Below, piece by piece: positions 1-64,000 of a stretch of DNA of 64,000 nt (within the stretch, counting starts at the first letter, position 1; each line of letters starts with the position of its first letter). The stretch spans positions 1 to 64,000 of the IMG/VR virus record IMGVR_UViG_3300021963_000113. One strand, written 5' to 3'. The position numbers and the translations under genes are program-made. Source of the stretch: a virus. The notes beneath the pieces were generated by a model that worked only from the letters and a program-made list of their open reading frames with translations, had not been told where the DNA came from and searched no databases.

Positions 1-1
1 C

Positions 2-2767
2 TGTATTAATTGTAATACTAACCGTAAATTCAGATGGAGGCGTTACATTGACAGTAGTGATTGTATTATTTCTAGAATAACGATGTTGAGTGCAACCAGC
101 TAAAGTAACTCTACACCTATAAACTCTACCATTATATGCAGATGTAATATTTGGTATTACCAATACATCTGAAGTTTCATTCATATCAACTCCATTTTCT
201 TGCCACATATATGATGGAGTACCACCAGTAAATACAGGACTCAAATCTAATGTTAGATTACTTCCAATCGTAACTATTTTAGTTGCTGAATCTGCGTAAT
301 AACTAAATCTTCTAATTACGGTAACGGTACATTCTGTCGTATATACGTCGTTTGGAACATCTTCTGCACTCAATTTACATCTAATCTTAGCACCATTATC
401 AGTAATAGTGTCTAGAGCTCTAAGAATATAAGTTGAAGTGTTATCCGAAGTATTGTTAAATCCAGCACCAATATTACCAAAGTCAGAATCTCCAACTCTT
501 TTAATCTGCCACTGATAATTAACTTCTGTATTAATAGAAGATGCTCCCTCACATACAAATGTATATGCTGCGCTTTGTCCCTCTAGAATCTGAATACTCG
601 AAGCAATATTTTTCAATATATCAATACTAACTTCTTGTACTGTTAATTTGGCGACATTACTATTCAATACAACGCCACCAAAACTAGTCATTCTAACACG
701 ATAATATGCATCATCAGATTGACTAAGACTAAGTAAGGTTAAACTGCTTGATGTTTGACCTGTGATATTATTCCAGGTACCAACAGAAGTTACTGTGTTG
801 TAATTTGTGCTTTTTTGCCATTGGTACGAAATTGGTTGAGCAGAAGAAGTAGTAGCGTTTATACTAAAAGTATGATTCGTAAACTCTCTTGCAACAACAT
901 CATTCAATGAAGAAACAGATGTGAAAGAATCCCTAAGTAATTTAAGTTGTGCTGGACTAGATGTGACAGAAGATAATTGTCCCGCAATACTTACTACACA
1001 TCTAAACCATCTAAATGTAAGTGTTGTTGGCACTGGATTAATTATCAATATATCTGACGTTACACCATTGTAAGGCGAAGAATTAGGAACATTTGTCCAA
1101 CCACTCGCTGAGTTAGTTCTATTATACTGCCAACGATAAGATATATCAGAAGAAGATCCGCTAGAAGGAATAACAGATATAGAAAATGCAGATGCACCAT
1201 TTGGATATTGTTCGCTGGTAGCTGGTTGATTTGTAATATAAACTGTTCGATATACATTAATGGTAATTTCACTAGAATAATATGGAGTAATGGTTTTAGT
1301 ATTACCATTTAGAGTAAAAATTGCCGAAGACTCTATTTTTACTCTATATTTTGCACCATTATCTATATTATTACGCAGTGGTGGTGTTATCAAATATATT
1401 GTTTCAAAAGATGGAGTATTTGTTGGAAATTGTGTATAATTACCACCAGAATTAGATGTTGTCACTACTACTGGAGCTGTATCTGTAACATCACCCCAAG
1501 TAGAAGATCCAGGATTTTTTCTTTGCCAAGTGAAAGTTTTATTGCCATTTAAACCAGTATTTCTTTCAATATCAATATCAGCACTTATAATTAAATTTTG
1601 TATTGGATCGTTTTCGTATATATTTCTATCTACTATATTTCCATATCTATCTTCATTAATATTATAAGTAGTGGTATTAACCACTGCTGGCACTTGCACA
1701 TCTGTCATGTAAATGTAATGAGGGTCACTTGTGACAGTTGCTTCACCAACGCTACCAGAAATAACACATCTAAATCCTGGATTGTCATAATAAATTAATC
1801 TTTCTATCTCTAAAACATCACTATTAGATGTAGTTCCAGACTTCAATCTAAAAGTGTAAAAACTAAGTAATTGTGATATCGAAGTCCACGATCCATCACC
1901 GAAATTTATTTGCCAATCAAAAGTTAAAGGTGTACCTGCAGTGGTAAGAGCACCAACAGAAACTCTAACATTACCACTATTACTTATACTTGTTTTATAA
2001 CAATTTGTGATATCAGTATCATTAGCATCTACTCCTGGTTGACGGTAGATATTAATTACTGGATCAATATACAATAGTGATTCTGGTGAATTGACTGGAG
2101 TATTAATTGCCCCTGTATATGAAACTCTTACCCTAAAAATCTTTAAATTATCAGAAAATGTAAGATTTTGAATAGTAAGCGTCGAATACTTCATATACGA
2201 CGAAGGACTCGCAGAAATTGGAGCATTCGTATTTGATATCGATACATCTCCACCAGCAGTAATAGTATTCCAAGTACTACCACTATCTATACTATATTGC
2301 CATTGAAAAGCTAAATTATTAACTAACGTAGTATTGGATATGTCAGCATTAGATAAAGTTGCAGACATTGTAAGAACTAATGTTTCACCTACACTTTTCG
2401 TTTGAGAAGTAGGAAGAAAATCTACAGTAGGATCAATAGCAATGACTATGGATGGATCTTGATAAACTGTGACAATTCTATTTCCAATAGTAGGATACTC
2501 ATTGCTGTTAATCGTATCCGTGCCATTACTTACAACAACACGATAGTATATTCCACTTTGATTTATTGTTAATGATCCAGTATCATACGAAGAACTAGTA
2601 TTATCACTAAGACCAGATGAGCTATAAGTTATCCCATCCGTAGAAAATTGCCATTCATAAGTTAAAGTAGCTCCCAAACTATCAGAAGCACTAACATTAA
2701 AAGTTACACCGTTGCCAGCGGCGGTAGTGGGATTTGTTGGTGTTAAACTTTGAATTACAATTGCCAT
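2..2767 (-). CDS. Ig-like repeat virion protein, C-terminus cut by window edge
   Basis: Open frame of at least 922 codons with no stop, running off the left edge. It starts at an ATG at 2767 five bases after the collar-protein gene upstream. The visible part is a tandem array of about eight immunoglobulin-like modules, each with a Tyr/Phe-x-Trp-Gln strand motif and most with a later Tyr-x-Cys or Tyr-x-Val strand. Ig-like arrays are common on tailed-phage virions, where they are thought to aid weak attachment to cell surfaces. It follows two collar-domain genes in the same direction, so a tail or fibre role is inferred. The C-terminus is not visible, and the exact product is not recognised. 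Confidence 0.8.
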   Translation of the reverse strand, partial: MAIVIQSLTPTNPTTAAGNGVTFNVSASDSLGATLTYEWQFSTDGITYSSSGLSDNTSSSYDTGSLTINQSGIYYRVVVSNGTDTINSNEYPTIGNRIVTVYQDPSIVIAIDPTVDFLPTSQTKSVGETLVLTMSATLSNADISNTTLVNNLAFQWQYSIDSGSTWNTITAGGDVSISNTNAPISASPSSYMKYSTLTIQNLTFSDNLKIFRVRVSYTGAINTPVNSPESLLYIDPVINIYRQPGVDANDTDITNCYKTSISNSGNVRVSVGALTTAGTPLTFDWQINFGDGSWTSISQLLSFYTFRLKSGTTSNSDVLEIERLIYYDNPGFRCVISGSVGEATVTSDPHYIYMTDVQVPAVVNTTTYNINEDRYGNIVDRNIYENDPIQNLIISADIDIERNTGLNGNKTFTWQRKNPGSSTWGDVTDTAPVVVTTSNSGGNYTQFPTNTPSFETIYLITPPLRNNIDNGAKYRVKIESSAIFTLNGNTKTITPYYSSEITINVYRTVYITNQPATSEQYPNGASAFSISVIPSSGSSSDISYRWQYNRTNSASGWTNVPNSSPYNGVTSDILIINPVPTTLTFRWFRCVVSIAGQLSSVTSSPAQLKLLRDSFTSVSSLNDVVAREFTNHTFSINATTSSAQPISYQWQKSTNYNTVTSVGTWNNITGQTSSSLTLLSLSQSDDAYYRVRMTSFGGVVLNSNVAKLTVQEVSIDILKNIASSIQILEGQSAAYTFVCEGASSINTEVNYQWQIKRVGDSDFGNIGAGFNNTSDNTSTYILRALDTITDNGAKIRCKLSAEDVPNDVYTTECTVTVIRRFSYYADSATKIVTIGSNLTLDLSPVFTGGTPSYMWQENGVDMNETSDVLVIPNITSAYNGRVYRCRVTLAGCTQHRYSRNNTITTVNVTPPSEFTVSITINT
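201..2653 (-). repeat. Eight Ig-like modules in tandem
   Basis: The codon pair for the Trp-Gln strand motif (plus-strand tgcca) recurs in the reading frame near 201, 507, 816, 1128, 1524, 1911, 2298 and 2649. The spacing is 306 to 396 bases, or about 102 to 132 residues, the size of one Ig domain plus linker. The copies are diverged in sequence and are protein-level repeats, not DNA repeats. Confidence 0.75.
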
Positions 2768-2771
2768 TTTT

Positions 2772-3680
2772 TTAGAATTTAATTAGATATTCTGTGATAA
2801 TAAATTTTGGAGCAATATCATCCATTTTAAATAAACTTCTTGTTCTCATTTTTACTGTGGTTGTGATACCAGAAGCAGGTAGTGTAACTGCTGGTATTGT
2901 ACTATTTGGACCAGACCAATTAACTACTGCAGTTCCCAAAGCGTGGGCGTGGTCAGAATCTTCACCTTCATCTGCATATGAAATAAAACGATGCTCAACA
3001 CCAGCATTTTCGCCCCCAGTCACGAAAGTATTATTAGCACCTCGCCAACAAAATCCGCCGCCGCCCCAAGAGCAAGACCTTAACGCCTGGCGATTTTGAC
3101 TAATTCTAGCAGCAATCGTATATTCCCCCAAATGTCCATGAGCAACAAAATTTCCCATAGACAAAGTTGTAGCAGCAGATCTACTTGGTGGAGATAAATA
3201 TCTCCACAATCCAGTAAATGAAAGTACTACAGCTGGAGCAGCAAAATTACCATCAAATCCAAATTCTACTTCATCACCACTACTCTCTAAACTAACACCA
3301 ATACCAGCTTTATTAATAGGTAAATTATTTTCACCAGTAACAGTATCATTAAGATAACTACCTGGATTTGAAGAAGCAGTGATGTATTTGCTACCTAAAT
3401 CAGGAAGCTGAAAAGTTCCTCCAGTGCCATTAGGATCTCTTTCTTGAAGAGTAACTCCAGTTTTTCTATATATGCACTGATTACCTACACCCAAAACTTC
3501 TGCTAACGCTGGAAATTGGTCTGCTTGTAATATTTGACCCCTACATTTCAAAAAACCAGCTGGACAATATTCTTTATAATCTTGATCAAGAGGAAGCAAT
3601 CCATTTATATCAGTAAAAAATGGGAAAATGGACCCAGTAACACCACCATGCTTTCCTTTTTCGAACGAATAATTTTTCAT
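2772..3680 (-). CDS. Tail-collar-domain structural protein (302 aa)
   Basis: The N-terminal 130 residues resemble the phage tail collar domain: a Gly-rich start (GSIFPFF), then PAGFLKCRGQ and a later FQLPDLG. This is the usual pattern of a Gly-Trp/Phe-x-x-Cys-x-Gly core followed by Leu-Pro-Asp-Leu. The C-terminus ends ITEYLIKF, typical of collar proteins. The middle is Gly/Ser-rich and probably surface exposed. T4 gp12 (short tail fibre) and related fibres carry this domain. It lies between a second collar protein and the Ig-repeat protein, so it is probably a tail fibre or its tip. The exact T4 counterpart is unclear. Confidence 0.75.
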   Translation of the reverse strand: MKNYSFEKGKHGGVTGSIFPFFTDINGLLPLDQDYKEYCPAGFLKCRGQILQADQFPALAEVLGVGNQCIYRKTGVTLQERDPNGTGGTFQLPDLGSKYITASSNPGSYLNDTVTGENNLPINKAGIGVSLESSGDEVEFGFDGNFAAPAVVLSFTGLWRYLSPPSRSAATTLSMGNFVAHGHLGEYTIAARISQNRQALRSCSWGGGGFCWRGANNTFVTGGENAGVEHRFISYADEGEDSDHAHALGTAVVNWSGPNSTIPAVTLPASGITTTVKMRTRSLFKMDDIAPKFIITEYLIKF

Positions 3681-3687
3681 TTTTTTA

Positions 3688-4809
3688 TTAATACGCTCTG
3701 ATTATAAACAGCATTTCCAAAGAAGGAGTGTTAGTATCTACACTAATAGTACCAAAATTTTGTCCTGGTGCATTATTAATTCTAACAGTATTTAGTGCAA
3801 TATCTCTTCTCAATCCAGGACTAGTGACCCTGAATTTACCCTGTAAATTGTAAGTATTTGATCCGTGAAAATGCTCTGCTCCTTCAATTATTTCATCGTG
3901 ACTACGACTAGTAAACAAAGTGCCATTACATTGCATATTTCCTTCACATCTTCCATCTCCCTCAGAGTAAACTGTGGCATTAGTCTCTCCAAATAAATTG
4001 GTGGTTTGCACTCTACCTCCGCCACCAGTGCCACGAAACGGTCCTTGAGGAAATTGAAAATTATTATCCAAATCTTCGGGAACATCACCCCTTGATACTC
4101 TAACTTGCACAGATGGATTTGCAGAGACTCTAAAAGCAGCAGTAGTAGTACAGTTAACTAGACATTCACCACCAGGTTCTCGGCGGCGGCCTTGACACCA
4201 ACTAGCACGACTACCTTCCCTATTATAAGAAGTAGGATCAGTACTAGGATCTGCATGACTGTGCTCAGGAAGATGATTTACTCCCAAAGATTCTCCAGCA
4301 ATAGTTGCCGTAAATGTGTAATTACCGTCGTCTACTGTTATATCATCATAAATCCCTTGAAATTGCACTGTAGTGCTTCTTTCCTGACCTACTAAATCAA
4401 TAGTAGAAATCCAAAATGTTTGGGAATTACTACCAGTGTCTCCATTTGTTCCTCGACCTATTATATTCCAAAAAGGGTCTAAATCAAATGTATCAGAATT
4501 TGAAGACGGGGAATGAGCATCTCCTGCGCTTTTCAAATGATTGTAGTGCCCCCTAAAAGCATCCATAATACCTGGACCACCCTGTGTCAATGGTGGTAAC
4601 CTATAAGTGCTTCCGATAGTTCCACCATATGCGTTACCAATTATTTTAAAAAGTATTGGATATCTAGTATTTGAAATTGTTGCGCCATTACACACAATCC
4701 ACCCAGGGGGAATTGTAGATTGGTCAGATGCCCACGGTATTATAGCGCCAATGGGCAAACCTTTCATAGAGCGTATTCTATTATATTTGATTGTATCTGC
4801 AAATGCCAT
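3688..4809 (-). CDS. Tail-collar-domain structural protein (373 aa), gp12-like
   Basis: Residues 15 to 75 are a clear tail collar domain: LPIGAIIPWASD, then PPGWIVCNG and, after about 25 residues, YRLPPL. The C-terminus (EMLFIIRAY) also fits the family. A long Gly/Asn/Arg-rich central part resembles the receptor-binding section of short tail fibres. It starts four bases after the giant structural gene, whose last bases supply its ribosome site (GGAGAT). Role in the virion tail is inferred from the domain and from context. Confidence 0.8.
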   Translation of the reverse strand: MAFADTIKYNRIRSMKGLPIGAIIPWASDQSTIPPGWIVCNGATISNTRYPILFKIIGNAYGGTIGSTYRLPPLTQGGPGIMDAFRGHYNHLKSAGDAHSPSSNSDTFDLDPFWNIIGRGTNGDTGSNSQTFWISTIDLVGQERSTTVQFQGIYDDITVDDGNYTFTATIAGESLGVNHLPEHSHADPSTDPTSYNREGSRASWCQGRRREPGGECLVNCTTTAAFRVSANPSVQVRVSRGDVPEDLDNNFQFPQGPFRGTGGGGRVQTTNLFGETNATVYSEGDGRCEGNMQCNGTLFTSRSHDEIIEGAEHFHGSNTYNLQGKFRVTSPGLRRDIALNTVRINNAPGQNFGTISVDTNTPSLEMLFIIRAY

Positions 4810-4813
4810 AGAA

Positions 4814-7800
4814 TTAAATCTCCATCAAGAACCAACCCTGCTGCTCTCCAGCGATACTATTTCCTGCTGCATCTGTTTCCCCGACATAGATAAGACCAAA
4901 AGCAGCATTTGGAGTGTTAACAACCAATTCACCACCTCCATAATTAGATGCCCCACCCAAACTACTACCAGTTGGACTTCCTTGTAGAGATGTGCCAAGA
5001 GGTGCTCTAATAACTAGATTGACACTAAAGTTTAGAGCTCCACCAACATCAACAACTCTAATTGTATCTCCAGTAAGAGCGTCCTGAGGAAGTAATAAAA
5101 CTAAAGTAGATGAAGGTCTAATCAAGTATTGAATATTTGGTCTCAATTGATATTGAGTATCAGATTGGGCAGATGCTTGATTGTTTCCTTGAGCACTAAT
5201 AAAGACTGTTTTTCTGCCACCATTAGCATTATAGAAGTTTTCGTGTCCGAAAGCTTGTATAGAAGCATCCTGTCTAATTCTAAATGGTTTTGAATTATTA
5301 TTACCTAAATTATTAATACTTAAGTAATTAACAGCAGCAGTAGGAGTACTAGTATAAGAGCCATGTAATGTAAGTGTTGCACCAGTGGCAGCAGAAGTTA
5401 ATTCTCGTCCAATTACTGTACTACCTAATTGAGCGTCAACAGAGAATCTAGTAGTAAATGGATTTTGTCCAGTTTCCGTTGATGCGGGAGTAGTTAAAGT
5501 ACCAACTGTCAAGTCATCGCCAACACGTAAAGTGCCTGCAATTTTAGTATTGCCAGTAGCACCCAATACTTCAAGTGCAATATTTTGTGCTACATCTTCT
5601 CTTCCTTTATCGAAATTACCAGAAGCAAAGAAGGAATCTTTAAAGATTTTGAGATTACCACCATTATAGATGCTTGTATTTCCAGATGCGGATTCGACAT
5701 AGAATTTTGGAAGAGATCCATTAGTAATTACGAAATACTGTTTTGCTGGTGTAGAAGTAGAAGTATTACCACTCAACTCAATTGAATTATGTACAATTAA
5801 GTTTCCGCCACCAGTTGCAATAATTGGATTTCCGTCCTTATCAACATCTGGTTTAGAAGTGCTAGATGGGAATCCATAAGAATCTGCTAGATTCTGGTCA
5901 TTATCAGCATCATTAAATGGTTTAGTTGTATCATAACCAATTACAACGTCACCAGAAATTTGTGTGTTACCTGTAGTTGATATTGTTTCAAATACTTTTA
6001 ATGCATCTTTTTCAAATGATTCATTACCAAAATCTCCATTATTAATGACAAACTTCTGAGCATCTGCAGGATTTACCTGTGTAATTCTCACATATTCGCC
6101 ACCTTCATTCAAACTTACCTTATTAAGTCTAAACAAATCATTAATTTTGATATTTGCAGAGAATTCAGCAACATTAATAGCATTGCTAACGGCCGTTATT
6201 GGATTTGGATCTATATACGATGCATTTTGTTGCTCAACTAATCTGTAAATTCTCTGTCCATCTGGGTGAGATGATGCAGCTGTTCCTCTTTGTGCTCTTA
6301 TAACTTCAACGTAGAATGGTTGTGGGCTATTAGGCACAAATGTGGATGGGAAATTAACTGTCTGAATAATTTCTTCACCAATTAAATACAATTGATTAAT
6401 ACCAATACCCGTTGGATTACTAATAGGAAGATTCCATGTTTGAATTCCATTAAAAATTCTATTCTTGAAAGAATCGTTGCCCCAGGGAACATCACCAGTT
6501 GTATCAATCACAGTGGAGAATAATCTCATTCTAGCATTACCTGCATCAGTAGTGCCAGATCTAAGTGCAATAGTGATATTATTATCAGAACTATTTTTTA
6601 ATGTAAATCCTGTGGAATCTCTACTTGCAACATAATAAGTTACATTAGTAGAAACGCCAGTTAGATTACCAACATCAAAAAATACTACCGCATCGTTTTG
6701 ACTAAACCAATAATTATCAGAAAGTAATTTATTATTTACTACTGTATTGATTCTAACAGTGCCATCAAAATTAGGAACAACAGAGAAATAATCGATATTC
6801 AAATTATCAAGACTACCAACCGACTGAGTAAGTCCTATATTTGTAATTACAGTACCAGTTGCTGCAGCCTGTGGATAATTAATACCAGGATTAGTATAAG
6901 TAAATGAATTTGGTCCAGTTACAGTAATTGCTACTTGTCCGACCGTATTAAATGAATCGACACTACTTACAATTTGAGCAGTAGAAGAAATATTATGTGG
7001 GGAAACAGTGGTTACAGTCGCAACGCCATTAGATCTTGTAAGAGTTGCAATTCTAATAGTGCCAAAGATATTTCTATTAATACCAAGATTGGTGTTTTTC
7101 AATCCACCATTTTGAGTAACATCAGATTCAAAGAATGAAGAACCTAATACTTTCAATCCATTTCTGATTGTAGTTGTGCCAGCAACACCACCAAGAGTTA
7201 ATGTACCAACACTTAAACCAATATTAAGTTTAGTAATTCCAGATGGGAATAGAGTGAATTCATCATTCAATGAAGTGGTATTAATTTCACCACCATTAAT
7301 AGTTAATACACCATCAACTATAGTCTGATAATTTTTAATGTTGAAGAAACTGGACTGTCTGTTTAAGAATGCTCCACCAAAAGTAATATTTGATGAATAT
7401 GCAGTATCATTATTTTCAACCGTGCCAATATCAATTATAGAATTAGTAGCATTAGTATGAATATTGAGAGTTGATGCACCAGTTACCGCAGTGCCAATAT
7501 TTACAGTTTGCTGGGTTGTTGCGAGATTTCCAACATTAACTGTTGTTGCATATCCAGCAAGAGTAAGATTAGTAGTGCTAGTCTGATTGGCAATTGTAAA
7601 GACACCCGAAGTAGTGCGAATATCTCCACCATTTACATCAATATCAGATTCAAATCTGAAATCACCAGTGATTCTACCAGTGCCAGCAACCACAAGTGCT
7701 CTATCCAATGCACCATCAGCAATATTAATACCAACTCTACCCTCATTATTTGTAGCAATTCTAAATGTTGCTGTGGTATCTGGATTCGCACTATCACCAC

Positions 7801-10800
7801 CGACTAAGAAAGCATGTCTTGTTGGTAATGGAGTGCCACCATTAAGATTAGAGAAGTTTGTTTGCTTCTTGCCGCTGATAAAGGCGTTACCAACAACATC
7901 AAGGTTTGCTCTTGGCTCAGTTCTTGTTGGGGCAATAAATCCAGTTGCATAATCAGTAGAAAGAGCTCTAGCAAGAGTGTTAATACCTAACTTATAATCA
8001 CCATATGTTTCTGTTTCTGTGCGAAGTGCTTCAGCACCAATAACACCAACTTCTTTCCACTGCGACTCACCACGAGCAATTTCAAGAGTGCCTTGAATGA
8101 TTGGATTTGTTGAAGAAATATATGGAGGATTGCCAGATAATGTAGCTTCAGACGCTCTTCTCGTTAGGAGATAAACATAACTGTTTGATTCGGAGTATTC
8201 ATATCCTTCAGATGGATTGTCGTATACAGTGTGGACACCATTAATAAACTGAAGTCTATCTGTGCCGCCAGTGATTCTGATTTGCGTTGACCTTGTGATT
8301 CCGAGAGAAGCTCCAGGATTAGAAGTGCTAAAATTAATTTTTCCAATCTGGAAAATTAATTTAACAACATTGAGGTTTGGATAGAATTGTACGCCTGTAA
8401 TATCAATCGATGATTCTTGTCCAGCAGGTGCGCCAAGTCTATATGCAACATAAGAATTTGCATAAATCCAACCAAGAGAACCAGTATAATTAATCTGTGC
8501 CCCTTTGAGTATTACATCACCAGAAAGAGGAACAGATGAACCAAAGGCAATAGTTTGTGAAGAATCAAATCTTGCTTTAGCACCAACAGTGAATTGGTTA
8601 GGAGTTACGTTTGTAATTGAAGTGCGGAATGAATAACGCTGGGTGCCGCGTGTATTCATATCGAATATAGCAGCTCTTACTCTATTCTTATCAATTACAA
8701 CGTCACCAGCTCTTGTAGTATCAAGTTGGGGGTCATCATCACCTGGGAATACACCCTGTCTATCTCCAGGTCTAGAAACAATAGTGAGAGATGGAGGCGT
8801 CATGATTGCCTCAAACTCTGGGTCAACATTAATAGTAACTGGAGAGTTGAAGAAGTTAGTTAAATTTGGTGGAGCATTGAGAGTGATAATATTCTCAAAA
8901 GTAACGGGATCTTCAAATACCGTTACGAGGCTACCGAAATCTCCATCCTCTTCTGTCTCTTCATCTGTAATAATAGCATCGAGAAACTCTTCTTCACCAG
9001 TAATAGCATTAATCTTACGGTTACCGATGTAAAGCTCACCATTAGAGTTAATACCAGTATAGAATACAATACCAGCATCTTGACGCTTGGACTGTGCATA
9101 GTAATCTTGTACAGAAGTTAAGATAACAGTTTGTCTTGCTGGGAAACCAGTTGAGTAGTTACCAGGACCAAAACCAAGATATTCAAACGTGTGGTTACCT
9201 GCACGAGCAATAGATGGTCTACGTAATTCAACATAGATTCTTTGCTCTAATGGGAATTGAGAATCACCAGCAATAGGAATTAGTCTTTCCTCAGCCCCAG
9301 AAGACGCTGCGCCAGACCTTGCTTCAATCTTAGTTGCATTTGTAGTGAATTCATATCTACCAGATCCAGGATCTTGAATGAAATCTAATACTGCTTCCTT
9401 AGTGATGCTATTCTTAGCATCATTAATTGTTACTAGACCATGGATGTAGTTATCTGCCGCACAAACAGATGCTGGTGGGTCGATGATAGTTGTATTCTTA
9501 TTACCACCTTGAGAATCAGAACCATCATACTGGAATAATAGTGCATCATTTTTATATGATAGTGGATATAGTCTAGATACTGGTTGACTAAACTTAAAGT
9601 TTCTGAAGTTGGTACCAACTCCAGATCCAGTTGGATATGGGGAAATATCACCACGAATACACGTTAGGTAGTAAATACCATCTTGCTGGCGTGGAATTCT
9701 TCTTTGAATAGTTTCAATTTTGTAAATATAATATGTTTGTGCTAGGTCTTCTACATCTTCAACACTCACAACACGATACTGTCTAGCAGCATCGTCAGTA
9801 ATGATGTCACCTGGAGTTACTGTGTAAACATTAGATGCCTCAACTGCATATAAGAAATTTTTCTTATCCTCTTTTCCAAAGTTTGGTCTAGAGATAAGTT
9901 CAGCAATTACATTTGCTTCCCCATCAATTTCCTGAATAAAGAATGTTTGAGTCTTTTCATCAAAATCTAATTCGCCTTCCAAATCCTTTAGAATGAGATA
10001 ATTGAAAGTTTCTGTGCCACCCTCTACTGGCTCTGTTCCATACCATGAGTGGACAATAGCAGATCCAGTGTATTCACCATACCATCTAATTCTCTTTTCA
10101 GGAACAAAGTTTCCATTACCACCCTGAGGTTGTGCAACTTTTACAGTTACAAATCTCTTTGCTTTTAGCGATTCTACATCAAGTCCATGGTCGAATACAA
10201 CCATTTCCATGTATCCACCTTCAACAATCTTCGCAGATTGAATTGTAAATGAGATATTACTTTCAGTCTTGGTGCCTTCAATTCTCTTTCTAATTTCTGG
10301 ATTATAAGGATCGTAAGTTCCCAATACATTAGTTACACCAATTCTTTCTCTTGGTGATGGACCATTCTGGAAGAATGTCGCATCTTTCTGGTCGTTAGCA
10401 GAAACAGGCTTAAGTAGTAATCTCTGAGGTAAAAGTTTTCTAGTTTCGTCAGTTCTAATTTTAATAGCAAAACCATTGATAGGATCTCTAACATCATCAC
10501 GATAGTTAGGAATTACATAACGTAGTTTGTAAGTTCTATCGTCATTTTCTCTAGTATCATCTGCTCTGTAGAAGAATGAGTCTGGAGTTCTGGGTGGTTT
10601 GTTAACATATGAAGAACCTCTAGATGGGTCATTCAATGTTAATCTTTCGTAGATTTCATTACCTTGTAGAAGAGTTCTGATAAACCAACCACCCTGTACA
10701 GGGTCATAACCAATAGGACTTCTCTTTCTGTTTGCAAGTACAAAGAATTCTTCTCCACTTGGGAAATTAAATTGTACAGCATTTTGTCTATTAATAGCAT

Positions 10801-13800
10801 CAGATACTGATGTATAAATCGAGAATTGATTATTCTTGGTATATGTTGCTGGTCTACCAACATAGTAGTTTCTATTTGTTTCTAGTCTACCACCAGATGT
10901 TTTTGCAGGTAGAGTAGCGAGAGCAGCAGCATCAACGATTCCATTGGTTAGATTTTCTTCTAGTGGATAGAAGAATACTTGCTGAACCTGGACACCAGCA
11001 TATGCAGTATCAAATACGTTATTGGTTGAAGTTTCAAATACTCTGGAACTTGTTAATTTAGCAGTATAGCGGTGCAAATCGTAATTAACATTTGTCAAAT
11101 ATTGATGAACTTCAATCTGAACATCTGGGTCAATTCCACTAGTCTCAGAAGAATAAATGTAGTTACCAGCAGTAGCATTTTCGATGCTAGTTGCAAGCAT
11201 AAATGACTGAGTATTATTAAATTGTGCTGTTGCTCCACCAGCAGAATAATCATATGGTGCAGTAATCTTACCAGGAGCAATTACATAATAATTTTTGTTG
11301 CTTTCAAATCCTTTTGGTAATCTTACGAGACGCTTATCAACATCAACTGGTTTACCAGTAGAAGGATCTTTTCTTGGAACAGCAACAAGTCTTACTGGTG
11401 TGCCTGTTTCTAGATTGTGTGGATTGCTACCAGATACTTTAAATAGAGTTGCTCTCTGTGCAAACGAAGTTGTGTTTACAAGTTGAGAAATGAGAGGCTC
11501 GGCATCAACACCATTCTTAATAATGTTTTCAATTACTCTCATCTTCTCGATGATAGCATCCTTAGTACCAGCACACTTGTTAGCACTTGTGTCTACAATA
11601 ATACTATTGTCTCTTTCAGGCTTTGTTCTTTCAGTATATTCATCTGTACCAAAAGTTTTTGGAGGAAGTGGAGATAGATTTTGAAGAGCGCCGAGAAGAA
11701 TATCAAACTCAGTGGCAATGGTATAAGCAACATCTGCACAACGAGGAACTCCAGCAGTTGTAGTATCAATAGTAGGATCAATTTGATAATCTAAAGTTGT
11801 ATTTGGGCGCTTAACATACAATGGATCGGAGTCTGTGCCATCACCAGTTCTCCAGTTACGCATCGCAAGAATAGCAAGATCTCTTGCCTTCTTATATGCA
11901 TATACACTAATATCCAACTCACCAATAAGTGATGCTGCCCCAGCATTATATTTCAGAGCAGGATACTGATAAGAACCATTTTGTAGTTTTGTGAGAAGAA
12001 TATTGAATAGTGAATTAATTTCGTTTCTTACATCAAGATAGGCATTAGGATTATCATTTGGAATGTTTGGACCAGGAACGCCTAATTCTGCTGGGCCAAC
12101 AGGAATACCAAAATCTCTTACATTGAGTTGATTTGTTACTGCCTTGAAGCAAAGGTCTCTAGCAGCTTGGAATGCAGTTACTGACTGAGCAATTTCGCCA
12201 GCAAGTCCATTGTTTAATAGAGTATTGCCAGTGCTATCAAAATATGACTTGGTTGCAGTAATAATATTATAGTTTCCACCTAGAGCAAGGTCTTCTGCGA
12301 TAGAATCAACAATGAATCCGATGTCACGCTTACACTTAGCTTGGAATTCTGGTGCGCTACCATAATTAATTGGAGGTAATGCTGGATTTTGTGTAGTGCC
12401 AGTTACTAAATCACCTTGACGAATTCTAGCAAAAATAATATTAGAAAGTGTATCTAATGTTGCTTGGACATTAGAGCAAGATTGACTATCATCATTGTTA
12501 GCAGTTACACCAGGAGTGCCAAATACGCTTAATCCAGATTGAGGAGTGCCAGGTGCTGGATCTCCAGTTAGAGAAAGATCTTTAACAGTTAGTTGGTTAG
12601 TAATTGCCTTCTTCATTTCGGCAATTGCCGCAGTGTAGGCAAAGATAGATTTTTGCTCTTCACCTTGAAGACCATTCTGAATCCATGCCTGCTCTACTGT
12701 AGAAACAGTTACTACAACATCATCAACTACATTAACACCACCAATAGAAGATCCAGGAATAGTTACTGTATTACCAGCAACATACTTATAACCAGCAGCG
12801 TTAATAGTAACAGATGTAATTGCACCAGTAGAGCTTCTGGTTACATTGAAGGTAGCTCCCACACCGCTACCATTTGTCGTAGTTGAAACGCCAGTGTAAA
12901 CTCTATTCTGTCTATTGGAAAGAGTAGTGCCATTGCTACGGGTAAAGGTTAAGATTTTGCCATTAACTTTATCTTCAATAAAATATTGACGAATAAAATC
13001 AATAGAATATGAGTTTCCTAGTGTAGTTAAATCAGTAGAAACTGCATCAATAAAATATCCGATATCACGCTTACACTTGTTTTCTAAATCTGCTGGAGCA
13101 GGTGTTGGAAGGCCGCTAGCAAGTAGAGCATTATAAGCATTATTAATAATTTCTGCTCTATTTTGCTGAATTAGACGATATGAATCCTTATATCTTGAAT
13201 AAACATTTGTCTGAGTATCTCCACCATCTGTAAATCCAGGTCCACCATAATAGAAATCTGGATATTCGATAGCAAGTTTTGCAGCTGCTTTGTCTACAAT
13301 TTCTCTTCTATTTGAAAGAATAAGATTCTTGGAATAAGCATAACGAGAAGGAGCTCCAACATATGCTTCTGTAGCAGTTACAATACCAGAGTTGCCAGTT
13401 GTTTTAAGGTCTTGAATTACACCATCAAGCACTAAACCAATATCACGCTTACACTTAGTATCGTTTGGCACTGTAACTGTTGGGTATTGTGCCTTAGCAA
13501 GATTGAGTGCTTCTTCTGCAATAAAATCTTTGTTGCGATTGATTAAAGTGCCAGCATCAAATGCTCTACCAGATGAGGTAGCAAACTTACCTTGCTCTAA
13601 TTCAAAGTTGAGTGTAACACCACCAACACCAATAGAGTTTGCAGTAATGGTAATGAGTGCTTGCACCTCCTCAGTATCATTTCTGTTACCAAGTTTAAAT
13701 TGAGTTGTGTTTACAATTTCTCTAATATAGGTGCCAGCAGGAATTGGATTTGTTTGACCAGAAGCAACTGTAGCAGTTACTTTCATGCCCTCTACTAATC

Positions 13801-16177
13801 CAATAGTAGTGATATTGTTGGGTACAGTAACTGTTGATTGTCCAACAAAAGTTGAGCATCCTTCAATACGGAAATTCCAATTACGCATTGCAGCAACTGC
13901 AAGATTTCTAGCGTAATTAAATGCATCAAGAGTTTCTTCCTTCTCTGTGCTGATATAATCTAATTCGTTACCAACATAGTATGCTTGTGCTGCCTGGACG
14001 CTATTAACATTACCACCAACACGAAGGTCATTGGCAACTGCTTCTAGGATATAACCTACGTCACGCTTACACTTATTGATGCTGATGGGTCTAGTGAGAA
14101 GATATGGATACTTACGAGTGATGTATCCATATGTTTCAGCAGCAATGAAATCTCTGTTTAAATCAATAAGATTTGCAGCATCTTGGTCGTTGTTTGAAAC
14201 TCCAGTTGCTACGCTTGGACTCAAAATAGATAGAGAAACATTCCACTTCTGATAACCAGATGGAGAAATTTCTGCACTGCGAATAGCTCCAGTAAATCCC
14301 TGTGCTGGATCTAGTTTAACATAAATTTTTTCGTGTGCAGCTGCGCCAAGACGATAACCATTTACAGTAGTAGATGGTTTTTGTAAAGGATTAGATGCTT
14401 CATCCTGACCATAATATAGTTTTGTTGTAACAGAAGAATTGCCGTTGGGACCATCAAAGTTTAGAGCATTTGGATTTCTAGACTTGATTTGATTGAATGT
14501 GAAATACTGGAATTTCTTAGTTGTAGTGGTAACTTTTCTTGGTGGGACAATGTGCGAAATATATCCACCTTGATCCTGGGCAAAGGAATATCCCTTATAA
14601 CCAATAGCATGTAGAGAGGTATTACCAAAGTTAGAGTTTGAGTTGGTGATAGACATATCACCACCAGACTCCATGAGGAAGTGGTCAGCGAAACCTACAG
14701 CGAAGATAGAAACGTTTTGAATGAATGCGTCATTCGATGCTTTAACGTGGAAGTTTCTCCAATCATCTTTCCAGTATGCGTCACCCTTAGTGTGGTAAGG
14801 TGTGGTTGCAAACGCATCAGTAAGAGGTGCCTGATTCCAAGTGTTAGAGAATTCATCGTAGCGAATGAATGCTCTGTCGTCTCTCTGTAGCGAAACACCC
14901 GTATACTGGGCGATAACCATCGACTTGAAACCACTTGCCTTGGATCCATCAGCGTGGATGCCACAGATACCCCACGTAGAGCGGATAGAGACGTTGAAGA
15001 CGTATGGTGAGGCAGATTCTACCGAGTCAACTTCCGCTTGCGTGATGGCGTTTGTATCGAGCGTAGGAGGCGTAATTGGTTGCCCAATTCTATCGCCTAA
15101 TCCTACAGCAGCAGCATTCTTACCTTCTACACGATACGAGAATTCTTTAGGATCACTAATGCTGATTCCTCTAACAGCAAATACACCAGTGAGAGGGTCA
15201 TTTGCAAGTGGAATTGGCTCGCTAGCACCTGCAGGAAGAGTCGAACGAAGATTCGCAACAGCAACTGCTTGTCCTACATAATATCCATGATTTGTCTTCG
15301 TTCTAACAGTGACATCTAAAGCAGTGGTGCCAGGGACATTATTAACTTCGATAGAATCAATACGAATAGCATCTTGAAGAGGACCAACAATTCTATTTTC
15401 TTGTGGTCTCTGAGTAAATTCACCAGGATCGTCAATTGTTGGTTGGAATAGAGAGAATGCCTTAGCAATCTTTCTGTAAAGTAAACCTAGATCGTCTCTA
15501 CTAGCAAATTCAAAGTTACAAATTTTGTGGTGAGAATAATAAGGTATAGATTTAATAGTAGAATTTGGTTGAGAATAAACTTTACCAATTCCTTCATTTT
15601 CATCATACAATGGTGAATTAGGATCAACATCACCATCAAGAATAGTAAACTGCCAGAAATAGCATCCACCAGTTACGTTAAAAAGGGTTGTGCGACCGAT
15701 ATCCTTGTCTGCTGGGTCTGGAACATAGAGAGGATGCAGACGAGTCCTACGGAGGTCCATACCAACGAGAGAGGTGCCTCTAGGAATCGTAGCGCCACCG
15801 TTAGGACCGTTAAACTTGTAGAGAATATTATCAGGATTGCTGAGGTCTACAATCGAGTTATCTTCCCACTCTTGTGTTGCTTGATTGAATGCAAAAGGAA
15901 CAATTTCCTCTGCATTCATGATGCCAGGACGGTTATCAATATAGTGGTTGCCTGGCGACAACATAATTGTAAATTGGTCAAAACGATCATTCTCTTGACC
16001 AGGAACATACGAATACCTAGCAACCTCTAGGAATGCTCTCTGAATTGTGAGGAAAGGACGGGTTGGGGAGTTGCCTCTATTGTCTAATGCATCAGAAGCA
16101 TTAAAATCGTCAGGTGAAACATATAGATATCTTCCAGTTTTACTAGAAATTAAATTCTCTAATTTGGTTAGTGGCAT
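4814..16177 (-). CDS. Giant virion structural protein (3787 aa), baseplate or fibre associated
   Basis: One uninterrupted frame of 3787 residues. The start (MPLTKLENLI, then GRYLYVSPDDFNASD and RPFLTIQRA) is of the kind found in very large structural proteins of marine T4-like phages. Around residues 640 to 1290 there are four copies of a helical module centred on KCKRDIG. The last 1300 residues are Gly/Thr/Asn-rich with TLNI/VNIG/LTLGG-type beta repeats like those of tail fibres, and the C-terminus is GWFLMEI. It has a strong ribosome site (GAGGAAC) and a late-type promoter just upstream. Baseplate or long-fibre attachment is inferred from its place next to the collar proteins. A specific T4 gene number cannot be assigned from sequence alone. 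Confidence 0.85.
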   Translation of the reverse strand: MPLTKLENLISSKTGRYLYVSPDDFNASDALDNRGNSPTRPFLTIQRAFLEVARYSYVPGQENDRFDQFTIMLSPGNHYIDNRPGIMNAEEIVPFAFNQATQEWEDNSIVDLSNPDNILYKFNGPNGGATIPRGTSLVGMDLRRTRLHPLYVPDPADKDIGRTTLFNVTGGCYFWQFTILDGDVDPNSPLYDENEGIGKVYSQPNSTIKSIPYYSHHKICNFEFASRDDLGLLYRKIAKAFSLFQPTIDDPGEFTQRPQENRIVGPLQDAIRIDSIEVNNVPGTTALDVTVRTKTNHGYYVGQAVAVANLRSTLPAGASEPIPLANDPLTGVFAVRGISISDPKEFSYRVEGKNAAAVGLGDRIGQPITPPTLDTNAITQAEVDSVESASPYVFNVSIRSTWGICGIHADGSKASGFKSMVIAQYTGVSLQRDDRAFIRYDEFSNTWNQAPLTDAFATTPYHTKGDAYWKDDWRNFHVKASNDAFIQNVSIFAVGFADHFLMESGGDMSITNSNSNFGNTSLHAIGYKGYSFAQDQGGYISHIVPPRKVTTTTKKFQYFTFNQIKSRNPNALNFDGPNGNSSVTTKLYYGQDEASNPLQKPSTTVNGYRLGAAAHEKIYVKLDPAQGFTGAIRSAEISPSGYQKWNVSLSILSPSVATGVSNNDQDAANLIDLNRDFIAAETYGYITRKYPYLLTRPISINKCKRDVGYILEAVANDLRVGGNVNSVQAAQAYYVGNELDYISTEKEETLDAFNYARNLAVAAMRNWNFRIEGCSTFVGQSTVTVPNNITTIGLVEGMKVTATVASGQTNPIPAGTYIREIVNTTQFKLGNRNDTEEVQALITITANSIGVGGVTLNFELEQGKFATSSGRAFDAGTLINRNKDFIAEEALNLAKAQYPTVTVPNDTKCKRDIGLVLDGVIQDLKTTGNSGIVTATEAYVGAPSRYAYSKNLILSNRREIVDKAAAKLAIEYPDFYYGGPGFTDGGDTQTNVYSRYKDSYRLIQQNRAEIINNAYNALLASGLPTPAPADLENKCKRDIGYFIDAVSTDLTTLGNSYSIDFIRQYFIEDKVNGKILTFTRSNGTTLSNRQNRVYTGVSTTTNGSGVGATFNVTRSSTGAITSVTINAAGYKYVAGNTVTIPGSSIGGVNVVDDVVVTVSTVEQAWIQNGLQGEEQKSIFAYTAAIAEMKKAITNQLTVKDLSLTGDPAPGTPQSGLSVFGTPGVTANNDDSQSCSNVQATLDTLSNIIFARIRQGDLVTGTTQNPALPPINYGSAPEFQAKCKRDIGFIVDSIAEDLALGGNYNIITATKSYFDSTGNTLLNNGLAGEIAQSVTAFQAARDLCFKAVTNQLNVRDFGIPVGPAELGVPGPNIPNDNPNAYLDVRNEINSLFNILLTKLQNGSYQYPALKYNAGAASLIGELDISVYAYKKARDLAILAMRNWRTGDGTDSDPLYVKRPNTTLDYQIDPTIDTTTAGVPRCADVAYTIATEFDILLGALQNLSPLPPKTFGTDEYTERTKPERDNSIIVDTSANKCAGTKDAIIEKMRVIENIIKNGVDAEPLISQLVNTTSFAQRATLFKVSGSNPHNLETGTPVRLVAVPRKDPSTGKPVDVDKRLVRLPKGFESNKNYYVIAPGKITAPYDYSAGGATAQFNNTQSFMLATSIENATAGNYIYSSETSGIDPDVQIEVHQYLTNVNYDLHRYTAKLTSSRVFETSTNNVFDTAYAGVQVQQVFFYPLEENLTNGIVDAAALATLPAKTSGGRLETNRNYYVGRPATYTKNNQFSIYTSVSDAINRQNAVQFNFPSGEEFFVLANRKRSPIGYDPVQGGWFIRTLLQGNEIYERLTLNDPSRGSSYVNKPPRTPDSFFYRADDTRENDDRTYKLRYVIPNYRDDVRDPINGFAIKIRTDETRKLLPQRLLLKPVSANDQKDATFFQNGPSPRERIGVTNVLGTYDPYNPEIRKRIEGTKTESNISFTIQSAKIVEGGYMEMVVFDHGLDVESLKAKRFVTVKVAQPQGGNGNFVPEKRIRWYGEYTGSAIVHSWYGTEPVEGGTETFNYLILKDLEGELDFDEKTQTFFIQEIDGEANVIAELISRPNFGKEDKKNFLYAVEASNVYTVTPGDIITDDAARQYRVVSVEDVEDLAQTYYIYKIETIQRRIPRQQDGIYYLTCIRGDISPYPTGSGVGTNFRNFKFSQPVSRLYPLSYKNDALLFQYDGSDSQGGNKNTTIIDPPASVCAADNYIHGLVTINDAKNSITKEAVLDFIQDPGSGRYEFTTNATKIEARSGAASSGAEERLIPIAGDSQFPLEQRIYVELRRPSIARAGNHTFEYLGFGPGNYSTGFPARQTVILTSVQDYYAQSKRQDAGIVFYTGINSNGELYIGNRKINAITGEEEFLDAIITDEETEEDGDFGSLVTVFEDPVTFENIITLNAPPNLTNFFNSPVTINVDPEFEAIMTPPSLTIVSRPGDRQGVFPGDDDPQLDTTRAGDVVIDKNRVRAAIFDMNTRGTQRYSFRTSITNVTPNQFTVGAKARFDSSQTIAFGSSVPLSGDVILKGAQINYTGSLGWIYANSYVAYRLGAPAGQESSIDITGVQFYPNLNVVKLIFQIGKINFSTSNPGASLGITRSTQIRITGGTDRLQFINGVHTVYDNPSEGYEYSESNSYVYLLTRRASEATLSGNPPYISSTNPIIQGTLEIARGESQWKEVGVIGAEALRTETETYGDYKLGINTLARALSTDYATGFIAPTRTEPRANLDVVGNAFISGKKQTNFSNLNGGTPLPTRHAFLVGGDSANPDTTATFRIATNNEGRVGINIADGALDRALVVAGTGRITGDFRFESDIDVNGGDIRTTSGVFTIANQTSTTNLTLAGYATTVNVGNLATTQQTVNIGTAVTGASTLNIHTNATNSIIDIGTVENNDTAYSSNITFGGAFLNRQSSFFNIKNYQTIVDGVLTINGGEINTTSLNDEFTLFPSGITKLNIGLSVGTLTLGGVAGTTTIRNGLKVLGSSFFESDVTQNGGLKNTNLGINRNIFGTIRIATLTRSNGVATVTTVSPHNISSTAQIVSSVDSFNTVGQVAITVTGPNSFTYTNPGINYPQAAATGTVITNIGLTQSVGSLDNLNIDYFSVVPNFDGTVRINTVVNNKLLSDNYWFSQNDAVVFFDVGNLTGVSTNVTYYVASRDSTGFTLKNSSDNNITIALRSGTTDAGNARMRLFSTVIDTTGDVPWGNDSFKNRIFNGIQTWNLPISNPTGIGINQLYLIGEEIIQTVNFPSTFVPNSPQPFYVEVIRAQRGTAASSHPDGQRIYRLVEQQNASYIDPNPITAVSNAINVAEFSANIKINDLFRLNKVSLNEGGEYVRITQVNPADAQKFVINNGDFGNESFEKDALKVFETISTTGNTQISGDVVIGYDTTKPFNDADNDQNLADSYGFPSSTSKPDVDKDGNPIIATGGGNLIVHNSIELSGNTSTSTPAKQYFVITNGSLPKFYVESASGNTSIYNGGNLKIFKDSFFASGNFDKGREDVAQNIALEVLGATGNTKIAGTLRVGDDLTVGTLTTPASTETGQNPFTTRFSVDAQLGSTVIGRELTSAATGATLTLHGSYTSTPTAAVNYLSINNLGNNNSKPFRIRQDASIQAFGHENFYNANGGRKTVFISAQGNNQASAQSDTQYQLRPNIQYLIRPSSTLVLLLPQDALTGDTIRVVDVGGALNFSVNLVIRAPLGTSLQGSPTGSSLGGASNYGGGELVVNTPNAAFGLIYVGETDAAGNSIAGEQQGWFLMEI
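12324..14074 (-). repeat. Four KCKRDIG modules in the giant protein
   Basis: The 14-base plus-strand string tcacgcttacactt occurs four times in the same reading frame, at 12324, 13065, 13443 and 14061. It encodes Lys-Cys-Lys-Arg-Asp near residues 1281, 1034, 908 and 702. Each is preceded by an N-R/K-x-F/E-I helix ending in Tyr-Pro in most copies, and followed by a D/E-A/G-V/I-x-x-D-L, x-x-G-N pattern. The module is about 120 to 250 residues apart, with inserts between copies. Confidence 0.8.
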
Positions 16178-16218
16178 GTTCCTCAGGTACCCTTAATTAC
16201 ATAGGATTTCTTCTGTGT

Positions 16219-16226
16219 TATTTATA
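16219..16226 (-). promoter_or_regulatory. T4-type late promoter of the giant gene
   Basis: The minus strand reads TATAAATA, the T4 late promoter -10 element used by gp55 with gp33. It lies 42 bases before the start of the giant structural gene and just past the terminator that ends the upstream pebS/tRNA transcript. Confidence 0.65.
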
Positions 16227-16227
16227 C

Positions 16228-16252
16228 AAAAAAACCCCAGGCGGACCTGGGG
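16228..16252 (-). terminator. Rho-independent terminator after tRNA-Thr
   Basis: A 7-bp stem (CCCCAGG with CCTGGGG, 4-base loop, 16235-16252) is followed on the minus strand by seven T. It ends the pebS/tRNA-Thr transcript before the late promoter of the giant gene. Confidence 0.8.
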
Positions 16253-16276
16253 TTGGTTTTACTTCCTTCACACGGA

Positions 16277-16350
16277 AGCCCAAGGTCGGACTTGAACCGA
16301 CGACCTACGGTTTACAAAACCGTTGCTCTATCCAGCTGAGCTACTCAGGC
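16277..16350 (-). tRNA. tRNA-Thr (anticodon TGT)
   Basis: The minus strand folds into a full cloverleaf: acceptor GCCTGAG with CTTGGGC, a D arm GCTCAGCTGGATAGAGC, and anticodon stem ACGGT/ACCGT with loop TTTGTAA giving anticodon TGT. A T arm with TTCAAGT follows. CCA is not encoded. The first bases of the tRNA also contain the stop codon of the bilin reductase gene. Confidence 0.9.
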
Positions 16351-16977
16351 ATATTCAAAGAGAAATTCGTGTGTATATTTCTCTCCAAACTCTTTACCAA
16401 ATTTAGAAGACATGTAACCAGAAACAGGATCTAACTTTAGCATATATTTGTCAAAATCAGCAAATTCTGTTACATCATCTTCATCTGGTTGTGCTTCTTC
16501 TAGTAATTTGGCGTAAGTGCTAACATATTTCTCGAAATCAGGCAAATATTGCTCAACTTCATCCATATGGCACTTACGCACAAATACATAGCGTGAAAAG
16601 TGATTACCTGGCTCAAAGAAACGAATTTCTTTGGTATTGCCAGCATACTCACCCATGTTTTCCCTCACAATCTCATGATCAAAGTCATAATGCTCTTTTG
16701 GGTGTTGAAAATCAAATGTTAGAATAACTTTGTTTTCAAAGAATGCCATCAAGTCCATTCCCAGACAAGGCAGGTTTTTGCCTGTTTTTGGATAGATGAT
16801 ATTATTATATATTGAAGAAACACCGTGGGAAATATCGGTAATTCTTGCTTTTTTGATATACTTGCCCTCGTAGAGCATCGAATCCATCACAATGTCCTTG
16901 TGACTATGAGTTTCACTGTATGTTTTGTTTAGGTCCAGATAGTCAAAAAGTATTTCATGGTATTTGCCCCAAAACAT
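16345..16977 (-). CDS. pebS: Ferredoxin-dependent bilin reductase, PebS-like
   Basis: A 210-residue protein of the ferredoxin-dependent bilin reductase family. It matches the pattern I know for cyanophage PebS (phycoerythrobilin synthase, which reduces biliverdin IXa to phycoerythrobilin): YNNIIYPKTG, LPCLGMDLM, FDFQHP, FFEPGNHFS and KLDPVSGYM. Both catalytic aspartates appear to be present, at D75 (GMD) and D183 (LDP), corresponding to D105 and D206 of P-SSM2 PebS. Asn58 sits where PcyA has a catalytic His, which favours PebS/PebA over PcyA. It is about 20 residues shorter at the N-terminus than P-SSM2 PebS. The ribosome site is GAGGA. The TGA stop lies inside the tRNA-Thr acceptor stem. PebA or PcyX activity is not excluded. 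Confidence 0.88.
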   Translation of the reverse strand: MFWGKYHEILFDYLDLNKTYSETHSHKDIVMDSMLYEGKYIKKARITDISHGVSSIYNNIIYPKTGKNLPCLGMDLMAFFENKVILTFDFQHPKEHYDFDHEIVRENMGEYAGNTKEIRFFEPGNHFSRYVFVRKCHMDEVEQYLPDFEKYVSTYAKLLEEAQPDEDDVTEFADFDKYMLKLDPVSGYMSSKFGKEFGEKYTHEFLFEYA

Positions 16978-16987
16978 AATCGTGTCC

Positions 16988-17254
16988 TCAGTCGTCTTTA
17001 GGAAGTAGCTCTGGATTGTCTATTTCTACTTCAAACATTAGCGGATGCATTTCTTCCATTATTAAATAATTGGAAATTTTAAACATATCCTCATCATCGT
17101 AATCACGATGAGTCAGTGCTTCTGTTTGGACAGCAGGGTGGTCTTGTATAATCTGAGGTAATTCGTCAAATGTATAGGGAAGACCTTGGATGAAATACAT
17201 TCGCACAACTTCTCCCATATAGAAGCAGTATGCTTGTGTTAGTGTGTATTTCAT
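16988..17254 (-). CDS. Hypothetical protein (88 aa)
   Basis: Not recognised. I start it at the ATG at 17254 (MKYTLTQAYCFY). A longer frame upstream only reads through the tRNA-Leu gene (ESVDTPDLKSVG), a known false N-terminus. The C-terminus is acidic (EIDNPELLPKDD). A late-type box (CTAAATA) lies 20 bases upstream, and the bilin reductase follows 11 bases downstream, so the two are probably co-transcribed. Confidence 0.7.
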   Translation of the reverse strand: MKYTLTQAYCFYMGEVVRMYFIQGLPYTFDELPQIIQDHPAVQTEALTHRDYDDEDMFKISNYLIMEEMHPLMFEVEIDNPELLPKDD

Positions 17255-17273
17255 TACATTTCCCACTACAATG

Positions 17274-17280
17274 TATTTAG
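17274..17280 (-). promoter_or_regulatory. Possible late promoter box
   Basis: The minus strand reads CTAAATA, a variant of the T4 late box seen several times in this window. It lies between tRNA-Leu and the 88-residue gene leading into pebS. Confidence 0.4.
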
Positions 17281-17287
17281 TAGGAAA

Positions 17288-17371
17288 TAGGGCGAGGGAG
17301 ACTTGAACTCCCACGGGCATAAGCCCAACAGATTTTAAGTCTGGTGTGTCTACCGATTCCACCACCGCCCC
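17288..17371 (-). tRNA. tRNA-Leu (anticodon TAA)
   Basis: Class II cloverleaf: acceptor GGGGCGG with TCGCCCT (G-U at both ends), D arm with GGTAGACAC, anticodon stem CCAGA/TCTGT and loop CTTAAAA giving TAA. It has a long variable arm and T arm GGGAG/CTCCC. CCA is not encoded. Confidence 0.9.
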
Positions 17372-17376
17372 AAAAA

Positions 17377-17556
17377 TTACCGACAAATAATAGTATCGGT
17401 TTTTAGTAGTTTTCTACACTTATCTAGTAGGTCAAAGAATTCATTAATTGTGGAGCATTTAAGGACAATAGTGGAATTGTCCTCTCCACGAATGATTATC
17501 TTCTTATTATACAGGTCCGTTGTGATTTTGTCAATCACTTGCTCGTTAGAAATCAC
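17377..17556 (-). CDS. Small hypothetical protein (59 aa), GTG start
   Basis: Reads VISNEQVIDKI to DTIICR. The GTG start overlaps the TGA of the preceding gene in a GTGA arrangement, typical of translational coupling. It is rich in Lys, Asp and Ile, with no motif. It belongs to the small early operon driven by the two promoters at 17809 and 17890. The stop is six bases before tRNA-Leu. Confidence 0.6.
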   Translation of the reverse strand: MISNEQVIDKITTDLYNKKIIIRGEDNSTIVLKCSTINEFFDLLDKCRKLLKTDTIICR

Positions 17557-17780
17557 TTTTCTGCCAAACGAGGAAGGAACATGTAACCAATCTCATCACC
17601 GTCATCAGCACTACCCCATTCCCAGAATTCTTGGGCAAGAGCCATAATATCTTCTTGACGGTCTTCTTTGTCGAGAGCATCAAAACGAGATTCTACATAT
17701 TCAAGGATACTATCGATGGTTTCTTGCACTTGGTCAGACTCAACTTCTAGAATTTGACCGTCATCACCGTAGTTGAGCAT
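17553..17780 (-). CDS. Hypothetical acidic protein (75 aa)
   Basis: Starts at ATG 17780 (MLNYGDDGQILEVESDQ), nine bases after GAGGAG. A longer frame to 17837 would begin upstream of the promoter -10 box, so it is rejected. It is very acidic, with a predicted helical centre (ETIDSILEYVESRFDALDKEDRQ written here in part). First gene of a small early operon. Function unknown. Confidence 0.75.
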   Translation of the reverse strand: MLNYGDDGQILEVESDQVQETIDSILEYVESRFDALDKEDRQEDIMALAQEFWEWGSADDGDEIGYMFLPRLAEK

Positions 17781-17808
17781 TTGGAGTGTCTCCTCTGTGT
17801 ATGTATGT

Positions 17809-17837
17809 ATTATAGCAGGGTTGGAGGGGGTTGTCAA
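17809..17837 (-). promoter_or_regulatory. Sigma-70 early promoter
   Basis: The minus strand has TTGACA (17832-17837), 17 bases, then TATAAT (17809-17814): a perfect consensus. Transcription would start about 20 bases before the start codon at 17780. Confidence 0.9.
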
Positions 17838-17889
17838 GAGCTCTTAAGAATCTCTTAGGGACTCGGCCCCTTCAACCGAGCACATCGTT

Positions 17890-17918
17890 ATTGTAGCAGG
17901 ATGGCAGGGGTCTGTCAA
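17890..17918 (-). promoter_or_regulatory. Second, upstream sigma-70 promoter
   Basis: The minus strand has TTGACA (17913-17918), 17 bases, then TACAAT (17890-17895). It is in tandem with the promoter 81 bases downstream. A short hairpin (CTCGG/CCGAG, about 17863-17879) lies between them. Confidence 0.85.
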
Positions 17919-18002
17919 GGGGGCAGCTCGACTTTTTTTAGCGATTTTTTGCCGAGATTTTTTTTGCGCCTATTTGGTAATTAGAGGTCAATTTTGGATT
18001 TT
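17919..18002. other. T-rich gap between structural gene and early promoters
   Basis: No gene seen. The plus strand has three T runs of six to eight bases, and a CTCG/CGAG pair about 25 bases apart before the longest run. It lies downstream of the tail gene ending at 18003 and upstream of the early promoters. A terminator or AT-rich spacer is possible, but there is no convincing stem. Confidence 0.4.
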
Positions 18003-19979
18003 CTAAATTATTCCGATGTTATCCACCGTTAAGTCTTCTCCATTTGCTCTAACTAATGGACCAGCTAATTGCACTAACACCCCGCTGGCTACAACTGTAG
18101 TTAATGCGCCAGACAATACTGCCGCACCACCTGCTAGGAGACCAATTGCACCAGCAGCAGAAACATTCAATGCTCCTCCAGCATTAATACTAACAGTGCC
18201 GCCTGCGTTGATGTTATATGCTCCGTCCGCATTAACATTTATTGCTGGGGCAGATTGTGTCGCAAATCCAAATCCTCGTTTTGCCCAAACAGCACCATCT
18301 AGTTTTGCAAAAGCACCAGCATCAAATTCAAATGCTGCTCCCAGTTTAGATGTCTTATCAAATCCAAGCGTGGTATCAAACTTAGCGCCTTTGATATCTT
18401 GCCACTTAATACCAGAATAAGTGCCTGTTTTGAATCCATTGATTATATCAAGTGCTCCAGCTGGTGTAAATGCCTTCAAAGACAACCCACTAGTCTGATA
18501 GATACCGAGACCAGCCTGTTGAGTAATACTACCAAGTCCACTGCTAAGTAAAATATTATTTGGCACTGCCTCAGCAACATCAAATGGTATAACTTTACCA
18601 GTATACATGCTGATAGACCCAACCTGAGTGCCCATCGTGATGCCACCCAAACCTGTTACGTTGGCACGAATAGCAGAATTCCAACTAGCAAGAGAGATGC
18701 CGATTGGAGTTGGTGGTCCTAAAACATTTGCTGCTACTTCAAATGCAGCTGGTTGCTGAATCCACCACGCAGGTGGTATAGTAAGAGGATTAGATGTATT
18801 GATTGGCCAGTTTTGTGCCTCGATTCTAACTTTTTGACCAGCAGAAATTCTTACATTACCAGACGTGCTTAAATTAATATCGCCAGCAGAGTCTGTTGCG
18901 TCTACAGCATTAGAAGACCCCACTTCAGAAGTTTTAGCAGCACCAGTTTTAGATTGACGTTGTGAAGCAGAGTCTTTTAGCGTGGTGACATCCATATTCA
19001 GTTTACCACCCTTCATTATAATCTCACCGCCGCCGCCGACTGGCAGCTCAAAACCAAACAAGCTGCCAAGTTGTTTTGCTATACCAAATGCAGCACCAGA
19101 AGAACCAGTGAATGAAGAAAATAAACCTAGAGACCTAGTGCCATTAAGATGTAGATTTTCTGTGGCATTCATGATAATATTCTTTCCTAGGAAAGAAATG
19201 TTTCCATTCTCACAGGTAATATCTAAACCACCGTTAGTAACATTAATACTGAATGCTGGATAATAAATCTTTGATGACGATTGAGACCCAGAAGAACTCA
19301 TCGTGGTTTCTTCCTTGTGTTTTCCAGACTGATTTACATCAATCTTTAAGGAAGTGCCAACGTTAATTCTCATGCCATGCTCAGACCCAACCTCAACATT
19401 TCCCATTGTGAGGTCAGTATCGACAGGGGGAGCTGCTTTTATTTTCGCATTGCCTTTTTCATCTAAAATAAAATGAGAACCAGGAGTTGTCATCACTCCC
19501 CATGTGCTATCACCTTCCTTATTCTCACCCTGGAACGTCATCGTCCCTTTCACCAAACTCACTGCAGAATCTGGTGGCACCACACTAGCAGTGCCCTCCT
19601 TAAAAGGTGAAGTGGGTGTTTGACTTTCGCTTTGATCACTTGAAGAATTTGTATCAGCATTTTCTCCAGTTGATGTTTTAGGTGCTACGTCATCAAATGA
19701 AGACGTTACGTTTGGGTTACCAATAGAACCTAGCGAAGGGAAATTAATGGTGGGAGTGCCAGTAGTAACTACATTATTATCATTTTCTGTATACGAAACA
19801 TCATCTCCAAATATTCCATCATTTCTATCTTTTTCTATGTCTTTTAATTGTGTTCCAGAAATACTCGCATCTTTAGTTAATGCATTAATCGCACCATTTT
19901 TATTGTAAATTCCCGTTTCGTTTTTTACAATAGTAGATTTTTGATTACCACCAATTACTGCTTCTAAATTTTTAGACAT
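18003..19979 (-). CDS. Virion structural protein, baseplate-spike-like (658 aa)
   Basis: The C-terminal half is rich in short Gly/Ala/Asn beta repeats (for example NADGAYNINAGGTVSINAGG), like the beta-helical spikes of gp5/VgrG-type proteins. Residues 100 to 400 are Ser/Thr/Gly-rich with DITCENGNISFLGKNI. It is last in the tail-hub block and follows the gp5-like gene by one gene. A spike or baseplate role is inferred; no specific family is assigned. Confidence 0.7.
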   Translation of the reverse strand: MSKNLEAVIGGNQKSTIVKNETGIYNKNGAINALTKDASISGTQLKDIEKDRNDGIFGDDVSYTENDNNVVTTGTPTINFPSLGSIGNPNVTSSFDDVAPKTSTGENADTNSSSDQSESQTPTSPFKEGTASVVPPDSAVSLVKGTMTFQGENKEGDSTWGVMTTPGSHFILDEKGNAKIKAAPPVDTDLTMGNVEVGSEHGMRINVGTSLKIDVNQSGKHKEETTMSSSGSQSSSKIYYPAFSINVTNGGLDITCENGNISFLGKNIIMNATENLHLNGTRSLGLFSSFTGSSGAAFGIAKQLGSLFGFELPVGGGGEIIMKGGKLNMDVTTLKDSASQRQSKTGAAKTSEVGSSNAVDATDSAGDINLSTSGNVRISAGQKVRIEAQNWPINTSNPLTIPPAWWIQQPAAFEVAANVLGPPTPIGISLASWNSAIRANVTGLGGITMGTQVGSISMYTGKVIPFDVAEAVPNNILLSSGLGSITQQAGLGIYQTSGLSLKAFTPAGALDIINGFKTGTYSGIKWQDIKGAKFDTTLGFDKTSKLGAAFEFDAGAFAKLDGAVWAKRGFGFATQSAPAINVNADGAYNINAGGTVSINAGGALNVSAAGAIGLLAGGAAVLSGALTTVVASGVLVQLAGPLVRANGEDLTVDNIGII

Positions 19980-19991
19980 CTTTATATACTC

Positions 19992-20957
19992 TTAAGTTAC
20001 TCTAATTTCTTGAGGCAACTCTGGATCAGATCCGAATTCCACTTCATTATCATGCATAACTTCAAATGCTTTAGTCCATATCCCCTTCAAAACATTATCA
20101 TATGGATCATAATTTTCTTCCCATACATTAGATATGCCATAAAAAGTTGTTGTTACTCCCTTATCACTACCAAATGCACTAGCCGATCTAAACCTGGCAC
20201 TTAAAGTATTTTTCCATTCAATATACTGAGAAAATTCTAAAAGAAAAGATTTAATACCAAACTCTTTAATATTATATCCTTCTTCTAGATTTTCTTTGAG
20301 TGCTTTGTTGTAATCTCTCCTCCAACTCGCAGGTAACTCAAGGTATGCTGGTAATGTTTGGAGCGCACGTAAATCTGGAGTGCTATAGGCAAGAATACCA
20401 CCTCCAACTTTCCTAAGAATATAAGCACTCTGTCCAGTGCCCATTACAAAATCTGCTGCAATGAGAGAATAGTATGGTTTACCTTCATAAGTAAATGATG
20501 GTTCTTGTCTAGCCATCATACGATAGTATTGTTTTCCATCTTCACCCGTAAAAGTATATAATTCTATACCTTCATAATCTCTACCATCTAATCTAATTCT
20601 ATCTGTATCATAAACTTTAGTATCAAATAAAACGTAATCATCTAATTGTATGTAACAAAAAAGTATGGGAACATCATGTAATACTCTTTTTGATAAGTCG
20701 GCGGTATATTTTCTAGTGCCATTAACTTGTCTAGAACTTATAGCGGGTCTAGACTGATAATATAAAACATTTTTAATGTTATAAGTATATCTTCCACCAA
20801 CAGTGAATGGATAATCGAATACTACATATTTTGCTAGATTCCTTTTTCTAGCATTGATAAATTCCGTAGGACTCTTGGCAGACCCTAGAGCTCTTCTTTC
20901 ATAATCATCTATAGATTGTTTGAATACAGACGGCAATGTTTGTTCAGTAAATATCAT
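19992..20957 (-). CDS. Tail/baseplate-block hypothetical protein (321 aa)
   Basis: Not recognised as a named family. It is Tyr-rich throughout (for example YRMMARQEPS and YSLIAADF), with no signal peptide or membrane segment. It sits between gp5 and the spike-like protein with 11- to 12-base gaps and good ribosome sites (AGGAG), so it is almost certainly a virion or tail assembly protein expressed with them. Confidence 0.7.
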   Translation of the reverse strand: MIFTEQTLPSVFKQSIDDYERRALGSAKSPTEFINARKRNLAKYVVFDYPFTVGGRYTYNIKNVLYYQSRPAISSRQVNGTRKYTADLSKRVLHDVPILFCYIQLDDYVLFDTKVYDTDRIRLDGRDYEGIELYTFTGEDGKQYYRMMARQEPSFTYEGKPYYSLIAADFVMGTGQSAYILRKVGGGILAYSTPDLRALQTLPAYLELPASWRRDYNKALKENLEEGYNIKEFGIKSFLLEFSQYIEWKNTLSARFRSASAFGSDKGVTTTFYGISNVWEENYDPYDNVLKGIWTKAFEVMHDNEVEFGSDPELPQEIRVT

Positions 20958-20968
20958 TTTCTATTCTC

Positions 20969-23900
20969 CTATGGGCAATCAATGTATTCGCCAACAGGTG
21001 TTGGTCCAACAATGTCTGCGAGCTCGTTAACTCTTTCTCTATCTAGGCAAGAAATATTTGCCACTGCAATGGCTCCAAGACCAGTGGTAGATGGAATAAT
21101 TCTTACAGTAGGGTTATCAAGAAACTCTTTTGTTTTTTGTTTAACTTTGATATCAACCAACACACCATTAGAAACAACTGCTTCTGCGATAGTTTCATCA
21201 CCATTAACTAATACAATAGGTGGTGTGCTATATCCAAATCCACTTTTAATTATAGTGAATCCAGTTATGACACAATTTAAATTATCATTAGGTGGAGCTG
21301 GTGGATACCCTCTACCTGCTCTAACAACTTTAATCTCTTTCACGTATCCATTAGTATCTAATACAGCAACTGCAGAGGCACCGTATCCATTTCCTTCTGA
21401 TTGGATGTAAACATCAGGTGGAGTTATGTATCTAGTTCCTGGTTTGCAAATAGGAATGCTGAGAATCTGTCCTTCTGTTGATATAATAGGAGGACATGCA
21501 GTTGGTGGTTGAGGTTCTAATGGTATAGTTTCTGGTATAATTGGCGTGTAATTACCTTTAATTACAAACTCAGCTGCTGCAGCACCATTATAAAGAGCAG
21601 CGTAAACCAATTCATCTTCAACAAAACTAACCTTTTCGGATACAGTAAAATCAAATGTTGCATAGTCATTTACAACATTGAAAATTCCTGTGAATGTTTC
21701 TTCTTCTAAATCTGAAAACTGTAAGTTAGGACCAAAGATATAAAATGGTATAGCTGTATTATTATTTACGTTTTCTGTGCGTAAAGTCACTCTAAACTTT
21801 TGTCCCGCATTCACTACTTTCGGGAAAACAGAGAGTTGATATGTTGGATTTTCTACTACATAATCAATCTTTCTAGGACTTGGGATATACAACACTTCAA
21901 TATTACTATTGAAACCAAATGCTCGTTGCCTTAAGTTTGAATTGTCGAAAACATGGTCATATCTATTAGACTGGGCATTGAATTTGGTATAATTAATAGA
22001 CGATACCGATTGTCTAATCGTCACACTATAATCATTAAATCTTCTTGGATTTGAATCAACAACATCAGCGTTATCAAACAATGATATTGTTGCAGACTCT
22101 GATGTGAGAGAAGGTGGATTAGTATTCGCTGAAGACACAACACATCTATAACTATATTGGTCTTGAGTTATCTGAATATCTTCTACAATATATGTTGATT
22201 GATTTGCTTGGGGAATGTCATCCCACAAAACGATAGCAGGATTTTTTATAGCATCGTAAACCTGCCATTGATATGATATTGCACTACCCCTAGAAGTAGA
22301 AGCAACTACCTCAAATATGTGATTTTCCCCCACTCGTTTAGTAACAGATTTAGGATCTATTAAAATCGAAAGTGTTTCATCATTCAAGGTGGTGCCGCCT
22401 CCTGGTGTCCCTCCACCTGTTTCGCCAGTTGACTCTGGGTTTACTACAGTTTCTGGCATTGGATCTCCACCTCCAATGACCACATCAACCTCAGGAATTT
22501 GTGTTTCTTGACCTTCTTTACATACTCCTGGTGGAGAATATTTTATGCCACCCGTAAATGGATCTGTACTTGGTGCAGCATTAAGGTCATTGAGTAATCT
22601 ATCTAAAAAGTCTTCTCCCTTTCCCTGCTTTACCTTCGGACCCTCGCCACACTCTTGGATTGGTTTCTTGCATTCCTTGGGTAATCCCGAGCAGGTAATA
22701 CCTAGGACATCAAAAATTTTAGAGATAACTGCACCTACTCCGTCTAATACTTTACCTACTGCACCTAGAATTTCAAGCAAAGGACCAAGTATAGTTTGAA
22801 TAGCATCCTCAATAAATGATTGAATCTTTTGAATAATATTTGCTACGAATTCATCTACTGCACAGACAGCATTGGACCAAATTCTATTGACTGCATCAAA
22901 AATAGTATTCATAATGAATCCAAGAAGTCTATCGTAAAGACTTTCAATGGTGCAACCAATTTTTGCTAATTGAGTTTTTAAAAATTCTTCAATTCTATCT
23001 AAAAGTTTTCTTGGATTTGCTGGACTATATGGAGGTTTAAAATTCTTTGGTTTAGCTTTATCAGTAATTAAACTAAGCAAAGAGTTAACAAGAAACTGCA
23101 CACCTTGCTGTAGTAAATTGTACAACTCTCCTTTAACCCAAGCATATCCACCAGAAATAACCGCCAATATTTTATTGACATAACCCATTACAAATTGCTG
23201 TCCACTAACAGCGTATCCAGTTACTTTACTGGTTAAAAAACTACCTACTTGACCCCCAGATTGACTGACAATTTTAAATAATTCCGAAAGAATTATCTCA
23301 AGTTTAGATGCTGTCCTTCCCGCAGGACACTGTGCTTGTGAAAGAGTAGTGCATTTATATCCAGCAGAGTTTAGATTCCCCCCTGGTTGATGGGGACCAT
23401 GCATAATAGATGATGGACCACCTGGACCTTGTTTTGTTGGATACTTAGATGTCCCTGGTTGCACAGTGGTAGAAACAAATCCTTGCGTTGCCTCTGTAAG
23501 AGTTTTCTCATCTCTTGGGATAGACATGTGAGGATTAATTCTTTCTGGAGCAAAGTTAGTAAATGCTCTGCAATCTTCCTCGTCTCCTTTTAGTTTAGGG
23601 TATGGTAAGTTTTCTTTTGACTCTGCGTTTGCAATACTACCAATAGACCCTAGAATAAATGGCTGTTGTGCCATATCGGAATCCATAAAGAATCCAATAA
23701 CCCAATCACCCGCTTCTAATGGAGTGCTTGTGCTAGTGTGATATCCGTATGGTTGAGTTGTTGGAGCAACAGTTTGAGCAAGAGGTAAATCCTCTGTCTT
23801 TATTGCTTCACAACTCTTAAGATGGTGACCAACAATTCTTACATGATAGCGATTAGAATTTTTACCATTCTGATCTCTATCTTTAACTCCTCTTTTGTCA

Positions 23901-23983
23901 GACTTTTCAATCTGACCTACCCACCAGTGGAAACCATCTTTACCAACAAAATTGTTTGGTCCGATATAGCTTTCAAATGCCAT
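20969..23983 (-). CDS. 5: Baseplate hub protein gp5-like, OB-fold plus Ig-like domain (1004 aa)
   Basis: Residues 17 to 118 match the OB-fold of T4 gp5: WWVGQIE, then RYHVRIVGHH, LPLAQTVAP, and AGDWVIGFFMDSD with FILGSIGS. In T4 this domain binds gp27 at the tip of the tail tube. A Cys-containing linker follows, then one Ig-like domain at about residues 540 to 630 (YQWQ, YRCVV), then beta-rich repeats to the C-terminus. The lysozyme domain of T4 gp5 is not visible; the hydrolase domains are instead in two upstream proteins. The gp27-like gene lies just upstream, separated only by cp12. Confidence 0.85.
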   Translation of the reverse strand: MAFESYIGPNNFVGKDGFHWWVGQIEKSDKRGVKDRDQNGKNSNRYHVRIVGHHLKSCEAIKTEDLPLAQTVAPTTQPYGYHTSTSTPLEAGDWVIGFFMDSDMAQQPFILGSIGSIANAESKENLPYPKLKGDEEDCRAFTNFAPERINPHMSIPRDEKTLTEATQGFVSTTVQPGTSKYPTKQGPGGPSSIMHGPHQPGGNLNSAGYKCTTLSQAQCPAGRTASKLEIILSELFKIVSQSGGQVGSFLTSKVTGYAVSGQQFVMGYVNKILAVISGGYAWVKGELYNLLQQGVQFLVNSLLSLITDKAKPKNFKPPYSPANPRKLLDRIEEFLKTQLAKIGCTIESLYDRLLGFIMNTIFDAVNRIWSNAVCAVDEFVANIIQKIQSFIEDAIQTILGPLLEILGAVGKVLDGVGAVISKIFDVLGITCSGLPKECKKPIQECGEGPKVKQGKGEDFLDRLLNDLNAAPSTDPFTGGIKYSPPGVCKEGQETQIPEVDVVIGGGDPMPETVVNPESTGETGGGTPGGGTTLNDETLSILIDPKSVTKRVGENHIFEVVASTSRGSAISYQWQVYDAIKNPAIVLWDDIPQANQSTYIVEDIQITQDQYSYRCVVSSANTNPPSLTSESATISLFDNADVVDSNPRRFNDYSVTIRQSVSSINYTKFNAQSNRYDHVFDNSNLRQRAFGFNSNIEVLYIPSPRKIDYVVENPTYQLSVFPKVVNAGQKFRVTLRTENVNNNTAIPFYIFGPNLQFSDLEEETFTGIFNVVNDYATFDFTVSEKVSFVEDELVYAALYNGAAAAEFVIKGNYTPIIPETIPLEPQPPTACPPIISTEGQILSIPICKPGTRYITPPDVYIQSEGNGYGASAVAVLDTNGYVKEIKVVRAGRGYPPAPPNDNLNCVITGFTIIKSGFGYSTPPIVLVNGDETIAEAVVSNGVLVDIKVKQKTKEFLDNPTVRIIPSTTGLGAIAVANISCLDRERVNELADIVGPTPVGEYIDCP

Positions 23984-23985
23984 GA

Positions 23986-24198
23986 TTAATCTTCATAAAT
24001 TCTACATTCTAGTGCTGATGGATTTTCATCACAAAATAATTCCAATGGAGTTGGATCTTTTTCTTCACCAGGATGTCTCTGTTGATATTTTTCCAATGCT
24101 TCTAATTCTTCTTCTGCATGTCTTCTTGACTGTGAAGATGCCATAGCATCGTCAACAATTTTTCTATCATGCTCTATGTGTTTTTGAATGTTTTCCAT
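23986..24198 (-). CDS. cp12: CP12 Calvin cycle inhibitor (70 aa)
   Basis: The C-terminal 20 residues are the CP12 signature: LELFCDENPSALECRIYED, with the paired cysteines C56 and C65. The central ELEALEKYQQRHP helix also matches the short marine cyanobacterial CP12. The N-terminal Cys pair of longer CP12 proteins is absent. In hosts, CP12 binds GAPDH and phosphoribulokinase and shuts down carbon fixation under oxidising conditions. Phage CP12 is known to shift the host towards the pentose phosphate pathway. It sits between the gp27-like gene (1-base gap) and gp5 (2-base gap), so it is expressed with baseplate genes. Confidence 0.92.
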   Translation of the reverse strand: MENIQKHIEHDRKIVDDAMASSQSRRHAEEELEALEKYQQRHPGEEKDPTPLELFCDENPSALECRIYED

Positions 24199-24199
24199 G

Positions 24200-25576
24200 T
24201 TACTTTGCCTTGCTAATTAACCACCCTGGAGTATCTTTAATTGCATCAATAACTGTGGTGGCTGTGTATGGATTTGCACCTCTAACAATAAAATTGTATC
24301 CAATATTCTTTACAAGATATTTACCACTATGCTCTTCATCATATGGTGTTTGCTCTCTGCCAGTTTGGTTAACCATGTTAGGAAATTTTAGAGTTAGCAA
24401 ATCCCCAGCCCTTACCGATAGATTCGGTGGGACTGTAATATTTAGCTGCTGATTACTAGCGAAATGATACCTGGCATTTGACTGTGCTATAGCATACAAG
24501 TATGTGTCTTTAAACTTAGCATTTTCTTTACCTGGCGTATCTCTTTTGTCATGAAACATTTCATTATTAATCATCTGTGTCATAATCCTAGTAGGATATT
24601 GCGACAACTCTTTAGCACCTTTACTAATGCTAGCCGTTTTCCCTAAGTGTTTCATTTGATTGAAAGAATCTTCAAACTTATAAAGTCTTTCTTCGTAGGT
24701 ATTTGTAGTTACATCAAACGCAACATACATGGTCGAGTAAACACCAGACCTCAACTGCTTGAGCATATCAAACTCATCTCTAAAAGTATAATCTAAAATT
24801 TTAAAAGCATTTTGACTATCACTCACTCCATCGTTTGCAATGCCATAAGTAAAAGTAAACTTTGATTTCTGACTCATCAAATCATTAAGAGACCTGAAAT
24901 GATAATTATCATACGTTTCATAAAACAAATACCCCGCAGTGCCTTTCAGTTTCTTCATATCTTTACCAGTGATATCACTCTCTGGCATCTCTGAGGTAGC
25001 ACCACCTTCTGATAACTTTCCTGCATTCGATTGCTCCCAACTAGACACAGTAATTCTTGCTAGCTGATAGATGAAATCGAATGGTCTCTTGAGTGAAGGA
25101 ATATACTTCTGTCTAAATGCAGATGGGGAGGACTTCAATCCTTTTTTAACCTTAAGATAATTAGAAAGGATTGATGATACAATCTCTTCTGGTTTACCTT
25201 CTAATGTTTTGCCAATTCGTATGCCTTCATTTTGCATACCAGCATATGTCATCAACATTAAATTATAGAATTGATTTCTGTCTGATAGAGTGCGAGAACC
25301 AATTCCACTCACAACCATATCAAAAGTATATTCTTGTTGTGATATTGCAGGAGTGCTTACTGTAATTTTTACCCTTTCTCTACCCTGAATTGGGAGATTG
25401 GATAGAATATTATTAGAGCTATCTTCTAGCAATAAAGACCCTAGCATATAAGGATTATTAATACTTTCAAAAATAGTAAATTCTATAACCAAAGGAGTAA
25501 TGTTAATAATTTGATTATCAACACTACTTAATGTCACTGATTTTAATTCAAATTGCCTTGAGTTTTCTATTGCCAT
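24200..25576 (-). CDS. 27: Baseplate hub protein, gp27-like (458 aa)
   Basis: Starts with a beta-rich domain (QIINITPLVIEFTIFESI, then LGSLLLEDSS) followed by REQTPYDEEHSGKYLVKNI near the C-terminus, the late hub-domain pattern of T4 gp27-like and VgrG/GpD-like hub proteins. Contains YKFEDSFNQM and SNQQLNITVPPN. Placed directly before cp12 and gp5, matching the gp27-gp5 partnership in T4. Assigned by context plus fold-like pattern; the sequence match itself is weak. Confidence 0.7.
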   Translation of the reverse strand: MAIENSRQFELKSVTLSSVDNQIINITPLVIEFTIFESINNPYMLGSLLLEDSSNNILSNLPIQGRERVKITVSTPAISQQEYTFDMVVSGIGSRTLSDRNQFYNLMLMTYAGMQNEGIRIGKTLEGKPEEIVSSILSNYLKVKKGLKSSPSAFRQKYIPSLKRPFDFIYQLARITVSSWEQSNAGKLSEGGATSEMPESDITGKDMKKLKGTAGYLFYETYDNYHFRSLNDLMSQKSKFTFTYGIANDGVSDSQNAFKILDYTFRDEFDMLKQLRSGVYSTMYVAFDVTTNTYEERLYKFEDSFNQMKHLGKTASISKGAKELSQYPTRIMTQMINNEMFHDKRDTPGKENAKFKDTYLYAIAQSNARYHFASNQQLNITVPPNLSVRAGDLLTLKFPNMVNQTGREQTPYDEEHSGKYLVKNIGYNFIVRGANPYTATTVIDAIKDTPGWLISKAK

Positions 25577-25577
25577 T

Positions 25578-28454
25578 TTACTCTATTAAATCTGCGTATA
25601 AAAAGTCAGCAAAAGTTGCTGCCATTGACCTTCCTTGTGGGACATTGCCACCAAAACCACCAACACTAAATGATTTACTAGATGCTGATGTAGATGCTGG
25701 CGGAGTGATAACTGCAGCTGCTGTTGCTGTTGGTTTAGATTGACTTGGTGATGGACCCACTCTCTGTGCAGCAGCAGCAGGTGGAGCTGGTTTTGGTGGT
25801 TTTGGTTTTAATTTTGCTGCCTCTTGTTTATTTAACCTAGCAGCAAGTGACTTTGCTAATGCTTCTTGCTTTGATTTTCTTTCTGCTGTTGCTCCTTTCT
25901 TATTCCAAACCTGCCACCATGGGTTTCCACCAACTGCTCTGTCGCTCACTCCCATGTTAACCCACTTGCCATTCACTTTCTGCACACCCAATCTTGAGCG
26001 TTGTGCTGATGCTCTTTGTGCTCTCAATCTAGCAGCATGTGCATGTCTGGAATCCATAGGTCCACCAGATGCATAACCTTTTAGTGGTGGTAGCCCCATC
26101 GTTCTTCTCATTTCTGGGTCAGTTACATCTTTATATCTTGCGTTATATCCTAACCCACTATTAGTATTTCTTTGATTGTTTACTAATTTACCCCAAGAGA
26201 ATGGATTCCACCATGCTCCACCATCTTCTGCTTGTTGCTTTGGTTTATTCTTATTCCAATTAAATATAGGACTTACATCACCAGTTGGTAAATTTGTTTG
26301 TGCTGGATCATTAGTTGGATTTGGCGCTGGTTGAGCAGATGGTGTAGGTGGAGGATTAACTGGTTGACCATTATTTCTTTGTGTTGGTAAAGCAGGTGGT
26401 TGTGCTCCAGCTCTTCTCACATAATCAATTTTATCTAATGCTATAGTGCCTCTAGTTACCTGGCCGCCTTGATTTCCACCAATGATTTCTACTGCCCCAT
26501 TCTTAGGACTACCAGCAGCAAACATAACATGAGACCTAGATCCACCACCGTAGTCACCAACAATAACATCTCCATATTGTATATTCTTTTTGTCTACAGG
26601 TGCTCCCCAGTTTTCAAAACTATCAGCTGCTGGAGAATCTGATCCTTTAATTCCCTGTCTTTCAAGTTGAGCATTTACATATGCAGCACACCATGGACCT
26701 TTTGTTGGATCTATAATACCTCTAGCACCACTTTGCATAATTTCTTCTCTCATCTGAGATGCATCTTTCCCAATGTCTGCTTCCAAATCACCCTTCAAAC
26801 TTTCTGGTGTGCCGCCTGGTGGATTATCACCCCCATCTCCATCACCTTTCTTCTTGTTAGCATCTCCACCACCACCTATTTTCATTCCATCAAAAAGATT
26901 TTTCATAAAATCTTTAGCAGCTTTGTTTGTATCAACTACACCAAACTTTCCTTTGCCAATAGATGATGTAAATGTAAGATTAGATATACCAAATTCTTTT
27001 GCTGCTTTTCTAATGTCTTGCTTGACCATATCACCTGCAGTGCCACTCTCTGTCTTGCCGAGCATACCAGAAGCAACACCAAGAATCATTGCACCAACAG
27101 TATCGACTGCAGTTTCTCCAGCTGGTGTATCTTTAGTATCACCAAACATTTTTTTACCAATGTTTCTGTTTAAAGGAATAACAGAATCACCAGGATTTAA
27201 ATTTGTCTTAGTTGGATTATCTACTAGTCCTCCTTCTGCCATTGGAGAAACAGGAGATGGTGGTACTGCTGATGGGACTATACCACCTTCAGATGCCTGA
27301 GTTCTATCGATATTGGATAAAACATTATTATATTTTTCTCTCTCTCCAAAAATTCTTTCATTGAGCATTCTAGCTCTATCTGCCTGCGGACCTTCTCCTC
27401 TGACATCATAAAGATTTTTTTTGTTTGGGTCTGTTTGGAATAGATTGTAAATAGAAGATCCCAAATCTCCCAAAGAAGTGAAGAGATTATCATCTGGATT
27501 TAATACTTCTTTAGTTTGATTATATAAATCAAACACCATCAATGGTGCAGCTAATTTACCTAATACTCCACCCATTCCTTTAGGCATTCCAGGCATCTTA
27601 AATCCTTTAGGCATTCCAGGCATCTTAAATCCACCTGAAGATGTGGCACCACCACTAGTTGTAACCTTTGGTCCAGTGCCAGGCATTCTAGGACCAGGAG
27701 GTTTGCCACCCGCTCCTTGAGTTACTGGAGATTTTTTAAATGGATTTAATTTTTGTAACCACTTATCAGGGATGAAGTTACTTGCTAAATCCCCAAGGCC
27801 AAGTAAATTTAACATCCAATCGAAAGGTCCACCGCCTCCGCTATCATTACCTTCCCCACCTTCCTTTCCTTTCTGAGATTCTCCCAGTGGAGATCTAGTG
27901 CTCGAAGTATCCTGTGTCTTCTCTAATTGCTTTTCTGCTCTAGCATATTTTGCTTCTTCTAATGCTTTTCTTCTTAAGTCAGTTTGAGAATCTAAAGTTT
28001 CTTTTATAGCTGTGAGTGTGCCTGCAGAGCTAGTTGTTGCTGCTAAATTCTGACCAATGCCATCGTTGATTCCACCCAGTTTAGCAACCATTACACCAGT
28101 ATCTTTTAAGATAGCAGTGAATCCACCTGCGATAAACTCTTTTAGTTTAGCAGACCCGTTGGCACCGTCTCCTTCTGTCGGTGGTGTTACTGGTTTATCT
28201 TTTGGTTTATTCCAACTAAATTGCTTTGCCCAATTAGACTTTGCTTTCTTAGACTTGATTGGGTTGAATTGATTTGCTAAAGAAGACTTAAACAAAGACC
28301 CCTTCTTAGGAGTTTCGCCTGCTGCTTGAGCTTTCTCTCTTTCTTCCTTAGCATTTTCAGCAGCATCACGAATTTTTGCACCAATAGTCTTGGCGATATT
28401 TAATACACTAGGACCAGTGCCAGCTTCTGTTGGTGTAGTGGTAAATGCTGCCAT
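25578..28454 (-). CDS. Tail-hub protein with CHAP-like cysteine peptidase domain (958 aa)
   Basis: Residues 570 to 670 resemble the CHAP/TIGR02594-type hydrolase: GPWCAAYVN with catalytic C589, then GDVIVGDYGG and SHVMFAAG with H642, then IIGGNQGGQV. The domain probably cuts peptidoglycan peptides during DNA entry. The rest is low complexity: Lys-rich N-terminus, Gly/Pro linkers, a GFKMPGMPK duplication near residue 280, and Pro/Asn/Gln runs. PSAVPPSPVSPMAEGGLV is like tape-measure proteins. It lies between the lysozyme-domain protein and gp27, as T4 gp28/gp29 do. Exact T4 equivalent unclear. Confidence 0.8.
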   Translation of the reverse strand: MAAFTTTPTEAGTGPSVLNIAKTIGAKIRDAAENAKEEREKAQAAGETPKKGSLFKSSLANQFNPIKSKKAKSNWAKQFSWNKPKDKPVTPPTEGDGANGSAKLKEFIAGGFTAILKDTGVMVAKLGGINDGIGQNLAATTSSAGTLTAIKETLDSQTDLRRKALEEAKYARAEKQLEKTQDTSSTRSPLGESQKGKEGGEGNDSGGGGPFDWMLNLLGLGDLASNFIPDKWLQKLNPFKKSPVTQGAGGKPPGPRMPGTGPKVTTSGGATSSGGFKMPGMPKGFKMPGMPKGMGGVLGKLAAPLMVFDLYNQTKEVLNPDDNLFTSLGDLGSSIYNLFQTDPNKKNLYDVRGEGPQADRARMLNERIFGEREKYNNVLSNIDRTQASEGGIVPSAVPPSPVSPMAEGGLVDNPTKTNLNPGDSVIPLNRNIGKKMFGDTKDTPAGETAVDTVGAMILGVASGMLGKTESGTAGDMVKQDIRKAAKEFGISNLTFTSSIGKGKFGVVDTNKAAKDFMKNLFDGMKIGGGGDANKKKGDGDGGDNPPGGTPESLKGDLEADIGKDASQMREEIMQSGARGIIDPTKGPWCAAYVNAQLERQGIKGSDSPAADSFENWGAPVDKKNIQYGDVIVGDYGGGSRSHVMFAAGSPKNGAVEIIGGNQGGQVTRGTIALDKIDYVRRAGAQPPALPTQRNNGQPVNPPPTPSAQPAPNPTNDPAQTNLPTGDVSPIFNWNKNKPKQQAEDGGAWWNPFSWGKLVNNQRNTNSGLGYNARYKDVTDPEMRRTMGLPPLKGYASGGPMDSRHAHAARLRAQRASAQRSRLGVQKVNGKWVNMGVSDRAVGGNPWWQVWNKKGATAERKSKQEALAKSLAARLNKQEAAKLKPKPPKPAPPAAAAQRVGPSPSQSKPTATAAAVITPPASTSASSKSFSVGGFGGNVPQGRSMAATFADFLYADLIE

Positions 28455-28477
28455 TAGTTAAAATCTCCCTGTGATAT

Positions 28478-31400
28478 TTAGGTTATAGATGTATAATGAG
28501 ATAGTCTTGCCTTTTCTCTAGCAGCAACCAAAGGATTTGCGGGGACATGAATATACTTAGTGTCACCTTTAATATAAACAGGCACCTGTTGTATGACAGG
28601 TGTGATAGTTTGTATCATAGCAACAGATGTACCACTAACAGTGTCTTTAGGAATTGGTATAGGGTTTACTTGTCCCTCTGGAATTTCTGGAAGTGATGCT
28701 CCCTTAACAGGAGTGCCACCAAGTAGTCTTAAAATCTCAGCACCAGATTCATCCTCTGCTCTATAAATTCTTTTAGGTTTAAATCCTTCTCCATATACGG
28801 GAGTCCTACCAGTTTTTGGTGGTGCTAATAAGTTATCAATAAAATTAACAAATCCAGCAACTTCTACACCAGCTTGTCTTCCTATTTGCTCGTATCTATT
28901 AAATGCTTTTGCTGGATCTTTATAAACATTATATTCATTATTTTCTATAGGAGCAATCACCATTTTATTTCCGATGTGGAATAACAATTCTCTACCATGT
29001 CCTATGTAAGGTTGACCACCTGTATATTGTGGAGGAATATTGAAACCAGATGGAGGACCAGAAATTTCAAATAATCCACGCACTTGATCAGAAAAATTGT
29101 TAGTGATGTTTTGCACTGCACCTTTAGATGCTCTTCTAGTAGAAGCACCTTTAGCTTTATCAATTGCTTTTTGTAATTTTTCTCTATTCTCAAATTTCAA
29201 ACCTCTCCATTCTGATATAAAATTATCAACATTTGCTCCTGTTTTTAGTCTATATTTAATTAAAGCAATACCTAACTTATCTTGAGTTGATGCATTAAAT
29301 TTATCATTAGGAGAAACACCAGTTTCTCCATAACTTTTACGATTAATCAATCCATCCATGGTGCTGCCAATAATTTGGTATCTACCAGCTGCATGAATTG
29401 GTGGGTCTTTATCTTTTTGATGTTGCATAATCTCTGCAACAGTCATATCAGTCAGTTTTCTTTTTATTGGTCCTTGATCTGAAGGTCCACTGTAACCAAT
29501 AACAGAATAACCATTATTAGATCCTCCTTCATTGTAAGCAATATAACCACCAGCAGAAGTACTTTCTTTGCCAGCAATCATATCTAATAATTCTTTATAG
29601 TCACCTGCATCAGGACTAGTTGTGTTATCATCATCATCTCCACCATCACCACCGTCTTCACCATCACCACCTATATTAATTCCAAACATCTTGAAGAAGT
29701 TTGCAAAGAATTTGGATAATTCTTTTGCTCCTTGCTCTTCAGTCATTGCAGCGGAGTCTAACTCAGCAGCAAATGCTCCTTGATTTAAACCAAATAAAGT
29801 TGCTAATCCACCCAACAGGGGAGAAAACATCTTAGCAATTACACCACTGAAGGGACCAGCAGCTGCAACTATACTGGCAAGAGCACCAGAAATTTGAGCA
29901 CCAATTACTTTGAATGGCATTTCCATTACATTGGCAAATGGTTGCACCTTCTTCATTAAGTCGCCAGCAGCACCAAGACCAGTGGCAAGAATATTGCTAC
30001 CCGTGCCTTGCATTACACCACCTTCAGCAAGCTTCTTTGGAGCACTCCTAACAAGTATTTCTGGACCAGCTTCACCTATCAATGCTGGAACGGTATTTCT
30101 AACAGACGCAGCACCTTCAGAAAACTTCATTCTCCTACCAAACCTACCAAAAGAAGGCATTTTAAACCTGTTTCTCTTTGGCACATCACCTGTTATTTTA
30201 GGACCACCTCTTCTGGTAGTAGACCTCTGACCACCTCCCTTTATTTTCTTTGCAATATCTCTTGTATCATCTGCTGCCATTAACAAATCAAACCAATCTA
30301 ATCCACCCTCTGATTTTCCAAGTAAACCACTTAAATCAATAGATGGAATATTAATATCACCTCCCGCTGCTTGCTGAGCAACTGCTTCATCAGATCCAGA
30401 ATCAATTTCAACATCAACCATCTTGGATATAGATGTTAGTATTCCCTCTAATAAATCTGAATTCCTTTCACTGGCATTAACAAGTTGCTCTAGAGTTTGT
30501 GTCTGTTTTGTTATTTGTTTATTAATTGCGCCCAATGCAATTGATACTTTTTTAAATCCCGTTGCTAAATCACGTATCTCGTTTGCTTTCTTTTTCTTCT
30601 TGGGGTCTGAATCTCCATAGTCAAACTGGTCTCCAAATCCTGCTTGAGATTTGGATTGTTTAGATGGCATACTCTCAATGAATGCCCCAAATGTAGTGTC
30701 AAATGCTCTGCCACCAAACTGATAACCTATAGACTTCTTGATAAAATATCCAGGCTCTAATACTTCTTGAGGTATATCAGCACCATTAGACTGTGCTTCT
30801 AATGCTCTTTCTTTCTGCTCTTTGGCATCTTGAAATGCAGTCTTTACTTTTTTTCCTATCCATGAACCAAATGCTAACACAGATGGTCCTTCTCCTGGTG
30901 CTTTACTTACACCACCAGAAAATAATGTTTTCCCAACAAATGATCCTGTCTTTTTTAGACCACCACCAAACATTCTACCAAGACGTTTTCTTCTACTTGG
31001 TGGTGTTGGTGGCTCATTACCACCAGAAGGTGCCTTTGGTTTCTTTTTCTTTTTAACTGTATTCTTAGGTCTCTTAAGTTTTCTTCTAGAAGGTTTTTTC
31101 TTTTCCTTTTTTTTCTCAGTCTTAGGAACAGTTTCACTTCCCTCCCAAGGATCAGCAGGTCTCTGATACTCATTAGGAGGTGGCGAAATCTTCTCTTGAA
31201 TATCTTCTAATATATCTATCTTGTCTTCAAGGATTTCAGAAACTTCTGCTTTAGTTTCTGCTTCTTGAATCTCTTCTTGTGCTTCTACTAATACTTCCGA
31301 AGTTTGCTCAACAATTTTTTCACTTACTGCTTCCTCAAATGGGTTGTTGAGATACGCTTCTACTAACCACTCTTGATATAATCGTTGTCTCTCCATCCAC

Positions 31401-31642
31401 TGTATAGGAGTGCCACTTTCCTGATCCAAAGAGGGATAACCTCTTGGATCTTTTTTTATATTAGCAATTAACCTATCGGCATCTTCATCAGATAGATTCA
31501 CATATGAAGTATAGCTTTCATCTCCCTGTCTTCTACCAGTTAATTTTGATTTTAAAATCAACCACAACCTAGAGTTAGGATTAATCCTACTCCAAGGCAT
31601 CTTTGGGTGTAATACTCCTTCTGGCGGTTGTGGTAGATTCAT
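28478..31642 (-). CDS. Tail tape-measure-like protein with lysozyme-like domain (1054 aa)
   Basis: Contains PALIGEAGPEILVRSAP near residue 510, a motif of tail tape-measure proteins. Residues 690 to 830 form a lysozyme-like domain: LLDMIAGKES with probable catalytic E693, then AAGRYQIIGSTMDGL and ATQDKLGIALI. Residues 90 to 180 are coiled-coil-like (Glu/Ile/Lys), and residues 180 to 230 are a strongly basic Lys/Pro stretch. It follows gp26 and gp51, the order seen for tail chaperones before a tape measure. The ATG overlaps the gp51 stop in ATGA. It probably combines length control with a muramidase. Confidence 0.78.
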   Translation of the reverse strand: MNLPQPPEGVLHPKMPWSRINPNSRLWLILKSKLTGRRQGDESYTSYVNLSDEDADRLIANIKKDPRGYPSLDQESGTPIQWMERQRLYQEWLVEAYLNNPFEEAVSEKIVEQTSEVLVEAQEEIQEAETKAEVSEILEDKIDILEDIQEKISPPPNEYQRPADPWEGSETVPKTEKKKEKKKPSRRKLKRPKNTVKKKKKPKAPSGGNEPPTPPSRRKRLGRMFGGGLKKTGSFVGKTLFSGGVSKAPGEGPSVLAFGSWIGKKVKTAFQDAKEQKERALEAQSNGADIPQEVLEPGYFIKKSIGYQFGGRAFDTTFGAFIESMPSKQSKSQAGFGDQFDYGDSDPKKKKKANEIRDLATGFKKVSIALGAINKQITKQTQTLEQLVNASERNSDLLEGILTSISKMVDVEIDSGSDEAVAQQAAGGDINIPSIDLSGLLGKSEGGLDWFDLLMAADDTRDIAKKIKGGGQRSTTRRGGPKITGDVPKRNRFKMPSFGRFGRRMKFSEGAASVRNTVPALIGEAGPEILVRSAPKKLAEGGVMQGTGSNILATGLGAAGDLMKKVQPFANVMEMPFKVIGAQISGALASIVAAAGPFSGVIAKMFSPLLGGLATLFGLNQGAFAAELDSAAMTEEQGAKELSKFFANFFKMFGINIGGDGEDGGDGGDDDDNTTSPDAGDYKELLDMIAGKESTSAGGYIAYNEGGSNNGYSVIGYSGPSDQGPIKRKLTDMTVAEIMQHQKDKDPPIHAAGRYQIIGSTMDGLINRKSYGETGVSPNDKFNASTQDKLGIALIKYRLKTGANVDNFISEWRGLKFENREKLQKAIDKAKGASTRRASKGAVQNITNNFSDQVRGLFEISGPPSGFNIPPQYTGGQPYIGHGRELLFHIGNKMVIAPIENNEYNVYKDPAKAFNRYEQIGRQAGVEVAGFVNFIDNLLAPPKTGRTPVYGEGFKPKRIYRAEDESGAEILRLLGGTPVKGASLPEIPEGQVNPIPIPKDTVSGTSVAMIQTITPVIQQVPVYIKGDTKYIHVPANPLVAAREKARLSHYTSIT

Positions 31643-31758
31643 TGTTGCTGACTATTCTTTTGCTCTTCTAGATAATTACTAAGCATAGCAACGAAAACTT
31701 CTCTCTCCCAAGGTATCATATTTTCTAATTCAGTTAATGAAAACTTATGGTGATACAT
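31639..31758 (-). CDS. 51: gp51-like baseplate hub assembly protein (39 aa from its own ATG)
   Basis: Reads MYHHKFSLTELENMIPWERE and ends EEQKNSQQQ. The LENM-P-ERE pattern is typical of T4-type gp51. The frame extends upstream without a stop to the end of gp26, where a slippery heptamer would join it to gp26 by a -1 shift. So it may be made as a gp26-gp51 fusion (about 295 residues), as a free protein from the internal ATG at 31758, or both. Its TGA overlaps the next start codon. Confidence 0.7.
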   Translation of the reverse strand: MYHHKFSLTELENMIPWEREVFVAMLSNYLEEQKNSQQQ

Positions 31759-31808
31759 TAAGTTGAAATTAGTTTGATAAAAGTTAGCAAGGTTTTCATG
31801 GAAGAGAC

Positions 31809-32525
31809 TTATGCGAAAAAATTTGTAAGACCCTCAATAGTATATTCAGACTCAACATTTGTCTTTGGATTCTTCAACGTAAATGTATGTGATACCTTAG
31901 GCATCGTAGCAAAGAAGTTTTGAATTGCTTCAAACTGTTTACTTGTCAGACCTTCTAAGTAATCAGAAATATCTTTCTTGGAAAGACTAGACCCTTCCCA
32001 TACTTCATCACCATCGAAAATTTGCTCTACACAATCAATGATAACATCAAAAACTTCTTGCGTTGACTGCTCTTTCTGAAGAATTTGGGAAGTGATAAAC
32101 TGCTCCATACCAGGATACTTCATAATCAAACCAGCACTATCAGTAAGCATTACCTTTTTGTCATGACCTTCTGGTTTGATGACCTCAACCTTTTCTAGAT
32201 TTAATTTGTAGGGAATAGATGTTTCGCCATCATCCTTAGCAGTGAAAATCATCTCAACAATTTCACCCACAGATTTAGATCTGATTCTCAAGAAAACATA
32301 TTCTAAATCAAACATCGGCAACTCATCAACTTTAATACCTCTAGTGGTAATACAAGACTTCAAGGTTTCAATGATAGCATTACGAATCTCTTTGTCATCT
32401 TGACTCTCTGTTGCCATCAGAAGAATTTTTTCTTCCTTAACTAAAAATGGTCTATATTTAATTGTCTTGCCAGATGAGGGAAGTTGCAACTCATATGTTG
32501 GCACTGGGGGCTTTGGTAAAGACAT
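31809..32525 (-). CDS. 26: Baseplate hub assembly protein gp26 (238 aa)
   Basis: Matches the T4 gp26 family pattern: IKYRPFLVKEEKILLMA near residue 20, then EVFDVIIDCVEQIF and SDYLEGLTSKQFEAIQNFF. In T4 it helps to build the central baseplate hub. It follows the tail-tube-like gene at 32556 and precedes gp51. Its last codons contain a slippery site, so part of the product may continue into gp51. Confidence 0.85.
   Translation of the reverse strand: MSLPKPPVPTYELQLPSSGKTIKYRPFLVKEEKILLMATESQDDKEIRNAIIETLKSCITTRGIKVDELPMFDLEYVFLRIRSKSVGEIVEMIFTAKDDGETSIPYKLNLEKVEVIKPEGHDKKVMLTDSAGLIMKYPGMEQFITSQILQKEQSTQEVFDVIIDCVEQIFDGDEVWEGSSLSKKDISDYLEGLTSKQFEAIQNFFATMPKVSHTFTLKNPKTNVESEYTIEGLTNFFA
31818..31824 (-). 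other. Candidate -1 frameshift site joining gp26 to gp51
   Basis: The minus strand reads A AAT TTT in the gp26 frame, which is a canonical X XXY YYZ slippery heptamer. It lies three codons before the gp26 stop. A -1 shift there enters a frame of 59 further codons that contains the whole gp51 sequence. This parallels the G/GT tail-chaperone frameshift of lambda-like phages. Confidence 0.6.
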
Positions 32526-32555
32526 AATTTAACTCCTATTATAATATTATATATT

Positions 32556-33194
32556 TCAGTTAACTTGCCTTGAAATATTATTTCCCTGCCAAGACCAATT
32601 CCTATAATAAAAACTAGCAGTAACTTTCAAGAGTTGAGAAGAACCATAAGAAACTGGGGTGCTTTGAATTGTATATGGCCAAACTTCGTTGAAAGTATAA
32701 GTGCCAGCAGTTCTTCCTAAAGTATCTCCTTTACTTCTTTCTGCTTTTCTTATAGTCATAGTACGACACATATATTCTTTGGGGTAATTCAATCTTGTAA
32801 TGTTGTATCTAGTTGGACCACCCTCACCCTCTTCAAAAATTGCTCTCATCCATCCATTTAAAAATTTCAAAGGTAGTAAATTAGCATCACAAGTCCACCC
32901 CAAAGTTATATCTTGGTATGACTTAGTATGTGCATAATTTACTTGACCTTCACCAAGATATTTTCCTGTAGTTTGTCCAGTATTTGCCATCATTCCTGGT
33001 AAAGATGCTTCTTCACACAATAAAGTTAGTAATGTTTCTGCGTCACGATCTCTATTAAATCCTGCTTCTTTGATTCGATCTTCTGCAGCCGAACCAAAAG
33101 CACCAAACTTTACCTCATAAGTATTTGAAAAAGCAACTCCACCAGAGCTCGATATTCTCTTTAAGAATTCGTTGATGCCTATATTTTCTGCCAT
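32556..33194 (-). CDS. Tail-tube-fold protein, probably gp54- or gp19-like (212 aa)
   Basis: The beta-rich sequence has the layout of T4 tail tube proteins: YEVKFGAFG near the start, SLPGMMANTGQ, the ITLGWTCDANLLPLKFLNGW strand-helix, then YPKEYMCRTMTI, and a C-terminal VWPYTIQSTPVSYG strand. The tube initiator gp54 and tube gp19 share this fold. Placement before gp26 in the hub block favours a gp54-like initiator, but the tube subunit is not excluded. Confidence 0.6.
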   Translation of the reverse strand: MAENIGINEFLKRISSSGGVAFSNTYEVKFGAFGSAAEDRIKEAGFNRDRDAETLLTLLCEEASLPGMMANTGQTTGKYLGEGQVNYAHTKSYQDITLGWTCDANLLPLKFLNGWMRAIFEEGEGGPTRYNITRLNYPKEYMCRTMTIRKAERSKGDTLGRTAGTYTFNEVWPYTIQSTPVSYGSSQLLKVTASFYYRNWSWQGNNISRQVN

Positions 33195-33201
33195 CTAAAT
33201 A
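33195..33201 (+). promoter_or_regulatory. Late promoter box, rightward
   Basis: CTAAATA one base after the start codon of the leftward tail gene, 27 bases before the gp4 start. GAGGA at 33208-33212 can serve as the ribosome site. Confidence 0.45.
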
Positions 33202-33222
33202 GATACTGAGGATAATATATAT

Positions 33223-33230
33223 TATTTATG
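33223..33230 (-). promoter_or_regulatory. Late promoter box, leftward
   Basis: The minus strand reads CATAAATA. It overlaps the gp4 start codon and faces the tail gene at 33194, so both diverging late operons start within the same 36 bases. Confidence 0.5.
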
Positions 33231-33662
33231 GCATACTCTGGGAAGTATAGACCTGAAAATCCACAGAAGTACAAAGGGAATCCGACTAACATAATCTATC
33301 GGTCTCTTTGGGAAAGAAAGTTTATGGTATTCTGTGATAGAAATCCCAGTGTCTTGCAATGGGGAAGTGAAGAATGCGTAATACCGTATCGCTCACCTAT
33401 TGATGGTAGGGTGCATCGTTACTATGTTGATTTCTATATCAAAATACAAACAAAGACTGGTGAGATAAAGAAATACCTAATAGAAATTAAACCTAAAAAA
33501 CAAACGATACCACCAGACCCACAGAAAAAACAAACAAAAATTTATAAAGATAAAGTATTATCTTACTACAAAAACATGGCGAAGTGGGAAGCAGCTAAAG
33601 AATGGTGTGAAGATAGACGCATGGAGTTTCTAATACTGACAGAAGATCACTTAGGAGTCTAA
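33228..33662 (+). CDS. 4: Head completion protein gp4 (144 aa)
   Basis: Strong match to the T4-type gp4 (also called gp50) pattern: MAYSGKYRPENPQKYKGNP, YRSLWERKFMVFCD, SEECVIPYRSP and YYVDFYI. The E-x-x-x-x-Y and D-F-x-I-K/E-I-K-P pattern is nuclease-like. The T4 protein finishes the filled head before tails join. First gene of the rightward late block. Confidence 0.88.
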   Translation: MAYSGKYRPENPQKYKGNPTNIIYRSLWERKFMVFCDRNPSVLQWGSEECVIPYRSPIDGRVHRYYVDFYIKIQTKTGEIKKYLIEIKPKKQTIPPDPQKKQTKIYKDKVLSYYKNMAKWEAAKEWCEDRRMEFLILTEDHLGV

Positions 33663-33663
33663 C

Positions 33664-34341
33664 ATGGCAAAAGGATTCGGCAAAGATAGTAAGTCTGGTG
33701 GTAAAAACTACGAGACTATCTTTGAGCGTGTCCAGAAACTAACTGATGGTGAAGATAAAACGTGGTCATGGTATCGCCAAGCAGTAAAAAAAATAGCATT
33801 AGAATATAAAACAAAACCAGAAAAAACTATCAGAGACGAAAGAAGAGACAGGGTGCAAGATGAAAATAAGCAAGACAAAAATGAGTTAAGAAGATACGCT
33901 AGACAAGGAAGACTATTCCTCTTTGAATACAAAGCAAAAATGAAGTATCTTCCATACTACGATCAGTTTCCTCTTGCATATGTAATAAAAGCAAACAAAG
34001 ATCATTTCATTGCAGCTAACTTACATTATGTACATCCGAATAAAAGATTGAAAATCATACAGGATTTGATGGATGATAAAATTAACGTACCTACATGTAT
34101 CATCCATAAATATATAACAGACCACGTTGATGGATTTCTATTAGACTTAGCATCTGCTGAGTGGGAAACATCCATCGCCCTACCTGTTGAAAGTTTTGTC
34201 AGAGATAAGAATGGTCAAAAGTTTCCATACAAATCTGCTGATGTGTGGAAAGAAACCAATGAAAAATTCTATACTAAATTTAGAGCAAAAAGAATCATCA
34301 AAGGTTATGGCAAACCAGAAGACATCGAGGACGTAGAATGA
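33664..34341 (+). CDS. Virion assembly protein, possibly DNA end protector gp2 (225 aa)
   Basis: The N-terminal half is very basic (DERRDRVQDENKQDKNELRR). The central motif LPYYDQFPLAYVI followed by HFIAANLHYVHPNKR recurs in proteins of T4-like marine phages that I associate with gp2, but I cannot confirm this. It sits between gp4 and gp48, and T4 has gp2 next to gp4. Its stop overlaps the gp48 start in ATGA, so translation is probably coupled. Confidence 0.55.
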   Translation: MAKGFGKDSKSGGKNYETIFERVQKLTDGEDKTWSWYRQAVKKIALEYKTKPEKTIRDERRDRVQDENKQDKNELRRYARQGRLFLFEYKAKMKYLPYYDQFPLAYVIKANKDHFIAANLHYVHPNKRLKIIQDLMDDKINVPTCIIHKYITDHVDGFLLDLASAEWETSIALPVESFVRDKNGQKFPYKSADVWKETNEKFYTKFRAKRIIKGYGKPEDIEDVE

Positions 34342-35240
34342 TACCAGGAAAACTAAGCAACGCTGCAGGGGGAGGTGGTTTAAAGACTGGATTACGTTAT
34401 CCTAGTGGCGGTATTGATTCGACTACCGACTATGTGAGTATTGCATTTCATGAATACAAACCTCCATTTAGTAAACAAGCATTTGGAGGATCAGGCACCG
34501 TTGGTGGTTACAATAAAAGTATTAGCGATTTAGGATCACCGATAGGATCTGCACTCTTATACATGCCCCAAGACGTAAGTGTGCAGTATGGTGCCTCTTG
34601 GCAAGACATGAATTTTAGTAACATCGCTAGAAGTGCTGTAGGTGCAACTGGTCAAGGATTTGGCGGTGACTTGACAGGAGCTGCTGGAACTATGATAGAA
34701 CAGTTTAAAGAAACTTTGATGAATGGAATGACAAAGGGAACTGCTGTTGCTGCAATAACTTCAGAAATGTTACAGCAGACAAACTTCGGAAATTTTTCTG
34801 TGCAAGATATATTTTCTGGCACCAAAGGAGAAATATTCAATCCAAACACTGAAGTTTTATACCAAGGACCAAAAATGAGAGGATTTTCTCTTGAATTTAA
34901 AATGATGCCAGAAAGTGACAGTGAAGCACAAGTAATAAAAGATATTTTAATTTTATTTAAAACAGCAATACTTCCAAAATATGGTAATGCTGGGGCTAAT
35001 GGAATAGCTTCTTTCGTTAAAGTTCCATCAATAGCAAATGTAACATTTATGACGGGCAACACACCAAACCCAAATGTTACTCAATTCAAACCATGTGCAA
35101 TGATTGATTTAGATATTTCATATACGCCTGACGGATCATGGGCAACATATCGAGATGGCACCCCAGTTGCAACAACATTGAAAGCAACTTTCCAAGAACT
35201 GAAGATGGTATACGCAGAAGAAGTAGCACAAGGATTCTAA
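34338..35240 (+). CDS. 48: Baseplate tail tube cap gp48-like (300 aa)
   Basis: Gly-rich N-terminus, then YMPQDVSVQYGASWQ, NPNTEVLYQGPKMRGFSLEF and EAQVIKDILILFK. The C-terminal TFQELKMVY resembles the last strand of T4 gp48. The layout of the second half fits the tube-like fold of gp48/gp54. In T4 it caps the baseplate and starts the tail tube. Coupled to the preceding gene by a 4-base overlap and followed directly by gp53. Confidence 0.75.
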   Translation: MIPGKLSNAAGGGGLKTGLRYPSGGIDSTTDYVSIAFHEYKPPFSKQAFGGSGTVGGYNKSISDLGSPIGSALLYMPQDVSVQYGASWQDMNFSNIARSAVGATGQGFGGDLTGAAGTMIEQFKETLMNGMTKGTAVAAITSEMLQQTNFGNFSVQDIFSGTKGEIFNPNTEVLYQGPKMRGFSLEFKMMPESDSEAQVIKDILILFKTAILPKYGNAGANGIASFVKVPSIANVTFMTGNTPNPNVTQFKPCAMIDLDISYTPDGSWATYRDGTPVATTLKATFQELKMVYAEEVAQGF

Positions 35241-35241
35241 T

Positions 35242-35886
35242 ATGTATTTTTCATTTGTACCCGACATCAAATACGACGAGAAACCAATCAAGTTTCCATT
35301 TTCACAGTCAGAATATATCACTGCGAAAAATTTCTTTCGTCGTTTTAAGATAGATGAGGATTACTTTCAGTATTCAGTATACTTTAATAGGTATGCAATC
35401 ACTGATACAGATAGATTAGATACCATCTCAGAAAAATTTTATGGCAATCCTTTTTATGATTGGGTGATTGCTATCACAAACAATATTATCAATACTCAAT
35501 TTGATTGGCCATTGAAAGAATGGCAGGTTAGAGATATGGTTGAAAATCCAGATGATACCCACCATTACGAAACTATTGAAGTAATAAATGCTGAAGGTAA
35601 TGTCGTGCTACAACCTGGACTGACAGTAGATGAAAGATTTGTTAATAGTGTATTCAAATATGTTGATACAACTACACCTACAGTCATCTATACTACTAGA
35701 GCTGGCACTAATGTAACTCACAGAGTTACAAATTTGGACCAAACTATCAAAGAAAACGATGCAAAGAGAGAAATTTATATTCTTAAACCAATCTATCTTC
35801 AAAGTTTCGTAACAGAATTTAGAAAGCAGAATCTATATTCGGAATCATCTAATTATATTAGCAGCACTTTAAAACAAACTGGGTAA
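35242..35886 (+). CDS. 53: Baseplate wedge protein gp53 (214 aa)
   Basis: N-terminal MYFSFVPDIKYD, then YAITDTDRLDTISEKFYGNPFYDWVIAI, written here only in part, is the LysM-like core of T4 gp53. The C-terminus ends in FVTEFRKQNLY. In T4 it is a late-joining wedge subunit. Last gene of the rightward block, followed by a strong terminator. Confidence 0.85.
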   Translation: MYFSFVPDIKYDEKPIKFPFSQSEYITAKNFFRRFKIDEDYFQYSVYFNRYAITDTDRLDTISEKFYGNPFYDWVIAITNNIINTQFDWPLKEWQVRDMVENPDDTHHYETIEVINAEGNVVLQPGLTVDERFVNSVFKYVDTTTPTVIYTTRAGTNVTHRVTNLDQTIKENDAKREIYILKPIYLQSFVTEFRKQNLYSESSNYISSTLKQTG

Positions 35887-35898
35887 ACTTTTTCACAC

Positions 35899-35938
35899 AA
35901 AAAAATGGGCGGATTTTTTTTCCGCCCATATGGTTTTT
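35899..35938. terminator. Bidirectional terminator between gp53 and gp32
   Basis: A 9-bp stem (ATGGGCGGA with TCCGCCCAT, loop of seven T; 35905-35929) has an A run on the left and TTTTT on the right. It can end both converging transcripts. Confidence 0.9.
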
Positions 35939-35955
35939 AACTATGGATTTTGGTT

Positions 35956-36879
35956 TCAGTCTTCCTCAGCAAGGCGAGCGAAGTAACTGAGAGCATCATC
36001 TTCATCCTCGTCTACACCAGCAGCAACTGCAACCTTAGGCAGGGCAGGTTCGCGGCGAGCGATAGGGGCGGGAGCAGTGAATTCTTCATCCTCAATCTCT
36101 TCATCCAGAGTAGGACGAGCAACCTTTGCACGAGCAACGGCAGGAGTTTGAGTAACACCAAGCACCAGATTCAGACGCTCTTCAAGTTCTTCGTAGGACT
36201 TGAAGTTTTCTGCAGCAGTGAAAGCGGCAAGAGAATGCTCTGACTTCCAGATGCTTTCCAGTTGAGAATCATCAGCAGAGAGTGCAGCAGGAGCAGCAAA
36301 CTCAGACTTGTCGTAATTCCAGTAACCAGCAACGTTAGTAATCTTCAGTTTGAAGTTAGCACCTTCCCACATATCAAAGGGATTGATGGGAGTTTCATCT
36401 TCAAACTCAGGTTGCATGGCAGCCATAATCTTGTCAAAGATTTTCTTACCAAACTTATACAAGAATACTTTACCTTCATTCTCAGGGTTTGCTTTGTCGC
36501 TCACCACATAGATGTTAGCATAGTAGGACAGTTTGCGCTTCTGCTTACGAGCAGTTTCTTTATCAGCATCACTGCCGCTATTCCACAGGCGACGATTGAT
36601 TTCACCAACAGGATCTTTGCCACCGATAGTGGTCAGAGAGTTTTCAATATACCAACCACCTGGACCTTGGAAGGCATGACTATACAGTTTTGCCCAGGGT
36701 ACATCTTCACCCTCGGGGGCAGGCAGGAAACGAATGACAGCAAACCCGTTACCAGCAGCATCGACTGACGGTTTCCAGAAACGCTCATCAGCACTGGAAG
36801 AAGAGTTTGCTTTCTCCAACTCTTTAGTAAGAGTTGCGAAATTGTTTTGCGACTTACGCTTAAGGTCAGCAAAAGACAT
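35956..36879 (-). CDS. 32: Single-stranded DNA-binding protein gp32 (307 aa)
   Basis: Starts at ATG 36879 (MSFADLKRKSQNNF), which has GAGGT upstream; a longer frame to 36927 overlaps the leader. LKRKS near the start is the basic LAST-type motif for cooperative binding. The core has NGFAVIRFLPAP, WYIENSLTTIG and IYVVSDKANPENEGKVFLYKFG. The tail is acidic (DEDEDDALSYF), as in T4 gp32, where it recruits other replication proteins. No CxxC zinc site as in T4 is obvious. Confidence 0.92.
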   Translation of the reverse strand: MSFADLKRKSQNNFATLTKELEKANSSSSADERFWKPSVDAAGNGFAVIRFLPAPEGEDVPWAKLYSHAFQGPGGWYIENSLTTIGGKDPVGEINRRLWNSGSDADKETARKQKRKLSYYANIYVVSDKANPENEGKVFLYKFGKKIFDKIMAAMQPEFEDETPINPFDMWEGANFKLKITNVAGYWNYDKSEFAAPAALSADDSQLESIWKSEHSLAAFTAAENFKSYEELEERLNLVLGVTQTPAVARAKVARPTLDEEIEDEEFTAPAPIARREPALPKVAVAAGVDEDEDDALSYFARLAEED

Positions 36880-36933
36880 AGGATTACCTCGGATTAGTTT
36901 AGATTTGGTCTGTGTGACGCCTGCCACGGATAC

Positions 36934-36962
36934 ATCATAACACGGCAGAGGGGCGGCGTCAA
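36934..36962 (-). promoter_or_regulatory. Sigma-70 promoter of gp32
   Basis: The minus strand has TTGACG (36957-36962), 17 bases, then TATGAT (36934-36939), 54 bases before the gp32 start. It overlaps the last codons of the upstream gene, giving gp32 its own transcript. Confidence 0.8.
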
Positions 36963-37303
36963 CCCTCTGCCTCTATCTCCTGCTCAAAATGGTCGAGCTT
37001 GTTGAGCATCTCACGCATCAGGGAGGTCACGTCAGCGGTCTCCCACCACCCATAGAGCATCTTAGCACCCTGCTCAATCTGCTCACACATCTCGACCGCA
37101 CGAGGGTCGTCTGAGAGCTTTAGACGGGTGTAGAAAATCTGCTGCTTCTCCACCAGTGACCTTACTGTTTTGATGTAGTGTAGTTGGTCTTCTTTGGATT
37201 TTTGGAATGGAGCTGAGAGAGTCAGCTCCATTGCTTCCATCTGAAGACGCTCCATTTCCCGTGCTTCTTCACGGACAATTTCAGAATCAAAGAAGTCGTT
37301 CAT
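36959..37303 (-). CDS. DUF1825 family protein (114 aa)
   Basis: Starts MNDFFDSEIVREEAREM and contains a KEDQLHYIKTVRSLVEKQQ stretch followed by YTRLKLSDDPRAVEMCEQIE. The FFDSE-V start and R-x-LSDD-x-x-A pattern match DUF1825, a small helical family otherwise found in cyanobacteria, so this gene is probably of host origin. Function unknown. Its start overlaps the gp33 stop by four bases. Confidence 0.8.
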   Translation of the reverse strand: MNDFFDSEIVREEAREMERLQMEAMELTLSAPFQKSKEDQLHYIKTVRSLVEKQQIFYTRLKLSDDPRAVEMCEQIEQGAKMLYGWWETADVTSLMREMLNKLDHFEQEIEAEG

Positions 37304-37551
37304 ACCAACATTAATTTTGCGCGTGATGTTTTCTTGATGAAGTTTAATTTTTGAGCATCAAACTTTAGTTTTTCTTTTAGAGGTTTGGTAATAAGTTTTG
37401 ATACTGTTTCAACCTCAATATTATTGATATCACAATAGTGTAGAATAGCATCAATATAATTCATATCATTATGTGATGCAATCTTCTCCACATCCTGTGA
37501 GAATTTTGCACTGGTCATAAATTTATCCTCTAGTATTTCTCCTTTAGTCAT
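37300..37551 (-). CDS. 33: Late transcription coactivator gp33 (83 aa)
   Basis: Matches the gp33 pattern of cyanophages: DKFMTSAKFSQDVEK, then YIDAILHYCDINNIEVE, LITKPLKEKLKFDAQKLNF, and TSRAKL near the end. gp33 links RNA polymerase to the gp45 clamp on late promoters with gp55, which fits the TATAAATA boxes in this window. It overlaps its neighbours on both sides. Confidence 0.85.
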   Translation of the reverse strand: MTKGEILEDKFMTSAKFSQDVEKIASHNDMNYIDAILHYCDINNIEVETVSKLITKPLKEKLKFDAQKLNFIKKTSRAKLMLV

Positions 37552-38215
37552 AGGTTTTTTTGTATAGGTCTATGTAACCAATTAGTTTTTGAAGGTATTC
37601 CTTCTTTGGTGTTTCTACAAACACCTGAGTGTCTCCGCTTTCACAAGCGATGATAGTAACAATTTTATTAACTTTTAGTTTGTATCTTTCATACAGCATA
37701 CATGCATATGCTGTTTCCTGAATAAGATAATCTTCAATCCACTCTAGCTTTTTTTCTTCGGCGGATGTTTTGAAGTCGATGATAGCCAACTCCCCATCAA
37801 ATTCAGCAATACAATCCACCCGCCCTGCAATCTCTAGATTATCTGAATAGAGTGCTGCTTCTTGTGCGTAGATGTTATTGATTCTGTTTAGTGTTGGTTT
37901 AGCATTCTTAAACATCATCAAGGGCAAGTGCTTGTCCTTGAATTTAGTTTCATCGTATCTATTATTTAGGTAGTCTTCACACATAAGGTGAAACGCCGTG
38001 CCGCGAGTAGCAGCACGGTTAGAGATTCGATTTGCTTTTTCTTCTCCTACTCTTTGTCTCCACTTCATTATACCAGCTTTCTTGTCTGGATTACAAGAGA
38101 GCACAGTAGTAATTGATGGATACTTACCGCCAGATGGCACGGGATATACCCTGCGACCATCTACGGTTTCCGCAATCAATTCGATTGGAGTCAAAGGCAC
38201 ATGATGAAAAAGCAT
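37544..38215 (-). CDS. PD-(D/E)XK exonuclease, Cas4/RecB-like (223 aa)
   Basis: Carries the nuclease core: RGTAFH (residues 71-76) after helix 1, E119, GRVDCIAEF (131-139), IIDFKTS (145-151) with D147 and K149, then YLIQETAYA (163-171). These are motifs I to IV of the RecB/Cas4-like and MGME1-like single-strand exonucleases. Probably acts in phage recombination or host DNA breakdown. The stop overlaps the gp33 start by eight bases. No four-Cys cluster as in true Cas4. Confidence 0.85.
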   Translation of the reverse strand: MLFHHVPLTPIELIAETVDGRRVYPVPSGGKYPSITTVLSCNPDKKAGIMKWRQRVGEEKANRISNRAATRGTAFHLMCEDYLNNRYDETKFKDKHLPLMMFKNAKPTLNRINNIYAQEAALYSDNLEIAGRVDCIAEFDGELAIIDFKTSAEEKKLEWIEDYLIQETAYACMLYERYKLKVNKIVTIIACESGDTQVFVETPKKEYLQKLIGYIDLYKKTYD

Positions 38216-38216
38216 T

Positions 38217-38974
38217 TTATAGTCCTAAGTTTGTTTTGCTAATAAGATAACTACGGACTAATCCGCTACGTACGATGTCTTCGATTTGGAATTCAACCGT
38301 GGAAAACTCTTCCATGGTTTCAATGATACGCATAAAATCAATGATACCATTGCGCTCATGGGTTTTGATAAGGTCAGACTGCCTAACATCACCAGAGAAA
38401 TAATCTTGGAGTCTTGTCCCACACGAGTGATGATTGAATCTAACTCATGGAAGTTGAGGTTCTGCATCTCGTCAATAAGAATGATGCAGTTGTCTAGAGT
38501 GGTGCCACGAATAAAAGATGTGCTCCAGAAAGAAATGGTTTCCTGTGCCTTGAGATTGTAATACAGTTTATCAAACTCGTCATCACTAGGCATCTCAAAC
38601 ATATATTTTACCATATTCTTATATGGAATTTGATATAGAGATGACTTATCTTCATGGTCGCCAGGTAGGAAACCAATCTCGCGTGTCGCTACCAGTGAGC
38701 GGACGATGTAGATTTTCTCATAAGGGGTATTCTCATTGAGAACATCCTTGAGTGCGAGATATAGTGCGATGAATGTTTTACCAGTGCCAGCGCACCCGTA
38801 ACCAAACATGTTTTTACCTTTTGCATACTCTTCAAAATATCTTTTTTGATTTTCTGTAAGGGGCTCAATGTCTGTAAGCAATTCAGAATTGACAGGTTTC
38901 TTCCTTTTCATTTGCTTCAAGCTCATACCAGCAGGCACCACGGCACCATTTTTCTTTCTAGTTTTCACAGGCAT
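38217..38974 (-). pseudogene. phoH: PhoH-like P-loop ATPase, broken by a one-base frameshift
   Basis: Walker A GYGCAGTGKTF (residues 58-68), Walker B ILIDEMQNL and the ELDSIITRVG helix are typical of phage PhoH. The first frame stops at 38258 after an unnatural tail. Near 38398-38404 one T appears to be missing from a T run: adding it gives KIIFSGDVRQSDLIKTHERN in one frame and a normal end (SYLISKTNLGL) at 38217, for about 252 residues. This could be a sequencing or assembly error in a homopolymer, or a real mutation. PhoH is common in marine phages; its role is uncertain. Confidence 0.8.
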
Positions 38975-38977
38975 AAT

Positions 38978-39208
38978 TTACAGTCTCTCTACATTTGATC
39001 CAGGTACATTAGCAGCGCGGTTGATAATTGATTTCCAATCGCTCGATGATTTGTTTTGCCAGTTTCCAATCTCAGAAACTGAATGCAAAAGTGTTGGCAT
39101 CTGAGTGATGTGAGGATTGGCAGCAAGATACGGTTCTCTTTCTGCCATATACATCCACTTCTCAAACTCTTCACCTGTGTTATTATCTTTGAATTTGTAA
39201 GTTGGCAT
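38978..39208 (-). CDS. Small conserved phage protein (76 aa)
   Basis: Starts at ATG 39208 (MPTYKFKDNNTGEEFEKWM) inside the end of the next gene upstream (26-base overlap). The start MPTY-F-x-x-x-x-T-G/x-E-x-F resembles FmdB-type zinc ribbons, but the cysteines are missing. Four bases before phoH. Function unknown. Confidence 0.7.
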   Translation of the reverse strand: MPTYKFKDNNTGEEFEKWMYMAEREPYLAANPHITQMPTLLHSVSEIGNWQNKSSSDWKSIINRAANVPGSNVERL

Positions 39209-39746
39209 CTTCAATAAACCATGTGGGAATAGTAGCAGGAGATTTCCATTTCGCAAAAGAAACTTTATCTCCAATATAATAGTTACGGTATGACTGGATA
39301 GAATCACCAGGCACTTTATATATATCTGGCATCGCAGGAGGTGGATCTGTCCAACCATGATCAGGAATGTTGAATGGCGCTACCCACAGGTAACTAATCA
39401 AACTCTCTGTGCTGTGATAGTTTCCATAGCGTCGTGTGTATTCTACACAACAGTGCTGAAACAAATCAAACAACCAGCGATAGTGTGAGCGTGACTGACG
39501 CACCCAGATGTTAGATGGGTGATTAATATGACATGCTTTGTATAGAATATCTTCGCGTGGTTTGTCGAGACGATAACGCTTTACCGTCTTACCTTTCGGT
39601 GACTTCTCTGTATAAGGAATGCCGTCGAGCACACGATGAGCAGTGGAGAGAAGTTGAGCATACTCAACAATCATCTTAACCACATGCTTATCACAGTGCT
39701 CGGCGGCACAAGTGCGTGGATCGTAACTCAAATAGAAAATATTCAT
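39183..39746 (-). CDS. Conserved phage protein, possible DNA-repair-glycosylase relative (187 aa)
   Basis: Starts MNIFYLSYDPRTCAAEHCDKHVVKMIVEYAQLL (written in part: CDKHVVKMIVEYAQLL) with STAHRVLDG. This His/Val/Glu-rich start is common to a family in cyanophages and recalls pyrimidine-dimer glycosylase-like proteins, but I am not sure of activity. Also has INHPSNIWVRQS and YRWLFDLF. ATG overlaps the TGA of the preceding small gene. Confidence 0.65.
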   Translation of the reverse strand: MNIFYLSYDPRTCAAEHCDKHVVKMIVEYAQLLSTAHRVLDGIPYTEKSPKGKTVKRYRLDKPREDILYKACHINHPSNIWVRQSRSHYRWLFDLFQHCCVEYTRRYGNYHSTESLISYLWVAPFNIPDHGWTDPPPAMPDIYKVPGDSIQSYRNYYIGDKVSFAKWKSPATIPTWFIEDANLQIQR

Positions 39747-39916
39747 TGCGAAATTTCTAGGAGGGGTATTCTCTCCTTGATTCTATCACCATCTACCCAT
39801 AAACGCAAGACCCCGATGAGGTCTGTATATTCAATTAAACATTTGCCAGTTACTTTATCCCATTCAATAATCTGGCAGGATACTGGAGTGCCATTGAGAT
39901 CACATTCGTAATACAT
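39743..39916 (-). CDS. Small hypothetical protein (57 aa)
   Basis: Reads MYYECDLNGTPVSC to ERIPLLEISQ. The stop overlaps the next start in ATGA and the start is one base after the upstream gene ends, so the three genes are tightly packed. Beta-rich, no motif. Confidence 0.6.
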   Translation of the reverse strand: MYYECDLNGTPVSCQIIEWDKVTGKCLIEYTDLIGVLRLWVDGDRIKERIPLLEISQ

Positions 39917-39917
39917 A

Positions 39918-40208
39918 TTATTCTCTCACTCTAACTCTCCACATTTCAACTACTTCATCAAAGACACCACCCATACAAGTCTCCATCCAACCTGCATGGT
40001 CTGGATGATAGAAGGCAACTTTTGCCAATTCTTTTTCACTATCAACTTCAAGGATTGCACAGGGAATCCAACCCCTATCAACAGAAATCAAAACCTCGTA
40101 TGGAAATCTGATTCTGTTTCGTTGTTCTTCGGAAATTTTTACTTCATCTGAAGTTGCTTCTTCAAATTTCTGATGCAACTCTGAAATATCTGGTTGTTTA
40201 TTCTTCAT
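39918..40208 (-). CDS. Hypothetical protein (96 aa)
   Basis: Contains PYEVLISVDRGWIPCAILEVD and KVAFYHPDHAGWMET, a beta-rich pattern like a small barrel domain. Not recognised. It overlaps the end of thyX by 11 bases. Confidence 0.65.
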   Translation of the reverse strand: MKNKQPDISELHQKFEEATSDEVKISEEQRNRIRFPYEVLISVDRGWIPCAILEVDSEKELAKVAFYHPDHAGWMETCMGGVFDEVVEMWRVRVRE

Positions 40209-40842
40209 TGGTCCACCCTAATGCTTCAGATACTGTGGGGAATTGTTGTTTAAATACTTCACGACATGCTTCAGCGATTTGCATATGTTCTTTCTGAGTG
40301 CCATGTGCAGAGCGCAAATCAATATAATGAATCCATGACCTGCATGAACCAGTCATATAGATTTTTGTTTTGGTTGCTAGAGGAAGCACAAACCTTGCAC
40401 ACTCTTTGGCAACTCCATGCTCTAGGAGGCGCTTGTAGAGATTGTTTGCTGCCATGAAGTGCTCTTGAATCTGAGTCTCTAGAGTAAGCTTCAGGTATCC
40501 TTCAAGGTCATCAGTAGAATTCTGACGATTCTTTTCATCTTGGCGACGCAACTCTGGCACAGGAATGTCAGATGCTAGAAGGTTAGCATCAGCATAGCGT
40601 TGAGAAAACTCTTGAAATGTAAATGAACGGTGGCGCAAAATCTGCGCCGCGATACCACGAGAGGTTTCAATCTCAAGTGTCATATGAGATTGCTCAAACA
40701 CAGACCAATGATTATGCTTAATGCAATAACGCAATAGCCCTGCATAGTTTTCGTTATCTTGGTTACTAGGATTAGACACTCTAGCAACATACGCCATTGT
40801 CTTTTCTGCATCGGGAGTTACGGAAACAAGTTCAACCTTCAT
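40198..40842 (-). CDS. thyX: Flavin-dependent thymidylate synthase ThyX (214 aa)
   Basis: Has the ThyX signature RHRSFTFQEFSQRY at residues 70 to 83 (RHRS-x5-S-x-R), plus HWSVFEQSHMTLEIE upstream and MTGSCRSWIHYIDLR downstream. It makes dTMP from dUMP using FAD, NADPH and methylene-tetrahydrofolate. I start at ATG 40842, which overlaps the stop of the preceding gene; a GTG four codons earlier is also possible. Common in cyanophages for DNA precursor supply. Confidence 0.93.
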   Translation of the reverse strand: MKVELVSVTPDAEKTMAYVARVSNPSNQDNENYAGLLRYCIKHNHWSVFEQSHMTLEIETSRGIAAQILRHRSFTFQEFSQRYADANLLASDIPVPELRRQDEKNRQNSTDDLEGYLKLTLETQIQEHFMAANNLYKRLLEHGVAKECARFVLPLATKTKIYMTGSCRSWIHYIDLRSAHGTQKEHMQIAEACREVFKQQFPTVSEALGWTNEE

Positions 40843-41206
40843 TATTTTCTTCACCTAGACGACGGATTTCGGACAGATTGCTACGAAGATACTTCTTATA
40901 CTTCTTAATAATTTTATTAATCTCTTGTTGTTTGAGAGTAATTTTTCCTGTTGGTTCTAGAGAATCATCAAACCCTTTTGTGTCTTCATTTTTATAATCT
41001 TGTTGCCACTCGCTAGGAAATGAAGGAAGGTTTTCCAATTCCTTTCTTCGCTCTTCAATTTGTTGTAAACCTTCTTCACTTGCATCATCAATAAAAGTAG
41101 GGTCTGGAATATTCATTCCCTCTTCATTTATTTTTTCTTCAGGCACATCACGATTAGTAAATTCTATGACATGCTGAGCTTGCACATCTACAATTTCGTC
41201 AGACAT
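40832..41206 (-). CDS. Hypothetical acidic protein (124 aa)
   Basis: Acidic N-terminal half (PEEKINEEGMNIPDPTF) and basic, helical C-terminal part (INKIIKKYKKYLRS). No known motif. First gene after the promoter at 41228; leads into thyX with an 11-base overlap. Confidence 0.65.
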   Translation of the reverse strand: MSDEIVDVQAQHVIEFTNRDVPEEKINEEGMNIPDPTFIDDASEEGLQQIEERRKELENLPSFPSEWQQDYKNEDTKGFDDSLEPTGKITLKQQEINKIIKKYKKYLRSNLSEIRRLGEENNEG

Positions 41207-41227
41207 TTTCTTACCTCAACTCATATT

Positions 41228-41256
41228 AGTTTAACAAAAATTTTTGTGATTGTCAA
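41228..41256 (-). promoter_or_regulatory. Sigma-70-like promoter of the thyX operon
   Basis: The minus strand has TTGACA (41251-41256), 17 bases including an A5T5 tract, then TAAACT (41228-41233). Start of transcription would be about 15 bases before the gene at 41206. Confidence 0.65.
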
Positions 41257-41648
41257 ATCAAAGAAATGGATACCGTAATTGTCACCGTATCACCAGGGGT
41301 TGCAATCGTAAATGGACCAGAATTAAATCTTTCTGCCGCAATTACTTTTCCTGAATTTTTTCCCACTAGATAATATCCATAAATTTGACCGACAAATGTT
41401 TGGAAAGAAAAGAATAATGGATTGGTAGTAGCAGTACCAGCATTAATAGACCAATTAGATGGAGTCAAAGTTTTAGATTGATATCCACCAACATCTTGCA
41501 CTTCAACAAAAGTATCAGCAGCACTAACAAGTGTTGGTGTTACATTATTTGTGTACAATTTAAGAATTAATTCTTCAGTTTGAGTATTAACACCAACAAA
41601 GTTTTTTAAAATATTATCATTGCCAGTATTAGTAATTTGAATTGGCAC
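41253..41648 (-). CDS. Putative structural protein (131 aa)
   Basis: Beta-rich and Thr/Asn-rich, starting MPIQITNTGNDNILKN and ending TPGDTVTITVSISLI, the style of small phage fibre or decoration proteins. Contains SVSAADTFVEVQDVGG-type strands. Not recognised. Its stop overlaps the -35 box of the next promoter. Confidence 0.6.
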   Translation of the reverse strand: MPIQITNTGNDNILKNFVGVNTQTEELILKLYTNNVTPTLVSAADTFVEVQDVGGYQSKTLTPSNWSINAGTATTNPLFFSFQTFVGQIYGYYLVGKNSGKVIAAERFNSGPFTIATPGDTVTITVSISLI

Positions 41649-41650
41649 AA

Positions 41651-41905
41651 TTACCTCCTTTTCTTTTCTTCTTTTGGTTTATTTCCCCATAGTTTTGGGT
41701 TGACTCTACCTTCAGATTGTTTCCAACCTTTCAGACCTTCTCTATATCTATCCCAGTAGTAATCAAAAATTTCTACTTGTTTGTCTGGGATAACTAAATC
41801 ATATGCAAGTGCTCCATCGATTTCATAAGTAACTAAGTAAGCATTGTAGGGTAGCTCTCTATCATTTGCTACCGCTGGGTCACAGTTTTGATGGAGAATT
41901 CGCAT
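41651..41905 (-). CDS. Hypothetical protein (84 aa)
   Basis: Starts MRILHQNCDPAVAND, contains YDLVIPDKQVEIFDYYWD, ends in a basic tail (KPKEEKKRR). Overlaps the preceding gene by one base and precedes the 131-residue gene by two. Not recognised. Confidence 0.65.
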   Translation of the reverse strand: MRILHQNCDPAVANDRELPYNAYLVTYEIDGALAYDLVIPDKQVEIFDYYWDRYREGLKGWKQSEGRVNPKLWGNKPKEEKKRR

Positions 41906-42339
41906 CAGCTACGACCTCCCCATTGAATGTTAGGGAATGTTTCTTGAATCAAAGTCTTTGAAATACGAGTGTATTTTTTCTGCAAAGACTTATCTTTTAC
42001 TAGACAAAGAATCTCTGCCTCTTCGGCATGGAGAGTTTCAAGAAGTCCGATAAAGATTTCCTCGCGCTTCATGTTACTAACATTCATACCACCCTTTACA
42101 AAGTAAGCAAACTTACGCTGCTCATTTTCAAGATAGGTGTGGTCAAGACCTTTCGCAGCAGGATTCTTACGATAAGGCACATCACCTTCTGGAAGAAGTG
42201 TAACTACACTCTCATCATAATTCCAAATGAAAAGACTACGAAGAGCTTGTGAATTATTCTCTTGTAGAATTTTACTTTTTTCTGCCTTGGTCTTTGCGTT
42301 GTTTACTTTCTGTAGAATTTCTGAAATTAAAAGTTTCAT
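41905..42339 (-). CDS. DUF6433-like conserved cyanophage protein (144 aa)
   Basis: Helical N-terminus (MKLLISEILQKVNNAKTKAEK), then FIWNYDESVVTLLPEGDVPY and FVKGGMNVSNMKREEIFIGLLE. I associate this pattern with the DUF6433 family of T4-like marine phages. Follows RNase H by one base. Function unknown. Confidence 0.65.
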   Translation of the reverse strand: MKLLISEILQKVNNAKTKAEKSKILQENNSQALRSLFIWNYDESVVTLLPEGDVPYRKNPAAKGLDHTYLENEQRKFAYFVKGGMNVSNMKREEIFIGLLETLHAEEAEILCLVKDKSLQKKYTRISKTLIQETFPNIQWGGRS

Positions 42340-42340
42340 A

Positions 42341-43243
42341 TCAGTTATTATTAAAGGTCAGTGTATTCTTGCGGAAATAATATTCCTGCATCAAATCATT
42401 GAGTTGGTGCTCCTTAAAATATTCAAGAGGCACTTGCTTCTCTTGATTATTTAGTGACAGATATTCATCGATGATTTTATTTTCAATGTCACTAGGAATA
42501 CATGTGAGGTCAATTAGATTTCTATTTCTTTCATAGTTGTCCATCAACTCTTTTGTATTACAGAAAACAGATGGGTCTAACTTAACCCACTTTTCTAAGT
42601 TTTTCTTACTTATAGGCTTCTGTCTTTTATTCACCACAAATGTGTCGTCGTCAGATAAGAAATTAGGTATGCCATCTGACTTATCTCCCTTAATGATATG
42701 TTCGAGAATGTATGTCTTGGGGTCTTCATGTTTAATTTCTTTCTTCAAGATAGGATTGAATTGTTTTACAAACGGATACCGTTGTAACTGAATAAAATCT
42801 TTGTCCCCAGATAGAATCAAAACTTTCTTAAGAGGTTGCCCTGCCTTATGAAGTTTGATATTCTCTTTCGCTTGATGCTTCACTAGTGAAGAGATAACAT
42901 CATCTGCTTCTGCACCATATACTTCAACTACTTTGTAGGGAAAGTATTGTTTAATCTCATCCCTAATCTTATTCAGGACTTCAAAGATAGCATTCCAATC
43001 TAACTCGGATGCTTCGCGGTCTTTCTTTCTATTCTGTTTGTAATGGGGAAAGGCAGACTTACGCCAGTAATGTTTGCTGTCATATGCTAAGACCATTTCC
43101 CCATACTGATCTTTGTATTGTCTCTCGTAAGAGCGCAACCCAGTAAGCACCATATGCCTAACTAGATTCTCATTCAATACACTCATCTTCAACTGCATCA
43201 TCAGATTACTAATCATAATCTGATTCATATCAATTAGAATCAT
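42341..43243 (-). CDS. rnh: T4-type RNase H, 5'-3' exonuclease (300 aa)
   Basis: FEN-1-like nuclease. Metal-binding motifs are visible at residues 5 (LIDMN), 110-115 (GAEADD), 145-150 (SGDKDF) and 186-194 (GDKSDGIPN, the helix-hairpin-helix entry). In T4 it removes RNA primers from Okazaki fragments and works with gp32. ATG at 43243 directly follows the preceding gene. Confidence 0.92.
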   Translation of the reverse strand: MILIDMNQIMISNLMMQLKMSVLNENLVRHMVLTGLRSYERQYKDQYGEMVLAYDSKHYWRKSAFPHYKQNRKKDREASELDWNAIFEVLNKIRDEIKQYFPYKVVEVYGAEADDVISSLVKHQAKENIKLHKAGQPLKKVLILSGDKDFIQLQRYPFVKQFNPILKKEIKHEDPKTYILEHIIKGDKSDGIPNFLSDDDTFVVNKRQKPISKKNLEKWVKLDPSVFCNTKELMDNYERNRNLIDLTCIPSDIENKIIDEYLSLNNQEKQVPLEYFKEHQLNDLMQEYYFRKNTLTFNNN

Positions 43244-43480
43244 TTAATCCTCGTCGTCATACTCCTCTTCATCTACAAATGTGACTCGTAACAAGTCATC
43301 TCTATACATTTCACCATTCTCATCAAACATTTCTGGATGTAAAATGTGCTTGGCATAACCAGCATTCTCATACCACATATCAAAGATGTCTTTGAGATTC
43401 CATACTAACACACCACCTAGGATAAAGGCACCCACAGTGAGGAAAAAAGCAATGAACAAAAATGGTGCTGTTGCTTCCAT
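43244..43480 (-). CDS. Small membrane protein (78 aa)
   Basis: I start at ATG 43480 (MEATAPFLFIAFFLTVGAF) because GGGAG lies seven bases upstream. One membrane helix at residues 5 to 27, then a cytoplasmic acidic tail ending EEEYDDED. Unknown role. Adjacent to RNase H with no gap. Confidence 0.7.
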   Translation of the reverse strand: MEATAPFLFIAFFLTVGAFILGGVLVWNLKDIFDMWYENAGYAKHILHPEMFDENGEMYRDDLLRVTFVDEEEYDDED

Positions 43481-43513
43481 GAGTCTACTCCCTTGAATTG
43501 ATTCTGTCAATCC

Positions 43514-43621
43514 TCAGAGACTTTCCAGTGTTATCCTGAATGTCTTACGGAGGATTGTAAACGTTTTACTAAACATAATACCAGACTGATCTGGTGGATT
43601 TGTCTCCTTCCTCCGAAGCAT
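43514..43621 (-). CDS. Very small basic protein (35 aa), possible
   Basis: Reads MLRRKETNPPDQSG to RKTFRITLESL. Basic and Thr-rich. A possible ribosome site (AGAGGTGTGG) lies upstream, and it fills an otherwise empty gap between two genes. Could also be non-coding. Confidence 0.45.
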   Translation of the reverse strand: MLRRKETNPPDQSGIMFSKTFTILRKTFRITLESL

Positions 43622-43634
43622 TAACTCCACACCT

Positions 43635-44021
43635 CTATTTATTTGTAACTGCTGATTGTTTCTTTTTATTTTTACTTCCTGGTTTTCTCCCAGGTCTTTT
43701 TTCGGTTTCATATTTTTCAGCATCTTCAATTATTTTCATGAGATATTCTTTATATTTTCTGGCTCTTGGTTTGCCCATCCACCCATAAACTTCCCTGAGG
43801 TCAGCAACATCTGGACCGCCATCGAGATACAAATCCAGATGAGAAATTTCGTCTCTCATCTGAGAAACCAATGAGCTATCAAGAAAAGATTTAATTTCAT
43901 GCCTCTTAATATTTTCACCCTTGAGAAAGGAATAAAAATTCAATTGGTATTTTTCTGTGGTAACAGCAGAGTCAATTGCCGTGTTAACAATGTTATAAAT
44001 CTCGTCGCTGTTTGTTTTCAT
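43635..44021 (-). CDS. Hypothetical protein with AT-hook-like tail (128 aa)
   Basis: Acidic helical body (SHLDLYLDGGPDVADLREV), then a basic tail KRPGRKPGSKNKKKQ whose RPGRKPGSK resembles an AT-hook for minor-groove DNA binding. Starts one base after the glutaredoxin gene. DNA binding is an inference. Confidence 0.65.
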   Translation of the reverse strand: MKTNSDEIYNIVNTAIDSAVTTEKYQLNFYSFLKGENIKRHEIKSFLDSSLVSQMRDEISHLDLYLDGGPDVADLREVYGWMGKPRARKYKEYLMKIIEDAEKYETEKRPGRKPGSKNKKKQSAVTNK

Positions 44022-44022
44022 T

Positions 44023-44277
44023 TTATTTCTTCGGCGGTTCTACGAGTCCTTTTTCTAGAAAGAGTTTTGCTGTCTCCACTAGTCCACCAATTTCTTTACC
44101 GTCGATGACAACATGCGGATAACCAGATGCCATAGGAAACTTAGTCCTAAATTCTTCTGCAGAAATATCTCTATTGATAGAAATCTCTGTGTAAGAAACA
44201 GATGCTCTCTTGAAAAGTTGTTTCAAGGTCGTGCAATAAGAGCATCCAGTATTTGTATATGCTACTACTTCCATCAT
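44023..44277 (-). CDS. Glutaredoxin (84 aa)
   Basis: Glutaredoxin fold with active site GCSYC (C12, C15), the cis-Pro segment YPHVVIDGKEIGG and a final helix. Reduces disulfides, for example in ribonucleotide reductase. Overlaps the speD stop by four bases, so it is co-translated with speD. Confidence 0.88.
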   Translation of the reverse strand: MMEVVAYTNTGCSYCTTLKQLFKRASVSYTEISINRDISAEEFRTKFPMASGYPHVVIDGKEIGGLVETAKLFLEKGLVEPPKK

Positions 44278-44627
44278 ATTCCTCTATAAACAATAGTAAA
44301 AATTGGTTGCTTTGATTCTAGCGCATCCGCCATGAATCTGCAAGCAACGTCTGGGTTGGTATGATCACCACAAGTAAAGATATCAACAGCAGCGTAACCC
44401 TTCTCTGGCCACGTATGAATGCTGATGTGACTTTCTGATAGCAGGCAGACAGCAGTGATTCCCTGTGGCGTGAATTCGTATTTAACTTCTTCAATCAGTG
44501 TTGCGTTAGCATGTTCTACTGCCTGCCTAAGGGAAGTGCTAATAAAATTAGAATCATTCAAAAGATCTGCATTACACTCACACAACTCAGCGATGTGATG
44601 CACACCAAGCACTTCATTAACCATCAA
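44274..44627 (-). CDS. speD: S-adenosylmethionine decarboxylase SpeD (117 aa)
   Basis: Class 1b AdoMet decarboxylase. LSESHISIHTWPEKGYAAVD contains the self-cleavage site E65-S66, which creates the pyruvoyl group, and the active-site His. CGDHTNP follows with the usual Cys. Supplies the aminopropyl donor for spermidine. A known cyanophage metabolic gene. Sits between the psbA terminator and glutaredoxin. Confidence 0.93.
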   Translation of the reverse strand: MMVNEVLGVHHIAELCECNADLLNDSNFISTSLRQAVEHANATLIEEVKYEFTPQGITAVCLLSESHISIHTWPEKGYAAVDIFTCGDHTNPDVACRFMADALESKQPIFTIVYRGI

Positions 44628-44648
44628 TGTATCTCCAATGTCGTTGAG

Positions 44649-44655
44649 TATTTAT
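44649..44655 (-). promoter_or_regulatory. Possible late promoter of speD
   Basis: The minus strand reads GGATAAATAC, containing ATAAATA, 22 bases before the speD start and just after the psbA terminator. Confidence 0.4.
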
Positions 44656-44661
44656 CCCAAT

Positions 44662-44685
44662 AAAAAAGGGAGGGTCTCCCCTCCC
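44662..44685 (-). terminator. Terminator after psbA
   Basis: Stem GGGAGGG/CCCTCCC (44668-44685) followed on the minus strand by six T. Lies 26 bases after the psbA stop. Confidence 0.85.
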
Positions 44686-44710
44686 AGTGTATCAGGTTTT
44701 ACCCAGAGTG

Positions 44711-45790
44711 TCAACCGATTGCAGGTGCGGTGAGAGCAACAGGAGTTGCACTAGCAGCAGCAAGGTCAAGAGGGAAGTTGTGAGCGTTGCGCTCGTGCAT
44801 CACTTCCATGCCCAGACCAGCACGGTTGAGGATGTCTGCCCAAGTGTTAATCACATGACCTTGACTATCCTGGATGGACTGGTTGAAGTTGAAACCGTTG
44901 AGGTTGAATGCCATGGTGCTAACACCAAGAGCAGTGAACCAGATACCAACCACAGGCCAAGCAGCAAGGAAGAAGTGCAGCGAGCGTGAGTTATTAAACG
45001 ATGCGTACTGGAAGATCAGACGACCGAAGTAACCATGAGCAGCTACAATGTTGTAGGTCTCTTCTTCTTGTCCGAACTTGTATCCGTAGTTTTGTGATTC
45101 GTTTTCAGTCGTCTCACGAACGAGTGAGCTTGTGACCAAAGATCCATGCATAGCAGAGAAAAGAGAACCGCCAAATACACCAGCCACCCCAAGCATATGG
45201 AAGGGGTGCATGAGGATGTTATGCTCCGCCTGGAAAACAAGCATGTAGTTAAATGTTCCACTAATGCCGAGCGGCATAGCATCAGAGAAGGAACCTTGTC
45301 CAAAGGGATACACGAGGAAAACTGCAGAAGCAGCAGCAACGGGTGCGCTGTAGGCAACACAAATCCAAGGACGCATACCAAGTCGGTAAGAAAGTTCCCA
45401 TTCGCGTCCCATGTAAGCATAGATGCCAATCAGAAAGTGAAAGACGACCAGTTGGAAAGGTCCACCATTATATAGCCACTCATCGAGAGAAGCAGCTTCC
45501 CAAATGGGGTAGAAGTGCAGTCCAATAGCGTTGGACGATGGGACAACAGCACCAGAGATGATGTTGTTTCCATACATGAGTGAACCAGCAACGGGTTCAC
45601 GGATACCATCAATGTCCACAGGAGGAGCAGCGATGAAAGCAACAATGAAACAGATAGTAGCAGCGAGAAGGGTAGGAATCATTAGAGTTCCAAACCAACC
45701 GACATAGAGACGGTTATCAGTAGAAGTGATCCACTCACAGAACTGTTGCCAAGTATTTGATTGTCGTTGTTGTGAAAGTGTAGCAGTCAT
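44711..45790 (-). CDS. psbA: Photosystem II D1 protein PsbA (359 aa)
   Basis: Full-length D1 with no intron or gap. Five membrane helices; the [19 protein letters not shown] tail contains the usual processing site after LDLA. Residue 130 is Glu (GRE at 128-130), the form of the high-light D1 variant. D1 turns over fast, and the phage copy keeps photosystem II working during infection. It has its own promoter, a structured leader and a terminator. There is no psbD next to it. No obvious ribosome site lies before the ATG. Confidence 0.98.
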
Positions 45791-45949
45791 TTTTTAAAAG
45801 AATAGTAGGACCATCAGGGAAATGGTGGTGATACTATGCTCCCCGCACCCTAAGCGGGGATATGAGAGACGTAATTTATACACCCATAGGTCTCGGTTAA
45901 CGGGTGTTACAAAAGATTAGAAATGTTTACATTTCTTAACCAGTTGACT
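45791..45949 (-). promoter_or_regulatory. Structured leader of psbA
   Basis: The untranslated leader contains three short hairpins: CCCCGC/GCGGGG (45841-45859), CACCC/GGGTG (about 45881-45906) and GAAATG/CATTTC (about 45920-45935). No Shine-Dalgarno sequence precedes the start codon. Stability or translation control of the mRNA is likely but not shown. Confidence 0.55.
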
Positions 45950-45957
45950 TATTTATA
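45950..45957 (-). promoter_or_regulatory. Late promoter box of psbA, overlapping the sigma-70 -10
   Basis: The minus strand reads TATAAATA, sharing three bases with the TATTAT box of the sigma-70 promoter. One stretch (TATTATAAATA) thus serves both promoter types. Confidence 0.6.
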
Positions 45958-45983
45958 ATAGCATGGGATTCCACACCTGTCAA
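45955..45983 (-). promoter_or_regulatory. Sigma-70 promoter of psbA
   Basis: The minus strand has TTGACA (45978-45983), 17 bases, then TATTAT (45955-45960). Transcription would start about 155 bases before the psbA start codon. Confidence 0.85.
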
Positions 45984-46002
45984 GCCCCTCTCCCATCCGA
46001 TT

Positions 46003-46019
46003 TATAAATAACATAAATA
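46003..46019 (+). promoter_or_regulatory. Late promoter(s) of the tail fibre operon
   Basis: TATAAATA (46003-46010) and CATAAATA (46012-46019) in tandem, 22 to 31 bases before the start of the first fibre gene. They face away from psbA. Confidence 0.65.
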
Positions 46020-46040
46020 GAAAACTTTTGCGTTCGTGTA

Positions 46041-49000
46041 ATGGCAAACCGCTTCCCTTTGATTGTCAATCCAGACACTAAAGAAATTCAAGAATTAAAA
46101 CTAAACGATAATCTAGATTTAACTGGCAACGGAATATATGCTGGTGGATCTATTGGCAACAACGGTCAAGTATTAACTAGCAACGGCACAACTGTTGAGT
46201 GGAGGACAGTCACTGGAGGTGGCGGAGGTGGCGGAGGTTTAGACCTCAACACTACTTATATTATTGAAACCGAAGAGCAAGCAGATGGTGCTAATTTAAA
46301 CTTAGTTGCTGGTGGCACTGGTGTTGGCACTATACGAGTTAAGTTTTTAGATAATGCTCAACTTAAATTCGATTCTCCAAATAATTTAACCATTGCGCCA
46401 TCCATAAAACCAGCAAGTATTACTAATAGTTTACTTGCCAATTCATCTTTTAGTGTAACTGTAGATGGAGTAACTCAATCAGTTTCTTTAGGCGGAAGTT
46501 TTGCTATCCCAATCTACGGAGATGTATATAGAACCGCAGCACAAACAATAACTAATAAAACTTTTAGTAATTGTTTGCTATCTGGTGCTATCAATACATT
46601 TTCTAGTATTCCAAATAGTGCTTTATTAAACAACAGTATTACAATTAACAATACTGTTGTTCCCCTTGGTGGAAGTATAAACATCGCTGGTGGAGGAGGA
46701 GGAGGTGTAGATACCAATACCACGTACAGTTTATCTGCTATTGATTGGAGTGAGAACGGAGTAAATAACCCCAACAAAAAAGCAATTCGTTTAACTGGTA
46801 GCGATGCTGCTACAACTAATGCTGTGCTAGTTGCTGGCAGTAGAATTTCATTAAGTAGAAACGGAAATGAAATTACAATTACTGGCACTGAAATAAACAC
46901 AGATACAGATACTACCTATAGTGTAAATACAGATAGTTTAATTGTTAATAATTCCTCCGTGGGAGCAAGATTAAATTTAGTTGGAGGTGGCACTGGATCT
47001 GGTAATGGCACAACAGATAGAATTAACTTCAGAAGTGGAACTGGAGTAACGATATCTTCATCTACTGCCGATGATATATCAGTTTCAATTGGTCAAAACG
47101 TTGCAACCACAGCAAACGTAACTTTTAATGATTTAACATTAACTGGAAATTTGAATGTATCTGGTGCGCTAACTTATGTAAACACCACCAATTTAGTAGT
47201 AACAGATAAAACTATCACTATCGCAGATGGTGTTACAAATTCAGTCTTGGCAAATGGGTCAGGTATTCTATTAGGCACTTCAAATATTAATTTAACTTAT
47301 AGTCACGATGCTCAGTCATGGGAATCTACATCAAACCTAAATCTAGTACCAACCAAAGTTTATAAAATTGGTAACACTACTGTATTATCATCTACTCAAG
47401 TACTAGGAAAATCAATGCCAACTGGCAATATTGTTGGTACAATTGATACACAAACTTTATCTAATAAAACTTTAGTAAATCCTGTAATATCATCAGTTAT
47501 TAATACTGGCACAGTATATTTCCCTGCTCCTAATATTGCCGATACTCTAGTTGGTAGAAATACTTCGGACATTTTAACCAATAAAGTAATTAATGGAAAT
47601 AATAATACCATTTCAAATATTGGAAATTCTTCATTAGCAAATAGCAGTATTGTAATTAATGGAAATACAGTTGCCCTAGGAGGCAGTATTACAGTAGTTG
47701 CACAAGATCCATATAGCGATGAAAAAGCTCAAGATGCTGTAGCAGGAAGCTTTACCAATGGAGTTCACAGTGGTATTAATTTCACTTATGATGATACTAC
47801 TGGTAGAATCAACGCTAATGTAACCAACACTTTCGTATACCCAAATATTTCTGATTTCCCATCCGCTCTAACAAACGAGGGTGGCATTGCATATTCAGAA
47901 AATGACGGTGCTTTATATTATTCAAATGGCGTAAGCTGGACGAGTCAAAGAGTAGTAACAACAAATAGTTCAACATCATCCGATTTAGCAACTCTACTGA
48001 ATAATTTTCAACTAACCTATTCGCTGTCCGCTGTAGATCAAGACTCAGAAAGAAAGAAAATAAGATTATCAGACTCGCAAGGAGTAACCAGTGAATTAGT
48101 TGTCAGAGCACACAATGGATTAAATATTTCAAGATCTAATAATGAAATATCTCTAACTGGTACTACTTATGGTATTTCTGCAGAAAATGCAACTGGCACA
48201 AATGCAAATTTAAGATTAACACAAACGACTTCTGCTGGAACAACTAATGATGATGTGCTTTTAGTCGGCACAAATGGATTAACTATCACAAGAACCGATG
48301 CAAATACATTAACTTTCTCCATCCCATCTACTGCTTCAGAGACATATACAAATGAAGAAGCACAAGATGCAGCTGCTCAATTATTTTCAAATGGTACCCA
48401 CACTGGTATCACATTTACCTACAATGATGTATCAAACAGTATCAATGCAACTGTTACAGGGGGTGGCGGCGCAGGCGGTGGCACATTATACGATCTAGTT
48501 GGTAGCAACACCACTAGCAACAACGCCATAATAACTTTATCTGGTGCTGATAATACTGAAGATAGCATTGAATTTGTTGGAGGCGGCGGCACATCTGTTA
48601 CTTGGGACGATTTAAATAACAGAATTACTCTTAGCAGCACTGCACCAGTGCAAGCAGATTGGAATGCTACATCTGGTCTAGCACAAATTCTCAACAAACC
48701 AACAATTCCACCAGCATACACGCTACCAACTGCGTCTGCTACCGTCCTTGGTGGAATTAAGGTTGGTGCTAATCTAACAATTAATCCTGTCACTGGAGTA
48801 TTGGATGCTAACCCTGGATCATATACTCTGCCAATTGCAAGTCCAACTACACTAGGTGGAATTAAAATTGGTGCTGGAATGTCAATCGACGCTAATGGAG
48901 TTGTTAGTGTTTCAGCTGCAGATGCACCAATTATCCAAGACCTTTCTGGAACTTCTTCATTACTTAATATTAATTCAACTGGAGAAATAAATATTGTTGG

Positions 49001-49304
49001 ATATAATGCTTACTCTTTATTCAAGATAACTACAGATGCAGAAGCATGGGTTAGAGTTTATGTAGATGATGCATCAAGAGATGCCGATTCCACTAGAAGT
49101 GAAGGCGTAGATCCAGCACCTGGAAGTGGAATTATTGCTGAAGTAAGAACTTCGGGAGCAGAATCAATTTTAATCTCTCCTGGAGTTATGGGATTCAATA
49201 ATGACAGTCCAAGAACCAGCACAATTTATGTTTCTGCAACAAACAGATCATCTTCCCCAACAACCATCACAGTAACTCTAACAGCGGTACAAATAGGAGC
49301 TTAA
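46041..49304 (+). CDS. Tail fibre protein A (1087 aa)
   Basis: Gly/Asn/Thr/Ser-rich beta repeats, with recurring units of the form NKT...IPNSALLNNSITING...PLGGSI and poly-Gly linkers, as in trimeric fibre shafts. The last 110 residues (LFKITTDAEAWVRVYVDDA ... TVTLTAVQIGA) form a distinct C-terminal domain shared with the fibre at 51978. Probably a long receptor-binding fibre. First gene of the rightward fibre block, under late promoter control. Confidence 0.85.
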   Translation: MANRFPLIVNPDTKEIQELKLNDNLDLTGNGIYAGGSIGNNGQVLTSNGTTVEWRTVTGGGGGGGGLDLNTTYIIETEEQADGANLNLVAGGTGVGTIRVKFLDNAQLKFDSPNNLTIAPSIKPASITNSLLANSSFSVTVDGVTQSVSLGGSFAIPIYGDVYRTAAQTITNKTFSNCLLSGAINTFSSIPNSALLNNSITINNTVVPLGGSINIAGGGGGGVDTNTTYSLSAIDWSENGVNNPNKKAIRLTGSDAATTNAVLVAGSRISLSRNGNEITITGTEINTDTDTTYSVNTDSLIVNNSSVGARLNLVGGGTGSGNGTTDRINFRSGTGVTISSSTADDISVSIGQNVATTANVTFNDLTLTGNLNVSGALTYVNTTNLVVTDKTITIADGVTNSVLANGSGILLGTSNINLTYSHDAQSWESTSNLNLVPTKVYKIGNTTVLSSTQVLGKSMPTGNIVGTIDTQTLSNKTLVNPVISSVINTGTVYFPAPNIADTLVGRNTSDILTNKVINGNNNTISNIGNSSLANSSIVINGNTVALGGSITVVAQDPYSDEKAQDAVAGSFTNGVHSGINFTYDDTTGRINANVTNTFVYPNISDFPSALTNEGGIAYSENDGALYYSNGVSWTSQRVVTTNSSTSSDLATLLNNFQLTYSLSAVDQDSERKKIRLSDSQGVTSELVVRAHNGLNISRSNNEISLTGTTYGISAENATGTNANLRLTQTTSAGTTNDDVLLVGTNGLTITRTDANTLTFSIPSTASETYTNEEAQDAAAQLFSNGTHTGITFTYNDVSNSINATVTGGGGAGGGTLYDLVGSNTTSNNAIITLSGADNTEDSIEFVGGGGTSVTWDDLNNRITLSSTAPVQADWNATSGLAQILNKPTIPPAYTLPTASATVLGGIKVGANLTINPVTGVLDANPGSYTLPIASPTTLGGIKIGAGMSIDANGVVSVSAADAPIIQDLSGTSSLLNINSTGEINIVGYNAYSLFKITTDAEAWVRVYVDDASRDADSTRSEGVDPAPGSGIIAEVRTSGAESILISPGVMGFNNDSPRTSTIYVSATNRSSSPTTITVTLTAVQIGA

Positions 49305-49307
49305 AAA

Positions 49308-51671
49308 ATGGCCATTTTAAAATCAGTCATCAATGTAAATAATGGTAACACTGGTTGGACAAAAGCAAATGTATTAGATGCATTAGAAACTGCTTTTGCT
49401 AACTTAGGGTTTCATGGAGGCACTCCTATAACTGGATCGCCAGTAGCATTGCTATCCCCAGTAACACAATCATCAAATATAGGAGATAACAGTTGGATTA
49501 ATGTCGGGGGAGTGCAACCTGGAAGAAGATATAATAACTCAAGATATTTTTATGTAACATCAGTAGGAACTAGTGCATATAGTATTTTAGAAGAATGGAG
49601 ATTTACTAGTGGATCTGTAAACACAAATGACAACACTATTCAATTAGTTCCTGGTGCAAATTATTTACCACATGTTGTGCAAACTGGAGATGCACTTCGT
49701 TATGCTCCAGGAGAAACTAATACTAACTTAAATATTGGTGGTGGTATCAACATCAATACAGTATACTATGCTATTCGTGTAAATGAGTTTACTATAAAAT
49801 TAGCAGCAACCGCAAATGATGCTACAAATAATGTACCTATTGATATTACTTCAGCGCCAGCTGGCACTTTAATTCTTAGAAGAGAAGCAAGTGCCACTTG
49901 GGAAAATCCAACTATCAATATTGATTTAGGAGATACCGTATATTTCACTGTAAATGATACAACAAGTGGTGGAGATTTTTATCTAATTGATACAAGAGTA
50001 AATTCATATTCTACTGAAAGAATTTTAAATACGTCCAACTTCGATTCTGTTAGTTATAGACTATTCCCATCTGGAATGGGCATAAGAGATGCTAATGGTG
50101 TTCAATCAATTACATGGGAAGCAAGAGGTTGGCAACAATCGGAAACAGAAAACGGTAGTCCAGAAGACATTTTACCTGAAGCTGGTTTTGGTGGCACATT
50201 CTCTTATGGGTATGCCAACAGCGCAAATGCTTCCATGAAAGGAACTATCAATCTAGTTACTAGATATTCTACATGGAATGATTATACACCATTCTATCCA
50301 TACTACAAATACACAGTGCCAGCGAGCGGTGGAAGATCAGAATTAAAACTAAGAATCTATCGCTTTCCAAGACAAAATACCAATGCTAATCAAATCGCAG
50401 GTGTATCCATTCATAGCATAGGAAGTGGGTGGTCCAACAATGAAGTATTTACTATTCCTGGATCAGCAACTGGTGGTGATGCAGTTAATGTAACTAATGA
50501 TATTAAATTTGGTGTTAATGCAGCTGAAACTAATAGCAATGCAAATGATGGCGTTGCAAGTTTGAAAGTAACAAATTATGGTGCAGGAAATTCATTCTGG
50601 CAAAAGAATCCTAATGGATATTTTGCCGTACTTAAGAATGTAAATGATGCTGGTAAAACTTTCGGCACCACATACTACACTTTCGGAATGGCATCTGGAA
50701 ATAGTTACAGAATGTATACGCAATCTGGATGTGTCTGGGGCTCTTTAAATAGACTAGGAACTAACTCTGGCAATCCAGATGGAGCTTATGAGTATGGTTA
50801 CTTTGGTGGTAATCCTGGTTTAGATTATCAATCAGGTTACAACTATATCGCAAACAGTGATAATAGTTTCAGTTATGTTGATTATGCATCAACTGCTACA
50901 CCAACTGCATACCCCCTTTCAATTAGGACATACAGAGCACAATCACCACAAGACAACAGTTACGCTATCATACAGTTTACACAAACAATTAATGGAGTTG
51001 TAGTTCCTTTTGCTACATTTAGTATTAATAGAGGAATTAATTATGGTAGCGGAGTATGGGATACAAATCACGTATGGAATGGAGGACTAACATACTATTC
51101 TACCTCAACCAGAGGAGTAGATATTAGATATACTTCTCCTGGATATTCAAACGGTAGCGTTCAACCACAAGATGAGCCAGCAGATGCTCAATCATTAGCA
51201 AGAATGGCGGAGTATGGTTACCTAAGAAATCCTGGAAGTTGGACATCCAGAGAATCTAGAACAATGTATACATGCAATATTGATACAGATTCCGACACAT
51301 ACAACTACTCCCATGCAATAACTTACTACAGAAATTCAACTTTTGATTCTGAACCAAGGACAGAAAGTATCTGTTTTGCTGATAGAAACAGAAACGTATC
51401 TTCATCTGCTAATTATTATAAACCAATCAAAGGTATTCCTTTAGCAAATAACTTAATACCATGTCCATATTATATTCCAGATGATTTTGTAATGCTACAA
51501 GTCGCAACATCACCTGGACTTACTGAGTTTAGAGTTGGCGACACAGTAACAGTAAGTCAATCTGAAGTGTATGAAATTATTATGGCTTCATATCAAACAA
51601 ACCAAAATGGATTGGATAATATCAGTAATAATTCTTCGATAGGAATGCTATTCTGCGCTAGAGTAACCTAA
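49308..51671 (+). CDS. Adhesin-like virion protein (787 aa)
   Basis: Rich in Asn, Thr, Tyr and Gly, without heptads or signal peptide, for example RYNNSRYFYVTSV and YKYTVPASGGRSEL. The N-terminus (MAILKSVINVNNGNTGWTKANVLDALE) resembles the start of other marine-phage fibre-tip proteins. It starts three bases after fibre A. Probably a host-recognition protein at the fibre tip; no family assigned. Confidence 0.7.
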   Translation: MAILKSVINVNNGNTGWTKANVLDALETAFANLGFHGGTPITGSPVALLSPVTQSSNIGDNSWINVGGVQPGRRYNNSRYFYVTSVGTSAYSILEEWRFTSGSVNTNDNTIQLVPGANYLPHVVQTGDALRYAPGETNTNLNIGGGININTVYYAIRVNEFTIKLAATANDATNNVPIDITSAPAGTLILRREASATWENPTINIDLGDTVYFTVNDTTSGGDFYLIDTRVNSYSTERILNTSNFDSVSYRLFPSGMGIRDANGVQSITWEARGWQQSETENGSPEDILPEAGFGGTFSYGYANSANASMKGTINLVTRYSTWNDYTPFYPYYKYTVPASGGRSELKLRIYRFPRQNTNANQIAGVSIHSIGSGWSNNEVFTIPGSATGGDAVNVTNDIKFGVNAAETNSNANDGVASLKVTNYGAGNSFWQKNPNGYFAVLKNVNDAGKTFGTTYYTFGMASGNSYRMYTQSGCVWGSLNRLGTNSGNPDGAYEYGYFGGNPGLDYQSGYNYIANSDNSFSYVDYASTATPTAYPLSIRTYRAQSPQDNSYAIIQFTQTINGVVVPFATFSINRGINYGSGVWDTNHVWNGGLTYYSTSTRGVDIRYTSPGYSNGSVQPQDEPADAQSLARMAEYGYLRNPGSWTSRESRTMYTCNIDTDSDTYNYSHAITYYRNSTFDSEPRTESICFADRNRNVSSSANYYKPIKGIPLANNLIPCPYYIPDDFVMLQVATSPGLTEFRVGDTVTVSQSEVYEIIMASYQTNQNGLDNISNNSSIGMLFCARVT

Positions 51672-51934
51672 TGGCAAACATCAATCTATCTGGATTACAA
51701 CCAACAACTGCAGTTTCAACAAGAAATAATACACTTCATTTCAGACAAACTGCAGTTGGATTTTTACAACTAGTATTTTCTTCTTTAGTAAGATCACCAG
51801 TTGCTCCAAGAAACTTCAATATTAATAATTTAGATTCTCCCACCTCAGGAGAAAAAAGAGCTGAAAGAGGATTCTTATTTGGCAGAAGACCTTCTAGAGG
51901 TCTTCTTTTTCCAAGAGGTTATTATAACAAATAA
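51671..51934 (+). CDS. Small fibre-block protein (87 aa)
   Basis: Starts within the stop of the previous gene (TAATG). Reads MANINLSGLQPTTAVSTRNN. A full terminator hairpin lies inside its coding sequence at 51884-51910, giving the Arg/Gly-rich stretch FGRRPSRGLLFPRG, so many transcripts may not reach its stop. Function unknown. Confidence 0.6.
   Translation: MANINLSGLQPTTAVSTRNNTLHFRQTAVGFLQLVFSSLVRSPVAPRNFNINNLDSPTSGEKRAERGFLFGRRPSRGLLFPRGYYNK
51884..51910 (+). terminator. Terminator inside the 87-residue gene
   Basis: An 8-bp stem (AGAAGACC with GGTCTTCT, loop of seven) is followed directly by TTTT. It would end the first fibre transcript before the next fibre's promoter at 51936. Confidence 0.7.
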
Positions 51935-51935
51935 A

Positions 51936-51942
51936 CTAAATA
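51936..51942 (+). promoter_or_regulatory. Late promoter box of fibre B
   Basis: CTAAATA, followed by TACTAAG and a ribosome site (GAGGAA) before the start at 51978. Confidence 0.5.
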
Positions 51943-51977
51943 TACTAAGAGAAGTATTATCATCCTAGAGGAATAAG

Positions 51978-53822
51978 ATGTCGATTAAAAAAATTCCTAT
52001 TGCTATTGGAATTAAACCAAATCAGGTAGCAACATTTACCAACAAAACTCTTGATGGCACCCAGAATATATTTCAGAATATTCCAACAGGTGCTCTGCAG
52101 TTTAATACCATTACAATTAATGGAAGCACTATTCCTCTTGGCGGTTCTATCAACATTCAAGCTCAAGGTGGAGCTCCAATTGTTGATACCAACACTACTT
52201 ATAGCATTAAAGCATCCACTGTTACTAGTGGAGCACGTTTAGATTTAGATGCTGGTGGTAGTGGAGCAGGCACAGATTCAGTTAACTTCATTGGTGCTGG
52301 TAATGTAACTGTGTCTAGAATAGATGACAATACTATTAGAATTAGTGACGCTGGAACACTTGGCGGAGTTGCGTTAACTGCAGATAACACTGCAACACTA
52401 ACAAATAAAACTATCAGTGGAAACACTAATATATTATCAAATATTCCAAACACCGCATTAAATAATTCATCCATTACAATTAATGGAGAATCAGTTCCTC
52501 TTGGTGGAAGCATCACTATTGCAGGTGGTGGAGGAGGTGGTTCAGGAGATGTAACTCTTGCAGGAATTCAAACTCTCTTCAATAAAACAATTTCTGGCAT
52601 ATACAATAGTTTTGATAATATTCCAAATAGTGCTTTATTAAATCCTTTTATTAGAATTAATGGTAATGTAGTTAATTTAGGATCTAATTTTACCGTAACG
52701 GGTTTAGGTGATGTAACAACCACGGGAGTCCAAGATTTATCAAATAAATCTTTAGCAGCTCCAATTATTCAAGATGCAAAATTAACTGGTACACTCAGAA
52801 TTGGAACAGTAGGGGGAGGAAACCCTGGGGTAAACGGCCAAGTATTAAAATCTACTGGCACTGGAGTTGCTTGGGTTGATGAAAATCGCACTACTGCATC
52901 AACACTAGTTGTGGGGTCTGGTCTCACTGGAACAGGAGGCACTGAGTTTGACGGATCTAATGGCATTACTATTTCTGTCAACACTGGTATTGTTGCTACA
53001 TTAACTGGCACCCAAACATTAACAAACAAAACTTTAACAGCACCTAATCTAACAGGCGATTTAAAAATTAATAATGTTTCTGGCACCGCTGGACAAACCA
53101 TTGTTTCTGATGGCGCAGGTGGTCTCACATGGGGTGCTGGTGGAGGTGGAGGAAGCGGAAGCTTCAATGGACCAGGATCAGCAGTTGATAATGCTATTGT
53201 TAGATTCGATGGAACCACTGGTGCATTAGCACAAAACTCTTTAGTCACCATCTCAGATACTGGTGTGATTACAGCACCATCTGTAGGAAGCGTAATTCCT
53301 TTTTATCATTCAAGTCCATTAGCATTCCCATCTGCTTCAACATACAACGGAGCAGTAGCAGTTGCAGCAAGTGATAACACTATTCACTTTGCAAGTGGTG
53401 GTAACTGGATTCAACTTGCTAAATCCACTGAAGTTGCAGTTTCTAGTAGACAAACTTTCTCAACTACGACATCAGCATTAGCAAATAATGCACCTGCATA
53501 CCCAGATATTACTAATGCATACAAGTCTTATCTACTATTCAAAATTCAAACTGATAGAGCAGCATGGGTAAGAGTTTACACATCTGTTGCTGCAAGAACT
53601 GCAGATTCAACAAGAAGTATTGATGTTGATCCATTGCCAGGTAGCGGTGTTATCGCAGAAGTCATTACTACAGGTGCTTCTACTCAAGTATTAACACCAG
53701 CGGTAATCGGTTTTAATGACCAAGCATCTCCAGTTAATACAATTTATCTTGCTGTGACAAATAGAAGTGGCGTAACTGCCGCAGTAACCGTAACATTAAC
53801 CGCCCTCAAGCTAGAAGCATGA
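51978..53822 (+). CDS. Tail fibre protein B (614 aa), paralogue of fibre A
   Basis: Same building blocks as fibre A: NKT...IPNTALNNSSITINGESVPLGGSI units with Gly-rich linkers. The C-terminal domain (LFKIQTDRAAWVRVYTSVA ... TLTALKLEA) is clearly homologous to the end of fibre A, while the middle is shorter and differs. Probably arose by duplication. The stop overlaps the protease gene by four bases. Confidence 0.85.
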   Translation: MSIKKIPIAIGIKPNQVATFTNKTLDGTQNIFQNIPTGALQFNTITINGSTIPLGGSINIQAQGGAPIVDTNTTYSIKASTVTSGARLDLDAGGSGAGTDSVNFIGAGNVTVSRIDDNTIRISDAGTLGGVALTADNTATLTNKTISGNTNILSNIPNTALNNSSITINGESVPLGGSITIAGGGGGGSGDVTLAGIQTLFNKTISGIYNSFDNIPNSALLNPFIRINGNVVNLGSNFTVTGLGDVTTTGVQDLSNKSLAAPIIQDAKLTGTLRIGTVGGGNPGVNGQVLKSTGTGVAWVDENRTTASTLVVGSGLTGTGGTEFDGSNGITISVNTGIVATLTGTQTLTNKTLTAPNLTGDLKINNVSGTAGQTIVSDGAGGLTWGAGGGGGSGSFNGPGSAVDNAIVRFDGTTGALAQNSLVTISDTGVITAPSVGSVIPFYHSSPLAFPSASTYNGAVAVAASDNTIHFASGGNWIQLAKSTEVAVSSRQTFSTTTSALANNAPAYPDITNAYKSYLLFKIQTDRAAWVRVYTSVAARTADSTRSIDVDPLPGSGVIAEVITTGASTQVLTPAVIGFNDQASPVNTIYLAVTNRSGVTAAVTVTLTALKLEA

Positions 53823-55558
53823 TGGAAAGAGAATACATCGTAACAGCTAAAACAAAAGAAGATTTAGAAAGTTTATATAATGACTTAGAAACTATCGGTG
53901 GTTGTGATTGCATTCCAGATAGAGAAGTTGAGTGTGTCCATAGAAGGCCAATTAGTAGAAATACACATTATTATTTGACTGATGAAGAAGCAGAGTTAAT
54001 TAAAAAAGACCCTAGAGTTTTAGACGTTGCTTTAACTCCAGAAGAAAGAGGCGCTACAATTACTCCACAATATACTTTATCTACTACTACATGGAACAAA
54101 TCTAATACAAATAATGATGCTCATAGATCATGGGCAATGTATAGATGTGTAAATGGAGCGACAGTTGCAAACTGGGGAAGTGATAGCACAGCAAGTCAAA
54201 ACGCTACAGTTTTATTTACAAGCACTGGAAAAAACGTAGATGTTGTAGTTGTTGATGGTTGTTTCGACCCAGCACACCCAGAATTTGCAGTTAATGAAGC
54301 AGGCACTGGGGGGAGTAGAGTTAATCAATTCAATTGGTTTTCTTTAAACCCAGAAGTAACAGGCGGGGCTGCTGGAACCTATCTATATACAAATGTCGGT
54401 GGTAACTATATCAATGGTACAGCAGGACAGCAAAGTGACAATAACCATGGTTGCCATGTCGCAGGGACAGTATCTGGTAATAGAAGAGGATGGGCAAGAG
54501 AAGCAAACATTTATAATATAAACCCATATGGTAGTGCTCCTTCTACTATTACATCAAGTTTGTTAATTGACTATATCAGAGCATGGCACAATAGTAAAGC
54601 AGTAAATACAACTACTGGTAGAAAGAATCCAACTATAACCAATCACAGTTATGGTATCACATATAATGTCGCCATATCAAATATAGATTATGTGATATAC
54701 AGAGGCACTCAATATAATAGTCCCACTGCTGCACAATTAACTACATTTGGACTATTAAATAACGGCACAACTGTGCTAAACATTCCTTATGTATCAACCG
54801 CAGCAAATGTAGATATTCAAGATGCAATTGCAGATGGAATTATTTTTGTCGCTGCAGCAGGCAATAGCTCTTTCAAAATAGATGTTGCTGGTGGTCAAGA
54901 TTATGATAATCAAATAAAAGAAGTTGGATTTGCTGCAGATTATTATCATAGAGGTTCTTCACCTGGAGCATTGGATAATGTAATTTGTGTTGGTAACATC
55001 GATGCTACTGTAGTAGAACAAAAAGCAACTTCAAGTAATTGTGGTCCAAGAATTGATGTGTATGCTCCTGGCACTAATATCATATCATCTGTACATAGTA
55101 ATGAAGCGGGTGTGTCAGATTCTAGAACTAATACAATAGCAGCAGAAGTTATAAAATATAATGGCACCAGTATGGCATCGCCAAATGTTGCTGGTGTCGT
55201 TGCTTGCTTAGCAGAGCAGTGGCCAAGAATGACACAGGCAGAAGTCAGAGCATATCTTGGTGCTAGCTCATGGGGACAAACTAATTTAGCAAAACTAAAT
55301 CAAGTTAATGATAACAACAACACCAATAGACCTTTACAAGGAAGTCCTAATAGATACTTATTCTACCCAATGGTAAGAAGAGTGCCAAATCCATCTGGAA
55401 CTACTTGGGTCGGAGGACAAACTACTTCACAAATTTCATTTCCAAGAAACGATAATAAATTCAGACCAGTATTAAACACTGGCAACCCAGATTCTACTCT
55501 ATATAATTCTAGTATGGTTTATCCACGACATCCAATTTGGAATAGAAGTTTGACATAA
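53819..55558 (+). CDS. Subtilisin-like serine protease (579 aa)
   Basis: Complete S8 peptidase triad in order: D146 in VVVVDG, H210 in NNHGCHVAGT, and S451 in NGTSMASPNVAG, with the oxyanion-hole N349 in AAAGNSS. About 140 residues precede the catalytic domain. No signal peptide. It is coupled to fibre B by a 4-base overlap and is the last gene of the fibre block. It may mature a fibre, ride in the virion and cut host surface protein, or act inside the cell; none is shown. The start may be the second of two ATGs. Confidence 0.92.
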   Translation: MMEREYIVTAKTKEDLESLYNDLETIGGCDCIPDREVECVHRRPISRNTHYYLTDEEAELIKKDPRVLDVALTPEERGATITPQYTLSTTTWNKSNTNNDAHRSWAMYRCVNGATVANWGSDSTASQNATVLFTSTGKNVDVVVVDGCFDPAHPEFAVNEAGTGGSRVNQFNWFSLNPEVTGGAAGTYLYTNVGGNYINGTAGQQSDNNHGCHVAGTVSGNRRGWAREANIYNINPYGSAPSTITSSLLIDYIRAWHNSKAVNTTTGRKNPTITNHSYGITYNVAISNIDYVIYRGTQYNSPTAAQLTTFGLLNNGTTVLNIPYVSTAANVDIQDAIADGIIFVAAAGNSSFKIDVAGGQDYDNQIKEVGFAADYYHRGSSPGALDNVICVGNIDATVVEQKATSSNCGPRIDVYAPGTNIISSVHSNEAGVSDSRTNTIAAEVIKYNGTSMASPNVAGVVACLAEQWPRMTQAEVRAYLGASSWGQTNLAKLNQVNDNNNTNRPLQGSPNRYLFYPMVRRVPNPSGTTWVGGQTTSQISFPRNDNKFRPVLNTGNPDSTLYNSSMVYPRHPIWNRSLT

Positions 55559-55584
55559 AAAAGGGGGGTCGAGAGACCCCCTTT
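55557..55584. terminator. Bidirectional terminator between protease and hli
   Basis: GGGGGTC/GACCCCC stem with loop GAGA (55564-55581), A run on the left and TTT on the right. It separates converging protease and hli transcripts. Confidence 0.85.
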
Positions 55585-55590
55585 AAAGTA

Positions 55591-55710
55591 TCACCACACA
55601 CCAGGAATAATTTGACCAGTGGTGAGGTAAGTGCCAACAGCAATGACGAAACCGAGCATTGCCAGGCGAGCGTTGAGGATCTCTGCCTCAGGGGTGAATC
55701 CGAATTTCAT
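55591..55710 (-). CDS. hli: High-light-inducible protein, minimal (39 aa)
   Basis: One membrane helix with the chlorophyll-binding motif AEILNARLAMLGF (residues 9-21) and the TTGQ ending of Hli proteins. Only 39 residues, a minimal form common in cyanophages. The ribosome site is GAGGAAA. Protects photosystems by binding pigment or dissipating energy. Last gene of the photosynthesis operon. Confidence 0.93.
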   Translation of the reverse strand: MKFGFTPEAEILNARLAMLGFVIAVGTYLTTGQIIPGVW

Positions 55711-55720
55711 AGTTGTTTCC

Positions 55721-56014
55721 TCAGTTAAGGTTTTCTTCTTGTTCAGTAAGGATGACGCAATCGCTGGTGGGATATGCTACGCAAGTGAGCACCCAACCAT
55801 CAGCAAGTTGGTCGTCATCAAGGAAAGATTGCTCTTCATTATCTACTGTACCGCTAATGAGTTTGCCAGCACAAGCAGAGCAAGCGCCAGCACGGCAACT
55901 GGAAGGTAAATCAATGCCAGCCTCTTCAGCTGCTTCAAGAATGTATTGATCTTCAGGACACTGAATAGTTGCCTCGGTGCCATCAGGTGAGCGGAGGGTA
56001 ACGGAATAAGTCAT
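55721..56014 (-). CDS. petF: 2Fe-2S ferredoxin PetF (97 aa)
   Basis: Plant-type ferredoxin: C40, C45, C48 and C78 (CRAGACSAC, then LTC). Carries electrons from photosystem I. May feed the phage bilin reductase, ribonucleotide synthesis or other reactions. Its start overlaps the stop of the 28-residue peptide (TAATG). Confidence 0.93.
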
Positions 56015-56100
56015 TAGTAAGTTTCACAAAGTTTTTCTACGGAATACGACAGCAACACGAGGAAGCTGACACTAGTGATTATAAAGGTAAATTCTGCCAT
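56014..56100 (-). CDS. Small single-helix membrane peptide (28 aa)
   Basis: Reads [21 protein letters not shown] and ends EKLCETY. One membrane helix at residues 4 to 20. Its TAA overlaps the petF ATG. No clear ribosome site. It recalls small photosystem or cytochrome subunits such as PetN in size only. Confidence 0.5.
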
Positions 56101-56113
56101 AGTCAATCAATTG

Positions 56114-56308
56114 TCAGAAGATGCCGAAGAAGAGCTTGCCAGTGACCATATAAGAAATAGCACCAGCAACAATGCCGACCATAGCCCAGCGTCCATTATA
56201 CTTCTCCTTTACTTGGTTTGGGGTGTCCATACCATAGTTTTCGTAATACATGGTAGGCTCTTTGGCAAACATATTCTGTTGACCAAACTCATTGGTTGTG
56301 ACAGTCAT
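56114..56308 (-). CDS. hli: High-light-inducible protein (64 aa)
   Basis: A 35-residue N-terminal extension, then the Hli helix EKYNGRWAMVGIVAG (residues 35-49) with the E-x-x-N-x-R pigment-binding motif, ending TGKLFFGIF. First gene after the promoter at 56333. Confidence 0.9.
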   Translation of the reverse strand: MTVTTNEFGQQNMFAKEPTMYYENYGMDTPNQVKEKYNGRWAMVGIVAGAISYMVTGKLFFGIF

Positions 56309-56332
56309 GGGTTTTGTAACGAATCTTTACAT

Positions 56333-56361
56333 AGTATATAGCATTGTAACGGGTTTGTCAA
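56333..56361 (-). promoter_or_regulatory. Sigma-70 promoter of the hli-petF operon
   Basis: The minus strand has TTGACA (56356-56361), 17 bases, then TATACT (56333-56338), 25 bases before the hli start. Confidence 0.88.
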
Positions 56362-56394
56362 GCCCCCAGTCTGTCAGCAAACCCTGATAAGCAT

Positions 56395-56422
56395 TTGCAC
56401 CTACTAAATAGCTCGTTATACT
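56395..56422 (+). promoter_or_regulatory. Promoter of the small-gene cluster
   Basis: TTGCAC (56395-56400), 16 bases, TATACT (56417-56422). A late-type CTAAATA (56403-56409) lies inside the spacer. It faces away from the hli promoter. Transcription would start just at the first small gene. Confidence 0.55.
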
Positions 56423-56430
56423 ACACATGT

Positions 56431-56556
56431 ATGAGATATATCCATATCTGCTTACTACTTTGGAATGGCAGAACTGAATGGAGAACTATTCCATGGGGCA
56501 AAAAACACCTTGATTTTCATAGAAAACATGGTGACATAATAATGTATAAAGAGTAA
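56431..56556 (+). CDS. Small hypothetical protein (41 aa)
   Basis: Reads MRYIHICLLLWNGR to GDIIMYKE. No clear ribosome site; close to the promoter, so possibly a leaderless message. The next gene follows after four bases. Confidence 0.5.
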   Translation: MRYIHICLLLWNGRTEWRTIPWGKKHLDFHRKHGDIIMYKE

Positions 56557-56560
56557 TCTT

Positions 56561-56773
56561 ATGTATAACTTATCAAGCAAAGACGTTAATAGAATTATCA
56601 CTGCTTGCAAACACTATGCTTACCATGAGACAGGCAGCGAATGGATGCATGATGAATATATTAATATCATCGAAAAACTTTGCACTTACTTAGAGCAAAA
56701 CTTCGATGACGAAACTCCAAAGCCGTTGGAATGTTACATTCGTGTAAAGAAAGATGACTCATCTGATAGTTGA
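56561..56773 (+). CDS. Small hypothetical protein (70 aa)
   Basis: Reads MYNLSSKDVNRIITACKHYA and ends in an acidic tail (KKDDSSDS). Two Cys and several His. No motif. Its end overlaps the next gene by 20 bases. Confidence 0.6.
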   Translation: MYNLSSKDVNRIITACKHYAYHETGSEWMHDEYINIIEKLCTYLEQNFDDETPKPLECYIRVKKDDSSDS

Positions 56774-56924
56774 AATCTTAAATAATCCCATCAGTTTAGG
56801 CATTCTATGCTTTGCCCTTGTTATGTTTCCTATTATAGGTATCGCAAAAATCCATGAGTCACCGAATGAATCAACTCAACCCACAGAAACTGGTAACACA
56901 GAAAGAATGTCAGGAGATGATTGA
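56754..56924 (+). CDS. Small membrane protein (56 aa)
   Basis: Reads MTHLIVEILNNPISLGILCF, with a membrane helix at residues 13 to 31, then a polar Ser/Thr/Glu tail. Overlaps the gene before it (20 bases) and the one after it (71 bases) in different frames. Seen only as an open frame with the right layout. Confidence 0.5.
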   Translation: MTHLIVEILNNPISLGILCFALVMFPIIGIAKIHESPNESTQPTETGNTERMSGDD

Positions 56925-57072
56925 TGCTGCTATACGAAGGCACAATAGGAATGCTTCAATTATTTCTATGTGCGTTGGTTGGGTGGTTCTTGCTTTATTT
57001 GCTGAAGGATTGCTGAGATTGATAGGCGTTATTCCACCCGTACTACCATGGCTCAACATCACGTTGAAATAA
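56854..57072 (+). CDS. Small membrane protein (72 aa)
   Basis: Soluble start (QKLVTQKECQEMIDAAIRRH), then a hydrophobic helix SIISMCVGWVVLALFAEGLL (residues 35-54). A second start at residue 5 is possible. Overlaps both neighbours. Confidence 0.6.
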   Translation: MSHRMNQLNPQKLVTQKECQEMIDAAIRRHNRNASIISMCVGWVVLALFAEGLLRLIGVIPPVLPWLNITLK

Positions 57073-57227
57073 TCGGTATCGTTTTCTTGTTAGTATTTGC
57101 TGCCACGATGTTTTATCAAGGCACCTGCATCATGAAAGGGCAGAGAGGATATTCTCTTAGAGATTATCTCAAGCAAGACAGCACGAATATGCGTAAAAGA
57201 ATAGAAGAACTATTAAAAGACAAATGA
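57048..57227 (+). CDS. Small membrane protein (59 aa)
   Basis: Reads MAQHHVEIIGIVFLLVFAA with one membrane helix at residues 7 to 22, then a basic helical tail (MRKRIEELLKDK). Overlaps the gene before by 25 bases and the gene after by four (ATGA). Confidence 0.6.
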   Translation: MAQHHVEIIGIVFLLVFAATMFYQGTCIMKGQRGYSLRDYLKQDSTNMRKRIEELLKDK

Positions 57228-57352
57228 TAGTGTTAACCGAAGAGGATATAAAAGAACTTCAAGAAAGAGTTCTACAACAAAAGATGGATGAATTGTTTGA
57301 AGAGCCATCGACATACGAAGATGATGACTATGGAATTGACAGAATTTATTGA
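57224..57352 (+). CDS. Small acidic protein (42 aa)
   Basis: Reads MIVLTEEDIKELQERVLQQK and ends YEDDDYGIDRIY. Helical, acidic. ATGA overlap with the gene before, 23-base overlap with the gene after. Confidence 0.55.
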   Translation: MIVLTEEDIKELQERVLQQKMDELFEEPSTYEDDDYGIDRIY

Positions 57353-57443
57353 TTTTCTTGACAAACAAATTTTAATTTTTATAGTATTTGTTTGTGGTCT
57401 TATTGTTGGTTACATGTATGGTTTCCGAGACGGAGCAGGATAA
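57330..57443 (+). CDS. Small membrane protein (37 aa)
   Basis: Reads MELTEFIDFLDKQ, then a membrane helix (ILIFIVFVCGLIVGYMY), then GFRDGAG. Its TAA overlaps the next start (TAATG). Confidence 0.6.
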   Translation: MELTEFIDFLDKQILIFIVFVCGLIVGYMYGFRDGAG

Positions 57444-57568
57444 TGGGAGAGTTACCTTGGGGAGTTATTTCTATTCTTGGGGTTGGACTAGCAGGCACAG
57501 CGTATATCATTTATTACATACTTAAATTAGCAGCAGAGGAAATGAAAGATGACCAGCCTCATCATTAA
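57443..57568 (+). CDS. Small membrane protein (41 aa)
   Basis: Reads MGELPWGVISILGVGLAGTA with a membrane helix at residues 6 to 27, then KLAAEEMKDDQPHH. Starts inside the previous stop. Confidence 0.6.
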   Translation: MGELPWGVISILGVGLAGTAYIIYYILKLAAEEMKDDQPHH

Positions 57569-57641
57569 ATCAATGATACTTTTTACATCTATGGGGATGT
57601 TTATTTACTGGGGACTTAACAACGCTTATCCAATCCATTGA
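57549..57641 (+). CDS. Very small membrane peptide (30 aa)
   Basis: Reads MTSLIIKSMILFTSMGMF and ends NNAYPIH. Mostly hydrophobic. Overlaps the gene before by 20 bases; its TGA is inside the TTGACA of the next promoter. Weakest member of the chain. Confidence 0.4.
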   Translation: MTSLIIKSMILFTSMGMFIYWGLNNAYPIH

Positions 57642-57666
57642 CAAATTTGAATATATATCTTATAAT
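57638..57666 (+). promoter_or_regulatory. Sigma-70 promoter, rightward
   Basis: TTGACA (57638-57643), 17 AT-rich bases, TATAAT (57661-57666): perfect consensus, 24 bases before the gene at 57690. Confidence 0.9.
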
Positions 57667-57689
57667 CAGCCACATATATCTGTTTCGTT

Positions 57690-57890
57690 ATGACACACTA
57701 CAAACCATACTCACCAGAGTGGCATCGGAAACGCTACCTAAAAGAAGCGTTAGATAAGTATTTGGATGAATACATCGACAACGAAGTAATCCTTGATGAT
57801 ATTTCTGATATTCTAGCTGAAAGATCTGAGCGAGCATACGAAGAATTCAGTAGAATCAATGATTTGGAAGCAATGATTAATGCTAAATAA
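57690..57890 (+). CDS. Hypothetical protein (66 aa)
   Basis: Reads MTHYKPYSPEWHRKRYLKEA. Helical and highly charged (KYLDEYIDNEVILDDI). First gene after a strong promoter. Not recognised. Confidence 0.7.
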   Translation: MTHYKPYSPEWHRKRYLKEALDKYLDEYIDNEVILDDISDILAERSERAYEEFSRINDLEAMINAK

Positions 57891-57909
57891 CCCTATATGG
57901 AGATTGCAT

Positions 57910-58230
57910 ATGCTCTCTACACAATATCGTCTTCGACTGGAAGGAATCTGTCAGAAAATTGCACAGCACGAAGAAGTATCTCTTGAAGACATGATTTGGG
58001 CAGAGAAACTTGCTAAAGCAAATAGAACGGCAGCAACCATTCTACGCCAAGCAAGAAGAACTGCAGAGAATCCCGACATGAAGGAGGGAGATATGGACGA
58101 TTTTTTAAACCAACTTGACATCGGTGGTACAGGTCACGAGCGTTTTGGCAAACGTGGATTTGATAGCGTCGATGATATGGTTGATTGGTGGACTAAAGAC
58201 AAACCTGATGACTGGAGGCAACGTGACTGA
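57910..58230 (+). CDS. Hypothetical protein (106 aa)
   Basis: I start at ATG 57910 (MLSTQYRLRLEGICQKI), which has GGAG eight bases upstream; an in-frame ATG at 57880, overlapping the gene before, is possible. Helical first half, then GTGHERFGKRGFDSVDDMVDWW. Not recognised. Coupled to the next gene. Confidence 0.7.
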   Translation: MLSTQYRLRLEGICQKIAQHEEVSLEDMIWAEKLAKANRTAATILRQARRTAENPDMKEGDMDDFLNQLDIGGTGHERFGKRGFDSVDDMVDWWTKDKPDDWRQRD

Positions 58231-58399
58231 AGAATCTCAAAAAGACAAATGGAATAGAGGTCTAGATTTATTCATTGAGAGTGTGCATAAACCAGACAAT
58301 GAGCTTAGGCAATGTGCCCATGATCAAAAGTGTTATCATGAATTAATGTGGGTGAGAGAAAATGTTTTAGAGTATCTCGCCACTCTACGACACCATTAA
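58223..58399 (+). CDS. Hypothetical protein (58 aa), GTG start
   Basis: Reads (V)TEESQKDKWNRGLDLFIES and ends YLATLRHH. The GTG start overlaps the previous stop by eight bases and has GGAGG at five bases. An ATG at 58208 is the alternative. Contains two Cys and several His. Confidence 0.6.
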   Translation: MTEESQKDKWNRGLDLFIESVHKPDNELRQCAHDQKCYHELMWVRENVLEYLATLRHH

Positions 58400-58425
58400 A
58401 AAAGGGGGCAATTGCCCCCTTTCAT
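58398..58425. terminator. Bidirectional terminator
   Basis: GGGGGC/GCCCCC stem with loop AATT (58404-58419), an A run on the left and TTT with further T on the right. Ends the rightward small-gene transcript and the leftward one. Confidence 0.88.
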
Positions 58426-58426
58426 T

Positions 58427-58513
58427 TTATCCAAGAGTCGCCATATGATATTGCGCTTCCTGTAGTTTCTTTTGTTTTTGAATTTGTTTACGGATAACAT
58501 TCAACCAATTCAT
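58427..58513 (-). CDS. Very small basic peptide (28 aa)
   Basis: Reads MNWLNVIRKQIQKQKKLQEA and ends QYHMATLG. Starts inside the stop of the preceding gene (ATGA) with GGGAGGA upstream. Amphipathic helix likely. Confidence 0.5.
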   Translation of the reverse strand: MNWLNVIRKQIQKQKKLQEAQYHMATLG

Positions 58514-58674
58514 TTTGCTTCCTCCCAATTCCAGTTATTACATGGACGGTAGGCAACACCACGATACTTATTTTGTGGATGTGCTGGTGCATGAGTTTCT
58601 GAATACCAGTGCTGATATTCTTGCTTAGGGGTGTCAGTATTATACTTGCACCCACGATAGGTTGCTTGTGACAT
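58510..58674 (-). CDS. DUF4278-like small protein (54 aa)
   Basis: Starts MSQATYRGCKYNTDTP and later has KYRGVAYRPC. Two Tyr-Arg-Gly units recall DUF4278, a family in cyanobacteria. GGAGAC ribosome site. Function unknown. Confidence 0.6.
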   Translation of the reverse strand: MSQATYRGCKYNTDTPKQEYQHWYSETHAPAHPQNKYRGVAYRPCNNWNWEEAK

Positions 58675-58705
58675 TAGGTGTCTCCTTAAGTGTTAGTTTA
58701 AAGAG

Positions 58706-58905
58706 CGTTCCTTCAGTCGGCTTTTGCGTCTATGTTACACTTCTTTGGCGTTACAATTTTTAATTCATAAAGCAAATCATTTTTTAACTGAGGCGTCATT
58801 TGAGGATGAGAAGAAACTCTTCCCCAAATTAATTGTGCCTGTAAACAAGTTAAAACGAGTGCTTCCATAGATGAACGTCCCGTTCCGAGTCGGCTTACTT
58901 CCGTC
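58706..58905 (-). repeat. Two imperfect copies of a short motif flanking a 51-residue gene
   Basis: Copy 1 at 58881-58905 and copy 2 at 58706-58730, same orientation. Both contain GAC(G), then AAGCCGACT and GGAACG. One copy is in the leader of the small gene at 58868, the other at its end and before the next gene. Not an inverted repeat. Confidence 0.55.
58713..58868 (-). CDS. Small hypothetical protein (51 aa)
   Basis: Reads MEALVLTCLQAQLIWGRVSS and ends CNIDAKAD. The MEA-x-x-LTC-x-QAQLI-GR start is one I associate with short proteins of cyanophages and cyanobacteria. Flanked by the repeat copies. Function unknown. Confidence 0.6.
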   Translation of the reverse strand: MEALVLTCLQAQLIWGRVSSHPQMTPQLKNDLLYELKIVTPKKCNIDAKAD

Positions 58906-58931
58906 GCATATAGCGATGAACGTATTGTATA

Positions 58932-58938
58932 TATTTAT
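58932..58938 (-). promoter_or_regulatory. Possible late promoter box
   Basis: The minus strand reads AATAAATA between tRNA-Ile and the small gene at 58868. Confidence 0.4.
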
Positions 58939-58963
58939 TTGATTTGGTAACATTTAATACCAA

Positions 58964-59035
58964 TGGGAACAGATAGATTTGAACTATCGACCTCCGCGTT
59001 ATCAGCACGTTGCTCTACCACTGAGCTATGCTCCC
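58964..59035 (-). tRNA. tRNA-Ile (anticodon GAT)
   Basis: Acceptor GGGAGCA/TGTTCCC, D arm GCTCAGTGGTAGAGC, anticodon loop CTGATAA, T loop TTCAAAT. Discriminator A. CCA not encoded. Confidence 0.9.
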
Positions 59036-59038
59036 ATA

Positions 59039-59110
59039 TGGGTCTGGTGGGATTTGAACCCACAACTTCCAGGTTAAAAGCCCGTTACTCTACCATTGAG
59101 TTACAGACCC
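59039..59110 (-). tRNA. tRNA-Lys (anticodon TTT)
   Basis: Acceptor GGGTCTG/CAGACCC, D arm ACTCAATGGTAGAGT, anticodon loop CTTTTAA, T arm GTGGG/CCCAC. Three bases from tRNA-Ile. Confidence 0.9.
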
Positions 59111-59114
59111 TCAA

Positions 59115-59196
59115 TGGGCAGGGAGGGATTTGAACCCCCGTAGGCAGAGCCAGCGGATTTACAGTCCGCCTCCATTAACCACTCGGACACCTACCC
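59115..59196 (-). tRNA. tRNA-Tyr (anticodon GTA)
   Basis: Class II: acceptor GGGTAGG/CCTGCCC, anticodon stem GCGGA/TCCGC with loop CTGTAAA, a long variable arm, T arm GGGGG/CCCTC. Confidence 0.9.
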
Positions 59197-59292
59197 AGAT
59201 GGAGCAAGTGTGATACACCTCAAGGATGTAACAGTGACTTGCCCTCTATCTCACCACGGCATTCTGGTTTATCTTTCCAGCGCAAGTGGTAA
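59197..59292. other. Spacer between tRNA-Tyr and tRNA-Asn
   Basis: 96 bases with no gene seen. Holds paired short strings (GCAAGT/ACTTGC, TCTGG/CCAG) that could form hairpins in the tRNA transcript, but no cloverleaf. Confidence 0.4.
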
Positions 59293-59364
59293 CTGGAGTG
59301 GTGGGATTCGAACCTACGACCAATCGGTTAACAGCCGACCGCTCTACCACTGAGCTACACTCCA
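59293..59364 (-). tRNA. tRNA-Asn (anticodon GTT)
   Basis: Acceptor TGGAGTG/CACTCCA, D arm GCTCAGTGGTAGAGC, anticodon stem GTCGG/CCGAT with loop CTGTTAA. One mismatch in the T stem. Discriminator G. Confidence 0.88.
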
Positions 59365-59370
59365 ATGAAA

Positions 59371-59541
59371 TCAGGACTGTTTAGTGTCCATCATGTATTC
59401 TACTGTGTTTGCAATATCATTCATTGCATCACGTAGAAAAGGTCGTTGACCAGATTCCTGGCGAACTATTGGGCGATGATCATCAGTGAGCGACCATCGC
59501 CATTGCTTCAACATTTCACAATACCATAGATTAATCTTCAT
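59371..59541 (-). CDS. Hypothetical protein (56 aa)
   Basis: I start at ATG 59541 (MKINLWYCEMLKQWRWSLTD), overlapping the preceding gene by 11 bases; a longer frame upstream duplicates that gene's bases. Trp-rich first half. Ends six bases before tRNA-Asn. Confidence 0.6.
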   Translation of the reverse strand: MKINLWYCEMLKQWRWSLTDDHRPIVRQESGQRPFLRDAMNDIANTVEYMMDTKQS

Positions 59542-59734
59542 GTTTGCTATACTCCAATCGTATCCAGTTGAGAAGTGCGTAGACTTCTGACAATTCTGAT
59601 TTGTATTCGGTATAGTCTGTGTCATCAAAAAGTTTTTCTTTTTCAAAAAATTCAATTTCACTGGTCAAAAAATCCACATAATGATTGAATACATTGATTG
59701 CAAGTTGTCTGTCTCTCTGTGAAATAAGTGACAT
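59531..59734 (-). CDS. Hypothetical protein (67 aa)
   Basis: Reads MSLISQRDRQLAINVFNHYV. Helical and acidic (EKEKLFDDTDYTEYKSELSE). No motif. Begins 22 bases after tRNA-Gly. Confidence 0.65.
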   Translation of the reverse strand: MSLISQRDRQLAINVFNHYVDFLTSEIEFFEKEKLFDDTDYTEYKSELSEVYALLNWIRLEYSKHED

Positions 59735-59756
59735 GTTATTTATCCTCAGGGATAAG

Positions 59757-59828
59757 AGCGGAGTATCGGAATCGAACCGACGACATCTAACTTGGAAGGA
59801 TAGCGTTCTACCGCTGAACTAACTCCGC
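59757..59828 (-). tRNA. tRNA-Gly (anticodon TCC)
   Basis: Acceptor GCGGAGT/ACTCCGC, D arm GTTCAGCGGTAGAAC, anticodon loop CTTCCAA (one mismatch in its stem), T loop TTCGATT. Discriminator T. Confidence 0.88.
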
Positions 59829-59887
59829 ATGGCAGGAAGGAGAGCTCTTGATGCAATCGCAGGATCACTTCCCCCTTGGCCTCCTTC

Positions 59888-59908
59888 TAGGCTGTCTGCC
59901 TAACGAGT
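59888..59908 (-). repeat. Hairpin element after tRNA-Leu (copy 1)
   Basis: The plus-strand string AGGCTRTCTGCCTAACGAGT occurs here and at 63046-63065 with one difference. It forms a short hairpin (AGGC/GCCT plus flanking A-T pairs) starting a few bases past the tRNA 3' end in the transcript. Confidence 0.6.
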
Positions 59909-59914
59909 AACCAA

Positions 59915-59996
59915 TGTCGATGAGAGGACTTGAACCTCCACGAATAAATTCACTGGAACCTAAACCCAGCGCGTCTACCAATTCCGCCACATCGAC
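59915..59996 (-). tRNA. tRNA-Leu (anticodon TAG)
   Basis: Class II: acceptor GTCGATG/CATCGAC, D arm GCGGAATTGGTAGACGC, anticodon stem CTGGG/TCCAG with loop TTTAGGT, long variable arm. First tRNA after the promoter at 60005. Confidence 0.9.
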
Positions 59997-59997
59997 T

Positions 59998-60033
59998 TAT
60001 TTATATTATACCCGAGAGGGTGGGGGATGTCAA
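59998..60033 (-). promoter_or_regulatory. Sigma-70 promoter plus late box for the tRNA operon
   Basis: The minus strand has TTGACA (60028-60033), 17 C-rich bases, TATAAT (60005-60010), and directly after it TATAAATA (59998-60005), one base before the 5' end of tRNA-Leu. The same early-late pairing is seen at psbA. Confidence 0.8.
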
Positions 60034-60172
60034 CCCCCCGTTGCTCGGCTCGCCACTTGCCCTTTGACCAGAGGCAAGAAACTGGGCGGGAGTTATCCCC
60101 ATCCGCACCACCAGTTTTTGAGAGAAACTGGAAACTCATCGAGGGGGTTTCCCGACCAGGGCACTTTTAACG
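60034..60172. other. Gap between tRNA promoter and the gene at 60173
   Basis: 139 bases, GC-richer than its surroundings, with no gene seen. Contains a run of C and an imperfect repeat of the AAACTGG type. Confidence 0.4.
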
Positions 60173-60409
60173 TCATTCCGAGACGGTTTGAGGAATTAAA
60201 TCCTCGTATGCAGCATCTACTGCGTCCTGAAATTTACTATACGGTCCATGATTAACATCATTATACACATAGTAATACTTGTTTTCAACCTCTAGCACAT
60301 CGAAATAAGTAATAACTTTATCTCCGTTGTCAAGGTCTTCAACGATTCGCATCCTAACAGGATTTGTATCAACAGGTTGCATAACATTCAAAGGGTAACG
60401 TGACTCCAC
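60173..60409 (-). CDS. Hypothetical protein (78 aa)
   Basis: Reads MESRYPLNVMQPVDTN, with beta-rich KVITYFDVLEVENKYYYVYN. Not recognised. Eight bases after cpeT in the same direction, so probably same operon; an internal TTGACA-18-TATGAT in cpeT (60499-60528) could also drive it. Confidence 0.65.
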   Translation of the reverse strand: MESRYPLNVMQPVDTNPVRMRIVEDLDNGDKVITYFDVLEVENKYYYVYNDVNHGPYSKFQDAVDAAYEDLIPQTVSE

Positions 60410-60417
60410 CAGTGCTT

Positions 60418-60873
60418 TTAAAGTCTCTCCGTGACTTGTTTTTCAAAGATATATAGGTCTTTTCCACCCCACACAATTTCACCGTTTTTGATACCAGCAT
60501 CATAACACAACACCTGATTGCCTGTCAAGGTCATTCTGGTTTCCATACGAGCATCATAAAGAATGCATTCTTCGTGATTAGTGCCCTCCCATGCTGTTGA
60601 TGTGCGAGTGAAAATCATATCACATGGATACTTTTCCCAGTTGGCATCATAGTTTCTGACAATAATATTATTACCAGAGATTTCTAGTCGATGATACTTC
60701 TCTCTATAAGGAGCATCTTCACCAGCATAGTTATACCAGTGCTTAGAGTGAATTTCATTCTCTCCCACTTGCTCCCAATAGCAGTGAATGTATGCAAACT
60801 TAGATGGATTTACAAATGCTTGGTCTCTATTGTGATAACGACCAAGTAGAAAAGAAAGAAAGTCTTCTATCAT
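60418..60873 (-). CDS. cpeT: CpeT/CpcT-type phycobiliprotein lyase (151 aa)
   Basis: CpeT family pattern: GRYHNRDQAFVNPSKFAYIH near residue 11, HSKHWYNYAGEDAPYREKYHRLE, and later NHEECILYDARMETRMTLTG, written in part. In hosts, CpeT and CpcT attach bilins to phycobiliprotein beta subunits. Phage CpeT binds bilin and may act as a carrier rather than a lyase. Its partner gene pebS is 43 kb away in the window. The start overlaps the preceding gene by four bases. Confidence 0.88.
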   Translation of the reverse strand: MIEDFLSFLLGRYHNRDQAFVNPSKFAYIHCYWEQVGENEIHSKHWYNYAGEDAPYREKYHRLEISGNNIIVRNYDANWEKYPCDMIFTRTSTAWEGTNHEECILYDARMETRMTLTGNQVLCYDAGIKNGEIVWGGKDLYIFEKQVTERL

Positions 60874-61079
60874 GATAGGTCTACTAGCGCGTCATCCTTA
60901 GGTTTATAATATGAATAAGGGTCTTCATCAAGACCGAGATAGGGAGCATAGATACCCATATGGTCATCGTATTTTACTGGTGTGCTAGCAACTTGAGTAT
61001 CTTCACGAAGATACTTTGCCATTTCTGTCAGAGCATCAATCGCTCGCTCTAATTGATATAGTGCTTTATCATTCATCAT
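60870..61079 (-). CDS. Hypothetical protein (69 aa)
   Basis: Reads MMNDKALYQLERAIDALTEM. Helical first part, then a Tyr/Asp-rich tail (YLGLDEDPYSYYKPKDD). Start is ATGATG. Not recognised. Confidence 0.65.
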   Translation of the reverse strand: MMNDKALYQLERAIDALTEMAKYLREDTQVASTPVKYDDHMGIYAPYLGLDEDPYSYYKPKDDALVDLS

Positions 61080-61332
61080 CGTCGTCTCCTTTAACGTAAG
61101 CAGGAACTCGGTCTGGGTCTAGCCAACAAGTATAGTCATGGTCTTCCATGGCAGTCAGCAGTTGCATTTCATTGTCACAAAGATACATATCGCGGTAACG
61201 ACCAGTGTATGCATCTACTTTTTGAATACGACAATCGGGTTTGCCGTTGATTTCAAGGGTGCCTACTTGCACATAACGATAAGGAAAGCGGTCAAGAAGA
61301 ACCGTCACGCGGCTTCGGTTTGTTGCACTCAT
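61069..61332 (-). CDS. Hypothetical protein (87 aa)
   Basis: I use ATG 61332 (MSATNRSRVTVLLDRFPYRY). A start seven codons upstream (61353) or a GTG at 61308 that overlaps less with the preceding gene are alternatives; none has a clear ribosome site. Beta-rich, acidic end (KGDDDDE). Overlaps the next gene by 11 bases. Confidence 0.6.
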   Translation of the reverse strand: MSATNRSRVTVLLDRFPYRYVQVGTLEINGKPDCRIQKVDAYTGRYRDMYLCDNEMQLLTAMEDHDYTCWLDPDRVPAYVKGDDDDE

Positions 61333-61474
61333 TGCAGTAGTAGGAGAATCCATTACGAAAGTATTTTACCACCTGATAGTGGTCGCTGTCAAGGGGTTTC
61401 TCGGTGTCGCATTTAGAGCAAACCCTAGTCCCACCACCAGCAGAGGTTTTCAAGGGTGTTGATGAATTGCTCAT
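61292..61474 (-). CDS. Small zinc-finger protein (60 aa)
   Basis: Start at ATG 61474. C19-x2-C22 and C47-x2-C50 form a four-Cys zinc site (CSKCDTEKPLDSDHYQ, then YYCNECNKPK). This layout is common in small phage DNA- or RNA-binding proteins and in HNH-type zinc knuckles. The end overlaps the next gene. Confidence 0.65.
   Translation of the reverse strand: MSNSSTPLKTSAGGGTRVCSKCDTEKPLDSDHYQVVKYFRNGFSYYCNECNKPKPRDGSS
61363..61392 (-). promoter_or_regulatory. Possible internal promoter
   Basis: The minus strand has TTGACA (61387-61392), 18 bases, TAAAAT (61363-61368), inside the zinc-finger gene. It would start transcription just before the gene at 61332. Confidence 0.45.
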
Positions 61475-62006
61475 GATAGACCGTACGACTTGGATTAGGT
61501 TTGCCATCTTTCATGTCTTGGAGATACTGCATTATACCACGAACCACTGGAGTGTCTTGAAAGTATTCGTGCATTCGGTAACAATCAAACTTCTCATTGT
61601 ATTGAATGAAGTCATGGAGAGGTGCCATGTTGCGACGGTATGCACGAATGAATACGTCTTCATCTTTGATACCGTGCTTATTACGAATGTCAAGTGGTGT
61701 ATATTTTTCACCATTATATTCTTCATCCAGTTCTTCTGGGTCACCAAATACAAAGTGAAGGTCTTCGTAATACTTCTCCATCAACTCTAGGTCTGGTGCT
61801 ACACGAAGTTCTTCATTCTCTTCCAAGTAATAATCCATTCTGCGTTTCGCGTCTGAGTCTGTCAGACGAAATACGATGTTACCGATGTAGTAATTTACTG
61901 GACCACCATATGTGCTTTCTGATAGTTTCTTACGAAAGGATAAATGAATAATTTTAAATCCAGGCTCTTCATTCTCTTCCATTACTAAACCTTGCGAAAT
62001 GCTCAT
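61425..62006 (-). CDS. Hypothetical protein (193 aa)
   Basis: Reads MSISQGLVMEENEEPGFKII. Contains YGGPVNYYIGNIVFRL and a charged middle (YYLEENEELRVAPDLELMEK). No motif recognised. Possibly begins at the second ATG (residue 9). Overlaps the zinc-finger gene. Confidence 0.7.
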   Translation of the reverse strand: MSISQGLVMEENEEPGFKIIHLSFRKKLSESTYGGPVNYYIGNIVFRLTDSDAKRRMDYYLEENEELRVAPDLELMEKYYEDLHFVFGDPEELDEEYNGEKYTPLDIRNKHGIKDEDVFIRAYRRNMAPLHDFIQYNEKFDCYRMHEYFQDTPVVRGIMQYLQDMKDGKPNPSRTVYHEQFINTLENLCWWWD

Positions 62007-62007
62007 G

Positions 62008-62223
62008 TCAATACCTATCAGGAATGTTATCGTAATCTAGTGGGTGGTCTTGTTTCTTTTCTTGCTTGCGAAACTTTTTAAGGTCTTCAAACAACTCTTT
62101 GATTTTTTTATATGCCGCGTCGGCATCTTCTTTTCCTGCCATCTCAGCAGCAATAATATATTCCACCTTTTTACCGAAGTCAAATAGGTGATACTCAAAA
62201 TCTGTTTGATGTTGATATGACAT
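62008..62223 (-). CDS. Hypothetical protein (71 aa)
   Basis: Strong ribosome site AGGAGG before ATG 62223. Reads MSYQHQTDFEYHLFDFGKKV, then a helical Lys/Glu-rich part. Not recognised. One base from the next gene. Confidence 0.7.
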   Translation of the reverse strand: MSYQHQTDFEYHLFDFGKKVEYIIAAEMAGKEDADAAYKKIKELFEDLKKFRKQEKKQDHPLDYDNIPDRY

Positions 62224-62245
62224 ATGACCTCCTTTTTATTTTATA

Positions 62246-62338
62246 TAGGAGTGGAGGGACTCGAACCCCCAACCGCGCACTAATCTGGTGCATACAGAAG
62301 GTATAAGCTTCTCGCTCTGCCAATTGAGCTACACTCCC
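62246..62338 (-). tRNA. Unusual tRNA with anticodon TAT and a long variable arm
   Basis: Cloverleaf of 93 bases: acceptor GGGAGTG/CACTCCT, D arm GCTCAATTGGCAGAGC, anticodon stem AGAAG/CTTCT with loop CTTATAC (anticodon TAT, Ile codon ATA), T arm GGGGG/CCCTC. The variable region is 25 bases and includes a GCAC/GTGC stem, a class II feature expected only for Leu, Ser or Tyr. The aminoacyl identity is therefore uncertain. Confidence 0.75.
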
Positions 62339-62343
62339 ATAGG

Positions 62344-62416
62344 TGCTCCTTGCGTGGATCGAACACGCCTCAGGCGAATTATGAGTTCGCTGCATTCACC
62401 AGATTGCTAAAGGAGC
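62344..62416 (-). tRNA. tRNA-Met (anticodon CAT)
   Basis: Acceptor GCTCCTT/AAGGAGC, anticodon stem GCGAA/TTCGC with loop CTCATAA, T arm GCGTG/CACGC. Elongator Met or the Ile2 type with modified C34 cannot be told apart from sequence alone. CCT, not CCA, follows. Confidence 0.85.
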
Positions 62417-62423
62417 TAATGAA

Positions 62424-62496
62424 TGGAGAATAGGGGACTCGAACCCCTGACTTACAGCTTGCAAAGCTGTCACTCTACCAACTGAGTTAATTCCCC
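62424..62496 (-). tRNA. tRNA-Ala (anticodon TGC)
   Basis: Acceptor GGGGAAT/ATTCTCC, D arm ACTCAGTTGGTAGAGT, anticodon stem ACAGC/GCTGT with loop TTTGCAA, T arm AGGGG/CCCCT. Its first 27 bases also code for the end of the Phd-like protein. Confidence 0.9.
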
Positions 62497-62643
62497 TTGT
62501 ATTCGCTCATAATTTTGATATGGCGTCAGAAGAACATCACTGCCATCACTGGTAGTAATAATAAAACTTTCTTTATTGAGCATCACTTCGTCCATGATTG
62601 CATCAAAGTCGTGGCAAAAAGTTTCTTCTGAAATAGTTTTCAT
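62470..62643 (-). CDS. Phd/YefM-like small protein (57 aa)
   Basis: Reads MKTISEETFCHDFDAIMDEV, then FIITTSDGSDVLLTPYQNYE. This is the layout of Phd/YefM antitoxins, which bind DNA with their N-terminal part and a toxin with their C-terminal part. No toxin gene is adjacent. The C-terminal eight or nine residues are coded by tRNA-Ala bases. ATGA overlap with the glutaredoxin gene before it. Confidence 0.55.
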   Translation of the reverse strand: MKTISEETFCHDFDAIMDEVMLNKESFIITTSDGSDVLLTPYQNYERIQGELTQLVE

Positions 62644-62903
62644 ACCATACACTCCATGTCTTTTTCTTCTTGTAGGCAACCAATACTGGTTAGATATTCA
62701 ATAGTGTCGGTGCATCCACCCATAATCATACCATCAAGAGTTACCTGTGGAAAGGTAGCACCTTGACCAAACTCAGTATAAAATCCTTCACGAGTAAAGT
62801 CATCGTCAAGTTTGTATTGTGTGTATTTCACATCAAAACTATCAAGAATCATCTTGAGTTTGCTGCAATACTGACAATTTTCACGAGTGTAAATAACTAA
62901 CAT
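62640..62903 (-). CDS. Glutaredoxin (87 aa)
   Basis: ATG 62903 with GGAG upstream; a longer upstream frame only reads through tRNA-Pro. Active site NCQYC (C10, C13), then TFPQVTLDGMIMGGCTDT with the cis-Pro. Second glutaredoxin of the window. Confidence 0.85.
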   Translation of the reverse strand: MLVIYTRENCQYCSKLKMILDSFDVKYTQYKLDDDFTREGFYTEFGQGATFPQVTLDGMIMGGCTDTIEYLTSIGCLQEEKDMECMV

Positions 62904-62923
62904 TAAATCTCCTATAAGAAGAA

Positions 62924-62997
62924 TCGGGATGACAGGATTCGAACCTGCGACATCTCGCTCCCAAAGCGAGTGCTCTACCAAACTGAGCTACATCCCG
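62924..62997 (-). tRNA. tRNA-Pro (anticodon TGG)
   Basis: Acceptor CGGGATG/CATCCCG, D arm GCTCAGTTTGGTAGAGC, anticodon stem CTCGC/GCGAG with loop TTTGGGA, T arm GCAGG/CCTGT. Confidence 0.9.
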
Positions 62998-63001
62998 TGG
63001 T

Positions 63002-63026
63002 GAGTCGGATATGATGGTCCCGACTC
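63002..63026 (-). other. Hairpin between tRNA-Ser and tRNA-Pro
   Basis: Perfect 7-bp stem GAGTCGG/CCGACTC with an 11-base loop, in the tRNA transcript just before tRNA-Pro. A processing signal or transcription pause is possible. Confidence 0.5.
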
Positions 63027-63043
63027 GTTATGAAAACCTCTTT

Positions 63044-63065
63044 TTAGGCTATCTGCCTAACGAGT
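63044..63065 (-). repeat. Hairpin element after tRNA-Ser (copy 2)
   Basis: Same 20-base element as at 59889-59908, with one base changed. Its hairpin stem TTAGGC/GCCTAA is six pairs here. It lies about nine bases past the 3' end of tRNA-Ser in the transcript. Confidence 0.6.
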
Positions 63066-63073
63066 GCCTTCAA

Positions 63074-63158
63074 CGGAAAGGGTGGGATTCGAACCCACGG
63101 AAGCTTTCACTTCGCTGGTTTTCAAGACCAGAGCCTTCAACCACTCGACCACCTTTCC
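63074..63158 (-). tRNA. tRNA-Ser (anticodon TGA)
   Basis: Class II: acceptor GGAAAGG/CCTTTCC, anticodon stem CTGGT/ACCAG with loop CTTGAAA, long variable arm, T arm GTGGG/CCCAC. Discriminator G, usual for Ser. First tRNA after the promoter at 63172. Confidence 0.92.
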
Positions 63159-63171
63159 AAGTGACCTCCTA

Positions 63172-63200
63172 ATTATATAGGAGGTTGGGGGTTGTGTCAA
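63172..63200 (-). promoter_or_regulatory. Sigma-70 promoter of the tRNA-Ser/tRNA-Pro operon
   Basis: The minus strand has TTGACA (63195-63200), 17 C-rich bases, TATAAT (63172-63177), 14 bases before tRNA-Ser. Perfect consensus. Confidence 0.9.
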
Positions 63201-63212
63201 CCCCCCTGGTTA

Positions 63213-63578
63213 TCAAAAGGTATAACGAACTTTCAGTTCACCACCAAGAGCGAAGATTTCGGAATCGAAACCATGCTCACCAGCAACCTTGGCTTTAATA
63301 GAAACGCTTTCGCCCACGGGGAAAGTAGCACCAAGTTCACCAACAGCAACTGCTTCGTTGCCAAGACCAGCATTATTCCACTCATAACCAGGACCAATCT
63401 CAGCAAAGAGAGTGATACCATTTTCCAGTTTCTGCTCATAACCAACACGAAGTTCGGTTTGAGCACCAGTGTAATCACCATCCACCATAGCGCCAGTGGT
63501 TTTAGATTCCACATAAGGAGCTGCCATAGCAGGTGCTGCAATCATGGGGAGAGCAGCAAGAGAAATCAGTTGTTTCAT
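63213..63578 (-). CDS. Outer-membrane-type beta-barrel protein with signal peptide (121 aa)
   Basis: Signal peptide MKQLISLAALPMIAAPAMA, cut before APYVES. The rest alternates polar and hydrophobic residues (TELRVGYEQKLENGITLFAE, ELKVRYTF) and ends in Phe, the usual signal for outer-membrane assembly. Probably a small beta-barrel placed in the host outer membrane. Purpose unknown; superinfection exclusion is possible. Confidence 0.7.
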   Translation of the reverse strand: MKQLISLAALPMIAAPAMAAPYVESKTTGAMVDGDYTGAQTELRVGYEQKLENGITLFAEIGPGYEWNNAGLGNEAVAVGELGATFPVGESVSIKAKVAGEHGFDSEIFALGGELKVRYTF

Positions 63579-63605
63579 ACTTTTTTAATGTATCAGTTTA
63601 CAAAA

Positions 63606-63619
63606 TGCCCATAAGGGCA
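63606..63619 (-). terminator. Hairpin right after tRNA-Ser (GCT)
   Basis: 5-bp stem TGCCC/GGGCA with loop TTAT, then TTTTG on the minus strand. Begins one base past the tRNA. A weak terminator or processing hairpin. Confidence 0.5.
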
Positions 63620-63620
63620 A

Positions 63621-63711
63621 CGGAAGTGGTTGGATTTGAACCAACGGATGCCCACAAAAAGACATCGGGGGATTAGCAATCCCCTGCATTAAACCGCTCT
63701 GCCACACTTCC
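63621..63711 (-). tRNA. tRNA-Ser (anticodon GCT)
   Basis: Class II: acceptor GGAAGTG/CACTTCC, D arm GCAGAGCGGTTTAATGC, anticodon stem GGGGA/TCCCC with loop TTGCTAA, variable arm with a GATG/CATC stem. Discriminator G. Its first base is the last base of the preceding gene's stop. Confidence 0.9.
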
Positions 63712-63968
63712 TAACGGATTTCAAACTCCATTTTTCTGGGTATTCTCTTAGTATAACCTGATACTGGTTGTGTGTCAAGCTTTTTTTCTTTCGGTTTTCC
63801 GACTCCATCAATACCCGTAATAACAGACAAATCATTACCTGAGATGATAGGCATACCACTTCTATCCAATCTCAATAGAGTATGATTATCACACCCACAT
63901 GCTTTGCTTTTGTTTGCTTGTGTTACTTCTAATTCTACACCACATGCGTTACATCTGATCCTTGCCAT
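63711..63968 (-). CDS. Zinc-ribbon protein (85 aa)
   Basis: N-terminal zinc ribbon with C6-x2-C9 and C24-x-C26 (CNACGVELE, then KACGCDNH). The rest is basic and unordered (KPKEKKLDT). TAG stop shares a base with tRNA-Ser. A promoter lies inside its coding region. Confidence 0.7.
   Translation of the reverse strand: MARIRCNACGVELEVTQANKSKACGCDNHTLLRLDRSGMPIISGNDLSVITGIDGVGKPKEKKLDTQPVSGYTKRIPRKMEFEIR
63750..63778 (-). promoter_or_regulatory. Sigma-70 promoter for tRNA-Ser (GCT), inside a gene
   Basis: The minus strand has TTGACA (63773-63778), 17 bases, TATACT (63750-63755). It lies in the zinc-ribbon gene, 39 bases before the tRNA. Confidence 0.75.
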
Positions 63969-64000
63969 TTTCTTTCATCCATTCTTTCATTGCTTTTTGC
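63949..64000 (-). CDS. C-terminus of an upstream gene, cut by window edge
   Basis: The last 16 codons are visible: (QKA)MKEWMKENGKDQM, then TAA. It overlaps the zinc-ribbon start by 20 bases. Helical and basic. Too short to identify. Confidence 0.4.
   Translation of the reverse strand, partial: QKAMKEWMKENGKDQM

Follow-up and report, generated by a model that had tools for sequence, protein, structure and literature searches.

The window analysed here comprises 64,000 nucleotides of the virus record IMGVR_UViG_3300021963_000113, which is 67.8 kb in length. Its tail genes follow the order found in T4-like cyanophages, and the phage is of the marine T4-like cyanophage type. Within the window, gp26 occupies positions 31809..32525 of the minus strand, where an ATG preceded by the Shine-Dalgarno (SD) sequence AGGAG opens a frame that encodes 238 amino acids and ends at a TAA codon (31811-31809). 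The encoded protein matches PF12322 (E 2.2e-69) and phrog_150 (E 3.9e-73) and is the putative short (G-type, TAC-N) tail assembly chaperone. The 3' end of the gene reads ...GAG GGT CTT ACA AAT TTT TTC GCA TAA on the minus strand. In the -1 frame, the region termed 'gp51' (31639..31821, minus strand) extends gp26 by a putative T-type C-terminal domain; it contains no stop codon before the TGA at 31641-31639 and encodes the 60-residue peptide FFRISLFHENLANFYQTNFNLMYHHKFSLTELENMIPWEREVFVAMLSNYLEEQKNSQQQ. A -1 slip would therefore open a stop-free frame that ends at the start codon of the next gene, as the initial annotation had claimed, with the TGA overlapping the ATG at 31642-31640; the frame comprises 61 codons counted from AAA, not the 59 originally given. 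With base 31815 read twice, the predicted product is a gp26-51 fusion of 295 amino acids (31639..32525, minus strand), the putative long (G-T-type) chaperone.

Among 36 genes of the window, gp26 alone combines a slippery heptamer at most three codons from the stop codon with a -1 frame that stays open for a further 50 codons or more. A second frameshift candidate, T TTA AAA, lies three codons before the stop of the gene at 35242-35886 (plus strand) and is followed by 33 open -1 codons; it is not conserved in the closest relatives and was rejected as a chance occurrence. No meaningful Rfam match was observed near the gp26 slip site. The gene that follows (28478..31642, minus strand) encodes a protein of 1054 residues with hydrophobic segments at 575-620 and the sequence GEAGPE at 523. 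Its initial description as tape-measure-like is plausible on the basis of position, size, the hydrophobic segments and GEAGPE, but comparison of the protein with T4 gp29 by hhalign gave no match. A second long tail gene (25578-28454, minus strand) shows weak CHAP, TIGR02594 and phrog_1259 matches and could encode a tape measure or a hub lysozyme. Elsewhere in the window, positions 4814-16177 (minus strand) form a single open reading frame of 3787 residues with only a marginal Pfam match. A phoH-like gene at 38258-38974 (minus strand; PF02562, E 5e-31) continues its C-terminal part in another frame from ∼38375, apparently as the result of a small indel arising from sequencing error or inactivation.

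The peptide encoded in the -1 frame matches phrog_634 (E 3e-24), annotated as 'baseplate hub assembly catalyst'. A second match, to the C-terminal end of phrog_150 (E 4e-6), indicates that other members of this family carry both parts in one protein. Structure prediction gave a model of three helices for the T domain (pLDDT 87.6), with which a fold search against the PDB returned no match, and a model of comparable quality for gp26 (pLDDT 87.8). When the gp26 model was used in a PDB fold search, the HK97 tail assembly chaperone 2ob9 was returned at ranks 1 and 5, although these matches are weak (E 1.0-1.8, probability ∼0.6), and another chaperone-type structure, 3fgx, appeared further down the list with an E value of at least 1. 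A sequence search of gp26 against solved structures gave no convincing match.

Relatives of the locus were collected by tblastn with the fusion as query, which returned 954 phage records, 646 of them with a single place that spans 80% or more of the query; among the matches listed, coverage of the fusion comes in two pieces. The set used for comparison was assembled from 80 IMG/VR loci together with phage records and, after removal of near-duplicates, consisted of 63 sequences including the window. The T domain is encoded in the -1 frame in 63 of 63 non-redundant sequences and in further, distant phage records. Such an alignment of junctions had been proposed in the initial annotation, and it demonstrates that both the open frame and a slippery heptamer are kept in all relatives, the latter in a form different from that originally suggested.

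That form was A AAT TTT, which does lie at 31818-31824 of the minus strand and close to the end of gp26, as had been noted, but is separated from the stop codon by two sense codons rather than standing three codons before it. The conserved site is the overlapping heptamer T TTT TTC (31815..31821, minus strand), one codon further on, in which TTT would occupy the P-site and TTC the A-site and each could re-pair with TTT. The pattern NNT TTT TTH is present in 63/63 sequences (TTTTTTC in 55, TTTTTTT in 5 and TTTTTTA in 3), and the T6 run is always in register, beginning at a third codon base. The codon before the run is AAT in 37 sequences, AGT in 16, TCT and GAT in 4 each and GCT in 2, so that the residue preceding the slip varies over four amino acids whereas the third base of its codon is T in every case. 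Given that this codon varies while its third-base T stays, T TTT TTC is the selected site and A AAT TTT, itself not conserved, is not; a constant T in this position is what tandem slippage on T TTT TTC would require. Furthermore, the second Phe codon at the slip is TTC in 55 of 60 cases as compared with 23% elsewhere in the same genes (TTT 541, TTC 166), a strong preference for what is otherwise the minority codon, although binomial figures overstate its significance because the relatives are not independent. Slippage on either heptamer would give the same 295-residue fusion.

Upstream of the heptamer, at a distance of 9 nucleotides, lies the SD-like element GAGGG (31831..31835, minus strand). 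A sequence of this type, encoding Glu-Gly, is located exactly 9 nucleotides before the heptamer in 60 of the 63 sequences, and GAG is used for the Glu of this element in 51 of these 60, whereas it accounts for 28% of Glu codons in the rest of the same genes. Spacings of 9-14 nucleotides have been described for the stimulation of -1 shifts by SD-type elements (PMC5009743), and GAGGG, with a spacing that fits this range, is a probable stimulator of this kind; its pairing with the usual anti-SD extends over only 4 bp. A strong stem-loop or pseudoknot downstream of the slip was not found when relatives were compared (mean z ∼ -1 at best), and the downstream folding energy in the window itself is only -2 to -3 kcal/mol.

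To what extent the -1 frame is constrained at the protein level was evident from 103 pairs of close relatives. The dN/dS ratio was 0.039 for the -1 codons that separate the gp26 stop from an internal ATG, 0.075 for -1 codons after this ATG and 0.111 for the body of gp26, while the same bases read in the other two frames gave ratios of >2. The stretch from the gp26 stop to the internal ATG is therefore under strong purifying selection in the -1 frame, tighter than that on gp26 itself, and selection on codons upstream of the ATG argues that 'gp51' is read through the junction. A start codon provides no general explanation for this first stretch, given that 14 of 63 sequences have no ATG, GTG or TTG before -1 codon 21 and another 29 have TTG only.

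The internal ATG is located at codon 21 of the -1 frame (31756..31758, minus strand) and had been put forward initially as a possible source of free gp51. The codon exists and is found at the same place in 59 of 63 sequences, being replaced by ATA, GTC or AAG in the other 4. Its retention would be expected if the locus comprised two genes, with translation of a free gp51 of ∼39 residues beginning at ATG 31758 through reinitiation or internal initiation, and gp51 is indeed annotated alone in several cyanophage records. However, the ∼16 -1 codons before this ATG, which are the most constrained of all, would then stay untranslated, and the in-register T6 run would be left unexplained. The published records also disagree, in that the annotated gp51 start differs among them (L088, L098), P-SSM7 keeps only 31 codons, and four (S-CAM1, DSL-LC03, Syn30 and S-CAM8) have no annotated gp51. 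An SD-like sequence is absent before the internal ATG in nearly all relatives; given that SD sequences are also missing from 19 of 33 larger genes of the window, this is by itself a weak argument against free gp51, and selection on the codons before the ATG is the stronger one. Production of gp51 solely from its own start is thus very unlikely. An intermediate possibility, which overlaps with the frameshift reading, is that the fusion is made and that a free T domain arises in addition, either from ATG 31758 or by cleavage. Conservation of the Met would fit such an arrangement, but no observation requires an extra product, no SD is present, and the conserved part of the T domain begins well before the Met, so that an additional free form is improbable.

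The T run itself could in principle act at the level of transcription, since slippage of RNA polymerase on a homopolymer would produce a mixed pool of mRNA that is then read normally by ribosomes, as is known in bacteria and phages (reviewed in PMC5009743). In most relatives, however, the run consists of only six T residues, shorter than is typical for such slippage, and in 63/63 sequences it starts at a third codon base, a register needed for a tandem slip by the ribosome but not by the polymerase; GAGGG likewise stands at a spacing appropriate to the ribosome. Slippage in transcription is accordingly a highly improbable origin for the fusion. As for a single gene split by an assembly or sequencing indel, the apparently disrupted phoH-like gene does indicate that indels occur in this record, but the position of the split is identical across 63 sequences and recurs in the genomes of cultured phages, which refutes this reading, the likelihood of which is negligible.

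A programmed -1 frameshift is the preferred reading, and on this comparative sequence evidence gp26 and 'gp51' are very probably one gene read in two ways. We infer that most ribosomes would stop at the TAA at 31809 and release the 238-residue short form, and that some, at a rate to which the GAGGG element may contribute, would slip back by one base near the end of gp26 and yield the long gp26-51 form. By analogy with lambda G and G-T, the shared N-terminal part may coat the tape measure protein, while the helical C-terminal T domain may recruit tail tube subunits. If the two parts bind these partners as in lambda, the ratio of short to long product would matter for tail assembly. The most likely assignment for gp26 and gp26-51 is as short and long tail assembly chaperones of the lambda G/G-T type. 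The initial proposal that gp26 and gp51 act as such a pair gains support from the comparative evidence and from the paralogues of T4 described below.

The stop codon of the -1 frame and the start codon of the next gene share the sequence ATGA (31639..31642, minus strand), an arrangement that may permit translational coupling. In 52 relatives with an ATG start at the downstream gene, the exact stop/start overlap was observed in 26 and a TAATG-type overlap in 7. An SD sequence precedes this gene in 3 of 33 cases with overlapping starts versus 12 of 19 with non-overlapping starts. That the -1 stop overlaps the start, and that overlapping starts usually have no SD, may point to coupling of the downstream gene to frameshifted ribosomes. 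There is an outside chance that the downstream candidate tape measure gene is translated mainly by ribosomes that have shifted frame, in which case a single slip rate would set both the ratio of the chaperones and the dose of tape measure protein.

In T4, the same two domains are distributed differently. T4 gp26 matches positions 14-235 of the 282 in phrog_150, and T4 gp51 matches 13-280; correspondingly, PF12322 spans the whole length of T4 gp26 and residues 1-201 of T4 gp51, and the T profile matches gp51 at residues ∼200-245 (E 1e-5 and 2e-4). T4 gp26 and gp51 are thus paralogues, encoded divergently on opposite strands (L087, 7803-9229), with gp51 carrying the T domain in frame. Aeromonas phage 25 (L099, 1762-3165) has the same arrangement of separate, paralogous gp26 and gp51. 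Given that gp51 consists of a gp26-like part plus T, phages of the T4 type use two genes, one short and one long, in place of the single gene of phages with the slip. The latter condition, with the T domain detected in the -1 frame by the T profile and TTT TTY at the end of gp26, was observed in Caulobacter phage Cr30, the KVP40-like phage phi-pp2, Aeromonas phage 65, Stenotrophomonas phage Mendera, Agrobacterium phage Atu_ph04, Acinetobacter phage SH-Ab 15599 and Vibrio phage D479. In the Ackermannviridae-type Salmonella phage GG32 and Vibrio phage D532, the -1 frame beyond the end of gp26 gives a weak T-like match, and there is no T6 run. Long branches prevented confident placement of the T4 duplication in a tree of the gp26 domain. 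Slippage and gene duplication would represent two natural solutions to the same need for chaperones of two lengths.

Cyanophage gp51 was reported by Sullivan et al. in 2010 to be ∼20% of the length of other gp51 proteins, without the first ∼200 residues, an observation unexplained there (PMC3037559); the frameshift would explain both this short gp51 and the genomes in which no gp51 is annotated. Several hundred records show the pattern, and their annotation ought to treat gp26 and gp51 as a single gene with a frameshift. T4 gp26 and gp51 have been described as hub assembly chaperones (PMC3004832). Tail assembly chaperones of T4-like phages were identified by Vladimirov, Gautam and Davidson in 2022 (Virology 566:9-15, as cited in PMC10885494 and PMC12846349), work to which T4-like phages in which a short gene is accompanied by a long, fused one are attributed in PMC10885494, and poly-T -1 signals in T4-like TAC genes in PMC12846349. 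Given these attributions, the frameshift, although kept in hundreds of relatives, is not new in kind, having been recognized for other phages, T4-like ones included; a search of the openly accessible literature found no paper on the cyanophage gp26/gp51 frameshift itself. In the lambda model, the binding partner of G is the tape measure protein and that of T is the tube protein, with a ratio near 30:1 (PMC5009743), and slip rates of 6-7% have been measured for HK97-like chaperone genes (PMC3711429).

The locus resembles that of lambda gpG/gpG-T in the -1 slip, predicted for the window phage, close to where the short chaperone gene ends, in the T extension and in its position between the tail tube gene and a long gene; it differs in the greater length of gp26 (238 residues) and in the heptamer, which is T TTT TTC. 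The slippery heptamer of lambda is G GGA AAG. From the citing articles, the chaperones of Vladimirov et al. appear to belong to the same gene family and to share the short form and the long form with a C-terminal extension. In T4 itself, genes 26 and 51 on opposite strands replace the slip, whereas the window phage relies on one locus, which contains T TTT TTC. The chaperone gene of phage Adele (Vandenendeviridae/Andersonviridae, PMC12846349) also precedes the tape measure gene and carries a T-rich motif at which a -1 slip occurs, with a -1 frame that is open in all relatives, but its motif is GTTTTT and the phages concerned belong to other families.

Follow-up and report, generated by a model that had tools for sequence, protein, structure and literature searches.

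We read a chain of nine very small, overlapping genes (g1 to g9) in a cyanophage genome as a translationally coupled early microprotein operon of the photosynthesis and pentose-phosphate cassette, present here without the enzymes and probably acting at the thylakoid, and we assign this reading a probability of about 0.5. The chain lies in the first 64,000 nucleotides of a 67.8-kb virus record (IMG/VR IMGVR_UViG_3300021963_000113), a stretch hereafter called the window (Table 1). The preliminary description had placed nine frames of 30 to 72 codons at positions 56431-57641, and the ORF listing and translation bear these coordinates out.

The window reads as a T4-like cyanomyovirus, with psbA and gp32 as markers and 14 tRNA genes. 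The chain is flanked by divergent hli-like and petF genes on one side and by the tRNA cluster on the other. The hli-like gene resembles a gene of DSL-LC03 labelled 'high light inducible' and has no Pfam match, and no Rfam match was found in 55.7-58.6 kb. Between the hli-like gene and petF lies a gene for a 28-aa microprotein with one membrane helix, joined to petF by TAATG; it is conserved, with 13 distinct sequences in the fetched loci (DSL-LC03 among them), and has no match among PDB sequences. Elsewhere in the window, a region adjoining baseplate genes resembles a hypothetical protein of S-TIM54 that is labelled Cp12 (E 2e-12; 54% identity over 70 aa), and a subtilase gene is located directly 3′ of three large structural-looking proteins; an S8 peptidase in P-HM1 and P-HM2 is mentioned by Sullivan 2010 (PMC3037559).

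Table 1. Features of the window; for g1 to g9 the length in amino acids (aa) is also the number of codons.
Feature	Coordinates	Strand	Length	Remarks
Cp12-like region	23989-24198	-		
gp53-like match	near 35.3-35.8 kb			
gp32	35959-36879	-		T4-like cyanomyovirus marker
psbA	44711-45790	-		T4-like cyanomyovirus marker
Subtilase	53819-55558	+	579 aa	PF00082
petF, 2Fe-2S ferredoxin	55721-56014	-		PF00111; divergent from chain
Microprotein	56017-56100	-	28 aa	
hli-like gene	56114-56308	-	64 aa	divergent from chain
Predicted promoter P1	56394-56422	+		TTTGCA-17-TATACT; consensus scan; 8 nt before g1 ATG
g1	56431-56556	+	41 aa	no membrane helix; motif IPWGKxHLD
g2	56561-56773	+	70 aa	soluble; phrog_5190, T4-GC 850
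g3	56754-56924	+	56 aa	one membrane helix; phrog_1184, T4-GC 922; tail overlaps g4 by 71 nt
g4	56854-57072	+	72 aa	one long helix (16-57); phrog_1096, T4-GC 246
g5	57048-57227	+	59 aa	one membrane helix; phrog_1953; 25-nt overlap with preceding g4
g6	57224-57352	+	42 aa	acidic, soluble; phrog_2505; motif LFEEP(S/C); ATGA junction with g5
g7	57324-57443	+	39 aa	one membrane helix with GxxxGY; immediately 5′ of PTOX in nine other loci
TAATG junction g7/g8	57441-57445	+		PTOX position in sister phages
g8	57443-57568	+	41 aa	one membrane helix; phrog_814/25130
g9	57549-57641	+	30 aa	one membrane helix; invariant terminal WG...AY
Predicted promoter P2	57638-57666	+		TTGACA-17-TATAAT (perfect); overlaps g9 stop; serves g10 onward
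g10	57690-57890	+	66 aa	soluble; phrog_1461; separate unit, control gene
g11	57910-58230	+	106 aa	conserved partner of g10
g12	58223-58399	+	58 aa	GTG start; 8-nt overlap with g11; read from sequence
Intrinsic-terminator-like hairpin	58401-58422	+		3′ of g12, end of unit

The overlaps are as rule-like as first described: from g1 to g9 the junctions measure +4, -20, -71, -25, -4 (ATGA), -29, -1 (TAATG) and -20 nt, so that seven of the eight overlap. At least six products had been described as membrane proteins, and six (g3, g4, g5, g7, g8 and g9) indeed carry one hydrophobic stretch, with mean Kyte-Doolittle values of 1.6-2.6 over 19 residues; by the same measure no such stretch occurs in g1, g2 or g6. 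The best-defined family is that of g4, which matches phrog_1096 over its full length (E 7e-40, 71/72 residues), takes its T4-GC 246 label from S-SM1 and carries the invariant motif HNRNA...GW..LxLFAEGLLRLxG. Its predicted structure is one helix (mean pLDDT 67) for which no fold match was found.

Frames this short, many of them unannotated in GenBank records, could in principle be chance open frames without products. Under a tiling rule requiring an ATG start, at least 30 codons and junctions of -75 to +10, the region yields 10 chained ORFs, one of them an alternative frame beside the nine, whereas the longest chain in 1000 dinucleotide shuffles under the same rule was 5 and none of the 1000 reached the observed length. 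The antisense strand gave 1, and no 1.2-kb block elsewhere in the window gave more than 5. PHROGs profiles of unknown function match g2, g3, g4, g5, g6 and g8, and translated searches matched 267 phage records for g4, 101 for g3, 55 for g2, 52 for g5, 26 for g8, 25 for g9 and 4 for g6; all names on these records are Synechococcus or Prochlorococcus phage, cyanophage or marine virus. The homologues of g1 and g7 come from metagenomic virus loci (for g1, 41 profile matches among fetched, partly redundant loci), and the g9 family occurs in 448 IMG/VR stretches. All nine frames thus recur in other cyanomyovirus loci. Median dN/dS was 0.08-0.48 per gene (0.09-0.13 for g4), which indicates purifying selection, in families gathered by protein similarity and thereby biased toward low values, with one pair for g2 and three for g1. 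In a sister contig (L133), which is 85% identical, all nine frames are kept with no frame-breaking indels, and the substitutions fall mostly at codon position 3 in g1, g2 and g4-g8, the pattern being unclear for g3 and g9. Together with junction lengths that recur across loci, this conservation sustains the earlier view of real, coupled genes and refutes chance frames, to which we give a negligible probability.

Several of these genes have been overlooked in annotated phages. In S-SM1, g5 (positions 2775-2966 of that locus) was missed by the GenBank annotators, and minus-strand ORFs were called beside and partly over it (T4-GC 1424); g3, g5 and g9 are unannotated in several GenBank records. 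When cellular genomes were scanned with g4 alone, no g4 was found except on three phage-like MAG contigs, and therefore the small genes appear to have arisen in viruses and not to have been taken from hosts, as judged from a cellular scan covering the g4 family. The three contigs carry a cyanophage g4 in assemblies labelled Rhodopirellula, Euryarchaeota and Microbacteriaceae; in the first two, its neighbors are phage gp32/gp53 or gp23/gp3. All three are likely mis-binned phage contigs.

Mapping of the profiles onto annotated phages located the families inside an electron-transport and pentose-phosphate cassette, usually between gp16 and gp17. Across ten annotated phages, families g2, g3, g4, g5, g6, g8 and g9 were mapped to the cassette. 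The order is gp16-g2-petE-PTOX-g4-g5-gnd-zwf-g3-g8-gp17 in S-CAM1, where g2 precedes petE with an ATGA overlap; PTOX-g4-g5-gnd-zwf in S-TIM54; g4-g5-petE-g3-g8-gp17 in S-RIM8; petE-petF-g6-g4-g5-g3-g8-gp17 in S-RIM4; g4-PTOX-gnd-zwf-g3-g8-gp17 in S-PRM1; and petE-PTOX-gnd-zwf-g3-g8 in S-SM2 and S-SSM5. Related orders of the same families and enzymes occur in S-CAM9, ACG-2014e and Syn1. In metagenomic loci picked regardless of enzymes, a same-strand neighbor among petE, PTOX, gnd, zwf, talC and cp12 was found within 1.5 kb in 19/34 g4 loci and 11/34 g9 loci, and in none of the 31 loci of g10, the control small gene outside the chain. Enzyme and small gene lie within 60 nt of each other in 53 direct contacts, 33 of them overlapping, often in the ATGA manner. 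Against our reading, g8-centred loci, which are closer relatives of the window, have few enzyme neighbors (2/29).

The sister contig shows how an enzyme can sit within the chain itself. There, hli is followed by g1-g9 and g10 in the order of the window, with PTOX inserted exactly between g7 and g8. This 167-aa plastoquinol terminal oxidase (alternative oxidase PF01786) shares an ATGA with g7 at its start, and its 3′ end overlaps the start of g8, where the window has TAATG; PTOX occupies the same junction in three other loci. In contrast, tblastn found no petE, PTOX, gnd or zwf in the 64-kb window, and PTOX is absent from the 67.8-kb contig, which is a fragment. Enzyme-free chains were also identified in longer records: one of 190 kb has the same nine genes in the same order as the window, the chain lying near 7-15 kb and gp17 at 62 kb, and further enzyme-free chains occur in records of 172 kb and 193 kb. 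PTOX and gnd gave no match in these three records, with positive controls in the same searches, and petE gave none, without a positive control in that set. The completeness of the records is not stated, and the absence of the enzymes from them is therefore likely rather than proven.

The cyanomyovirus hypervariable (hyperplastic) region between g15/g16 and g17/g18, with its petE/PTOX/gnd/zwf cassette, has been described before (Millard 2009, cited in PMC2984593; Sullivan 2010, PMC3037559), as has the mobility of the enzyme cassette (PMC3037559, PMC2984593); hypothetical proteins in the region and 'small genes' at other hot spots are mentioned in the same papers. The parts of this literature that deal with the region do not, as far as we found, analyze the small membrane families with their overlaps or a chain free of enzymes, and a literature search on small overlapping membrane genes of cyanophages returned nothing. 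The cassette and the window share the same small hypothetical families (T4-GC 246, 850 and 922), which in the cassette stand among the enzymes on the same strand, often overlapping; the window differs in lacking the enzymes and in placing the chain between divergent hli/petF and the tRNA cluster. The chain is not itself a member of the enzyme cassette, because neither the enzymes nor the gp16-gp17 position was found, gp17 having no tblastn match in the window.

The arrangement of the small genes is modular. Across some 90 fetched loci that each carry at least five of the families, gene order varies, but every pair has a favored junction: -25 nt for g4/g5 (75/94 loci), -8 nt for g6/g9 (28/33), -11 nt for g6/g8 (19/24), -4 nt for g5/g6 (27/57), -71 nt for g3/g4 (14/31) and -20 nt for g8/g9 (14/33). 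One gene may have several partners with different overlaps, as g8 does after g7 (-1), g6 (-11) and g4 (-4). In g3 the helix is kept while the C-terminal tail varies between overlapping and free contexts. Such shuffling of order and neighbors with persistent overlap types, together with the change of the g3 tail with its overlap partner, might suggest passengers, i.e., coupled-translation spacers or cassette landing sites in the hypervariable region with little protein function. We consider this distinctly unlikely, since purifying selection acts at the amino-acid level in every gene, down to the g4 values given above, g4 and g9 contain invariant motifs, and chains are retained in phages in which no such enzymes were found.

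Early expression had been proposed for the chain, and the putative signals fit early or middle transcription. Sigma-70-like promoters were predicted before g1 and g10. P1 ends so close to the g1 ATG that the message would be nearly leaderless; its TATACT, 8 nt 5′ of g1, recurs in five other loci and is visible in the sister contig. P2 is conserved at 11-12 of 12 consensus positions in 35/50 relatives. Behind this strongly conserved sigma-70 promoter, g10 and g11 are a conserved pair in their own right, separated by 19 nt in 23/47 loci, and g10 has homologues in 175 phage records. The late motif NATAAATA does not occur between 49.0 and 58.9 kb, and it immediately precedes the structural genes at 46.0 and 16.2 kb. 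Early transcription of the chain is thus plausible as judged from sequence signals, which fit a middle class as well.

The same signals speak against lysis-related peptides of the holin or antiholin type, which small single-helix proteins might otherwise be; one g9 member weakly resembles a PHROG named holin (E 0.066). No significant holin profile match and no late lysis cassette were found, the promoters are of early type with no late motif near the chain, no endolysin was seen beside it, and the context in relatives is one of electron transport, all of which makes such a role highly improbable.

The preliminary description had proposed early membrane-active peptides that alter the host envelope or block other phages; in the manner of T4 Imm and Sp, the latter would mean a block of injection. 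T4 Imm and Sp are small early membrane proteins, and the chain resembles them in being predicted, from its sequence, to encode six single-helix proteins behind sigma-70-like promoters without a late motif; in addition, the gene set differs between phages, as exclusion genes often do. However, no profile match to Imm or Sp was found in PHROGs, Pfam or NCBIfam, where the small genes gave only families of unknown function or sub-threshold matches (in Pfam and NCBIfam, sub-threshold matches only), and the genomic context is different. In many phages, enzymes of electron transport and of the pentose-phosphate pathway are encoded in between these genes, with PTOX inside the chain of the sister contig. 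Moreover, the 71 g4 sequences compared, which were picked by similarity, hardly vary, and g4 would in this differ from most arms-race genes. Action on the envelope or on competing phages is therefore not upheld by our results, and we consider it unlikely. With moderate confidence, we regard the photosynthetic membrane as the better-supported site of action.

A direct relationship to known subunits was also sought. Profiles of g3, g4, g5, g7, g8 and g9 gave no significant match to a known photosynthetic subunit among PDB sequences, and identity with a small photosystem or cytochrome subunit was rejected. The best candidate was g9 against NdhQ, a small subunit of cyanobacterial NDH-1 that is about as long, also has a single helix and shares W..L..AY at the C terminus. 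The likeness is weak and non-significant: the profile matches have E 0.05 and 0.17, and a value of 0.05 lies within the noise to be expected when six profiles are searched. Individual g9 sequences resemble MrpF and CoxIIa to about the same degree.

We return to the thylakoid reading of the chain. The small proteins probably act on the host photosynthetic machinery, and not on the outer envelope, because in relatives their genes are joined end to end with electron-redirecting genes. PTOX acts at the plastoquinone pool, petE and petF in plastocyanin and ferredoxin electron transfer, and gnd and zwf in NADPH supply. It would be most economical if the small membrane proteins served the same process, at the same membrane, as these co-operonic partners. 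The nine genes would form one coupled early operon with six single-helix membrane products, corresponding to the small-gene part of a cassette that includes petE, petF, PTOX, gnd, zwf and talC, with the version in the window facing hli and petF. Enzymes and small genes would be alternative modules joined at stop/start overlaps, so that coupled translation survives the entry or exit of a module. In the least certain step, the small proteins would enter the thylakoid membrane of infected cells and, at the plastoquinone pool, may bind to electron-transport complexes of photosynthesis or respiration, which would maintain electron flow and ATP supply for phage synthesis. In a published model, infection diverts electrons to oxygen via PTOX and to cyclic flow via NDH (PMC5082946).

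The neighborhood may instead reflect a shared insertion hot spot and not a shared function, an objection that arises because some phages have g4 between gp23 and gp3, and beside gp32. In a more specific form of the thylakoid reading, which we put forward only tentatively, exchangeable, virus-invented thylakoid microproteins may dock on photosynthetic complexes and retune electron flow, with enzymes such as PTOX and gnd as optional additions and some lineages, that of the window among them, using the microproteins alone.

Cyanophages kill primary producers of the sea and of fresh water on a large scale, and research on their photosynthesis genes has treated these almost only as captured host enzymes. 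The chain shares with the host-like genes psbA, hli, petE, petF and PTOX a transcriptional neighborhood and a membrane or electron-transport setting, whereas its own genes look viral and not captured. Small viral membrane genes are thus constant companions of those enzymes and persist in phages in which no such enzymes were found. This makes it possible to test what many uncharacterized cyanophage genes do, and the overlaps offer a specific model for the gain and loss of auxiliary genes by an operon whose translational coupling stays intact.
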